Source: Escallonia rubra
Taxonomy: Eukaryota > Streptophyta > Magnoliopsida > Escalloniales > Escalloniaceae
Assembly: GCA_033065855.1 (NCBI GenBank)
Contig: JAVXUO010002878.1
Location: 1-64,000 of the forward strand
Length of the DNA: 64,000 bases
Direction of reading: 5' to 3'
The notes under the pieces were generated by a model. That model saw only the letters and a program-made list of their open reading frames with translations, was not told where the DNA came from and did not search any database. How positions within the stretch are numbered: the first letter of the stretch is position 1; the number at the start of each line of letters is the position of its first letter. The position numbers were made by a program, and so were the translations under genes. Shown piece after piece: positions 1-64,000 of this stretch.

Positions 1-405
1 AAGGCGCGGCGACGAACGTCGCGGGAGAGAGTTGGTGCCGGGGCACGTATCATGGAGGTGGCGCAAGGGCGCGGCGACGAACGTCGCGGAGCAATACTTG
101 GTGCCGTGGGCACGTATCATGAGGATGGCGCAAGGGCGCGGCGACGAACGTCGCGGAGCAATATTTGGTGCCGGGGCACGTATCATGAGAATAGCGTAAG
201 GGCGCGGCGACGAACGTCGCGGAGCAATATTTGGTGCCGGGGCACGTATCATGAGAATGGCGCAAGGGCGCGGCGACGAACGTCGCGGAGCAATATTTGG
301 TGCCGGGGCACGTATCATGAGAATGGCGCAAGGGCGCGGCGACGAACGTCGCGGAGCAATATTTGGTGCCGGGGCACGTATCATGAGAATGGCGCAAGGG
401 CGCGC
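1..405. repeat. 66-bp tandem array A (left LTR copy)
   Basis: About six head-to-tail copies of a GC-rich unit containing GGCGACGAACGTCGC. Unit starts at 61, 128, 194, 260, 326 and 392 give steps of 67, 66, 66, 66 and 66 bp. Because 66 is a multiple of three, several frames stay open by chance; these ORFs are not genes. The same array is at 15,030-15,396 in the other LTR. Confidence 0.95.
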
Positions 406-849
406 GTCGGGTGTCCCGAAGACAGGATGTGAGCTAAGTGTACCTGTCATAACAAGATAATGAATGCAACATGTAGTAGTGACAAAGTTGGGAGTGATGG
501 TATGCGGTCGTCGGCGACGGGTCATTCGGCTGTAACGCGCGACTTTGGGTGACGGGCATCGCGGGAGCGGCGTGCGGTCCCGGGCGACGGACGTCGCGAG
601 GTTGATGGACGACGGACGTCGCGAAGTTGATGGACGACGGACGTCGGGAGGTTGATGTACGAACGTCCGTAAGGTGATGCACGACGAACGTCCGTAAACA
701 TCGCGGAGGTGCAAAGACTCGAGAAAACAAGTGCGCGCAGGAGGGGAGGCCATAGGCCAAACATTGGGGGGAAGGCCAAGGCCACCACCCCTGGGGAGGC
801 TGAGGCCGACCCTAGGGGTGGCCAAGGCAAAAGGCCAACTCCCATGAAG

Positions 850-1500
850 GGAGGCCAAGGCCATTCCCCCATTCGATGAACTTCGGGCGCGCCGACGGTA
901 GGTGTTTTGATAAGCAAAGGCAAATCCGGAAGTTGCGTTACGACGAGCGTGTCGATGCGAATTGTATCCATATGACGAACGAGGTGTCAAAGTCACGCGC
1001 AAAGCGTACGAAGCGAAAAGAGTGCGAAAAAGGGGTTTGCGCGGAGGGGTGAACCACCGGGGGAAAATGGCCGAGGCCAACCCCTCCTGGAGGCCGAGGC
1101 CGACCCCTAGGCCTGGGGAAGGCCGAGGCTGACCCCTGGGGTTGGCCAAGGCCAAATGGCCAACTTCCATTTTCGGAGCCCAAGGCAATTTCTCCTTTTG
1201 CGAACTTCGGGCGCACCGTCGGTAGGTGTTTTGATAAGCAATGACGAATCCGAAAGTTGTGTTGCGACGAGCATGCTACCAAGAATCGTACCCACATGAT
1301 GAACAAGGTGCCAGAGTCATGTACGAAACGTACGAAGCGAAAAAAGTACGAAAAGGACTTTGCGTAAAAAGTGAAGAACCGAGGGGGGAAGGCCAAGGCC
1401 AAACCCCCATGGGAGGCCGAGGCCGACCCCATGGCCTTGGGTGAGGCCGAGGCCGACCCCATGGTCTTGGGTGAGGCCGAGGCCGACCCCATGGGGTTGG
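850..1500. repeat. 324-bp tandem repeat inside LTR U3
   Basis: The motif CTTCGGGCGC followed by GTCGGTAGGTGTTTTGATAA-like sequence occurs at 881 and again at 1205, 324 bp apart. Each copy continues through a similar block ending in GGCC-rich sequence. A third, more diverged copy seems to follow from about 1530. The same arrangement is in the right LTR (about 15,960 and 16,290). Confidence 0.8.
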
Positions 1501-1795
1501 CCAAGGCCTTTGCCCGTTGACCCTGTTGCTCCGGTTGCGCCGTCGGTCGACATTTTTGGTAAGGTGTTTGGGTGATCTTGGTGTGACGATTGCGCTAGCG
1601 TGAGTGACGTCAATGCAAAATAAAAATGTCTAAGTCGCGCACGAAGCACGTGAAGCGAGAAAAACACGTGTCTTGGGTGCGCGGGCACTGACCGGTTTGA
1701 TGCGCTGGAAAATTGACCGTTGACAATGTTGACGTGTTCGCGCGTAGTGGGACCCCTAGCGGGCCATTGGGTCTGACCAAGATGGGTTGGGAACA

Positions 1796-1807
1796 TAAGC
1801 CCCCTGC
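1796..1807 (-). other. Probable polypurine tract next to the 3' LTR
   Basis: Read on the minus strand, the bases just before the LTR start TGTTCCC are GCAGGGGGCTTA. A G-rich tract here is expected as primer for plus-strand DNA synthesis. It is short and interrupted, so the call rests mainly on position. Confidence 0.5.
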
Positions 1808-3016
1808 GTGCGGTGTGCGCGGAGGGGCAACCCGAGCGGGCGCCGCACGCATAAGCATTAATCGATGAAAAAAAAGTGTCGGGCTCGAATTTGGAGGAAC
1901 GGGCGCTATAGTAACGTGAAACGCGGGGGAGCGTAAAATCCCTTGGAATATGCAAAGTTTCGATTTTTTTTTTTGCGAAAATAAAATGGTAACGATCTCA
2001 GCGTAACGGTGAACTCGAGAAAAAAAGAAATAGCGAAAACAAAATGTAACACGCGTGTCCGTTGGCGTTAGCGTGAAAGAAAGAAATAGCGCGACAAAAA
2101 AATGTGCGGAAGATGGGTTGCGCGAAGAATTTTGATAGCGACGTTAGGTTATGAATGTGAAATAATAATGTTGTTTTGCTAAAATAACAACGCGTTGGAA
2201 AAAGTCGGCGTTAAGAAGTGGAACGCTAAAAGAGTTGTTGGGGATTTTGGGGGGAAACTTGGAATTTGAATTGATGTGATGGATTTGGGGGGAAAATTAG
2301 GTGGGAAGTCTTAACTTTCAAGACTTGGGAGAGAGAGAGAAAGAAAGACTTAGCCAAACTAAAGAGAGAAAGGAGAGAAAGAAAGGAGAGGAAGAAGAAG
2401 AAGAAGAAGAGGAGTTGGATCTTGAAGACCCATGAGAGTGAGAACATCACAAGAAGCCAAGAGGATGCAACAAGGTAAGAGAGGAGGGGCAAGTGGGGGA
2501 AGGGTTGGCCATGGGCCAACCGCGACGGCGGCCGAGGCACACCGCCGGGCCGAGGCCGAGTGTGGGGGAAGGAGAGGGGGCGTGGCTATGGGGTGAAGGG
2601 AGGGGGGGAGGGGGGAGGGCGACAAGGGCCGGCCGACCAAGGCCGCGAGGCCGAGGCCGACCAAGGCCGCTTGGCCGAGGCCGGCGCGGGCGCGGCGCGG
2701 GCGGTGGAGGGGGGAGAGGAAGGGGAGGGGAAGAGGGAAGGGAGAGGGGAAGGGGAGAGGGAAGGGGAGGGAGAGGGAGAAGGGGAGAGGGGAAGGGGAG
2801 AGGGGAGAGGGAGAGGAGAGGAAGGGGAGGGGGAAGGAAGAGGGGAAGGGAGAGGGAGGAAGGAGGAGGGGGAAGGAAGGAAGGAAGGAGGGGGAAGGGG
2901 AAGGAGAAAGAGGGAAGAAGGAAGGAAGAGGGAAGAGGGAGAGAGGAAGGGAGGCCGAGGCCGAGGCCGAGGCCGAGGCTGTCGGGGCCGAGGCCGAGGC
3001 CGACCGGAGGCACGGC
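1808..3016. repeat. Non-coding leader of the antisense gene with purine-rich and GGCCGA low-complexity tracts
   Basis: Between the 3' LTR and the PMD gene. From about 2,320 to 2,960 the plus strand is almost entirely A/G (GGGAAGGA, GAGAGG, AAGAAG runs). It is followed by GGCCGA repeats at about 2,953-3,003. Long ORFs on both strands here reflect composition only. The segment lies immediately upstream of the PMD gene and would hold its promoter, but no TATA box is evident. Confidence 0.7.
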
Positions 3017-6000
3017 GTGCGCGGAGATGTTTCTCACGGCGCAAAGGGGAATGTTGGTGGATTGCCGAAAAAGACACGGAAGAAGCAAAGTGTGCGATGG
3101 CGCGGCGGAGCTAGCGGGCGATCAACGTTAGTGCCGGGCGACATGTTTGATGATGACGACGTCGCGCTGGTTGAAGAAGCGGGGGTGCCATTGAGCTTCA
3201 TTGGTAGGGCGAGGAGCTTTGATGCAACGCCAAGCCACAGCAATATTTTGTTGACGGCGAAGGGGGCGGTGCCCGGATGCCCACCCAAGGAGCTTTGGAG
3301 GGAGCTTGGCCAGCGAGTGGGTGCGGATGTGTTTTTGGGTCCTTTCGGTGCGTCGTCGATGGCGGAGAGTCCGTTGGTTCCTTCACCGTATGTTCGTGCG
3401 CCGAGCGGGGGGGTCGCTCCGGTGATGTCGCCGAGGTACATGCCGGGTTTGTTGGTGGAACGACTAGATGTGCCGTGGTCGCCGGTGATGTTCAAGGGCC
3501 ATAATACCATGCCGGTGGGGTGGAATTTTTGGTGCATGTATATGTTGGAGCAGTCGGGTTGGGGGGAGAGATTGGAGGCGTTGGGATTGGTGTCTGCGAT
3601 AGAGGCGACGTTCAAGGTGATTGATCCGGTGAGGGACTTTAAGGGCTTGGCGTTGTTGCTTTCGAGATGGAGCTCGCAGACGCATACGTTCATCACGGCG
3701 TTTGGGGAGATTGGGCCAACGCTTCTCGACGTGATGATGTTGACGGGGTTGCCCATGCACGGTACGGAGAATGCTTGTGAGCTGGAGTTGACGGCGGCGG
3801 AACGGTTGACGGTAAAGGAACTGCAGGGGTTTGCCTCGTTGATAAGGAGCAATCGCAAGGGTACGTACAGCGGGTGGCTCAAATACTTCTATGGTACGGC
3901 GACCGCGTTACCCGGGCAGAAGTCTGCGTCGGTGAGCAATTTTCGCGCGGGTCCTTGCTATAAGGACAAGAGATACGAGCTAGCGGGGTTTCTTGTCATG
4001 TTCTTGTCGAGGTACGTGCTTATAATGTCTTCCCTTTAGTATTGTTGCATGTTGTACTTCCATTGTTCTTGTATGCGTAGAATGCTGAATTTTATACTTA
4101 GAGAAAAAAACGTGTCGGAAAGATAGTGTAGTCATATTGCCATGCAACAGAGTTTACGTTCAGAATAGGGCGAGAAGGTTATGATAGACATTGTATGCTC
4201 TTATGCTTGTAGGTTTGTATTTGAGGGGACGCCGGAGGATGGCGTGTCCCCGAGGGTATTCAAGTTGGCTGTACGTATGGCTGGTGGGGGGCGCGTCGGG
4301 CTGGCCCCCATTTACTTAGGCACGCAGTACTCTCGTCTAGATCAGTTTGCCAATGATGTACAGAGGTCGTATGGACGCTATCAGGTGACGACGTACGTAG
4401 ACTGGATGTTCTTGCAGCGGTATCTATTCGAGGTCTACATGGATTATCGGCCTCGTGATCTTCCCTTAGTACATCCGTCGCCGCGGATGGTTACGGTGAC
4501 TCGGCCGGGCAAGTCACGTGAGGTTTCGGCTTGGTACGCAGGTGGCCGAGTATATGCCTGGGCGGGCGGGAAGAGGCCCGGGCGTGATTTGGCAGACATT
4601 TTTGACGATCGAGATGAGTGCGTTCCCCGTGCGTATACCGGCATGCATTATTCGTACGGTACTCCTCCATGGATGGATCTGCAGGACACTATGGTGCGAC
4701 TACACGGTCGAGATGAGCTGACGGACACGGCGGTGGCCTTACTAGTGGCGTACTTTCCAGGGTGGCTACCCGTATTGACTGATGATGGCGGGAAGCCGGC
4801 TGAGAACAGATATTACGTGGCGAGATACAGCCCCGATCGATTGTCCTCGAGCTTTGGTTATGATTTAGAGCCCCCATGTGGCTATACGAGGGCGTGGGAG
4901 GTGAGGAAGGCTTTTGGGTATACGATCTTAAAGTGGGCGCGGAAGTGGCCGGTACCGACAGAGGAGTGGAGGAGGCCCGGGACGCTATCGACGAGAGTAG
5001 CGACGGTTGAGTATGCGCGATGGTGGGATCGGGTACTGGCGACATGGTCGGAGTGGTTGTCGCAGGAGCCATCCGACAGGCAGCAGGTCGATGTCTTTGC
5101 GGGGGACAGAGGACTGGGACTGGTTACAGCGCAGGTCGCGAGGCAGAACGGCATGTCGGTACTACTTACAGGCGTATCAGATGAACCGGTGCCAGCACGC
5201 GCGCCACGGGCGCCGGCAGCAGCAGGTGGTCCGAGGGTGCCGGGTGCTGGCAAGGGTCCCATTTCGTCATTGAGAGTAGGTATGATGGTGGGTGCACAGC
5301 GGACAGGCGCAGGTCCTTCGACGGGTGGTGGACGTAGGCCGAAGAGGTCGCGAGAGGTGCTGGAGGAGTGTGACTCCGAGGTTAGTGTAATGCTTTGCTT
5401 TCGTTGTACAGTTGCCAATTATCATGTTAAGTGTTCTCTAATGCTCGGTTCTCTCTTTTTTTTTTACAGGAAGTTCGATGATGATGGTGGTGCCATTGAC
5501 GTGGAGTCAGACGATACCACAGAGTATGCCGAGGCCGTTACTGATGATACTGAGGGGATGGATCTTGAGGCAGCTGAGGAGGATGAGGAGGCAGATGTAG
5601 ATGCGGCCGATGAGGTCGAGGAGATGGAGGCCGAGCCGGCCTATGAGGGGGAGCCGATGGATAGTGAGGCCTTCGAGGAGGCCGCGGCGGTAGAGCAGGC
5701 AGCGGCCTACATTGTGGAGCCAGTCAGTCACCTGGAGCAGACAGCAGCATATGTTGTGGAGCCGGTCGTGCCAGTTGGTCATTCGAGCCCGTCACCTGTC
5801 TTGGTCGAGGAGGTATTCGGTGGCCCGATGGGTCACACGTTTGAGGGTGATGATTGGTGGGCACATGCGGGGGCACATGCCGGGTTGCCGACCACACATG
5901 TGGTGGTTAGAGATTCGTTGCCACGACGCGGTGTACCTGATTCGTCTGTTGTGGAGCCGATAGCGGATACATTGTCGGAGTCAGCCGTGGATGCGGGTGA

Positions 6001-6667
6001 TGCTCTGTTGGCGATGCATGCTGCCACCGTTGGCATGAGATCAGTGGGTGGTAGGGCGACAGGGGTTGATGCTGCTAGTGGCGGGTCTTCAGTCGGGCAG
6101 GCAGACGGTATGTCCTGGGAGGGCCTCGGGTTGTCTGATGCGGTGGTCCAGCGGTTGGAGATGATTAGGGCGAGACAACCCCAGACATTTGAGGGCTCTA
6201 TTACCATGCGGGGCACGGCATTGCTCAAGGCGATGTTTGCCGCACTTGTGGACTGGCTGGCGACACTTAGTACGGTGTCGACCTCAACTTGGAGTTCAGA
6301 GATGAGGTCAGAGTTTATGTCAGAGCTCGAGCCGTTCGTAGCTTTTGGCTTCCAGTTGGAGTGGTTGTCCGACTATGTCCGAGGTAGAGGGCCGAGTGTT
6401 GAGGCCATGGCTGGACTGACTGTGGTAGGAGCGCAGGAGGTGGCGTGTCAGGGCCGTAGGCGTATGCTTGATGCGGCGTTGACAGATGTGACGCGAGAGG
6501 TTTCTGAGATGCGGGCCCGGCTTAGCGAGGCGGAGGCTCGGCAGGCAGAGATAGAGAGACAGGGGGCCGAGTTGGAGCAGAGATGGTCCGACTTACAGGT
6601 GCAGCGACAGACTCTGGAGTCGTATACTTCTGATACTGTTGGTGCACTGCTTACTTCTTTACGCTAG
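3017..6667 (+). CDS. Antisense accessory gene of the Tat element: plant mobile domain (PMD) protein
   Basis: Exon 1 is 3017-4011 and exon 2 starts at 4213. The 201-bp intron has donor AG|GTACGT and acceptor TTGTAG, and joins ...FLSR to FVFEG... exactly as PMD proteins read. If nothing else is removed, the product is 1,149 aa. The PMD (PF10536, 'aminotransferase-like') covers roughly residues 150-520, with recognisable blocks RWSSQTHTF, GEIGPTLLDV and LTGLPMHG. It is followed by a basic patch (RRPKRSR), a long Asp/Glu-rich stretch with repeated YxVEPV motifs, and a C-terminal coiled coil rich in E, R and Q. PMD proteins occur in host nuclear proteins such as MAIN and MAIL1 and inside transposons; the biochemical activity is unknown. 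The gene lies opposite to gag-pol, between integrase and 3' LTR, and converges with pol. The start may instead be the Met at 3143. A possible second intron is at 5381-5469. Confidence 0.85.
5381..5469 (+). other. Intron-like segment in the PMD gene
   Basis: GAG|GTTAGT at the left and an eleven-T tract followed by ACAG|GAAG at the right look like good splice sites. The segment is AT-rich compared with the GC-rich exons on both sides. Its length is 89 nt, so removal would shift the frame straight into a TGA, whereas retention keeps the frame open into the acidic region. Either one base was lost in this copy or the segment is retained. Confidence 0.6.
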
Positions 6668-7113
6668 ATGTGATGTACTTTTCATTTTGCTAGTAGTCAT
6701 TGGTCCGTAGCGACCTACAAACCTGTGACCTGTATGCATTTTGTTGATACTGATATAGCAGTTGTATGGTTATTTTGTACCTGTGTTTGTTGTGAGGTGA
6801 TGCTTAGCTTTTGATGTGCTCGTATATCTTGCATGTGGTGTCCTCCCGTTGTGGTTCCCCCTTCCCCGCCCATAGCAAGCGACTTAGTGAACGATGTGTA
6901 AATGAAAGAGTGCGTTACATACAGTAGTTGAGGCGAGTGAATGATCTTTGCATTGATAGTATTTGGGCCAAAATGCCATTACATGAAGAAAGCAAGAACT
7001 TGTAATAAACAACAAAAGTTACAAGTCATGAACATGTGTGCATATACAAAAAAATGTTGTGTAAATGTTCTAAGCTTTGGGCGGGTAGGGCTGGGGGAAC
7101 ACTCCGCTGTTGG
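6668..7113. other. Convergent spacer between PMD gene and pol
   Basis: A 446-bp stretch between the stop of the PMD gene (plus strand) and the stop of pol (minus strand). I see no conserved coding sequence. Both 3' ends must be processed here or transcripts will overlap. Confidence 0.6.
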
Positions 7114-8910
7114 TCATGCATAAAACTTCTTCAAATAGCGACCGTTGATAGGTGCCGTGATTTGTCCGTCTTCCGTGTTGAGCAGGAGGTAGGAGCCGTT
7201 GTCTCTGGCTTCATGCACTTGAAGTGGTCCTTCCCAATTCGGTGTGAACTTGGGGGCTGACATGTTGGCGCGTACATGTTTGGCGGCTTGAAGAACAAGG
7301 TCGCCCTCGACGAATGTTCGTTGCTTCACAGTCTTTCCATATGCCTTGGTGAGTTGTTCGTGGTATTTCTTCATACGGCGCAAGGCATTGGCTCTCCTTT
7401 CATCAAGTCCTTCAAGGGCGGTCATTCTGGTTTCTTCCTCTCCAAGCCCACTGCTTAGGGAGAGTCTGGCTGATGCGACTGTAATCTCGGCTGGTACGAC
7501 ACACTCGTCCCCGTAGACAAGGGAAAAGGGTGTGGTCTTTGTTGCTGTATGCTTGGAGGTTCTGTAGGCCCAAAGTGCGAGGCTTAACTTCTCGGACCAT
7601 GAACCACTTGCATCATGGACCATTCGTGATAATACCCGCAGTAGAGTTTTGTTAGAAGCTTCGGCTTGACCATTCCCTTGTGGGTAGTAAGGAGTGGATG
7701 TAGCGTGGTTGATGTTGTATCCTTCCATGAAAGCTCGGACATCCCTGTTGATGAATGGCGTGCCGTTGTCGGATATGATACACCGGGGGATACCAAAGCG
7801 ACAGACGATGTGGTCGCGCAAGAAGTTGGCGATGGCGCCTCCCGTGGCTCGCCGTAGAGGTATGGCTTCGACCCACTTTGTGAAACGTTCCGTTGCAACC
7901 ATGATCCAAGTGTGACCCCGTGATGTTGGGTGGATGGGGCCTATGAGGTCGAGAGCCCAGGAGTGAAATGGCCAAGGGGCTAAGATCATGCGGAGATCGG
8001 ACGCCGGCGTGTGCATTCTGTCGGCGTGTCTCTGACAGGGTTGGCAGTGTCGGACATGAGAGATCGCGTCAGATTCCATAGTTGGCCAGTAGTATCCCAT
8101 CCTTAGCAACTCTGCATACAACTTCTGAGAGCCTTGATGCTCACCACAATCACCGTTGTGCACTTCGTTAATCACCTCGACTGTCTGGGCACCCTGCAGG
8201 CATCGCAGGGTGCGTCCCGAAAATCCCTTGCGGAACAACTCTCCTTCCGTCACAAAATACTTGACCGACTTGCGCTTGATAGATCGTGCCGAGCTGCGGT
8301 CAGGCGGTAGAACCCCGTGGGATAAGTACTGGATGAAAGGCTGGCGCCAGTCACCTTCGACGTTAATGACAAGAGCTTCAGTATTGTCCGGTGCGTACGA
8401 ACACTCGGGGCAGTCCCCTTGTATGTCTGAGGCATCCTTGGCCATGGATGGCCAATAGAGGCCCATACGCTGGAGGCGACGGTATAAAGGGGGACCGTCG
8501 AGGCCACAACACTTCTGATGGCCGAACTGTAATTTGTGCTTTGCTTCTTCCGGTGCCAAGCACCTGGCCAGAGTGCCTCCGGGGCATCGCCTGTACAAGA
8601 CGTCTCCCAACATCAAGAAATCTGCAAGGGTAGATGCGGTAGCAAGAGATGGCGCCTTAAGTTGGTCGACAATTGGTTGCCTCCAATCGTCTGTAGTAAT
8701 GTCCTTCGGGACTAGGTTCAATGATGTGCATGGTTCCGTCCTCTTGATGATGGTTAGCATTCGCTGCTCACCATCAACCTCCATCTTTGACGTGATCGTG
8801 GCCAAGCTGTCTGCATGTCGGTTGTGGCACCTGTTATGATGTTCGTACTGGATATGGCCAAATCTTCCTTCCAAGTATTGCACCAAGGCACGATAAGGCG
8901 CCAAGGCTGG
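7114..8910 (-). pseudogene. Integrase region of the Tat element pol
   Basis: Minus-strand frame continuous with the upstream RT frame but separated by a TAG at 8911-8913. The first part is the end of the second RNase H and a linker. Then come a zinc-binding H-H-C-C module (GEHQGSQKL, later CQPCQRH) and the catalytic core, with the DDE residues in DLIGP, SDNGT and QAEASN. A C-terminal region follows, ending KKFYA. The integrase itself has no internal stop. The protein would insert element cDNA into host DNA. The region is called a pseudogene only because the polyprotein frame is interrupted upstream. Confidence 0.9.
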
Positions 8911-10830
8911 CTAATTGATTGCGAACTCCTCGTCGGCCTGCTTCATGATCAAGTTCGAGTCCCCTTTTACACACAATGCCTTAGCCCCCATACTGGCAGC
9001 CAACATGAGGCCAATGACAAGTGCCTCATACTCAGCTTCATTGTTAGACACCGGGAAAGCAAGCTTGAAGGATAGGGATGTGGTAACGCCCTCTGAATTT
9101 CGAAGGACAATGTCGGCACCCCCTTGCCGGAGGGGAGCTCCATGGGGTCCTTTGCTAGTGGCTGAGCCGTCGAACTCAAGCGTCCACAATTCACCAATGT
9201 CAGAGGTCAGGGCCGTTTCTTCCCCAGGCAATTGATCTGAAGTCGGTTCATATTGTTGGCGTGGGAAGAAGGCCAAGAGGTCCGCTAGTGCTTGACTCCG
9301 TAAAGCTGTAGGATTCTTGATGGACAGGCCGAACTCGGCCAATAACAGCAACCAACGAGTAAGCCGGCCAGACAGGGCAAGGCGCGTGAGCATGTATTGT
9401 AATGGATCGGCCTTGGTGACAAGTGTGATCTGGTGTGACAAGAAGTAGTGTCTGAATTTCTGCGAGGCGTAGACCAAGGCTAAGCAGTGTTTCTCGAGCT
9501 CAGAGTAATTGGCTTCGGGGCCCCTGATTGATCGGCTGAGATAATAAACCGGGCGCTCCACCCCATCTACCTCTTGGGCAAGCAATGCCCCTATGGACCT
9601 GGGCGTGGAGGTCAAATAAAGTAAGAGTGGTATACCTCGTTGTGGCACGACCATGGTCTGCGGCGTCATGAGAACCGCCTTGATCTGTTCGAATGCTTGC
9701 TGTTGGGGCGCACGCCAACTCCACGGTGCGCTCTTACGCGTCAAGTGCTGGAAGGGCGTGATGAGTTCGGCCAAGGCAGGGATGAATCGGCGGAGGTAAG
9801 AGATCTTGCCAAGGAAGCTCTTCAATTGTTTGGTGCTCTTAGGAGGGGGCAACTCCTGGAGAGAACCAGACTTAGAAGGGTCAATGTCAATGCCCTGTCG
9901 CCTGACCAAAAAGCCGAGGAATTTGCCGGAGGAGACTCCAAAGGCACATTTCAACAAATTCATCTGCATGTTGTATTGTCGACAACGATCGAAGACTGCC
10001 CGAAGGTCCGTGAGATGTTCACTTTCCTTTTTAGATTTGATGATAAGATCGTCGACGTAGTCCTCCACTGTGCGGTGTATCATGTCATGGAAGATCGCTG
10101 TCATTGCTCTTTGATATGTTGCACCCGCGTTCTTAAGGCCGAAGGGCATGACTTTCCAACAGAAGTTACCCATAGGGGTACGGAAGGCTGTCTTGGCACA
10201 ATCGTCGGGGTTCATCCGGATTTGGTTGTAGCCCGCGAAACCATCCATGAAAGATAAGGTTTCGTGTCTGGCAGCTGCCTCGGTGAGCATGTCGATGTTG
10301 GGCAGCGGGAACTCGTCTTTGGGGCATGCCTTGTTCAGATCCCGAAAATCAATACAAATGCGGACTTGGCCGTTCTTCTTTTGCACAGGAACAACATTAG
10401 CCAACCAGATAGGATGAGTGATAGGTTCAATGAAACCAGCTTGTAAAAGTCGTTCAATTTCTTGCTTGATCTTCAGTTCGAGCTCGGGGCGGAAGGTTCA
10501 CGGATGCTGTCGAACAGGGCTGAACCCGTTAGCAATGTTGAGATGGTGCGTCACCAAGGCAGGATCCAATCCAGGCATTTCGTTGTAACTCCATGCCAAT
10601 ACGTCATGATATTCATGGAGAAGAGTAATCAGTCCTTCTCTTCGCCCAGGGGCGAGTTTCGTGCCGATGTAGGTCAGTCGAGGTTCCTCGTCCGGGTCAT
10701 CCAGGTTAATTTCTTCAAGATCTTCGACCTGCGGTCGAGGGTCATCTTCATAGCAGGGCGGGGCAGCACCTGGTGTGAGCTCAGGGTCCGGCAAGCAATG
10801 CTCGGCCGTACAACACCACTCTGTTTCCAT
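8911..10830 (-). pseudogene. Reverse transcriptase, RNase H and second (archaeal-type) RNase H of the Tat element
   Basis: Same frame as gag and integrase. The RT shows DFRDLNKACPKD, the MPFGLKNAGATYQR block and the catalytic YVDD. It is followed by the usual Ty3 RNase H (about 9,300-9,700) and then a second RNase H beginning at LEFDGSATS with NNEAEYEAL and GDSNLI (about 8,911-9,200). Two RNases H in a row is the Tat hallmark. A TGA at 10498-10500 falls just before FRPELE, where these proteins normally carry a charged residue, and a TAG at 8911-8913 ends the second RNase H early. Both could come from a single C-to-T change (CGA, CAG). Confidence 0.92.
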
Positions 10831-12048
10831 TAGTGGGTCGGGGTCGAGGGGGTTAGGCGGCGAACCCCCCGGAGCCCCCGGACACCGTCATAATTGGTAG
10901 ATCACCCTTCCATCCTTGATGACGCGCTGGAAGGTGATTTAAACCTTGTGTTTCTTGGACTTGGGGGATGAAGGCGAGGGATTGGTCGGGACAGCAGATG
11001 GCGCCGCCACGGTTGATGCCTTGTTCCCATTGCCTCTTTCGGACTTGGCCTTGGACTTGGCGGGCTTGTCCCCACACAGCTCGTCCCAACCTAGTAGTTT
11101 GGTGGAATGAATGTGAGTAGCATTCTCACCATCGGCAGCAATCTCAATGAAGAAGGAGGCCTCGGTGAAGTAAGACTCGGTACATTCAAAAGGGGCCTTG
11201 GTCGCGGGGATGGTCACCGCTACCTCATGTCCCGTAGGACCGGCCACCAGTTTCACACACTGGTGGTACGTCGAGGGGACAGCCTTGTTGGTATGAATCC
11301 AGGGTCGCCCAAGCAGGAGGTGGAAGGAAGATTCACTGTCTATCACGTGAAAAGTAGTGTCACGACGGACAGTTCCGATCATGAGGTCGACAGTGATGTG
11401 GCCAAGGGTGGACTGGTGGCCTTGCCCGAAGCCAGTAATTTTGACGGGGTCACGGATGATCCTCCTTGGTGGTATACCGGCCTGCTGCAAAGTGGTTAAG
11501 GGGATGATGTTGATCGAGGCGCCGCCGTCTACCAAGGCGCGACGAAAGCCGATGCCGTTAACAGTGCACTCAAGGTACAACGGCCGGTTATGATGCTCAA
11601 TTAGCGGTGAGTCATCGCCCGAAAAAATGAATGCGGTGGAAGGGATGTGTTTGAGCTCGGCCTGGGCGGCGAAGCATTCGGGCCCGAGGCCGGTAGTGAC
11701 CTCGATCAAACAGTCCAAGAGATATGTCCGCGCTGCGGGTGAAAACCCCATTTCATCAAAGAAGTCTTTGATCTTCGTCATTCGTCCAGCTGAGGATGCT
11801 GGCTGGGGGGTAGAAGGTACACAAGTTGTGACCATAGGGGAGACTTCCGCAGAAGCTTCGGGGACGTGTGGCTCGACGTGGTTGGTAGTAACCATGAGCA
11901 CCTGATGCTCGCGGTTGTTGTTGCCATGATTTGGGTACGGGTTCTTCCGCACGTCGTGATGCTTCCGCAGCTGTAGGTCGCCCGTCGCGACCTTTCTTGC
12001 GAAGATAGCTCGCAATGCATTGCAGTTCTTGAGGGGATGTCCAAGGGC
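10831..12048 (-). pseudogene. Protease region of the Tat element
   Basis: After the zinc-knuckle remainder come about 120 residues of linker, then an aspartic protease domain with active-site motif LVDGGASINI and, further on, LLGRPWIH. A lysine-rich tail ends at a TAA (10939-10941), and a TGA follows at 10888-10890 before the RT linker. The frame is unchanged throughout. The DGGAS form of the catalytic triplet is common in plant retroelement proteases. It would cut the Gag-Pol polyprotein. Confidence 0.85.
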
Positions 12049-13725
12049 CTAGTTGTAAGGGCAGTAGTTGCGCCCGATTCTTTCTTCGTCTGTGATGGGG
12101 ATCCTCACAGGTGGCAACTTGAAGTTGTTATCATTGGCAACCCATTCTGTCAGGAGCCCTTTTACCGTATTCAAATCACACGGAAAGGCGGGCAGAGTCT
12201 CCTGCTGTCGCCGCTTGTCAGAGCGTTGGTCCTCATTCGGGAACTGACGCTTAAAACCCGTGTGATTATTGACGTTGTTGTTGCTGGTGCTGTTGCGCTG
12301 GTTGTTGAATGTGTCAGCTGAGGCCAGCAGCGCATTCTGCGGGCGAGGCCTCCATGGCTTGACATGACCGACCGTCTCGTAAGTACGGCGGGTTGTTTCC
12401 TTGAGGTGTCCCCATGATCTCAACTGTAGATTCTCGATATGCACACGATAGATATCAGTCATGTTTTTTATGCATATGGGAACCAACGTCTCGTCCTTGC
12501 TGAAGTCCGTGCACTCAAGGCATTTGAGATGGAAACGGTGCACGTACTCATTCAAGTCTTCCCCTTGGTTCTGGCGGATGCCAGCAATATCAACAACACT
12601 CACGCGTTCGGCCTCGTAATGGAACTTGTCTAAGAACAATTTGACCATGTCGTTCCATGCGTGGACAGTCCCTGCAGGGATCTGGTGGTACCAAGTGTAG
12701 GCCAAGCCTGTAAGGGACTTGTGGAATTCCCTCAACTTCAAGCTGTCTCCTGGGCCATACTGCTCCAATGAGCCTGCAAATCTTGTCAAATGCTCACGGG
12801 CGTTGCCCTCGCGTCCGTTGAAGAGCACAAAGGCTGGTTGTTTGTACTTCGGGGGATAGGGTATGGTGGCAATATCATTGACATATGGTGCATGGCCTGT
12901 CAGGTGGGCAGAGGGATGAGGCGTAGAGTTTTGTGACAATCGATGGATGAGCGTCTCCAAGTCTGAACGAGTGACATAGTTGGGAGACGGGTCGTCATGA
13001 ACGGTTAAAGGGTGGTGACTGGCTGGGATGCCACGAGCTCCCGAGCCCCCAGAAGGAGCAACTTGGTGGACAGGTGCAACGGAGGGTTGATATATGCCAG
13101 GGGCTTGTGGTGGTAATTAGATATGGGCATGGGTGGTTGGGCGAGACATGTCCACTGCTTGGGCATTGGTTTGATGTTGTTCGGTTGAGTAAGGGTTAGG
13201 TTCCATCTCAATGGAGTCATGGGTCTCAGACGAGCTTCGCGCCGGCATGCGCCGAGGTGCGAAGACAGGGTGGATCTGTTGCAGCACGGGTCCAAGGTCT
13301 GCCTGAGGTCAGCGTGATGGCATCACGGGATGTAGTGCAGCAGCTGCATGAGGCAAAGATGTCGCAAGTCCTACCGCCAATGGTCTGGTTGATTGAGGCG
13401 GCGGTGGTCGCGACACTGGGGCCTGAGCGACGTCAAGAGCCAACTCAGGTCCATAGGGTTGGACTGGTGCAATGGTTTGTTGGGAGGCCATCGCCTGTAT
13501 GGACTTTTGCATTTCCATCACGGCTGTCATAAGAGTGGTTATAGCGGGCGAAAACTGTTGGATGGCCGCGTTGACTGCAACTTGTATGTCAGGTGCGGTA
13601 GTTTGCGGCTGGTCTTGGGGACGCACAGCACTGGTCCCCTCCTGTTCACCTGTGTGGTCCTCTTCTTGAACGGCATGGATAAGGCCCCGGCTGGCAGCCC
13701 TCGTAACTCTTCGTTGTCTAGTCAT
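12049..13725 (-). pseudogene. Gag of the Tat element with in-frame stops
   Basis: The start is the ATG at 13725 (MTRQRRVTR...), 47 nt inside the PBS. The N-terminal part is Gln/Pro-rich. The capsid-like retrotrans_gag domain lies at about 12,300-12,900 with AREHLTRFAGSLEQYG and LTGLAYTWY. The frame reaches a zinc-knuckle-like motif (YCPYN, stop, ALGHPLKNC) in which the stop codon TAG at 12049-12051 occupies a residue inside the finger. Two further in-frame stops are a TGA at 13309-13311 and a TAA at 13117-13119. There are no frameshifts. It would package element RNA if the stops were absent or suppressed. Confidence 0.85.
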
Positions 13726-13771
13726 GGAGATTAAGTGTGGAAGATAGAAAGACTGCAGTACGATGCTCACC

Positions 13772-13789
13772 TCCCCAGCAGAGTCGCCA
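13772..13789 (-). other. Primer binding site, tRNA-Arg type
   Basis: On the minus strand TGGCGACTCTGCTGGGGA starts three bases after the LTR end. Its complement TCCCCAGCAGAGTCGCCA matches the 3' end of plant tRNA-Arg (ACG) as I recall it, with about one mismatch. A tRNA-Arg primer is usual for Tat-lineage elements. Confidence 0.75.
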
Positions 13790-14132
13790 AAATGATGCCA
13801 AGGAAAGTGGGTTGATGCTTACGTGGAGGTGCCACAAAGGCTGCAGTCCGTGTCAGCTTCCAAGTATGCAAAGTGGGAGACAGCAAAGACGGAGTAAGGG
13901 CTGAGGGCAAGGCTTCTCAGACGGGCCGTGAGGAATGACAGTGCTGCGAAGGCAAAGCTAAGACGAAAAGGGCCGGCAGTCGATAGTCCAAGTCAGGGTC
14001 CAATGCTACGGTCCGAAGTTACGGTCCAAAGTTACGTTTCTCTCACTAGAATCCAAGAGCTCCCAAATTCTAGAGTGAGAAAGTGATTTTTGTAAGAAAA
14101 GCCAAAAGTCCCTTTTTGAGTTGTAAAGTTCA

Positions 14133-14142
14133 CTATTTATAG
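14133..14142 (-). promoter_or_regulatory. LTR core promoter TATA box
   Basis: CTATAAATAG on the minus strand, about 340 bp before the LTR end. The same ten bases occur at the matching place in the solo LTR (43567-43576). Confidence 0.8.
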
Positions 14143-14185
14143 GAAACAGGGTGCTTATGTCATAAAGTGCCACATGTCGTCCCCT

Positions 14186-14203
14186 GGGAGTGACACGTCA
14201 CCA
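14186..14203 (-). promoter_or_regulatory. Conserved ACGT-core element upstream of the LTR TATA box
   Basis: Minus strand TGGTGACGTGTCACTCCC, with a near-palindromic TGACGTGTCA core of the kind bound by plant bZIP factors. The identical block lies in the solo LTR at 43506-43523. In both LTRs exactly 43 nt separate it from the TATA box. Confidence 0.7.
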
Positions 14204-14599
14204 GGGGTCCCAAAATACCGGTTCTCCGTTGGACTGCCGGTTCCTAAATTCGCGTTGCTTGCCCCACACAGCGTCGCTCTACCTGTCTGAGAAGACTGAC
14301 CATACCGCGGTAGCATGATCAGAGTAAGCCCGTTGCCCCAGCCACCAATCCAAGCCCTTACTGAATCCCATGAGGCGCGTCAAGAGATGCGCAGAGAACC
14401 TGACAGTGGTGAGGGTTACCCCTGTAGCCAACTGCCAGGCGGACTAGGCGCGGTGCCCTCCGAGGACCTGCTCCCGTCCCGGAGTGACCCGTGGGTCATT
14501 GTCCTGGTGATGTCGACGATCGACAGTAACGTGAGTGGACATAGTCACAGCTTCGTGCTCAGGGTCCGCTGCGAGGGATCCTCGTGCTGGAACCCCCCC

Positions 14600-14972
14600 G
14601 TGATTGAGACGGCGATGGCTATAAGGTTGTGAGCCCATCCCGGTACGAGGGCCGAAGCCTCCCCTGTGATTGAGACGGCGATGGCTATAAGGTTGTGAGC
14701 CCATCCCGGTACGAGGGCCGAAGCCCCCCCTGTGATTGAGACGGCAATGGCTATAAGGTTGTGAGCCCATCCCGGTACGAGGGCCGAAGCCCCCCTGTGA
14801 TTGAGACGGCGATGGCTATAAGGTTGTGAGCCCATCCCGGTACGAGGGCCGAAGCCCCCCCTGTGATTGAGACGGCGATGGCTATAAGGTTGTGAGCCCA
14901 TCCCGGTACGAGGGCCGAAGCCCCCCCTGTGATTGAGACGGCGATGGCTATAAGGTTGTGAGCCCATCCCGG
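14600..14972. repeat. 66-bp tandem array B in LTR U3
   Basis: About 5.7 copies of a unit beginning GTGATTGAGACGGCGATGG. Starts at 14600, 14666, 14732, 14797, 14863 and 14929 give steps of 66, 66, 65, 66 and 66 bp. It has the same period as array A but an unrelated sequence. Confidence 0.95.
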
Positions 14973-15029
14973 AAGCATGTAACATGATTGTGGCGCATGG
15001 GCGTGGTGCCTACAGGTGCCGGGGCACAT

Positions 15030-15396
15030 GTTATGAAAGTGGCGCACGGGTGCGGCGACGAACGTCGCGGAGCAATACTTGGTGCCGGGGGCACGTATCA
15101 TGACGATGGCGCACGGGCGTGACGACGAACGTCGCGGAGCAATACTTGGTACCGTGGGCACGTATCATGACGTTGGCACAAGGGCGCGGCGACGAACGTC
15201 GCAGAGACAATATTTGGTGCCGTGGGCACAGATCATGACGATGGCGCAAGGGCGCGGCGACGAACGTCGCGGAGCAATATTTGGTGCCGGGGCACGTATC
15301 ATGAGAATGGCGCAAGGGCGCGGCGACGAACGTCGCGGAGCAATATTTGGTGCCGTGGGCACGTATCATGAGAATGGCGCAAGGGCGCGCGTCGGG
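15030..15396. repeat. 66-bp tandem array A (right LTR copy)
   Basis: The same unit as 1-405, about five and a half copies, with variation in CGTGGGC versus CGGGGC and in the ATGACGATG/ATGAGAATG segment. Confidence 0.95.
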
Positions 15397-15544
15397 TGTC
15401 TCGAAGACAGGATGTGAGCTAAGTGTACCTGTCATAACAAGATAATGAATGCAACATGTAGTAGTGACAAAGTTGGGAGTGATGGTATGCGGTCGTCGGC
15501 GACGGGTCATTCGGCGGTAGCGCGCGACTTTGGGTGACCGGCGG

Positions 15545-15790
15545 TCACGGACGACATATGTCACGAGGTTGATGCACGACGGACGTCGCGAGGTTGATGC
15601 ACGACGGACGTCGCGAGGTTGATGTACGAACGTCCGTAAGGTGATGCACAACGGACGTCGCGAGGTTGATGTACGAACGTCCGTAAGGTGATGCACGACG
15701 GACATCGCGAGGTTGATGTACGAACGTCCGTAAGGTGATGCACGACGGACGTCGCGAGGTTGATGTACGAACGTCCGTAAACATCGCGGA
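15545..15790. repeat. Compound 23/25-bp tandem array in LTR U3
   Basis: Alternating units containing GACGGACGTCGCGAGGTTGAT and TACGAACGTCCGTAAGGTGAT-type sequence, about 47 bp per pair, repeated about four times. A shorter version is at about 590-690 in the left LTR, so copy number differs between the two LTRs. Confidence 0.85.
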
Positions 15791-16875
15791 GGTGCAAAAA
15801 CTCGAGAAAACAAGTGCGCGCGGGAGGGGAGGCCATAGGTCAACATTGGGGGGAAGGCCAAGGCCACCACCCCTGGGGAGGCCGAGGCCGACCCTAGGGG
15901 GTGGCCAAGGCCAATGGCCAACTCCCATGAAGGGAGGCCAAGGCCACTCTCCCCTTCGGTGAACTTCGGGCGCGCCGACGGTAGGTGTTTTGATAAGCAA
16001 AGGCAAATCCGAAAGTTGCGTTACAACGAGCGTGTTGATGCGAGTCGTATCCATATGATGAACGAGGTGTCAAAGTCACGCGCAAAGCATACGATGCGAA
16101 AAGAGTGCGAAAAAGGGGTTTGCGCGGAGGGGTGAACCACCGGGGGAAAATGGCCGAGGCCAACCCCTCCTGGAGGCCGAGGCCGACCCCCTAGGCCTGG
16201 GGAAGGCCGAGGCCGACCCCCTGGGGTTGGCCAAGGCCAAATGGCCAACTTCCATTTTCGGAGCCCAAGGTAATTTCTCCTTTTACGAACTTCGGGCGCA
16301 CCGTCGGTAGGTGTTTTGATAAGCAATGACGAATCCGAAAGTTGTGTTGCGACGAGCATGCTACCAAGAATCGTACCCACATGATGAACAAGGTGCCAGA
16401 GTTATGTACGAAACGTACGAAGCGAAAAAAGTGCGAAAATGACTTTGCGCGAAGAGTGAAGAACCGGGGGGGAAAGGCCAAGGCCACCATGGGAGGCCGA
16501 GGCCGACCTTATGGGCTTGGGTGAGGCCGAGGCCGACCCCATGGGCTTGGGTGAGGTCGAGGCCGACCCCATGGGGTTGGCCAAGGCCTTTGTCCGTTGA
16601 CCCTGTTGCTCCGGTTGCGCCGTCGGTCGCCAGGTTTGGTAAGGTGTTTGGGTGATCTTGGTGTGACGATTGCGCTAGCGTGAGTGACGTCAATGCGAAA
16701 TAAAAATGTGTAAGTCGCGCACGAAGCACGTGAAGCGAGAAAAACACGTGTCTTGGGTGCGCGGGCACTGACCGGTTTGATGCGCTGGAAAATTGACCGT
16801 TGACAATGTTGACGTGTTCGCGCGTAATGGGACCCCTAGCGGGCCATTGGGTCTGACCAAGATGGGTTGGGAACA

Positions 16876-17408
16876 AAGGTCAAATAATCATCATTTAGGA
16901 CTTTGAGTATCATCTGCTATCTATTTTGATTCTTTATGTAAAGGGATGATCACTTCTTATAATGGTAGTCAGGGATCAAAATAGCCCCTTCATTTTATTT
17001 TCTTTTGGTAATAATATAGTCTTATTAAAATCTTTATGCATCTCTTATTTAAAAATTCAAGGATAGAGCAATATTTTCTAGCTTAAGTTCTACTTTAAGT
17101 GCAAATTATCTACAGTTGCGTTTAATCCTAGTCTTCCGTCTTTTATTATTAAACAGTTTATGGTGTACTTTAAAGCATTCTTTTGTTTTAACCTAGTATG
17201 ACATTGTTAATGTTAGTAGTATATATTAGGCTATTAATTTTGTTATGCATGTAATTCAGAATATATTTGCGACAAGTTATAATATTTTAGCACATGTCAT
17301 TCATTAAAAAATGCTATAACTACTCATCTAGAAAGCCAATATGGTCCTATATTGATAAGTTTAAGTTTGCATTCACCACATTAAAATTTTAGTCGATGAA
17401 ATAGCCGG

Positions 17409-17455
<47 letters not shown>

Positions 17456-20220
17456 AGAAATAGCAGAATTTAAAGTGTTCGTTTTATTGATTTTGATGCA
17501 AGCAAGTTTAAGGTTATGTTTTGGCATGATCTTTTTAAGGTGAGTAGAGCCATTATGGTGAGGCTTGATGCAAACTCGTTTTGGTCAAATTCAAACACTT
17601 TTATCACTAAAAGATATTAGTGAACTTTAAGAGATAAGTTTATAAAAAAATTCAAAATTGATTACCAAATTAATTGATTTTTCTGATAGGTTTCAGATAT
17701 ATAAAGGAATGAAAAAAGAAATTCTAATAACATGGTCTCCATGATGACATAAGCATTGCTATTATGGGGTCCAAACTTGTGAATGACGTGTACGACGGTG
17801 GATGTGTGCAAGTGTCCTTAATTTATGCAGTTGAGTAAATTATTGCACTTATAAATTTTATATCAACTTGTCAAGTGAAGTTTGCCAAGTGTTGAACTAT
17901 TAAAAGAAAAAATTCTTAAAGATATTGGTTACTAAGATGCAAATAGAACTCATCTAAAATCCCAAATCGCATGATAAGTTGTTTCAATGCAAGTTGTTTG
18001 TCTATAAAGATTGGTTAACTCGTTTGTTTGTCAATTGAACAATCATGAACCACTCAAGTTCAAATAAATTATAGTCTCTACCAATTGGATTTCAGCTAAT
18101 CCTATTACCTATAAGAGTGGAATATACAAAGATAATAATCATACGAAGAATATGTTATCATACAATAACTATATGATTTGCCGTGCATGGAATATACAAA
18201 AATACCATCATGTGAAGAACATGTTAGCAAGCAAATAAGGGTATTCCAATAACTCTAATATCAACTTAGAATTATTTATTCGCCATGAACTCAAATTATA
18301 ATTATAAGCAATATGGTTCGATCTAACGATTCATAAAACTCATGAATATATAAGCATTTAAAAGACCTCGAAAACTCCAATATTACACTAGCTTCCTTAT
18401 ATCAGTATGTCTGTATTCAAACTTACAGTAAAACCTCAGTTTTATGATAGTTTCAATATACTAATATATTTGTATTGAAATCTGTATATATGTACAATAA
18501 AAAATCTGTTATATATGCAAGTTGTTTTCTTTAATCAAATTTGATGGGGTAGATGCAGTAGGTACATGTAATTTGTTTTTAACGTGAATGGATGTAGGTT
18601 TTGATAGCTCTTTTTCAGTAATGATGTTTAGAGAGTCTGCAGTAGTTCAATAGTGATTTATGAGATTTCTATAGATTTTTTTTTCTTTAGTAAAAGTCAA
18701 AAAAACTTTTAACTATAACAAAAGTATGTATTCCTACAAGGGTATTTTAAGGAAAGAAACGTGTGACATGAGAAGTCAAAAACCCTCTTATGTTTTAATA
18801 ACGCTTCAATCCAAAAAATGGAATTTTATGAAATAAAAATTATAAATAAAAAACCCCTAATCACCCCTAACCTTTTATGAAGATGTCAATTTTAAAAGGG
18901 CATTTAAAAAAAAGAAAACATTAGGCATTTAACAACATCTGTGCTTTTGTGTGTGTGTGTGTGTATCAGTTAAAATTAAGTCTTAGATGGCTATTATATT
19001 GGTTAGGTAGACTTCTAGAATTAATTTTCAAACTATATAAGGATTACTAATATAGGAGTTAATTTATCTAAATATAAGGACCCTATCCAAGATAATATTG
19101 GAGACCTTTAGTGACACTTTTTTTGTTTAGTGTATAATTTTCTTAAAACCTATTTTGCATGGAAAACATAATGTGACGATTTTTTGCGTAGATAAGCTAA
19201 CACAATATATGATTTGTTGCACAATGAAGCTATCGTTGAGTTTCATTGTGTTTCTTGCTTCGATTATTATATGTTTTTGACCAAACACTATTTATGTGCA
19301 AATACTTTTACAGTCTTCTAAAATTAGGTCACTCACAATTAGAAGCAAGGTGGACATGTTAGTATATCAGTACTACCCTTGTGATGCATATGCAACTGAT
19401 TCAATGCACAAGAACCCAGAAATAAGCTGCTGATAGAAAACTTGGCATGAAATCATACCTTAAAACTTCTAAGAGTAAGTGCTAATACAGACATATCCTA
19501 GTGCTAATTGATCACAGAGGTAAGAAAGGCACGGGCTAGCATTGGCTTGGTTCACTAATTATCACACAGAGGTTAAACAAAAGGACTCCAAGCTGCGAGT
19601 TTAATCAAAATACAACAAAGGAGACTAAAATATTTGCAAATGCAGAGACATATATACATGAGAGGAAGATGACACCAATACCATAGACGAGATGTTAACT
19701 TGCATCAGCATTAGGCTTTTGTTTAAGAATCTTAGTTTTAGTTTTTTCTTGATATGATTAGTACCCACCCGTCCAAATACATACCGACAAAAATAAAGAA
19801 TTGCCCAGATAATGAAAAGGCGACAAAAGTTAGTGAGATCGAGTGAAGTTGCAACTTGTAACTATGTTCCACATCTTGTAAACTATTACAAGATGTGAAA
19901 CATATATTTTTCATCATAGGGACAGCTCCTCTGATTTCCATCCATCCCCTCTCATTACCATGTACCAAACATGAGTTCCAGAAAGCTACTACCCACCTCC
20001 TCCCATTTCCACCAAACCCCTCTATTAATCCGAAACTCACTTCAATGCGCACCAAACTCCTCAACCCACTTAAACCCACCATTCCAACCCAAGCGCTCGT
20101 CATTCCTGGCCACCAACATTATCAAACCCTTACCTCAACATGGGCTGGCTATTAAGCATGACTGCATGAGTGAATGGTAGCGTGTACGTTGACATACTCT
20201 CATGCACATGTACGCAACGC
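16876..20220. other. AT-rich intergenic region without a recognisable gene
   Basis: No ORF with family-like features on either strand. It contains a (TA)n tract (17411-17453) and a short (GT)n at about 18950. A moderately GC-rich patch at about 19,900-20,150 has open frames on both strands that I do not recognise. Confidence 0.7.
17411..17453. repeat. (TA)n microsatellite
   Basis: About 21 uninterrupted TA dinucleotides. Confidence 0.97.
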
Positions 20221-20760
20221 CAAGGGCGGCACTACATATGTACGAGGGGGGGCTAATGCACCCCCTCAGATTTTGAAAAAATATATTTATATATAGTTTT
20301 TTTTTCACTCACGACTTTCTCTCTCTCTCCTCCTCTCGGCTCTCACTCAGTCACTCTCTCAGTTCCCGTCGTCGCCATCGACGGTTGACCTCTCACCGGT
20401 CAGTGGTCACGGACTCACGGCGCCTCTCACTCTCAGTCACCACCCACGCCCACCGGTCATCTGTCACGCCGGTCGCTGTCAAGGTCTCAAGTCTCAACTC
20501 TCACGGAGTCCCCGACGGCAGACACCACCTCCTTCAGTCGACTCCCTATGTTGAGGAGCTCAGATCTAGAAAGAGTGGCCGAAGTGGAGCCTTGGAAGGG
20601 GACGGCGGGTGGACCGGCAAGGACGAGGAAGTCATATTCTATTCAGATCTGGAAGGATCAGTGGCGGGCAAGTGGCGACGGCGAGGCAAGGACTCCACTG
20701 GCAAAGAATCCACTGCAGGCGACAACGCGGCGACGACGAGATGACCGGCGACCGGCGACT
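20221..20760 (+). mobile_element. hAT element end fragment
   Basis: It starts CAAGGGCGGCAC, close to the hAT terminus CAGTGGCGGA, followed by GGGGGGCTAATGCACCCCCTCAGATTTT. This resembles the opening of the complete hAT at 34651 (GAGGGGCTAGTGCACCCCCTGAATTTT). In both, a CT-rich tract and a GC-rich segment follow. No right terminus or TSD was found, so the right boundary is a guess. Confidence 0.55.
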
Positions 20761-21457
20761 TAGGTACGCATTTTTAGATTCTTAATTGATGATTTGCTTT
20801 CCTAATTGAGCATATAGATCGTTGATTGAGCATTTCAAATTGTTAATTGAACTTTTCAGATTGTTGATTGGGATTCCGTCGATTCTTTGATTACTCTTTG
20901 TTGCTTTCCCAAATTCCAATTGTTGTCGTAATAACGTCCATGGTGATGGTGTGGTAGTAATTTGATTAACACTTGCAATGGGCATATCATGCTTTAAAAG
21001 GGGTCCTCAGACCTGATGGGATGATCATCTGCACAGGAACCGTCTGAAGAGCTTGCATATTAATTAAAGAGGGTGTTAATTTTTCGTGCACATGATACAT
21101 ATGCTACGAGTTAGTGTATTCGCGTATCAGAGCCATCCCAAAGAAGTTTCCTCAGCATGTTTTCATTGTTCAAAATCTTTGAGGCAGTTGGAATGAAAAC
21201 TGAATGAACTCAAATGCTGAAGAAAATTTGTGATTAATCCTCCTGCATAACTATCCTGGTAGCTTTTAATTAATTTCCCACCACCAACAGCCTTGAGCGC
21301 TTTAGAGATGAATGGAACCCCTAATTAGTTACAGGAAGCAAAAAAAAAATCCACGTAGATTGCCTAAGGTAGCTCTATAATATATGTGACGGTAATTAAC
21401 CACTAGCCTCTTAATTAATATTTATAGGTGACGGTCATCTGCAAGCTCCTGACGGCC
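20761..21457. other. Intergenic region upstream of the CRK gene
   Basis: No supported gene. A short stretch at about 20,970-21,030 reads in one frame like part of a methyltransferase or spermidine-synthase fold (LKGVLRPDGMIICTG) but stops at once. Confidence 0.5.
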
Positions 21458-21932
21458 AGAGAATTGGTCTCGATTTCGTGCTTTCATGCAAATAAGACTA
21501 GGCCTCAATATTATTTAAACTGAATTGGGTGATGCATTCTTGTATATTTAATTTTCCGTGTGGTCCATCATCTTATAATATCTTGCTGAATATTTGTTAA
21601 GTATGAGATGATAAAATCTTTATGTTGTTAATTATACGTCGATAGCGTGATACAAGCTTTTCAATTGTATCGTCTACCTACGTACTAGAGAGAATTGGTC
21701 TCGATTTCGTGCTTTCAAGCAAACAAGACTAGGCCTCGATCAATATTATTTAAACTGAATTGGGTGATGCATTATTGTATATTTAATTTTTCGTATGGTC
21801 CATCACCTTGTAATATAGTGCTGAGTATTTGTTAAATATGAGATGATAAACTCTTTTATGTTGTTAATTATACATCGATAGCGTGATACAAGCTTTTCAA
21901 TTCTACAGTCTCGCCCTACGTGTACTAGAGAG
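21458..21932 (+). repeat. 231-bp tandem duplication in the CRK upstream region
   Basis: Copy 1 (21458-21688) and copy 2 (21689-about 21932) both begin AGAGAATTGGTCTCGATTTC and end near CTAGAGAGA. They differ at scattered positions. The second copy ends about 130 bp before the CRK start codon, so the duplication probably lies in the promoter or 5' UTR. Confidence 0.9.
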
Positions 21933-22065
21933 AAAAGGGAAAATGACAAGAAGTTTCCATCATGGTACAATTCGAAGAGCACATTTCGAACAGATCTGAG
22001 ACCTTCAATGCTAATTGCTACATGCTTAAAACCTCAACACGTGAGTAGACAGAGAGAAGAAGAGA

Positions 22066-29170
<7,105 letters not shown>

Positions 29171-30407
29171 AGCTCTTTTCCATGTCCTGGCCTAAATTTT
29201 GCCAATATTTAGCAGCCCTTTTGCGTGGTTGTAGGAGCACTTTTATAAGACCAGTGCTTTGAAAACAGATGTTCTTCCTGAAATCATAAGGCGAACACCG
29301 ATCGCAGTTGTTGAAGACCAAAGTTTAAGAAAGACGCTTTCTAGTGCCTAGTAGCAGACTAGCAGCCTTGGTGCAATGCTGCACATTCCGATCTTTTCAC
29401 CCTTCTGGCTGTAGTTTTGTTTTTGGGCAATAGGCTTAGCCCATTTTCTTATTGAAAACAATGAACACTGGGGGGGGGGGGGGGTTGGAATGAAGGCCTT
29501 ACTCCTAGTCACATAATGTGGAAGAACAATCTAAACATAGTACCGCTCTAAAAGGAGAAAATACAGAAATACAGAAATACAGTAGATGATGTGAGTTTAG
29601 TTATCACCAACAGGGGAGGAACAACCACTTAAGCCTTTGATGCAAAACACTTCGACGAATATTTGCAGGAATAGAAGCCCACAGACCAGCGAGATGATGA
29701 ACTCCTTGGAGCGATTGTACACCATCTCTCCAGTATATCCTCCTTCATTACTTGGCAGCTATTCCACTCAAGGTACAAAAGATGGGTTTGCACACCAACA
29801 CAAATTGGTGTTATATGGCAGCTTCATAGGGACTAGATCTCACGTTAATCCTCAAATTTAAAGCACAATATACTCTCACTATTAATAACTGACACAAAAT
29901 AAACAATTACCAGCAGTGCATTAAAATGTCCTCTTATATTCTATCTCAGGCAGAGCTCCGTGGATACGAAACTACATAAACTGTGCATTCATTTTTCTAT
30001 GAGGTCGTGTAATGTTTTTCTTAACATTTTGTCACTTAGGGTGTTGATTTATCAAAAACTCATTCACAAATTTTTTCAAGAACTAACGCCCACCGAACCA
30101 CGAGATGATGAACTCTGTGATACGGTCATGCACCATCTTTTTGGTACGTCCTATTTGCTTACTTAGCAACGATTCAACTCAAGGTAAAGATGAATTTGCA
30201 CACCAACATATATTGGGTTTACATAGGAGCTTCACAGGGCCTGAGTACAAACAAAAATTGCAAGGTATTGGCCTAAGCGAGACTAATGCATCTAAAGGTG
30301 TCAAGCATGCAACGTCATCAATCGGTGAGAAATTGGCCTACTGTTGGCGGCGTAAACATTTTATGACGGTTAATAAATGTACAGACACGTGGCATGCTGA
30401 AGACCAT
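29171..30407. other. Intergenic region with a diverged direct duplication
   Basis: Segments at about 29,670-29,850 and 30,081-30,245 share GAGATGATGAACTC, ACACCAACA and GCTTCA blocks in the same order, about 410 bp apart. A run of 15 G lies at 29470-29484. No coding sequence is supported. The last 60-160 bp may be the start of the second gypsy element's LTR (TGTTGGCGGCG near 30,340). Confidence 0.6.
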
Positions 30408-32111
30408 CACTACAACAAAAAAAGACTTTTAGCGACGGACTTTTCCGTCGCTAAAAGTCCAATTTCCGTCGATAAAGACTTTTAGCGACGGACTGCCCGT
30501 CGCTAAAAGTCCGTTGCGAAAAACCCCGTCACTAAAAGATTAGCGACGGAAATTGGTTATCCGTCGGTGAAAATCTACTTTTACCGACGAAAATCAATAC
30601 TTTTAGCGACGGAATATTCCGTCAGTAAAAGTATTTTTCAATTTTTGTAATTTTTTGCAAAAAATTGTAAAATGAACTTTTAGCGACGGAAATTTCGTCG
30701 CTAAAAGAGGAGACCTTTTAGCGACGAAAAGTCCGTCACTAATAGGCTGTTTTCAATTTTTTTTATCTTTTAGAAAACCAAACTTGTTTCTTGTAATTGA
30801 ATTCACACGAACAATAAAATCAACTAATCCATCGACAGTTAACCTTAATCAAATTTCATACACCATTAATTAACACTCAATACTAACTTTTACTAAATAT
30901 AATAGATCACATCCTACATATTCCGAAATAAAATTACAAGTTTCAGCGAAATGAAAATTACAAAGATGAAACACCTCGGCTAGAGGTTCCACGAAAAATG
31001 CTATGAAGATCACTTTACATACATAAATGATAAACTCTCTCTCTCTATCTCTCTCTCTCGCTCTTCATAACAGCACCAAGAGGACCATATAACATAGAGC
31101 TGTTTGAACTGCTACAAAACCCACCACCTGCTCATCCACCTAAAATTTGAATCCAATAAAAAACAACATCATCAACCTAATTGGAAACAAAAATTAATTT
31201 TCTAATTTGAGATGAAAACCTATAATGCTAATAACCAAACAAGCTCAATAATTAAACAACCTCCCAAGAATTGGAACCTCATTATATAAGTAGCAAAAAG
31301 AGGAGTAGAATACCATTTGATGGCGAAATGACAAAAGGGTTGGCCGGTGGAGTCATTGTCGGCAGAGAGATGTTGACCGGTGCCGGTGGAGTCTTGGCCG
31401 GTCACTCGTCGCTGTCGACGCTTCTCCATCGCCGGTCTTATCTCGAATCTGGAATAGAAGGACGGAATTTCTTCAGGCTGATCTTTTATCTACTGACTTG
31501 ATTCAAGGGGGAAAGAGCCCCTGTGTCGCCGTCCGATTGTCGCCCGTCAGCAAGAGAGAGATGCGAGAGTGAATTAAATGGGTGAGAGAGTCGGCGATGG
31601 AGAGCCCAAAGGCCAGAGGGAGACAGAGGCAGTCAAAGTGAGTGGGCGGCTTGGGCGGTGGAGGTGGGCAGCGAAGCTGAGTCTGGGTGTGAGTGAGAGA
31701 GAAAGGAGAGGAGGATGAGAAGAAGGGGAAAAGAGAGCGGCGGGGAGAAAGAGCAAAGATTAGGTTTTTTTTTTTTCTTTTAGTCACATTTAGCGACGGA
31801 TTTTAGTCCGTCGCTAAAATTACTTTAAACTTTTTAAAAAAATGAGAAATTTGAGAAATTTTCAAAAATATATTTAGAGACGGATTATTCCGTCGGCAAT
31901 AATTCGTAGTTAAATATCCGTCGATAAAAAAATTTATCGACGAAATTTTTTGTCGGTAAAAGTTTTTAGCGACGGATATTTACCGACGGATTTATCCGTC
32001 GGTAAATGCTATTTTTAGCGAAGGACCTTTAACGGCGGATAAATCCGTCGGTAAAAACTACTTTTAGCGACGGATCTAAGTCTGTCGCTAAAGACTATTT
32101 TTCTTGTAGTG
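30408..32111 (+). mobile_element. Non-autonomous CACTA (En/Spm) element 1
   Basis: Termini are CACTACAACAAAA at the left and TTTTTCTTGTAGTG at the right, with a 3-bp TSD CAT (30405-30407 and 32112-32114). Both subterminal regions hold many direct and inverted copies of TTTTAGCGACGGA, the usual transposase-binding layout. The 1.7-kb body has no transposase. A GA-rich patch at 31,500-31,780 resembles a segment of CACTA element 2. Confidence 0.92.
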
Positions 32112-32890
32112 CATAGAAAGTGCTTTGAGTGTTAAGTGGAAATAGGCACGTCTATTACGGTTACTGATAAAACGACAGTTATCGATAGTGGAACGGAAAA
32201 GACAAATGAATGGAGAAAACACGCGGGAAGCAAAAAATTCGAATGAATCATGCAAAAAGGAAAAATCGCTAACAAGTGCAACAAAATCGGCAATAATGGA
32301 TAACGTGGAGACAGGGCTAAAATAATTAGTAGCAGCGGTTGATAAACGGTTCCTGGAATAGACAGCTGTCAGCATTGATGAGAATACTCTGGAAAAAGAT
32401 CAGTAAAACTGACCGCACGAAGAGCACAGATGTCAGCAGAAGCGACCGATCATGAAGTCGAGGAAGTTATTTTCACGAAGATAAGGATAAGCAGTTACGA
32501 AAAGAGACGGTTATGAACGAGCAAGTGTAAAAGAAGAGAAGAACGACGGAGAAAGGGGTCGTCAATTTCACAAACAAAACTAGACTTGGGAAAAACAGAG
32601 TCTGCCATGTTCTGACTAATTTCTTTTATTTTTGTCTAGTTTCTTGGATGACTGTCTTGTATCGATAGAAAATTATGTACGTTGTCATACTTGTATTCGT
32701 TATATTGTAAGAGTTATCTTCATTATTTCAGTGGGCGCATCAATTTTAGATCTGTTCAGTATTTTGTCTTCAATTACTTTTCATTTTTAGCGAAGTCCTC
32801 AGGCCGAAGAGGCAAAAAATGTCCCGCACTGTTTATCGGTTGTGTCTCAGGGGCACGATCGATAGTGAGTTTGCCCAGTGGCGCAAATAT

Positions 32891-32908
32891 TGGCACGCCC
32901 GGTAGGAC
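32891..32908 (+). other. PBS-like site of the second gypsy element
   Basis: TGGCACGCCCGGTAGGAC sits 24 nt before the gag-like start at 32932. TGG-initial sites of this form follow the LTR in many plant gypsy elements. I do not assign the tRNA. Confidence 0.5.
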
Positions 32909-32931
32909 ACTGGTAGCTAAAAAAGAAAATT

Positions 32932-34640
32932 ATGCCAAGCACACGTAATAATGCTGTAAGACTGCACGACGCCAACAATGGTACTGAAACTCCAACTACC
33001 AACAATGATGGAAATTTGGAGGAAGTAAGAAATATTCAGGCCACTCATGGCATAATTAGAAGTGATAGTGTGAATGCCAACGTTCAATACTCAGGAAGTG
33101 CCAACGGAGGAAGTTCCAAAAATGGTGTTGTGTCGGATTCTGAAATGCCAGCCACTAGCCATAATGGCCCAACTATGATGCAAATGATGAACCAGGTTAG
33201 TTCATCAACGCGAGAATTCACAAATATGAAGTCTCAGTTTATCACCATCATGAAGACCAAAACATAGCTTTGAATAAAATGGTTAGTGATCAAAATTAGT
33301 CTAGCTCTAAGATAGTAGACGAAGTGAGACGATTGTCGGAGGAAAGAGATGCTTCTGAAGAGAAATGATTAAAGGTCTTTTGGGAGAAATCCAAAAACAG
33401 ACATCTTCTATTGTTAGAATAGTCAATTTGAACATGCAAAAAGGGAAAGCCCCTACCAGTAACCAAACTGACTCAGAGGAAGCAAATACTTCCCCCATAA
33501 GGATCGAAAATGCTATAAAACAGCCTAATGGCTTGAATTCGAATCAGCCAGTCTAGTTGGTACATTCCCGTACCTGTCGATGAATGTAACCAGGGCCGAG
33601 TAAAAGAGGAATAGGAGTGAATGGGCCTAAAAGCCCTGGGACGTGGCCCAACAACATCAAACCATGGTGGTCAGGGAATCGAGGGTATATACGCTCCTCC
33701 TCATAGAAGAAATCTAGAAAGAACCACTCAATTCGAAAACCCCGTGTTTGAGGAAACGATTGATGTTGTTCAATTGAACGATGGGGAACATATAGGCTGT
33801 AGGTTCGGGCCCCAACCTCAACACGAGTTCCATCAAGTTAGAATGGGTCAAGGATACATGCCTATCGATAGGCTTTTATATAGAAAATCTCACCATGATA
33901 AGATCGATTAGATGGAAATACTTAGAGGAGTGAAAGTCCCAGACTTCAGTCTATTCCACGGCGAAGGGAACCAATCGACTATTGAACATATTGCGAGATT
34001 TACTTTCCAGTGTGAAGATCTATGTCAGCATGAATGGGTCAAATTAGAATGGTTTCAATACTCACTGACCGGGGTAGCTTTTTCATGGTTTGCTAATCTA
34101 CCGCAAAATTCAGTGTTTTCTTAGACAAACATGGAAGACTTATTCCATGCTCAATTCTTCAAGATGGAACCAAAAATTTCTCTAGCCAATTTGGCTAGAC
34201 TGAAATAGTTTTCAGGGCAGAGTGCAGAATAGTTTTTGGAAAGATTTAAGGCTTCCAAGAACAAATGTCATTTTCAAATGCCAGAATCGGAATTGGCAAA
34301 TATGGCTCTCAACGGTTTAGATCTTGAGATTAGAAATAAGTTTGAGGGGATGGAGTTTAAAAACATTTTTGAACTATCTTCAGAGTAGCCCGATATAGAC
34401 GCTATTAAGGGAAGAGCAAGTCAGAAAAAATTTGTCGATGGGAACTTACTTTCAAGATCCTGCCGATTTGAAAATAGATGCTACAAAATTGTTCAGAAAA
34501 AATCCAGTCACTTGTGAACCCTTGGTTAAAGTTATAAGTTCTATCAGCCTACTCTCAAAATTGCCTAATAAGATGAATCCCTCACCCGCGATGAGGAAAT
34601 ATATTCGTTCAATATAAATCAAGCTGACCAGATTTTTTAT
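32932..34640 (+). pseudogene. Gag remnant of the second gypsy element
   Basis: It begins MPSTRNN. The capsid-like core is at 33,912-34,440 (VPDFSLFHGEG, LTGVAFSWFANLP, FHAQFFKMEP). Several in-frame stops interrupt it, for example TAG codons near 34,123, 34,207, 34,231 and 34,386. They sit where Trp or Gln would be expected, so each is explained by one transition. The hAT at 34651 cuts the gene. Confidence 0.8.
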
Positions 34641-34650
34641 CACCTTTTGA

Positions 34651-36938
34651 CATTGGCGAAACCACGTGGGAACTGGAGGGGCTAGTGCACCCCCTGAATT
34701 TTTTTAAAAAAATTTGTTTCTGGAAATTGCACCCCAGTTCCCACCTCTCAATTCTCTCTCCCCTTCCCCTCTCACTCTCTCTCTCTCCGACCATGACGAC
34801 ATTGATGGCCACTGGCCGAGCACGAGCTGTGACCAGATCTGGACAGAGACGACCTCATCGAGCACCGATACATGGACACCGACGAGCGACGACTGTGCAG
34901 GTGAAGCCGCAACGGGGAGGATTGACAGACCGTCGGCTGAGGACTGAGCCCTGACTCCATGAGGACTCTGTTACTGCGTCTCTGCTCTCTACTGTGACTC
35001 TGTGAGATAAGATTTTTTCTCTACTTCTTTAATTTCTTGAATTTTAGTTTAATTTCAGTAATTGATTATATATAAATTCAAAAAACATGTTTTTATAGCT
35101 ATAAAATTTTCTTGCACTTGTGTTTTTATAGCTACAAAACTTTTGCTTGTTAGGAACAGACAAATGAAGTAGATTATGTAGAGTAGGTATGAAGTATACA
35201 CCAAAATTTTCTCGTGTAGAGCTAGCATTACCAAAAATTTATCTACATTGTGATTCGTTTTAGATAACTATTAGTTGGCCAAGCGAATTCATTGTTGTGT
35301 TGTAATTATGATGGATTCTCTATATACTCTGATAATTTTTTGGTGTATACTTCATACCTGCTCTAATTGAAATTTCTTAACTTTCTTGTTTCTGAGCAAG
35401 ATGGGTCTGTGGGAGGCTAGTGAATGGCTAGTTTGGTGGAGGTATAAGATTAACATAATTAGAAGACTCTACGTATCTGCGCCTTCAATTATTGATTTCT
35501 TGCTGACATAAGTGATAAAGTCCAAAGAAATTTAGTAACAACAAATCATGAAGTAGGCCAACCAACTCCATCGTCATTGGCTAAGGTTCGACTACCACGT
35601 AGCTGGGCATGTGGTGGATACTTGTAAGGGTTGGAGGACATTTGAGGATACAAGGGTTTGTTTTTGGCTTGATCTTTGGAATCTGGTTTTATAAGGCTTA
35701 ATGGTTGGAGTCGAGTTGATAACTGAATTATTTGGGTTACTTTTGTCTAGGGATGTTAGTTGAATTAAGAAAATTTTGGTGTGTACTTCATTTCTTTAAT
35801 CCACTTGAATTTCTGTAGAATAGATGTATTGTGGCTAGAGAAGAAAAGAAGTCCTCGTGAGAACACGCTATACTCTTCAACCTATTTTCAAGAAGCTGTT
35901 TTAAAGCCCTTTATAAAAAACCTTAGAATTGTACCTACCCTAGTTGATCAAGTTATTTTACTAGAGCCATATGACCTAAGTTCTACTTAAAGCCATACAT
36001 GATATTGCAGCATAGTGTCTTACAGGATATTGTACAAACTCTAACACAGTATATACAGTTTCACCGAACCTCCAAATAATCCCAGCTATGCAAGTATTCA
36101 ACATCTTCGGTCTTCCAAGAGCCTTTTTACAAATAGCAGCTATAATCTCAAGCCCTGGTGCACCTAAATCTGGCTGCAACTAATTGAGTTTTTAGTGCTA
36201 GAAAATCATTCAACTTCCGAGAGAGAGAGAAGACCTTCGATTCAGTTCCATTTCTGCTGCTCACATGCTTAAAAGTTAGACCTACGATTTCTATTTGTAC
36301 TGTTTATTCCTATTTCCTTTCCATTTACTTATTTGTCTGAGTTTGTTCCCTTGTTTATTACTGGCTTGCATCAAGCTATTTCAAATAATTCTTGAATGTG
36401 CATATCATCCACCAGCAACTTACCATATCTTCATATTCCCAGCAAACAGTCAGTGGATAGACAATTGCTTGGTCGGTGGATCTGTAGATAGATACCTGAA
36501 CTTCAACATTTTGCTCCTCGAGTCCCAATTGTACTTGCTGGCACCAAACTGGGTAAGTCAATGAGTTCTGAAGTTCTAATTTTTCTTGTATTGTACATGG
36601 ATATACGCTTGCAACTTTTCAGTGTTTATTATCTATTGCTTCTTCGTACTTGAATGATGTAGATGGTTGATGTTTTCTGATGTGGGTGAGTTCTCTTTCC
36701 TTTTGGATTTTCCTCTACTGGAATTATCTTTGGTGTACTTGCTTTAGTACTTAACTTGTAAAAATGATCTTTAGTGTACTTGTTTTAGTAATTAACTTCG
36801 ATAATTTTAATTAACTCTCCGATATTTGTAGTATCAGAGAGTGCACTCAGTTTTTGTGTATCATTTTACTTATAGAAAAATTTTAGTGACTTCAATAATA
36901 TTTGCACATCCTGAAGTAAAATCTTGGTTCCGCCACTG
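34651..36938 (+). mobile_element. Non-autonomous hAT element
   Basis: The 8-bp TSD CCTTTTGA is perfect (34643-34650 and 36939-36946). Termini are CATTGGCGAAACCA at the left and, inverted at the right, CAGTGGCGGAACCA. No transposase ORF is visible in 2.29 kb. The GGGGCTAGTGCACCCCCTGAATTTT segment near the left end is shared with the fragment at 20221. Confidence 0.9.
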
Positions 36939-37012
36939 CCTTTTGAAGATAAAATTTATCCAGCTGGGGTCCTCTCAAGGTCCCAAATGATAAGAAAGCT
37001 AAATTCTGTAAA

Positions 37013-38401
37013 GGGGAAAGTAGGGAATGACCCCCTCTACTATACACATTGTGCGATTTGCACCCCGCCACTTCAAACTTAAGTACTAAACCCTCTCACA
37101 GTTTGATATATTAGGTACGAATGACGGATCCGTTAAAAATAGCATGAAATGACCAAAATACCCTTATTTTTTTATTAGCTAATGACCCCCTGTACTAGAC
37201 ACGGTGTGCAACTTCCCCCCATCAAATTTAAATTACAATTTTTGCCCATGACGCTGCTCATCTGGTCCACCCCGCTACAATTGGTGATTCACTGAGCACA
37301 ACCACTTTACTGAGCACAACAACTGGTCTTTTTCTCCAACCACCAGAGAGTTACAAAAAAAAAAGGAACCGCGATTGCCGTTAGGATTAGCTACTAATTT
37401 GCAAATTGAGCTTTTGAAATCCTAAAATTAGAGGATTTGAAACCTTGATTTAAAAATTAGGGTTTTGAAACCCTAATTTGAAAATTAGGGTTTTGAAACC
37501 CTAATTTTAACCTTAATTTGAAAATTAGGGTTTCAGCCCAAACCCGTGCCCTTCCTTTCTTCTTCCTTTCTTCTTCCTGTTCTTCACTCTTTTCCCCCCT
37601 TCCCTTCTTCTTCCTGTTCTTCACTCTTTTCCCCTTCCCATTCTCTACATTTCCCCTTCCCTTCTTCTTCCTGTTCTTCACTCTTTTCCCCTTCCCATTC
37701 TCTACATTTCCCCTTCCCATTCTCTGCATTTCCCCTTCCCCTTCCCCGTAGTTGTGGTTGTGATTGCAATTGGTGGCGGTTGGGTTTGGTTGTGCGGCGG
37801 CTGATGGTTTTGGATGGCCGATCGATGGCCCACGGCATGCGACAGGAATGGTGGTTGTGCGGCGGCGTGTGTGGGTGGGTGGTGGAGGGGCGGGTCGGAC
37901 ATTGGCCGTGGGTGGGCCAATCGATTGAGGGCCGTAGCGTGGTTGGTCGATTGGTGGCGAGCAGGAGTCTGCGGCGGACATATGGGGACTCGGGTGTGCG
38001 GTTGTGGAGATGGTGACCGGAGCTCCGGCGTCCGTCACTGAAGGCTACTTTGACTCCGGGGCTGTTGCGGTGGGGAGTCTGCCGGGGCTGTTACGGCGGT
38101 ACGGTAATCGGCGGCGCGATAATCGGCTGTTGCGCCGGCGCCGGCGCCGTTCCGGTGGTGCGGTGGTAAAAGGTGAAGAGGAAGAAACTGAAATTGAAGA
38201 GCCAAGAGAAGAAGGGGCAAAATTGTCATTTAAAAAAAAATTAGTCAGCGCATGTGTTGACCACGCGCTGTTTAGTTTAACAGTTTCCGTCAATTGTGCC
38301 CAATTTCTCAAACTGTGGGGGGGTTTAGTGCTTAAGTTTGAAGTGGAGGGGGGCAAATCGCACAACGTGTATAGTAGAGGGGGTCATTCCCTACTTTCCC
38401 C
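37013..38401 (+). mobile_element. Mutator-like element (possible Pack-MULE), 1.39 kb
   Basis: Long terminal inverted repeats of about 95 bp start GGGGAAAGTAGGGAATGACC at both ends. The flanking 9-bp target copies are TTCTGTAAA (37004-37012) and ATCTGTAAA (38402-38410), 8 of 9 identical. The interior has a GC-rich, open-frame segment (37,540-38,230), unlike its AT-rich surroundings, as expected for captured genic DNA. The donor is not recognisable. Internal short repeats (AAATTAGGGTTTTGAAACCC; CCTTCCCATTCTCTACATTT) inflate the ORFs. Confidence 0.85.
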
Positions 38402-38410
38402 ATCTGTAAA

Positions 38411-39320
38411 TGATATAATATCATACCTCATAATATTAACAACTACATTATTTCTCGTAATGTTGTGCAGGATCAAGTTGAGGCTGGACTTTTCAAGTTT
38501 GTCGACAAGGATAAAGAAGTGATGGAGGTAGACAGTGATCCCTTCCCAGAAATGGCGCTCGACATTAACATGATATTTGTCGATTTTGACCCGATCAAAT
38601 GCTCAAGTGATGACGAGATTTCAAAGGGAGACAATTTTAAGACAAGGAAACCTTTTGAAAGAAACATTAATCGGGGAAGAGTAGAGGAAAAGGTAATTCT
38701 TGATTCTAGCATGAATGAAAGTTTTGGTTGTAGCGGTAAAAAAAGGAATATGGGATGATGAAGAGACTAACTCCAATAAGGGAAGCTTGTTGCTAAAATT
38801 AGGCATATATGTATTAAAGATTAGGCCTATCGGAGAACCAGTATGCCAAAGTTGTGGTTCCTCCAAAGAATGGTCAAAAAGAATGTGACAAAAAGAACAA
38901 GCGATAGAAAACAAAACCCGCAAGAAGATGTTGCAAAAAGGATATCAAAAGATGAGTCCATAGGGATTGTATTATCGGAACCAGCTATGGATGAGCTTCA
39001 AACAGCCAAATATGGCTAATCAAATGATTTATCAAAACAATGTAGGGCCAGGTCACTTTGGCTCAAAAATGGTGAGACCAAGATTTGGACCATTTGATCT
39101 AACGTATGTATCAAAAAATTACAAAGGCAAAAATCCCATAACGGCCGGACAGAGGGATGAATTCGGGATTATGAAAGAATATCGAGGAGAGCCGAGAATG
39201 TTGAAACCCAAAGTAACATTTGATACTCATTGGCACACAGTCGGTCAAGAAAATGTTCCTTTCACAAAAAGCTATCAAGACTTGAGCAGAACGCGAAAAA
39301 GGATAGTGTAAAGAAAATAC
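38411..39320 (+). pseudogene. Gag C-terminal/linker remnant of the second gypsy element
   Basis: The frame reads ...RNVVQDQVEAGLFKF...DPFPE, the conserved spacer that follows the Gag zinc knuckle in Tat elements. After about 39,300 the sequence jumps directly to RNase H, so protease, RT and the first RNase H have been deleted. Confidence 0.6.
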
Positions 39321-39329
39321 AAGCTACCA

Positions 39330-39840
39330 AGACCAGTCTTACTGGGAAAAAAAATGTGGAAATGGGTCCTAGCGCTGATAGAGTATAGCTTAACTTATAT
39401 TCCTCAAAAATCCGTGAAAGGGCAAGTCTTGGTTGATTTCTTGGTAAATCATCCAAGCAACGACATTGAAAAGGAAATAATTTATGTTGGCATCGTTCCT
39501 TGGAAAATGTTGTTTTATGGATCGAAAACTAATCAAAGAGCTGGTGCAGGAATGGTATTAATTTTGCCTATCGGGAATATCCATCAATTTGCCTTTCAAA
39601 TTGAAAAAGATTGCTCGAATAATCAAGCAAAATATGAAGCCTTGATTATCGGTATAGAAATACTATTAGATATGCATATAACAACAGTACAAATATTCGG
39701 AGACTCTCAGTTGGTGGTAAAACAATTGAATGGAGAATTCAAATGTAATGCTCCTAGTTTGGAGATATATTTCAGTATTGCTTCATATTTGCTAGCAAAA
39801 TTTGATGATGTGACTATAACCCACGTCTCCAGGTTGAATA
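39330..39840 (+). pseudogene. Second RNase H remnant of the second gypsy element, 5' part
   Basis: It reads KWVLALIEYSLTYIPQKSVK then LVDFLVNHPS, the junction between the first RNase H tail and the archaeal-type RNase H. It continues with CSNNQAKYEALIIG and FGDSQLVVKQLNGE. The first catalytic Asp of the FDGS motif is Tyr here (FYGS). The CACTA at 39841 cuts it at ...HVSRLNT; the reading resumes at 45221. Confidence 0.85.
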
Positions 39841-40883
39841 CACTAAAAGAAAAAGAATTTTTAGCGACAAACAGTTTCGTCGCTAAAAGCCCCTTATCCG
39901 TTACTAAAGAGTTTTAGCGACAGAGATCCAGTCGCTAAAAGTCCATTACCTATAACCCTGTTGCTAAAAGTTTGGCGACGAAATTTGGAAATCCGTCGCC
40001 TAAAAATTGACATTTATCGACGAGACGATATATTCAATTAGCGACGGAATATCCATCGCTAAATATATTTTTCGTATTTATATTTTATTTTTTTAAAAAA
40101 ATAATTTATTGGGTAAATTTTTAGTGACAGAAAAGTTCGGCGACGGAATATCCGTCGCATCCGTCGGTAATACTTTTAGCGGCGGCATTTTCCGTGGCTA
40201 AAAGTATTATGTACATAGAAGACTTTAGCGACGGAATAAAATCTGTCGCTAAAGGTCAAATCAATTTTCAAAATCTTTTTTTTAATACCCAAACCTGTAA
40301 TCAAATCTCAATCCCCAAGAATCAATTCTCAATCTAGAATTAGGGTTAAATAGTTGCTGATAGATCAACAAGTATTTAACCCTAATGATTTAAACACGGT
40401 ACATATATAAATAAATTTACAAATTCTATACTAATCGAAAAATAAAATGTATATTAAGTTCAGAAGGGCACGAGAATAGGATACAATATAATAGAGGAGA
40501 GGAGGGGAGTACAAGTCCAGGAGGGCACGGAAGGGTGATACAAATAAAGGTGAGGATCTGCACAAGTGCAGGAGGGCACGGGAGGGGAGGGCTTAAGGGT
40601 CGGTGAGACCGGGATCTGAATCCTGCTGATCATGCTCCTCCACGGGAGTATTGTCATCGGGATCCGGCTCAGTATGTCCAGCAACAGTGCCCTGATCCCC
40701 TGATTCGTTCATACGAGGCCTGTTTTGATTGACATTGAAGACATCAAGGCAACAGACATCGAATACATAGCCAAAATTTTATTTACTTAAACAAATTAAT
40801 TTGTAACTTACATCGATCTGTGTGTATGTCAGAGCACAGACCTCATCCGGTTTCAGATTCAGGAGAGCAAAAGTGGCCAGTGT

Positions 40884-41150
40884 GGATGGACAGAGTTTGC
40901 CAAGGACAATGGTGTAGTATATGGGTATCTCTTAGTGTTCAGGCATGAAGGTGACATGGTTTTTTTAAGAATGGATGGACAGAGTTTTTTTAGGACAATG
41001 GTCTAGTAGAAGGGTATTTCTTGGTGTTCAGGCACGAAGGTGACAAGTTTTTTTTTAGAATGGATGGACAGAGTTTGTCGAGGACAATGGGGTAGTAGAT
41101 AGGTATTTCTTGGTGTTCAGTCATGAAGGTGACATGGTTTTTGATGTTGT
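40884..41150 (+). repeat. 88-bp tandem repeat, three copies
   Basis: GATGGACAGAGTTT occurs at about 40885, 40973 and 41061. Each is followed by GACAATGG, GGTATTTCTT and TGTTCAGGCATGAAGGTGAC-like sequence. Confidence 0.88.
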
Positions 41151-41439
41151 GGTCTTTGATCAAAGATTTTGAGAGAAAGAATATCCAACTATGGCAAAAC
41201 CATCTAACCAAAGTGAGGCAAAAGAGAATTCAGCTTGATAAGCAGGGTTAGATGACAGCACTACTGATTCCCCGTGTTGCGTCCACCTTGTGTATCCACT
41301 CATAAAACCGGACCAGTGAAGATGCCATTTTACCACCATTCTCCTTCTTCAATGCAACAACTCACATTTACTCAACAGACACCTTATCTTCTAAAAAATT
41401 GGTAACATATGCAACAATCTTCCCCATAATCAATGTCGT

Positions 41440-41931
41440 TAAATTTTACAATTAGGGTTAATCCGGGCTAATTAGGATTTAATTAGGGTTTACTTAGGAT
41501 TAATTGGTTCAATTAGGGCTAATTCGTTCAATTAGGTTTAATCAAGGATAATTATGGGTAATTAGGGTTGATTTGGTTTACTTAGGATTAACTAGTTCAA
41601 ATAGGTTTAATCGGGGCTAATTATGATTAATTGGTTCAATTAGGATTAATCAATGTTAATTGGTTCAATTAGGATTAATCAATGTTAATTGGTTCAATTA
41701 GGGTAAATCGGGATTAATTAGGGATGATTGGCTCAATTAGTTTAATCAGGGTTAATTACAGTTAATTGGTTTTGTTAGGGTTAATGGGGTTTAATTAGGA
41801 TTAATTCATTCAATTAGGGTAACTCGGGGTTAATTACTGTTAATTGGTTAAATTAGGGATAACTTGGTTCAATTAGGGTTAATTGGGAACAAATTAGGGA
41901 TAATTAGGGTTTAATTGTTATAATTACATTA
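41440..41931. repeat. 10-bp degenerate minisatellite (GGGTTAATTA), left block
   Basis: Long series of AATTAGGGTTAATT-type motifs, loosely periodic at about 10 bp and variants of it. It is interrupted by the solo LTR and continues at 43895. Confidence 0.85.
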
Positions 41932-43889
41932 TGTTCCCAACCTCCTCTGGCCGCACCCCAAGGCCCACTGGGTTCCCATTTTGCACGACACGTCGTCACA
42001 TGCAACAGTCGATATTCAACGCTTTCAACCTGTCAAAGTGTGCACGCGCAAGTCACGTACACTTCCACTTTCGTTACGTGACTTCGTCACTAAGAAACTT
42101 ATCTTCGGGTGACGCCTCATGACGTTTTGACCGTCGCACATCGTACGGTGTCCATCGGAGCACCTTGGCATTTGCCCAAGGAGGTTGGCCTTGGCCTCCC
42201 CCTTGGGGTCGGCCTCGGCCTTGGCCTTCCCCTTGGGGTCGGCCTCGGCCTCCCCTTGAGGAGGCCTTGGCCTTCCCCAAGGGTTGGCCTTTGGCCCCCA
42301 TCCTTCGCACCTTCACTATTACTCTTCAAGGGACCATCCATCGTGTGCGACCCTCGTCGCTCATCGTCCAATCATCATCTCCGCGACCCCCGTCGCCCGG
42401 ACGTCAACTCAGCGAATCCCGTCGCCCGCGCGCAGTCTCCGCGACCTTTGTCGCCCGGGTCCGCGCGACAGCTCTGCGACTTCCGTCGCCGGCACCCGCG
42501 CGCCGTCTTCGTGACCCCCGTTGCCAGCGCCCGCGCACCACACCATACACACTTCATCGCGCCCATGCGCCACAATCAAGTTACATGCCCTCTGGGCACC
42601 ACACTCATTCACCACACCATGTGCACCTTGCCTTGGTCATGGAACATGCTTCAACCCACTATCCAGAGTGTGCAGCATCCTGCGGGGATAGGCGACTTTT
42701 CTGGGACACTATCTCTGCCGGGGAGCTTCAACTCTCCTTCGACCAGGTAGACGGCCCCTCCGGGATGCTCCCTCAGCCCGTCAGGTAGACGACTCATCTT
42801 GGATGCTACCTTGATGCGCTCCGTGTGCTCCGACATAAGGACTCACTAGTGGGGATAAACGACTCTTCTGGGACACTATCTCCATCAGTGAGCTTCAACT
42901 CCCATTCTGCCAGGTAGACGGCTCCTTCGGGATGCTACCTTGAAGTGCTCCGAGTGCTTCAGCACAAGGACTCACCCACGAGGATAGGCGACTCCTCCAG
43001 AACATTATCGCTGCTAGGGAGCTCTAAGTGCTCTGGCATGAAGACTCATCTTCCGTTAGGTAGACGGCTCCTCCGGGATGCTACCTCGGTCCGCCAGGTA
43101 GACGGCTCCTCCGGGATGCTACCTCGGCCTACGGGATATGCGACTCTTCCTGGACACTATCTCCCCCAGGATGCCTGCGCGACTGGCCTACATGTTCTGG
43201 CATTAGGGGCTTGCGTTGGCACCCCTAGGGACTATGACCCCAGGGTTATTTTGAGATGAGAGCAGGTCTTCAGAGGGCATCGTGCCTAGTTCGCCTAGCA
43301 GTTGGGCATCAGGTCTTCCTCGCCGCTACCAGGCCTGTGGGACTCTGCAAGGGCTTGGATTGGAGGCTAGATCAAGGGGTGTTCTCTGACAACACCGACG
43401 TTGTGGGAGCCAGTCTTTCCAGACAAATAAAGTGACGCTGTGCGGGGCAAGCCAGGTGAATATGCGATCCGACAGTTCGTAGAGCACCGACACATGTGGA
43501 CCCCCTGGTGACGTGTCACTCCCGGAATGCGCCACGTGTCGGTTAATGACATCATCATCTCAATCTCTATAAATAGAGGTCTTAAGAATTCATTCAGGAC
43601 ATTTGGACATATTCAGAACATTTTTCACTTTCTCACTTTAGAATTCTAGAGAGAAAAACATATAGGACCTGACTCTGGACCTAAGTATCGAACTGTGACT
43701 GTCGTCGTGTATTCATCTTTCGCCATCGCCCTCGCAGCACTGCCACCCTCAGGCTCTGTCTGGGAAGCCCTTGGTCTCTGCCCTTGCTCCACCATGATGT
43801 GTCCCACATCAATACATTTGGTATCTGAATCGGACTGTATTCCTTGAGACACTTCCACGTTGACAACGAACCCACTTTCCTTGGCATCA
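41932..43889 (+). repeat. Solo LTR related to the Tat element at 1-16,875
   Basis: It starts TGTTCCCAACC and ends CCCACTTTCCTTGGCATCA, the same termini as the large element's LTR. A perfect 5-bp TSD CATTA flanks it (41927-41931 and 43890-43894). It shares the TATA box (43567-43576), the upstream ACGT block at the same spacing and the GGCC-rich U3. It lacks both 66-bp arrays and is 1.1 kb shorter. Its own U3 has repeats built on AGGTAGACGGCTCCTCCGGG (about 42,740-43,140) and a CCGCGACCCCCGTCGCC series (42,350-42,530). The internal region was lost, probably by LTR-LTR recombination. Confidence 0.93.
43506..43576 (+). promoter_or_regulatory. Core promoter of the solo LTR
   Basis: TGGTGACGTGTCACTCCC at 43506-43523, a second ACGT site (CCACGTGTCGG) at about 43532, and CTATAAATAG at 43567-43576. 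Identity and spacing to the other LTR's promoter are kept despite large differences in U3. Confidence 0.75.
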
Positions 43890-43894
43890 CATTA

Positions 43895-44410
43895 CAATAA
43901 ATTAAATATAATTACATTATAACAAATTAAATACAATTAGGGTTTAGTTAGGGTTGATTGGGGTTAATCAAGGTTATTTACGATTAATCGGGGTTAATTA
44001 GATTTAATTATGGTGAATTAGGGTTAATTAGGTTTAATTATAGTTAATTATGTTTAATTAGGGTGAAATCGAGTTTAATTGCAGTTTATCGGGGTTATTA
44101 GGGTTAATTAGGGTTGATCGGAATTAATTAAGTTTAATTTGGATGAGTCAGGGTTAATTAGGTTTAATTATAGTTAATTACGGTTACTTAGGGATGTGTT
44201 AGGGGTAGATTAGGGTTAATTGGGTTTGATTAGGGTTAAGTAGGGTTGTATTAGAGTATAATTATGGTAATTAGGGTTTAATTACGTTTAAATAGGGGTA
44301 AATTAGGATTTAATTAGGGTAATTGGGTGTAATTGGGGTTGATCAGGGTTAATTAGGGTTAATCGGGGTTAATTACAGTTAATCAGGTTTAATTAGGGTG
44401 AATCAGGGTT
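43895..44410. repeat. 10-bp degenerate minisatellite, right block
   Basis: It continues the block at 41440-41931. Around 44,021-44,060 the unit is exactly ten bases for many copies (GGGTTAATTA, GGTTTAATTA, TAGTTAATTA, TGTTTAATTA). Confidence 0.88.
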
Positions 44411-45223
44411 AATTTTTTCTAACTGTCAATACAATATACATTATAACAATTACAACAATTATAGTGATAAATAACAAATTTTAACATGTAACAAAAATAT
44501 AACTATAACATGTGATTATAACTATAACAAGTATAATAACAATTAACAACAACTACAACAATTATAATAACATGTAACAAAAATATAACTATAACATGGG
44601 ATTATAATGATAATTTTTTTTAAATACATATAAGTGGAGCGGGGGCGATGGGCGGCGGTAGTGGTAGGCTGCAGGAGTGGGGGTACGACAGTGGCATGCC
44701 GCGGTAGTAGTGGCTTCTCTCTTAGGCAGTGGTGGTGTGGCCAGAGATGCTGGCGACGAGAATGGTGGCGGCGATGGGGTGGCGACGAGGACGGAGGAAG
44801 GCTGCGACGAGGGACGGTGGCAGGGATGGGGATGATGGCGGTGGACGGAGGACGGATGGTAGTGGACAGAGGACAGACGACGGCATCGACAGAAATAGAG
44901 AAAGAAAAGAGAAAGCGATGGGGAGAAAGAGAGAATAAAATTAAGTTTAAAGTCATGACATTTAGCGATGGACAAGTCGTTTTTATAATTTTTGAAATGA
45001 CTTTTAGCGACGAAATTAATTTAGATACGGATATTCCTTCGATAAAAGTCCGTCATGAATACTCATCGCTAAATGTTTTTACCGACGAGTCATTCCGTCG
45101 GTAAAACCCTTTATTAATAGATATTTAACGACGGTTTTTTCCGTCGCTAAATACGCCTTTTAGGACGGATTATGGTCTGTCGCTAAAAATCCGTTGTTAA
45201 AGTCTGATTTCCTTGTAGTGATA

Positions 45224-46480
45224 ATGGGAGTGCCAATGTCATGGCTCAATTGGTTCGGGGATAAGAGTCTCTGATGGAGTTAATGAGCAATGGGTGAAAG
45301 TGTCAAAACAAATAAAATTACAAGCATTTAAATACTTTATCCTAGATGGCGATTTGTTTAAACGAACGCCAGAAGGACTTGCGTTAAGATATCTAGGGCA
45401 ACAAGAAGTTATGTAAGCGTATTTGTGGTGCATGAGGGTATTTGTGGTGCCTATCAGGCAGGCGTAAAAATGAGATGACTGATTAGACGACATGACCATT
45501 ATTGGCCTACCATAATGAAGGATTGTATTGGATATGCAAAGGGATGTCAGGCTTGCCAAAATCATGGTGTTGTTCATCGCGCATTGCAATCGATAGTGAA
45601 ACCATGGCCTCTCCGAGGATGGGCCATGGATTTAATAGGCCAAATACATCATTTTTCATCTAAGAGGCATGGGTTCATTATCGTAAAAACTGATTATTTC
45701 ACAAAGTGGACATATGCCAAGCCGATGAAAACAGTTACTCAAGAAAGTGTCATTACATTCATCAAAGAGAATATAATCTATCAATTCGGTTTACCTCAAA
45801 CGATTACGACTGCTAGAGGCACTATCTTCACTAAGGAAAAAATATGTGAGTTTGCTAAGGAGTATAAATTTGAAGTAGTACACTCCACCCCTTATTATGC
45901 GCAAGTGAATGGCTAAGCGAAAGCAACAAATAAGTCAATTAAGCACATCATGGAAAGAGCTATTGAAGACACCCCTAGCGATTTTCACCGATTATTGTCC
46001 GAAGTTCTTTGGTCATTTCGAACTCCATATGCTTTAACGTTTGGGCATGATTTTTTATTACCCATGGAGATAACGGTAACATCTTTCCGAGTAGTCATGC
46101 AAAATAATATTCTGTGGCAGAATATAATGAGGTCATGGCAATCGAGTTGGAAGATCTGGATGAGCATCGATATATGCTCAGAAATTAAAAGTAAGTAGAT
46201 CTTACAACAGAAGAGTTTTGCCAAAATTATTTCAAGAAAATGAGTTGGTCTGGAAAACCATCCTTCCGACAGGGTCAGAAGACTCAAAAATTGGAAAATA
46301 GTCCCCAAATTGGGAAGGACCTTTTCAAGTACATAAGGTTTTTAGAGGGGGAGCATATTGGTTAAAGTCTTTGGAAGGGCAACTACATGCCAAGCCTATC
46401 AACGGCCGATACGTGAAGAAATATATTCCTTCTACGTGGGAAGGAGTCGAGCCAATTGACAGAAACGATCTGCATTAGCT
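45224..46480 (+). pseudogene. Integrase remnant of the second gypsy element
   Basis: The end of the second RNase H resumes at 45221, and the integrase follows. The zinc module CQACQNH and the catalytic core with DLIGQ are recognisable, but the second catalytic Asp is Ala (TTARGTIF). The region of the catalytic Glu reads NG-stop-AKATNKS, so Glu is Lys and the preceding Gln codon is a stop. Further stops occur. The GPF...LEG...INGRYVKKY tail near 46,310-46,430 is the usual C-terminal end. It cannot be active. Confidence 0.88.
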
Positions 46481-46712
46481 TGATGAAAGCTACAAAGTGC
46501 ATATTAAAACAGAACTGTTATGATACTAAAAATGGCGGCCTAAAGGGGATAATTTGATTAAAGGAAAAGATTGTCTTCAAAACAAAACAAATGACAAGAG
46601 AAAATTAAACATCAAAAGCAGTTTTTATGTCCCTCCACTGCGCCTCTGCTTTAGAAACAATCTAGTCTGCAAAAACAAGTTGGGAATGAGCTCTGGCTCA
46701 TTTTTTCAGGGG

Positions 46713-48540
46713 CTATTTTGTGACCTTCTCCCTTTGCTCCAAAGCAGCCATTCTTACCTCCAGCTCTTTCTTCTTAGTCGCAATTTCTTCAATATCCTTG
46801 GAAATTTGCAAGCTGCCTTGATGTTTTTCTTGAATTTTCACATTCAAAGTATGGATATCTTTATCCACTATATGGAACTTCTTATTGATATCTTCGGAAA
46901 CAGGCGCATAGGGGCTTGGTCCTTTTGAAATCTCTGTGACCTTTTCTGTCATCTGAGCAGTACATGGGGAACTTGACACCGTCGGGGCAAGTAACGACTC
47001 ATATATCGAAGGAACAATGGTTGTCTGGATGACTGGAGTAGGAATCAGTGTTGAGCCTCTGATAAGACTCGCCACAGTAGGGAAAATAACTTCAGTTGGG
47101 ATGCGAGTTTCAGAAATAGGAGAAACAGGTGATATAGTGTTTCCCGGCTGATTGGAATGATGATCACTAGAACCCTCACTAAAACCTTCTTCACCTTGAA
47201 TGTCTCATGACTCACTATTTTTCTGCATAAACCAAAACAAGGTGTGAGTCGTCGATAATAACGCAAAACAAAAGCGTTTGAAATCCACAAACCTGCTGAA
47301 GTGAAGATGTTGATTGATGAGTGGCAACTGAAAGACCCTCGCCACTAGTAGTTTCTGCATTAGTTGGTTCATCAATAGGTTTACCAGAAGAAACATTGTC
47401 ACTTGAAGGGGTGCTCTCCTTGCTTGTGCTCTCTTGAGTTAGATCGATGGTGATATCACCCAAATCCTAATAAGGGGGTAAGAAATAGAATAGGACAATA
47501 GATGCACAAATTACTAAAAGAAGAAATTTACCTTCAGCGACATTGTCCTTGCACTGAAGCGAGTCGTACGTGCTATACTCTACTTCTGAGTGGCTTTACG
47601 TTTAGTCGTACGTAAAGGTGAGCACGGTTCGGTTTGGAGGCTGAATACCAACCGAACTGACCAACCTCGGTTTGGAGAAGAAAAAAAACTGAACCAAACC
47701 GTGGTTGAACGGTTCGATTTCTGCAGGTTGAATAGATCAGTTTGGACGATTTAATCGATTTGGGGCAAACTCAATTTTGGGCAAGTTTAGGCCCAAAAAT
47801 TAATAACTTATACATACTAATAAGCTCCAAAAAAACTGAATTTTTTATCATAATTAATAACACTTACTGAGATGTAGGCGGCGAGTGAAAAAATGTGTGT
47901 TACATCAAGAGATTTAGGATTTATCCCATTTTATAAGAGTGGTTAGATAACTAGGGTTAGTAAAAAAATAACTAGGATTAGCTTAAAATATAGATATATT
48001 ATATACAGTTAGTTCGGTTGATGCGGTTTCAAAAAAATCCGAACCGAACCGAATGTACGATTTTGGGAAGAAAAAAAAACCAAACCGATTGCTTTTTAGA
48101 TCAGTTTGGAAATAGACGGATTGGTTGGTTCGATTTTCACGGTTGGATCAGTTTCAACGATTTTAATGCTCACCTCTAGTTGTACTTGTGCCAACTTGAG
48201 TAGTTAGAGGCTCATCATGCTGATCAGCCGGCGCGATAATAGTCTCCTTAGTTTTTTCAGATACCCCACTCGGACTGGTAGAGAATCTTGCCTCAACAAC
48301 TACCTTTTGGTTGGTCTAGCACTCTCATCAGCTGAATAAAACAAATTAATGATCAAAGCCTTTTGAACGGTTGCCATTGGCAAAATATAAAAGGATTGAA
48401 AGGTTCTTACTTGGGTTTGGAACACTTAAGGGTACTGGAACACTAATGAGAGCTGAAGTAATCTGGACATGAGGAATGATGTTCAAAAGGAACGACCGAT
48501 ATCGGCTCGGTTAATTGAGGATTCGAGACAGGGTCGTCAA
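46713..48540 (-). pseudogene. Antisense spliced accessory gene of the second gypsy element (decayed)
   Basis: Minus-strand exons with plausible GT-AG junctions: one ending at 48411 (donor CCCAA|GTAAG), one starting 48331 (TATTCAG|CTGATG), one at 47466-47293 (TTATTAG|GATTTGG to CAGCAG|GTTTG) and a last one from 47222 (ATGCAG|AAAAAT) to the stop at 46713. The products are Ser/Thr/Pro-rich, with an RTTKRK basic patch, and end in a Lys/Glu-rich coiled coil (KDIEEIATKKKELEVRMAALEQRE). Position, strand, basic patch and C-terminal coiled coil match the PMD gene of the first element. No PMD is visible, so the 5' part is lost. At least one in-frame stop (TGA near 47,205), a frameshift near 48,300 and an insertion show decay. 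Confidence 0.55.
47613..48178 (+). mobile_element. hAT-like MITE inside the antisense accessory gene
   Basis: Ends are TAAAGGTGAGCA at the left and TGCTCACCTCTA at the right (inverted, 11 of 12). Candidate 8-bp target copies are GTCGTACG and GTTGTACT, 6 of 8 matching. The body has several self-complementary GGTTCGGTTTGG-type segments and no ORF of note. Confidence 0.7.
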
Positions 48541-48560
48541 AGACTTATTATGTTCGCTTT

Positions 48561-48850
48561 TTACCTTCTCAGTTATACACTCTGAACCCTAAACACATAT
48601 TACACCACAGATTCACGCTAAACCCATCTCCTCATTGCTTCGACCTTGGGATTCTATAGAGTTTCATTCCAAGATCAGAGCTAAAACAAATTGATCTGAA
48701 GGCTGAAGCCTAATCATTCAATCCATGGATTCAAAACATGAATAGAAATCGTGTACAGATCTAGTAAGCTACGAAATTTGCATGAAGGTATGCTGAGATA
48801 TGGACGTAAAAAGCTTACCGGAAAGCCAAAGACGATCACCGGAACCCTTG
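48561..48850. other. Unassigned sequence between the accessory gene and microsatellites
   Basis: No coding frame is supported. On the minus strand it could be 5' leader or intron of the antisense gene, but no PMD sequence is seen. Confidence 0.4.
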
Positions 48851-48961
48851 TCCCGTCCCCTCTCTCTCTCTCTCTCTTTCTCTCTGTATCTCTCTAACTC
48901 TCTCTCTCTCGAAAGTGTGGTTGACGGCCAAGAGGGTGCCTTAAACAGACACACACACACA

Positions 48962-49001
<40 letters not shown>
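48851..49001. repeat. (CT)n and (AC)n microsatellites
   Basis: CT/TC-rich tract at about 48,855-48,912 and (AC)n at about 48,949-49,001. Confidence 0.95.
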
Positions 49002-49002
<1 letters not shown>

Positions 49003-49004
<2 letters not shown>

Positions 49005-49196
49005 GGTTGTGATCCATTGCTAGCGCTGGCAAGTTGCCAGCGCGATCTAGCCGTTCGCTACATTATGTCGCAGACGACGAAAAAAATGGCGGTCCACGCT
49101 CGCAATCTGGCCGTTCACATCTCACGCGTGGACGACCAGATCACGCTGGCAACTTGAGTTAGGTTGTCAGCGCTAGCAATGAATCACGATCCATAT
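49003..49196. mobile_element. Small MITE with imperfect terminal inverted repeats
   Basis: The left end reads GTGATCCATTGCTAGCGCTG. The right end, inverted, reads GTGATTCATTGCTAGCGCTG, and the inverted similarity continues through AAGTTGCCAGCG and GATCT. The total is about 190 bp. No clear TSD. Confidence 0.7.
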
Positions 49197-50170
49197 ATAA
49201 TAAATCCTAGTTAGAAAAAGAAAATTTTACTCATTCATTTGTCGCTAAATTTTCTTACCCGAACATATTATAGCGAAAATGGTCCAATAATAAACCTTTA
49301 TGATAATTTATGCGTTTAGAAAATAATCAAAGGGTTATTACACTGTCTTGTTTGACAAAACGTCGCTATTAAGTTCACCGCTACTAAAGAAGAAATTTAT
49401 TGTCGCTAAAAGTATATCGAAAAATAAGGTAGGTAGTTCGCCGCTAAAAATGCACATCAACGTTAAATATATATATAAAAAAATATCGTCGCTAAAGAAA
49501 CAAACATATTGCTATAATTCCATCCAGCCAATTCCATCATCATAACTTATAATCATAAAAAAAATGTCTCTAAAGGTCCTTAATGATACCGCTCATAATA
49601 ATTCTCGCTAAAGATCCTAAAATATCACTTAGAAAGACTACTGCTAAAGTAAAAAGCTAATTTATTGGAACAAACCTAACTTTAGGTTCGGGGTATTACA
49701 TTTGTGGGGCAGGTTGGCGGTGGGGTGGTGGGGACAGGGGATTTGTGGTGGGAGAGGGTGGTTGGTGGTGGTGAAGGTGAAGGTGAAGGTAATGAGCAGT
49801 TGCGTTCATTTTTGCTCTGCCAACGTTTTTGCCACTCGTTCGTTTGTGGGAAGTTAGATAAGAAAAAGAACAAATTTTGGCTCTATACTGGTTGTAGTGA
49901 CTTTCTAGCGGCTCCAATTTTGTGTGTAATGATAATTAATAATTAATAAATGTTTTTAGTGATTTTTATTCTAACACTTTCAGCGACAATTATTAGCATC
50001 ATTTTTTAGCGTCGCTAAATAAAAGCCACTAAAAATATTTGTCGCTATATAGGGAGTAGGAGGAAGATTCCTCCAACCGGGATTGCTGCCAAATTTTTTT
50101 CATAAGAAAAGGTCAAAAATATCAAGCTTATCGTCGCTATAAGTTAACAAGCGACATAATTTTTGTTTGC
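49197..50170. repeat. Degenerate CACTA-like GTCGCTAAA repeat region
   Basis: Scattered GTCGCTAAA/TTTAGCGAC motifs at about 49,241, 49,402, 49,488, 50,010 and 50,038. They resemble the subterminal repeats of the two CACTA elements, but termini and TSD are not found. A GGTGG-rich patch at 49,700-49,790 lies in the middle. Confidence 0.45.
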
Positions 50171-50616
50171 ACAAAAGGCTGAAGGACTGCGATAGAGGAG
50201 TGAGGGCAAGAGCTCGGCCCGAGATCTTTGGTTATGCATGTGCGTTTAAATAGTCACATGATTGGCATTTGACCAAAAAATGCAAGTAGCATCGAAGTTC
50301 TTGTTCATCCAGCGAGGTAGCTTGAGCTCAATTTGTCTACGCTTCGACACAGTTTGATGAGATATCACTCTCTCTTTCTCTCTTTTTGCGTCATTTTTTG
50401 TACGAAAAAGAGACGGTCTGCCTGTAAACAACAGTGTTAACGACACATTATTCCTTTCCTTTTTTCAGATTTTTTTTCTGTAACGAGAAAAAGGTAGCAG
50501 GACATAAAACATCAATACAAATATAGAATTTTTTTTTTGTTACAAAGGAAATTAAAATTCAACCCCGTCAGTATCCGTCTTTAACACTTTCTCTAACACC
50601 TCAGGGGTTGATCGAG

Positions 50617-50931
50617 TTAAACAAAATCTCCTTGTTGGTTGGTACCCAGTTTGGCAAGCAAATTAGCACATTGGTTGCCTTCACGTAGCACATGGGAAAC
50701 ATTAGATTCCGTTGCAGCGAGCAAAAAGCTACAATCCTTAATTAAGTTAATCATCGGGTGAAACTGGTTTTCATCTCTTCCAGCTAACATCTGTTTTGCA
50801 GTGAATGAATCAGTCAACACCGTGGCTCCCACTATGTCTTTATCTTTGATGATTCGGAGGCCATGAAAGATCTCAACAGCCTCTAGAATGTCACAGTTAG
50901 GACGACCAATACAATTATAGATGAGCAACAA
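50617..50931 (-). pseudogene. RNase H domain fragment (RVT_3 type, from a non-LTR element or related gene)
   Basis: The frame reads EAVEIFHGLRIIKDKD, VLTDSFTAKQML, then LIKDCSFLL and HVLREGNQCANLLAKLG, the pattern of the plant RNase H-like domain PF13456. The Asp of the usual C-N-x-x-AD-x-LA motif is Asn here. It is about 100 residues with no start or flanking RT, so it is an isolated remnant. Confidence 0.7.
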
Positions 50932-53700
50932 AAGTCTGTATCATCCCTAAACTATACACGAACCGTCATCTTAGTCCCTCAACTAATTTTTTTCGTCGTT
51001 GTAGTTCTTTAACTTTAAACCATTTCCATAAAAGTCTTTTTCTCCGTTTCCGACAAAATTTTCTCTTTTGTGCCCCTGGTGTGGGGGCCACAAAAGTCTC
51101 TTCCAACCCTGTCTACTGCCCTACATTTTTTACCCATATTTTTTAGCTCCCTCTCTTTTCGACCAGGGAAACAAGGGAGCTCAGCCAGATCCATGGATCT
51201 CACTGTCATCCCATTGCTATCATCACAACTGCGGCTACCGCGCTTCCACCACCAGGTCGTTGCCTCCTTTTCCACTAACCCCCGGTTGAATCGTGATTCT
51301 TGCGAAACCCTAGCATCGCTGTTGAGCTCCGTGGATCCCGGTATCATCGTCGTGGCCGTAGCATTGTTCTTTTCACGTTATATACTACCCCATTTGTCTT
51401 GAAAAATCCCACCGGTTCTTTACACCCTCTCACTCTATTACATCCCACCGAGTAGTGGTGCATCGTTGTTGACTTGATGGTGACGCTAAGATAATGCTAT
51501 GGTGATGGTGAAAATCCGTGATTTATGAAAACGCAGCGGTCCCGGTGGTCGCTATCGAAGTATAGTATTAGTTAGTGATGCGATATGGTGGTGGTGGTGT
51601 TGGGCTGCAGTGGTGTTGATGGGTTGCTAAGGTGACAATAGTGGTGGTAATGTTGGGTGACAGTATGTGGTGGTCTTGGCGGCGATTTTGACGTGTTGGC
51701 GGTGGCAAAGGTGACAGTAGCGTTGGTAGTGATGGTTACGTACTGTGAAGTGGCGGTGAAAGTTGTAACTTAGATGGTGGTCAGGCTACCTTTGTGCAGC
51801 ATGGTTGATGGTGATGGCACGGTGTCACAGAGTTGGTTGTGGTGGCACGGCGTGCCATGCTTCTGGCTATGGTGGTGACAACATCATTTTGGTGCCGTCG
51901 ATGAATGTTCTAGCAGGAGAAAACCTCCATCGGACCACCTTACAGCTTAGAATCCCATGCCCATCGTGCACCACCACCAGACATACCACACAACTCAATC
52001 AGAATATGAGGTGAAGACACCCGAACCTAAACATTTACCCACCAGTATTGAAGACGAGCATATCTAAAAGGGACCGACCCACTACCACCATTGTCAACCA
52101 TGAACCTTGGTATCCTGTCCACATCATAATAGAAAAGAAAGCCGGAAATGATTTGAATCTACAAAACGGGCCGGGTCGGGCCAGCCCGCGGGCAGCCCGG
52201 CCCTTTCGACATCTCTAGGGATACATAACGTGGAAAGCAGTCACACGTTATTTTTCTTTTTCTTTTTCGTTTTTTGTTATAGTACATTTTTATCGATAGC
52301 CAAAAAAAAAAAAGAAAGGTTGGAAGCTTCCTATGGGCCGTGATTGTGCTCCACTAAAAAATTAATGCCAAGTATCATTTATTTGTAGGTCCACTTGGCT
52401 CTCTCGGAGAAGCCCACAAAAACGAAGGCCCACCCTACCATCTATCAACGGTAGGTCATCAACTTAGGTCATTAGATGTCTTTAACATGATTTAAATAAT
52501 AGATTGTCACCCCCAAGCAGATAACGCAACAATTTTTTTTATTTATTTTAATCTGTTCACTTCTATTTATGATGCTTAAGTTTAAGCAAAGTTTCTCTTC
52601 TCTTCTTTTTGGTATGAATTGCAATTTTTTTTTCCTATTTAAACCTCTCGATAAGATTCACTCATCTGTCGGTCTGGTATTAATTTATAGATTCATCGAT
52701 GAATCTTGACTTAGTATGCTTCAAAGAATGTACATTTTTCTGCCACTGTATTACAGGGTAGGAGGTTAAAGGTTTGTATTGGACACACTATCTTCTCTTG
52801 AGCTAAAGTTTTTGAACTATGAACTTTTTTCATATTTACGTTTTTGTAGATCGAAGGTGAATATGTAATCTATTATAGAGAAATGTAACTCTCTTTGATG
52901 AACAATAGATTTGGTCTTGTTGGATCCGAAGATAGAATTGTCAAAATATTATTCAGTTCACACGTGGAGAGACTTCAATTATCTATGAAAAGCGTTTATG
53001 GGCCCCCGAGCCTTGGTCATTTCACCATATTGTTTATCAAATCTTAAGTTTTCATGTATTTGTTTTAACAATATTCGTGTCAAGAAAAGATTTAGCATTT
53101 TTTTGAGCTCGTTTAAAAGGTTCTACGGGCGAAATTCTGTGATGACCACATTTGATCTTCGCGCAATATATTTCCAAGTAAGCTTGTCAGCACCAATATT
53201 TGGCTCCCGCCACACTAGTTTTCGAAGCACGAAGCTGGTAGAATGTTTTTCTATATTTTCGAAGTGATGAATGCGAAGTATTAATATTATCTATTCTTTG
53301 CATCCGAAGAACAAGACCCCGTCCGCAGCCGGAAGCATTTACCAAATGATGTGAATGTGATACAACAACCTTTGTTCAACACCGGTTTCAACATTCAATG
53401 GCTCGAAAACCGCGTAGCACATAAATCATTTGGACATGCTCGATACCGTCATCGGTGTACATCAGAGGCAACTATCGCACAAGAACCATATTGAATCCGG
53501 TATGAGTTTGAATAATTTTCTTTTTAATTTTTTAACTAATCCTTTTTCTTTTCCGATAAGAGATAAAAGTACATTGAGTTAGAAAGTAACTAAAATTTTA
53601 ACTTGAAACCTAAAAGAGAAAATCAAAACGTACTAGGCATAATTAATCACTCTTCCCCAAACCACAATATTAATTACTTTAAAAACTTTTTTTTTCACAG
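50932..53700. other. Intergenic region upstream of the GIP1-like gene
   Basis: No supported gene. At 50,940-51,110 there is sequence typical of plant repeat ends (ACTATACACG, TCCCTCAACT). At 51,500-51,900 there is a GGTGGT-rich stretch, and at 52,160-52,215 a GGGCCGGG-rich repeat fragment. The rest is AT-rich. A short plus-strand frame at 51,180-51,400 is not recognisable. Confidence 0.55.
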
Positions 53701-53748
53701 TGATAAATTTGAACAAAGGGTTTTCGAAGAGAGAGAGACACAGATATA

Positions 53749-53758
53749 TATATAAATA
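53749..53758 (+). promoter_or_regulatory. Candidate TATA box of the GIP1-like gene
   Basis: TATATAAATA about 117 bp upstream of the start codon, after a GA-rich tract (53,728-53,740). A GAGAGAGAAAGAG stretch at about 53,814 probably lies in the 5' UTR. Confidence 0.55.
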
Positions 53759-53874
53759 CACATATATCTATCTTCCCTTCGCAGCCGGATTCTTCACTGT
53801 GTGCGTGACTGTGTGAGAGAGAAAGAGCGTGTAAAAGGTGGCTTGGCGGCAGATCTGAAACCGGACCAGGGAGG

Positions 53875-56800
53875 ATGAGCGGCAGAGTAGGGAGGAGCAA
53901 CGGCGGCGGGCCGGCGGCGGGGACGCAGTCGATTCCTGCGGCGTCGAGGAAGATGGTACAGAGCTTGAAGGAGATTGTGAACTCGACGGAGGCCGAGATC
54001 TACGCCATGCTTAAAGAGTGTAATATGGACCCTAATGAGGCCGTTAACAGGCTCCTCGCTCAAGGTTTATCGCCAATCCTTAAACTTTTTGCAAAACCCT
54101 AATATGCACATATGTGTCTCAGTAGAGATATATCTTCTCTTTATTGTTTTTTTATTGGGTTATGGTATGGTATTTGAACTGAAGCTAAGATATTTTGATT
54201 ATTTTTCAATGTGTTCGGTTTGAGTTTTGGTTTCATGTTACTTAGGTTTTTTTGCAAAGATCCTAATATGCACATATACCTTGTTCTTTCACTGTTATAT
54301 GTTTCTGTTTTTGAATGCTTTGATTATGGAAAAAGGTAAATATTTTTGGATTCTTTCTTTCAATGATTGACATTGTGTTATTAAGGTTTGTTGGGATTTT
54401 GAAATTGTTGATACCTTCTTTGATTACTAAGTTTTAAGCAGTAGTTTTTGCAAAGTGTTAATTGCTTTTTTGTTTAGTTATCTGGGTTAAAACATTTCTT
54501 TTGGTTTTTGATTGAGGGTTTTACTTGGTGGTGGAGCTTGCTAAAGAATGCTTTGAAAGGGTTATGTAGATATTTTTGGGTTTTCCTTGTTATTTATGTA
54601 ATTTTAGTTGACTATGAGATCAAGATTTGATTTTTATGTCAATTCGGAAGTAGTAGCCAGTGTAAGTTACTTTAAGTTATCTGGGTTAAAAAAAGTTCCC
54701 TTTGGTCTTTGTTTGAGGGTTTTTACTTAGTAATGGAACTTGGGGAAAACTGCCTTGGGAGTGATATTACATTTTTTATGGTTTTGTTCTCTTTGTTGGT
54801 ATTTTAACGAAGTACGAGATCATAATCTGATTCTTATCACCAGAGTAAGTGTTAATTGATCTCATAGTTGGAGTTATCTGGGTTAAAACCTGTTCTCTTC
54901 GGTTATTGTAAGCAATGGAACTCAAAATACAACGCCTTGTAAGGTTATCTGCATACTTTTTAGCGTTTTGTTTTATGACTCGATGTTACTTCAATGAACT
55001 TCGTAATCAAGATATGATTTCTGGTAAGCAGTAGCCAGGGGAAGTGTTAATTGTTCTCATGGCGAAATTATTATCTTCTTAATAAAAAGCTTCGTTTTGG
55101 TTTTTGTTTGAGGGTTTTACTGAGTATTGGAACTTGCAATAGAATGGCTTGTAAGGGTTATCTGCATGTCTTTAGGGTTCTTTATTTTGTGATTCGTTGT
55201 AATTGTTAGAATTAAGAGATCAAAGTTTGGTTTTATATGAAGTTCTGTTTATACTTAAATACTACAGTTAGATCGTGCCGTTAGAGCGGAAAAAAAAAAA
55301 AGGAAAACCAAAAATTTGAGAAGTAAAACGCTATAAACCTTTTATTTTTTGCTAATTTGGATGAAGAATGCATATTTAGCATGTTCATCTTGATAATTTA
55401 ACTTGGTCTTTGTTTTCTTTGATTGATATTGTCCACTTGTTTCTGCTAGCTGTGCTACCTGGTGCACGTGTCTTGTAGCTTATGCTGCTAAAGTAACTTC
55501 TATCTTTATTTATAATAGAAATTTCTTCTGACATGAAGTTATTCAATTTTAGATCCCTTTCATGAGGTGAAGAGCAAACGAGAAAAGAAAAAAGAGGTGC
55601 GTGGATCTGGAAACGTGTACACTTTTGAATGTGCTTTGTTTGGTAACTTTGTGCTTTCCTCATAACTTCATATGTTATGTCCCCTTTCAACTGTTATAGT
55701 ATCCACTCTTGAACTTTACACGGTGTATACCAAAGTAATCCACCGTGTAAAGTTCAAGAGTGGATACTATAACAGTAGAAGTACATCGCTTTTGCGTTGT
55801 GTGCATGATGATCTCGTCTTTTTTTTCCTGCTATTGATGGAGAGAATTTTGCTAAAGTCTTTAATTTACTGTTTTTACTTGTCTAAATGCTAACTGTTGT
55901 CCGTTGGTGATTCGCTTATGTTCAGAATAAGGATACGTCGGAAGCCAGGCCTCGTGGTGCTAGTAGCACATCGAATCGTGGTCCTAGGAGTGGTACAGAC
56001 CGTTACGCTGGACGTGGTGCCTCAGGCCACCTCAGCTTTTCTGGTATTTTCACGTTAAAATGCAAAGTTTTTGTAACTTGTGTTGAAACTGCTGTTGGGT
56101 CTTGACAGTCATATTCTCACCTCCTTTGCTAGAGTCTGGTGCTGTGCACAGTAAACCTGCTTACAAGAAGGAAAATGGAACAAATTCATACACAAGTTCT
56201 TCATACTCTGCTGTTGGAATGGCAGGAAGTACCACGAATCGGCGACCTCAGGCCCTCAGGTTAGTCCTTAAGACTTTTACTTGGCTCGTCTTTTTTGTCT
56301 CTGTCGCGGTGCGACGATGTAAATTTGAGGTGGTTAGTTTTTTTTTTTTTTTTGCGGTGGGTGGGGGTTCCGTTTCGTGGTCTTTTTGGACTGTTGATAT
56401 GCACTTCAAGGAACTATTTTTGTTTGTGAGTAGATGTGCCTACATGGAGCTTATCGTAAAATGAGTTTCTTTCCTTATAGAGATAGTTCCTATGTGATAT
56501 GTGGTCATGAATGATCTCCTACTGGTATTGCTTTACTAGAATCTACTGAAGTTTTCTTACCTTGTATGGCAACTAACTTCGGGCTGTACAATTTGAATTA
56601 CATATTGGTGCCGGTAGCATTAGCATTTTCCTGAAAATTAACCACTAAAAATAAGATTAGTGCCTGCAATGCTTGACAAATGTTTACTTGCGCCTGATGC
56701 AGTGATTCTGTCACCACTGAAAATCAAGCCTATACAATGGGCGTACCTGATGGTGTTTCATTATCCTCACAGCCTTCTTCTGGATATCAACCTGCCTGGG

Positions 56801-59800
56801 TGGGGGTCCCTGGTCAAAAATCTATGGCTGACATTGTTAAAATGGGTAGGCCACAGAATAAGGCTTCGATAACGGCAAACATATCTAATCACCCCCATGT
56901 TTATGCTGCTCCAGACCAGCATGTTTCTCCTGAGGATGAGTGGCCCTTAATTGAGCATTCACCTGCTGCTAGTGTGCCCTCTTTCTTGGAGCCTCATGCA
57001 GATACTGAGCTTCATCAAGATCAACAGGATTTGCAGTATGACAGAATCAATCAGCCTCAGCAGTCCGAGACAGAAGAGGTTCATGTAGCAGAGGATAACA
57101 CTACTGAAAATCTTGATGCAAACCATGTTGAGAATGATTCTGCTGGTGCACCACTCTATGATAATGTTTTGTATAAAGACATGGGTTCCTACGACTCCCA
57201 TAATCATTCTTTCGAGCATCGGGAAGGTGACTATTGTGTTCAACTTTTGTCTTTTGGCGTGCATGTATTTTCTTGATATGCATGAAGTTCCCTTTTAGTT
57301 TTCTCTTTTTCCAAGATATGTTTCCACACAAAAGTCTTTTTGATTGGATGGTGGTGCCTTGAAGATCAGTGTTTTGTTAATAATATTTTGGGGAGTCAGA
57401 ACTAGGAAGCCTCTTGAGGATTATACCAATTATTAATAGACATTGAACTTTTTTTCATGATTCAACATACCACATATATAAGGTTATGTATCTTGTGCTA
57501 ATAAACTCGAAATGGTATTAGACCAGAAACTCGCGAAGGTGATTATTCCTGAGACGTGTGTTTTATTTGCGAACTAAAGTTTCACAAATGTATTAGGATG
57601 ATTCTAAGATGGCTTTCACTTTCCAGTAGTACATAACCCTGCATGACTTATATAACATACCTGGAATACAACTTTTGTCATTGTTTCGATTGATGGGAGA
57701 AAGGGGACAGCATGGGAAGCTCGGATTTAGTCGGTTCTAATACACTATGGGTTTGTCAATTTCATATGGTTGAGGGGTTAGCAGAAAGTTGCAAAGACAG
57801 TTGATCATTGAAAGTTTGAAATTTATATCCTGAGTTTTAAACTTTAAGACGATGAAATATGAGAGTTAGTGCTTCTGGCGCGTTTCTTACATCTAACCAG
57901 ATGTGCATGTGAACAGCTATGTTTGATGCTGATTTGGATTGTAATTGATAAATCTAATGTGCGGTGTGGCGTCTGTATAAGCTTATGTTCACAGTTGGGT
58001 TTGCTTGCCATGGAGGTGGTACTTGTAGCTCAGACCGCTACTGAGTGCGTGATAATTGATAAGGTTTTTCCTGCAATGAGTAGTCGAGGTCACGAAATGA
58101 TTTGAGAAGTACTAACCAAAACCCAGTGATGAGAAGATTGAATCCCGGCTGTAGCATATTTTTTATCATGCCTAGGCATTGCGTTGTACAAGTGGTTGTC
58201 CTAGGGGCATGTGATTTCTTTATCCTCCAAAATGCAGTTACTGAGATAGGATACTTTGGGTGGGATGTTTGGGCTAGGGGAACTTTTGTTGTAATTAAAA
58301 ATTGAGCTACAATGTTGGGGTAATGGTAAGTTGAAAGTGTGTTTCTGATAATAACATGCAACGTAAATTAGAGTTACTGTACATGTCCTTTCCTTCCCAT
58401 AGATTAGGGACATGTTTTGCTAAAGATACGAGACATTTATTTTAAGGAACATTAATGCGAATAATAACAGATTTTCTTTAAATACCTGTTAGTTACCTTA
58501 TTTTCTTCTTCACATCTGCACTTGTGGCACATATGAGCAGGACTCATCAACAATTTTAGGTCCTATTCACTGCAAGTGTTTGGTTCATACCATGAATACT
58601 TGGTTCATTGCACGCTAATTCTACTTGTTGAGCTGGTGCGCCTAAATGTTTGTTTACTCCATGTTGCTCCTTCTCAGTAGAAGATGGTGGCATCTCGTCA
58701 ACGACTGCGAACTTGGAGCAGCTAAGTCTACAGAATGAGAATCAGGCAGCACCAGCTGAAGATGACGGCCCTAATGTAAAAATTCCAAATCACCTGCAAG
58801 TCCAGACTGCTGACTGCGCACATTTGAGTTTTGGTAGCTTTGGTGCTGCTATAACTGGGCCTTTCGGATCTAATTCCTTGAGAAGTAATGTTGAAGACCC
58901 ACCGTCAGATGAAGAAGCTTCACCAGTTGGGCACCCGGACACTAGGTAAATTACTGATTTTTACTTCTAGTTTGGACGTCCCTTCATTTCCATTTGTTTG
59001 TGATATTGTCTTACTTCTTTTATTGTAGAGATGTTGAGTATTATGGGGATGACTCTCTCAGAACTACCTCAGAGGGAAATTTAGTACATAGAACTGTTGT
59101 AAGTGCTGGAGGTTACGATTCACCTTCTGCTTCACAACCGGACGTGTTGAAGCTGGAAAACCATGAAGTGGCGCATGAAAGTCAATACAGCTTTCCTTCA
59201 ACTGCTCCTGGCTATACCTTTGAAAATGCCCAACAGTTGAACAGTGCATTTGCTCATTCTCAGACGAGCTCTCAGATGCAAAATCTTACTCCCTTTTCAA
59301 GTGTAATGGTAAGGCAAGGAGATTTAGTACTGTTTGCTGTAGTTTTTCGAGTATGTTCAAAGCATGGAAGCTAAGTTGTGCCTGAAGTTAAATGAAACTG
59401 GTGCTGTGGTGCTCACAAAATGCTTTACAGCGTAAGTTGATAAAAGTGATGGGAAAAATACTGAAAACATCTTGTGAAGGAATATTAAATCCAAAAAACT
59501 CTTAAAATTTTGTTCATTAAAAAACCCGGAAAGATAATAAAAAGTCTGGCCTTTAATTACTGCCCTAGCATTGTTGGAAATATTGATAGTCTTGACCAAA
59601 ATAACCTCATGTTTTATCAACCTAAAAATCTTATGGAATTTTAATATGGAGGCATCTGCATTAAGGTTTTCTTGGCCACGTCACTTCCTGACATCATTAT
59701 GACCCACAGTACATTTTATGTTGGATCCATGACTTTCCTTTTAGTTAGAGTTTTCCCTTCTTCCAAAGATGAATATACCATCTTCCCCGTTTTCTTGCTA

Positions 59801-62800
59801 TTTAGACTCTGAAGCACTGGTGCGGCAGTTTGGGTTAAGCACCAGCACCGGCTGCATGTCGGGTGCGTGTCCAAAATATTTTTTTTTTGGTTAAAATTAA
59901 ATCTTCTGGATATTGGGTGCGGCTGGGGCATGCCAGGGATACGGGAAGGACACGCACCCGAGGTTTATTGGCAGAGAGTAGAAGAAGAAGAAGAAAGAGA
60001 AGGACAAGAGAAGAAACAACCTCCGCCCTGAGCGGCGACAGTCTTCCGGCAGTAGTGGCGACCGGCGCTATCCAGCAGGAGGGGCGACCGGCGGTGTCCG
60101 GCAGCAGCGGCAACGGCCCCTCCTTGCAGAGCTCTGTCGATATTGTCTATGTTTTGGGTGACGGCTGTTTATAAGCTAGGTTTTGTATCAAACTTTCTGT
60201 TTATTATGTTTAAGTCCCAGCTTTATTGACAATTTTTGAACTAGCCCCACTACTTTCAAAAAATAACAGAACTTGTACAAACTTTATCATATTTTGCTAT
60301 GCACTTTCAATATTTCTAAAGCAGCCCACCAAATTAACAAAATATTTTATTGTTTGTCTAAAATAACATTTTTTTGTTACATAAAAATAATATAAGTTAT
60401 TAACTTTTTGCCGTATCCCCGCCGCACCCGTATCCTATTTTTTGAAAAAATAACGTATCCGCACCCCCACCGCACCGGAATCTGTGCTGATTAGCATTTA
60501 GAAATTCACCTCTCTTTTTTTGCAGATTCTGTGAACAGATCATGTTATGCGTGTGTGTGTGAATTGGCATCTCTCAGCAGTGCTATTTTTCAGGTGGAGG
60601 TTGACTTAGTACTTTAGTAGTTTAATGTCTACCAGAATCGCTTGTGATGGAGCTCACAAGCACTTCATGACAGGCAAAAGTGAGTGGGTCATCTAATTGA
60701 TCCTGCAAATGACACTGCCTAGACAACTGGGATCATGGTTATTTTTGTCCAGGGACTAAAATTTCATAATCCTGCTTACTTAAATACTTAGCTGTTGTAG
60801 TTTTTAGCACTACAAAATTATTTTGTGGGGCTTTTTTGGATTTAAGAATTTCTCGGTGGAGTTTTTATTTTGGATACAAATTGCACAAGAAATTATGGTA
60901 TATTTCTAAAGGGTTCAATTTGAGGACCCAGGAATATCCTGATCTTGCTTTTCAGGGACCATATCCTAAGAAATTTCGCAATAATTTCAGCCAGTTTTCA
61001 TTTTGTTGAGTCAAACACCTGACTGAATTGTTTAATGGTCATTGCCACTGTACAAAGTTTGTATGCAATCTTTATATATGAAAGGGCTAGATATAATTCT
61101 TGGTCTCAAGGGTGGATGAATGTTATGGTTTTAGTCAATTACTCTAAGCTAAGTTGCAGCTTTTAATGAATCTCCTTTCCGGTTAGTTTGGCCCGCGTAG
61201 ATGAGAAATATCGGAGGTCCGTTATTTTTTACTAGATTTGCTGGGAAAAAAATAAGGGGAGCAAAAGCAAGAAGTACTTCCAAGTTATTGCGGAGTAGAT
61301 ATTTTCGTTTATTTACTTAGTTCCTTTCATTTCCAATTACCTCATAGAGATGAGTCCCATGATTGCCCGTTATTCACAAGAATAGTATGGGATTCTCTAT
61401 TTTACTCTTCTTTCTAGCAGTGCAGGGTTTCTGAATCCCAAGCCAGTACGCTTCTCTCAAAATCGTATATGCACTCTTAATGGTGACTTGGTAAATATAG
61501 CATCAGGGAGTAAATTAAAGCTGTGCCTAGCCTCAGCTAAGCATCACTGAAGATGCTTTTAGAGCTGATACTAAATTCAAGTGTTGCTTATTATTTTTCT
61601 GAATCGTTGTGCCGCTTGTACATTTTTGACTTTTTAAGTACATAGGGTAATAAAGAAATTTTTTTGCGACGAGATGCTTATTTATGTTATTTCTTTATCT
61701 GCTTTCTCACTCCACTGATCTTCTTATGGTCATAATATTGTCGCTTGGGGTCATTGCTCACTCCTTTTATATTTTAACAGCCGGCATACACAAATTCTTT
61801 ACCAAGTAGTCTATTGGCAGCGGCTGCTCATCCTGTAAGGGAGTCTGATCCCCCATATTCACCTTTTCCTATGTCGCAATCTATGCCTACAAAGTATGGC
61901 AACACAGTGTCTTCCATCAGCGGTTCCACCATATCCATGTCAGAGGTATCTCACTTACACCAATAGTAAGATATAATTTACTTTATAGAAAAGATTTTGG
62001 CATACACAAATTAATTACCAAGCACGTAATATTGATTCTTGGAAATGAGTGTCAACTTTGGTGGTCTGCTCACTTCATCTGAATACTTGCATTTACATTT
62101 TAAACACTTAGTATGTTGTATATAACCATTTGATGCTGTAGTATGGAAGTAACGAAAGTAACTAGATTGGAAAGCGACGGAGAGGGATATAGGAACAGTT
62201 TTTAATTTGAGACTTATAAAGGAGAGAGGATGCTGTAAAAAAGCGCAGATCCAGGAGTTAAACTTATCTGGTGATAATTATGTTGCAAGGGCATTTCACC
62301 GAGTTCTCGCTCTGGGTTAAACCCAAATTTATTTGCATCTCGATGGTCTCATTCATGACTGGCAGAATATATACATTGTTGGTATGTAACTTGGGCGTTG
62401 TGCTTGTATGACTAGAAAAGAAAAAATCCAAGGCTTTCCCATTGAGGAATTTTGGGGGTTCAAAAAGTGATATTGTTCTCATTCATTTGTCTCGTTATTA
62501 TTATTATTAATATTATTATTTTTGCATTCATGCAGGCTTTGAAGACGGTTGGTTATTCCTCAACTCAGCCTACACCGCAGACCCTGCCTGGAACCAATGT
62601 TGCCACAGGACCGACTCTTCCTCAACACCTGGCAGTTCACCCATATTCTCAACCCACTCTCCCTTTGGGACCTTTTGCTAACATGATTAGCTATCCATTC
62701 TTGCCTCAGAGCTACACATATATGCCATCTGGCTTCCAGCAAGCATTTGCTGGCAACAATTCGTATCACCAATCTTTGGCAGCTGTTCTTCCTCAATACA

Positions 62801-63776
62801 AAAATAGTGTAGCTGTAAGCAGCTTGCCTCAGTCTGCTGGTGTTGCTTCTGGATATGGTAACTTTGGGAGTTCAAACACCATTCCCGGAAACTACCCGAT
62901 GAATCAACCTGCTGGCCCTGCGGGCACGGCCATAAGCTATGACGAAGTTTTGAGCTCCCAATACAAGGACAGCAATCATTTGATGTCTCTTCAGCAGGTA
63001 CATACTTAGCAAATTGCATAAGGTGTTAGTAACCAACGTTTATAGGCTGATTAGGTAATGATGACTGCACTATAAGCAAACCTACTTTACATATTATAAC
63101 TAGGGTCAAGGGAGGGGATCCAGGTTAAAGGACCAAATGAAGAACGGCTACATAGTTTTACAGTCTGACTAAAAAGGCTTCTAGTGCTTTTACTTGAATT
63201 TACAGTTAGGCATATAACTGAAAAAGAGAATACACCTGATGCCAGTTTAACGGCGTATGTAACATTTCTGTTTCATGACGTACCTTTATGGTCATGAATA
63301 CGACTGCACCTTAGAAGTGTGATTATCCATAACAGATTTTTTTTTAAAATCATTAATATAGAAGTGAGATTTTGGTTAAAATTCATTGTGACCATTCGGC
63401 ATCCAGAGTTTTTGAGTCACCTTTTTCTAGAGGAACAAAGGAGGTTGGCAGCTCATATATGTTCTCCATTTCCTTCTTTTTCTTTTAGAATGAGAACTCA
63501 GCTATGTGGCTTCATGGCCCCGGCTCCAGAACGATGTCAGCCATTCCAGCTAGCACATATTACAGCTTTCAAGGGCAGAACCAGCAGCCTGGTGGATTTC
63601 GGCAAGGTCAGCAGCCTTCACAGAGTTATGGATCTCTAGCAGGGTACCCTAATTACTACCATTCTCAGACTGGGATCTCTCTAGAACATCAGCAACAAAA
63701 CCCTAGGGACGGGTCTCTCAACGGCTCTCAAGGCCAACCGAAGCAGTCCCAACAGATATGGCAAAACAGCTACTAA
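53875..63776 (+). CDS. GIP1L: GBF-interacting protein 1-like (GIP1/DUF1296 family)
   Basis: Ten exons with consistent GT-AG junctions and phases: 53875-54064, 55553-55596, 55926-56043, 56109-56259, 56703-57226, 58678-58945, 59029-59308, 61781-61945, 62536-62997, 63489-63776, giving 829 aa. The N-terminal GIP1_N domain (about residues 20-80) shows SRKMVQSLKEIVNSTEAEIY, CNMDPNEAVNRLLAQ and, across the exon 1/2 join, DPFHEVKSKREKKKE. The rest is low-complexity, rich in Ser, Gln, Pro and Asn, with AWVGVPGQKSMADIVKMG in exon 5 and a Gln/Tyr/Gly-rich C terminus. Arabidopsis GIP1 binds G-box bZIP factors and raises their DNA binding; the UBA-like N-terminal fold is known for the family. It looks intact and host-encoded. 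Confidence 0.93.
54400..55260 (+). repeat. Imperfect ~197-bp tandem repeats in intron 1 of the GIP1-like gene
   Basis: TTATCTGGGTTAAAA or its variant occurs at 54477, 54677, 54874 and 55070 (steps 200, 197, 196). Each is followed by TTTGGTTTTTGTTTGAGGGTT-like sequence, a GGAACTTG block and an AGATCA-type block. Four copies, well diverged. Confidence 0.85.
55691..55775. repeat. Perfect 35-bp inverted repeat (hairpin) in intron 2 of the GIP1-like gene
   Basis: The left arm is 55691-55725 and the right arm 55741-55775, exact reverse complements, with a 15-nt loop at 55726-55740. No clear TSD. It may be a fold-back MITE or a hairpin RNA source. Confidence 0.95.
57227..58677 (+). other. Intron 5 of the GIP1-like gene
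   Basis: A 1.45-kb AT-rich intron between GAAG|GTGACT and TTCTCAG|TAGAAG. I see no nested gene or element in it. Confidence 0.8.
59807..60495. mobile_element. hAT-like non-autonomous insertion in intron 7 of the GIP1-like gene
   Basis: It is flanked by ATTTAGA on both sides (59800-59806 and 60496-60502). Terminal sequences AGCACTGGTGCGG at the left and, inverted at the right, AGCACAGATTCCGGTGCGG are related. GTATCC/CCGCACCC motifs fill both subterminal parts. Only a low-complexity frame lies inside. Confidence 0.7.
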
Positions 63777-63851
63777 CGTTATCTCACCGCCTGGTTTTTC
63801 AGGGTCTTGTAATGAGTTTGAAAGTGGCCAATCAAGGCGTTCATGCGATTG

Positions 63852-63857
63852 AATAAA
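63852..63857 (+). terminator. Polyadenylation signal of the GIP1-like gene
   Basis: AATAAA 76 bp after the stop codon. Transcript ends in plants vary, so this is a candidate only. Confidence 0.5.
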
Positions 63858-64000
63858 TCTATAATCTTACACAGAGGACACGACTGGCTGCTGCCCTGTG
63901 CCTTGAGGTTGTATTTTACATATTTATCACCGCTCAATGTAACTGTAGGAACGTGTGTGCTAATTTGAGTTAGTGAACATTTTCCCCACTTGTCCTTCTC

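Follow-up and report, generated by a model that had tools for sequence, protein, structure and literature searches.

How introns can persist in a gene carried by an element that moves through RNA, and what the product of such a gene might do, are questions raised by a plant mobile domain (PMD) gene of Escallonia rubra. The window analysed here is a stretch of 64,000 nucleotides (contig JAVXUO010002878.1, positions 1 to 64,000), in which the PMD gene is located on the plus strand, antisense to gag-pol of a minus-strand Tat-clade Ty3/gypsy element. From the sequence comparisons described below it appears fairly probable that this is an accessory gene of the element, arranged tail-to-tail with pol, which would be expressed from a three-exon antisense mRNA of its own and would be subject to recombination between PMD and pol.

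Host element and structure of the antisense gene

The following features were defined in the window:

1 to 1795, minus strand: 3' LTR, cut by the left edge of the window; repeat of 13793-16874
3143 to 4011, plus strand: PMD exon 1, from the first in-frame ATG to the donor
4012 to 4212, plus strand: intron 1 (GT-AG, 201 bp), inside the PMD
4213 to 5380, plus strand: PMD exon 2, containing the remaining part of the PMD match and a basic cluster (RRPKR, residue 664)
5381 to 5469, plus strand: intron 2 (GT-AG, 89 bp); frame broken just downstream in the window copy
5470 to 6667, plus strand: PMD exon 3, with acidic region, C-terminal heptad-like stretch and stop at 6665-6667
7004 to 7009, plus strand: AATAAA, poly(A)-like signal ahead of the pol stop codon (pattern match only)
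7114 to 8910, minus strand: integrase (H2C2, rve), Pfam domain match
8911 to 10887, minus strand: reverse transcriptase, RNase H and second RNase H-like domain (RVT_3), interrupted by an in-frame stop
10939 to 12048, minus strand: aspartic protease region, domain match
12049 to 13818, minus strand: gag region, broken; PF03732 in 12049-13116
13772 to 13789, minus strand: putative primer binding site (PBS) adjoining the 5' LTR, read from the sequence
13793 to 16874, minus strand: 5' LTR (TG...CA, 3082 bp), containing 66-bp tandem arrays

On the minus strand, the order is gag, protease, RT-RH-RVT_3 and integrase (INT), with in-frame stops at 12048/12049, 10497/10498 and 8910/8911; for 13309-13818 of the gag region no Pfam match was obtained. 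Since pol ends at 7114 and PMD at 6667, the two genes are arranged tail-to-tail. The PMD gene occupies the plus strand between INT and the 3' LTR, and this anatomy confirms the original prediction of an antisense unit at that place. The LTR pair is 96.3% identical over 1294 aligned columns, the main tandem arrays excluded, and alignment with a related LTR fragment at another place in the window starts at precisely the LTR boundary, 13793. The 66-bp arrays are located at 14593-14972, 15015-15389 and 3-404, and their copy number varies in three other elements compared. At about 42180-43889, short LTR matches in opposite orientation (73-97% identical) possibly represent a related solo LTR.

The element belongs to the Tat clade of Ty3/gypsy by the location of RT and RH ahead of INT and by an extra RNase H, RVT_1, RT_RNaseH and RVT_3 being found in one ORF. 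Next to the LTR lies a PBS-like stretch, whose tRNA type is our assumption; Ogre is marked by a tRNA-Arg PBS. The antisense protein matched PF10536 alone in Pfam, and TRP28 (PF04195), the Retand marker, gave no match. As an ORF in the interval between pol and 3' LTR, on the opposite strand and present in most family copies, the gene falls into the category aORF-3R. RVT_3 (residues 457-524) follows RT_RNaseH (290-389) with INT in the next ORF, and an aRH between RH and INT defines Ogre/Retand, the angiosperm Tat elements, in the relevant section of PMC6317226.

The spliced protein gave one match to PF10536 (92.3 bits, E 4.6e-26, profile 18-193), well above the curated cut-off of 34.9 bits, which bears out the predicted PMD identity. 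When the parts were searched separately, the exon 1 reading (2597-4009) reached 47.5 bits over profile 18-117 and the exon 2-3 reading (4214-6664) 22.3 bits over profile 120-193, the latter under the cut-off. The profile is thus split and its continuity is restored by removing intron 1, which therefore lies inside the PMD and joins it in frame, as had been proposed for 4012-4212. Its junctions are GAG/GTACGT...TTGTAG/GT, and its G+C content is 37% versus 57-59% in the exons. Among 20 frame-preserving open GT-AG pairs, intron 1 ties with one other for the best donor, and its acceptor scores higher than that of its rival.

Two details of the original prediction had to be revised. Position 3017, taken there as the start, is a GTG codon inside the open frame, while the first in-frame ATG, the putative start, is at 3143. 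The length is about 1,076 aa (1,107 aa with intron 2 retained) instead of about 1,150 aa. The single-intron structure stood for intron 1 only, because a second intron is present at 5381-5469. The stretch 5381-5473 has a G+C content of 35.5%, and it was overlooked at first because the window copy stays open when read through it. In the window copy, splicing at the strong acceptor 5469 would lead to a stop at the fourth codon, so that the gene in this copy is probably defective where exons 2 and 3 join, except if intron 2 is retained or an AG four bases downstream of 5469 is used, either of which keeps the frame. The divergence just past the acceptor is apparently common to the window, L052 and L060 among 29 sisters compared, and relatives with the acceptor in frame exist. 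Further downstream the predicted acidic region was found again (34 D/E and no K/R in residues 681-760); in place of the predicted C-terminal coiled coil a heptad-like stretch was seen. No TATA-like motif was detected in 1796-3143 by the pattern used.

The splice motifs support a separate antisense gene with introns that are spliceable from plus-strand RNA alone, in line with the original prediction. The PMD gene would then be read from the strand opposite to pol as a separate three-exon mRNA, and the introns could persist because the reverse-transcribed genomic RNA would carry them backwards, not as introns.

Distribution in the family and possible role of the PMD protein

The genome searched comprises 3222 contigs totalling 566 Mb. 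When 3600-4600 was used as a DNA query, 443 candidates were obtained; the 40 scored, which include the window, are all 97-100% identical and match across intron 1. With the exon 1 protein, 135 of 2420 candidates were scored, in tiers of identity between 100% and 63%. For comparison, ten divergent copies were retrieved; an antisense integrase is located downstream of PMD in nine of them, the exception being L065, in which similarity stops after exon 1. The gene is thus common to the family, and a single chance insertion in this copy was rejected on the basis of the exon 1 protein and DNA searches.

The intron 1 donor AG/GTA is present in all ten divergent copies and the acceptor TAG/GT in all nine reaching exon 2; in these nine, donor and acceptor of intron 2 are conserved as well. 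Intron 2, 89 bp long in the window, ranges from 75 to 119 bp among divergent relatives; in 28 close copies, from which truncated L050 is omitted, it measures about 85-96 bp. PMD types were defined by exon 1 identity to the window, with at least 90% for A, 80-89% for B, and 60-79% for C. In C-type loci, identity to the window is 56-62% in intron 1 (seven loci), 55-63% in intron 2 (the six loci reaching it), 69-71% in exons 1 and 2, and 62-63% in exon 3, which is therefore barely more conserved than the introns in C types.

PMD-bearing gypsy elements, antisense ORFs and the idea of counter-silencing are known in general, whereas the conserved two-intron structure and the exchange of deeply diverged PMD types appear to be new. 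According to the sections of these reports used here, Tat-clade (Ogre/Retand) Ty3/gypsy elements contain PMD extra ORFs (Steinbauerova 2011, as cited in later papers), PMD occurs in 57% of Ogre elements (Neumann 2019, PMC6317226), and PMD was the commonest atypical domain in a survey (PMC9289625). The present element is like the PMD-bearing Ogre/Retand elements in its RT-RH-aRH-INT order, long LTRs and PF10536 extra ORF; introns in extra ORFs and PMD types exchanged between near-identical elements, both seen here, are not mentioned in the sections of the Ogre/Retand accounts used, and neither are the location and strand of PMD within Ogre. Grande gene23 and ORFs of RIRE2 and Retand have been described as accessory ORFs located antisense in the interval from pol to the 3' LTR, and a promoter of its own was reported for the Grande ORF (parts of PMC7264820 and PMC11963269). 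The gene described here resembles them, to the extent that these parts cover them, in position, orientation and presence throughout the family. Retand differs, by the same parts, in that 97% of the clusters have an antisense TRP28 (PF04195) ORF, while here PMD was found and TRP28 was not matched; the word "intron" does not occur in the main text of either paper. The gypsy-borne PMD clades PMD-A1 and PMD-A2 of Ikeda 2017 (PMC5418596, in part) consist of gypsy sequences only and resemble the present gene in that a gypsy element carries the PMD; neither "intron" nor "antisense" occurs in the main text. Introns in antisense PMD genes and PMD exchange were not found in the literature searched, but its thin coverage of subscription journals makes this weak evidence of absence.

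Transposon-borne PMD proteins have relatives in the host, which silence transposons. The protein encoded here is probably nuclear and may act for the element, and its likeliest site of action would be the chromatin or silencing step of the host PMD proteins. A counter-silencing role for element PMD, also suggested in the original prediction, had already been proposed in a 2021 review, and a silencing role is a hypothesis here. The same review, in the part consulted, reports counter-silencing for VANC21 of VANDAL21, an anti-silencing protein, while for element PMD it is a proposal only (PMC8616336). VANDAL21 is a DNA transposon, unlike the gypsy element in the window. VANC21 and the PMD protein are presumably unrelated. 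Instead of silencing, the PMD protein could serve the replication cycle, by nuclear import, in the particle or in integration-site choice, as suggested by the basic cluster at residue 664 and by a report that the antisense Grande protein is nuclear (PMC7264820, in part); we consider this somewhat unlikely, since MAIN and MAIL1, the PMD proteins whose phenotype is known, function in silencing and in maintaining the meristem according to the sections used of PMC5418596, PMC7156037 and PMC8616336.

Recombination between PMD and pol

Comparisons of PMD exon 1 and INT with the window gave discordant results. For L062, dS was 1.10 in PMD exon 1 but 0.000 in INT over 329 codons, with one nonsynonymous change. 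The corresponding values were 1.18 and 0.026 for L061, 1.27 and 0.128 for L066, 0.38 and 0.041 for L068, and 0.37 and 0.073 for L069. No contrast was observed for L070 (0.23 and 0.21), where the INT comparison holds six stop codons. L063 and L067 were not used for INT dS, as unalignable stretches distort the values, and L064 and L065 were dropped. Deeply diverged PMD types are accordingly joined to integrases differing by as little as one base in about 1,000.

The transition is abrupt. Immediately after the PMD stop, identity jumps from some 66% to more than 90%, the step lying between 6640 and 6760. In 40-bp bins, the final 190 bp of PMD show 55-78% identity, and 85-98% is reached at 6680-6760 (C-type copies reaching it and L068). 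Over the intergenic region 6720-7100, the window and the nine fetched copies share 92-98% identity. Within PMD, L068 is a mosaic consisting of a B-type exon 1 (96% like L069) and a C-type exon 3 (97% like L061). Because of the step past the PMD stop and this mosaic, recombination between PMD and pol is considered shown computationally, as far as genomic sequences can reveal it. Pol-like identity is not regained in the LTR parts of three upstream stretches, where 100-bp bins match the window at 60-94%.

When INT was searched with 7150-8150, all 40 copies scored out of 521 candidates, including the window, had at least 99% DNA identity. Linked to these were 22 PMD genes of type A, four of type B and seven of type C, with seven copies left without assigned type. 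Before DNA evidence was added, 17 A, 5 B and 7 C had been counted, with 11 copies unmatched. The gene on C2988 has a broken frame and fell into type B at 85% protein identity, but it is 99% type A by DNA and was counted as A. Among the eleven unmatched INT copies, C538 and C344 are A by DNA and two are A cut by the contig end; the remainder comprises two in which exon 1 would be located off the contig and five outside the check. Type linkage made use of 74 of the 135 exon 1 rows, and the other 61 are, by eye, on no unmatched contig.

The end of the element with the gene would thus move largely as a block, and old PMD types would circulate among element bodies. Recombination would keep pol alike among the elements, the likeliest mechanism being template switching among RNAs packaged together; a single switch between pol and PMD would carry LTR sequence and the PPT end along with PMD. 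Chromosomal gene conversion would give a similar pattern. Exchange inside PMD appears to be rare, L068 being the exception, and the types may be too unlike to pair. Mosaic new copies have been documented for Onsen, which recombines during bursts (Sanchez 2017, PMC5668417), and the present copies are likewise mosaics of family members; in the present family, however, the exchange is deduced from genomic copies, and an accessory gene constitutes a deeply diverged block.

The circulation of PMD types among element bodies might have a selective basis. It is conceivable, though doubtful, that the antisense PMD is a self/non-self or anti-silencing determinant, of which few ancient types would be held under balancing selection and passed on by template switching, possibly with matching LTR repeat targets. 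VANC proteins reportedly target their own elements.

An artefact of the assembly, produced by chimeric joins or homogenized pol sequences, would be a quite improbable source of the discordance. The assembly is fragmented, repeat collapse or polishing among its 3222 contigs could inflate INT identity, and at least one INT copy scores equal to that of the window over 1001 bp though the LTRs differ by 3.7%. However, INT dS is graded from 0.000 to 0.128 at similar dS of C-type PMDs, the step occurs within about 100 bp of the PMD stop and at the same place in several contigs, L068 is a mosaic, and L070 lacks the discordance. Recombination between PMD and pol is preferred.

The INT of C2049 scores the same as that of the window over 1001 bp, yet the LTR pair of the window is 96.3% identical. 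Recombination in the history of the copy, rapid decay of the LTRs or effects of the assembly may account for this conflict with simple dating.

Selection on the PMD gene and other PMDs of the genome

The Ka/Ks analysis called for by the original prediction was carried out on exons 1 and 2. For nine loci compared to the window (L065 dropped), exon 1 had a dN/dS of 0.18-0.27 and exon 2 one of 0.12-0.29, at dS of 0.23-1.9, values of dS above 1 being near saturation. None of the 869 positions of exon 1 is deleted in any of the ten divergent copies, and in-frame insertions are present. By these sequence-based measures purifying selection on exons 1-2 is shown computationally, and coding constraint in these exons together with splice-site conservation fits an expressed gene.

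Selection is visible only at this depth, because in 29 close sister loci (L031, the window itself, omitted) introns are at least as conserved as exons and N/S ratios are nearly equal. Excluding truncated L050, singletons comprised 244 N, 13 nonsense and 145 S changes, and shared variants 109 N, one nonsense and 74 S, corresponding to N/S of 0.56 and 0.47, respectively.

Antisense transcription could also matter by itself, with double-stranded RNA or siRNA controlling the element, a function proposed for antisense ORFs generally (PMC7264820, in part); the coding constraint favours a protein, and such an RNA function appears very unlikely. That the ORF is a decaying, functionless passenger, open by chance after recent insertion, is scarcely credible: zero stops in 1107 codons of the window copy have a neutral probability of 5-13% by simulation, which is not significant alone, and just seven of 30 close copies, window included, are free of stop and frameshift in the part examined (which omits the start of exon 3 and all past 6099), but this explanation was rejected by the dN/dS values in exons 1-2, with the undeleted exon 1 and the conserved splice sites also standing against it. 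With a protein-coding accessory gene as the preferred reading, the family offers a ready natural experiment, combining two exons under selection, conserved junctions and distinct PMD types on near-identical bodies. It could show which PMD types are expressed or escape silencing, and whether the LTR repeats vary with type.

The PF10536 search of the genome reported 216 matches, with 112 of 5238 candidates scored. Four neighbouring uninterrupted full-length PMD frames on contig C922 (L001-L004; 643-689 aa, 53-54% identical to L001) look like host genes. Other listed PF10536 matches are also uninterrupted through the place of intron 1, covering for example profile 12-182. L010-L030 form a second, very uniform PMD set, many members having equal scores. 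No gag-pol resembling that of the window was found in flanks of up to 1.5 kb around L001-L030. The window clade (six rows, 100/100) is apart from both other groups in a tree of 26 PMD fragments whose branches are long and many of whose forks are weak; L069 and L070 entered this tree in shifted frames after about residue 155, so that only their first part is sound.

Two protein database searches, with 7999 candidates scored in each, returned none under 0.001 and 0.01, though plants may be scarce there, and relatives were not found in IMG/VR. A PDB sequence search, performed with the exon 2 piece only, gave two weak unrelated matches, and Rfam and tRNA scans of the window found nothing. At 22045-22908, the window also contains a reading frame with two Stress-antifung (PF01657) stretches, which we take to resemble the ectodomain of a cysteine-rich receptor-like kinase.
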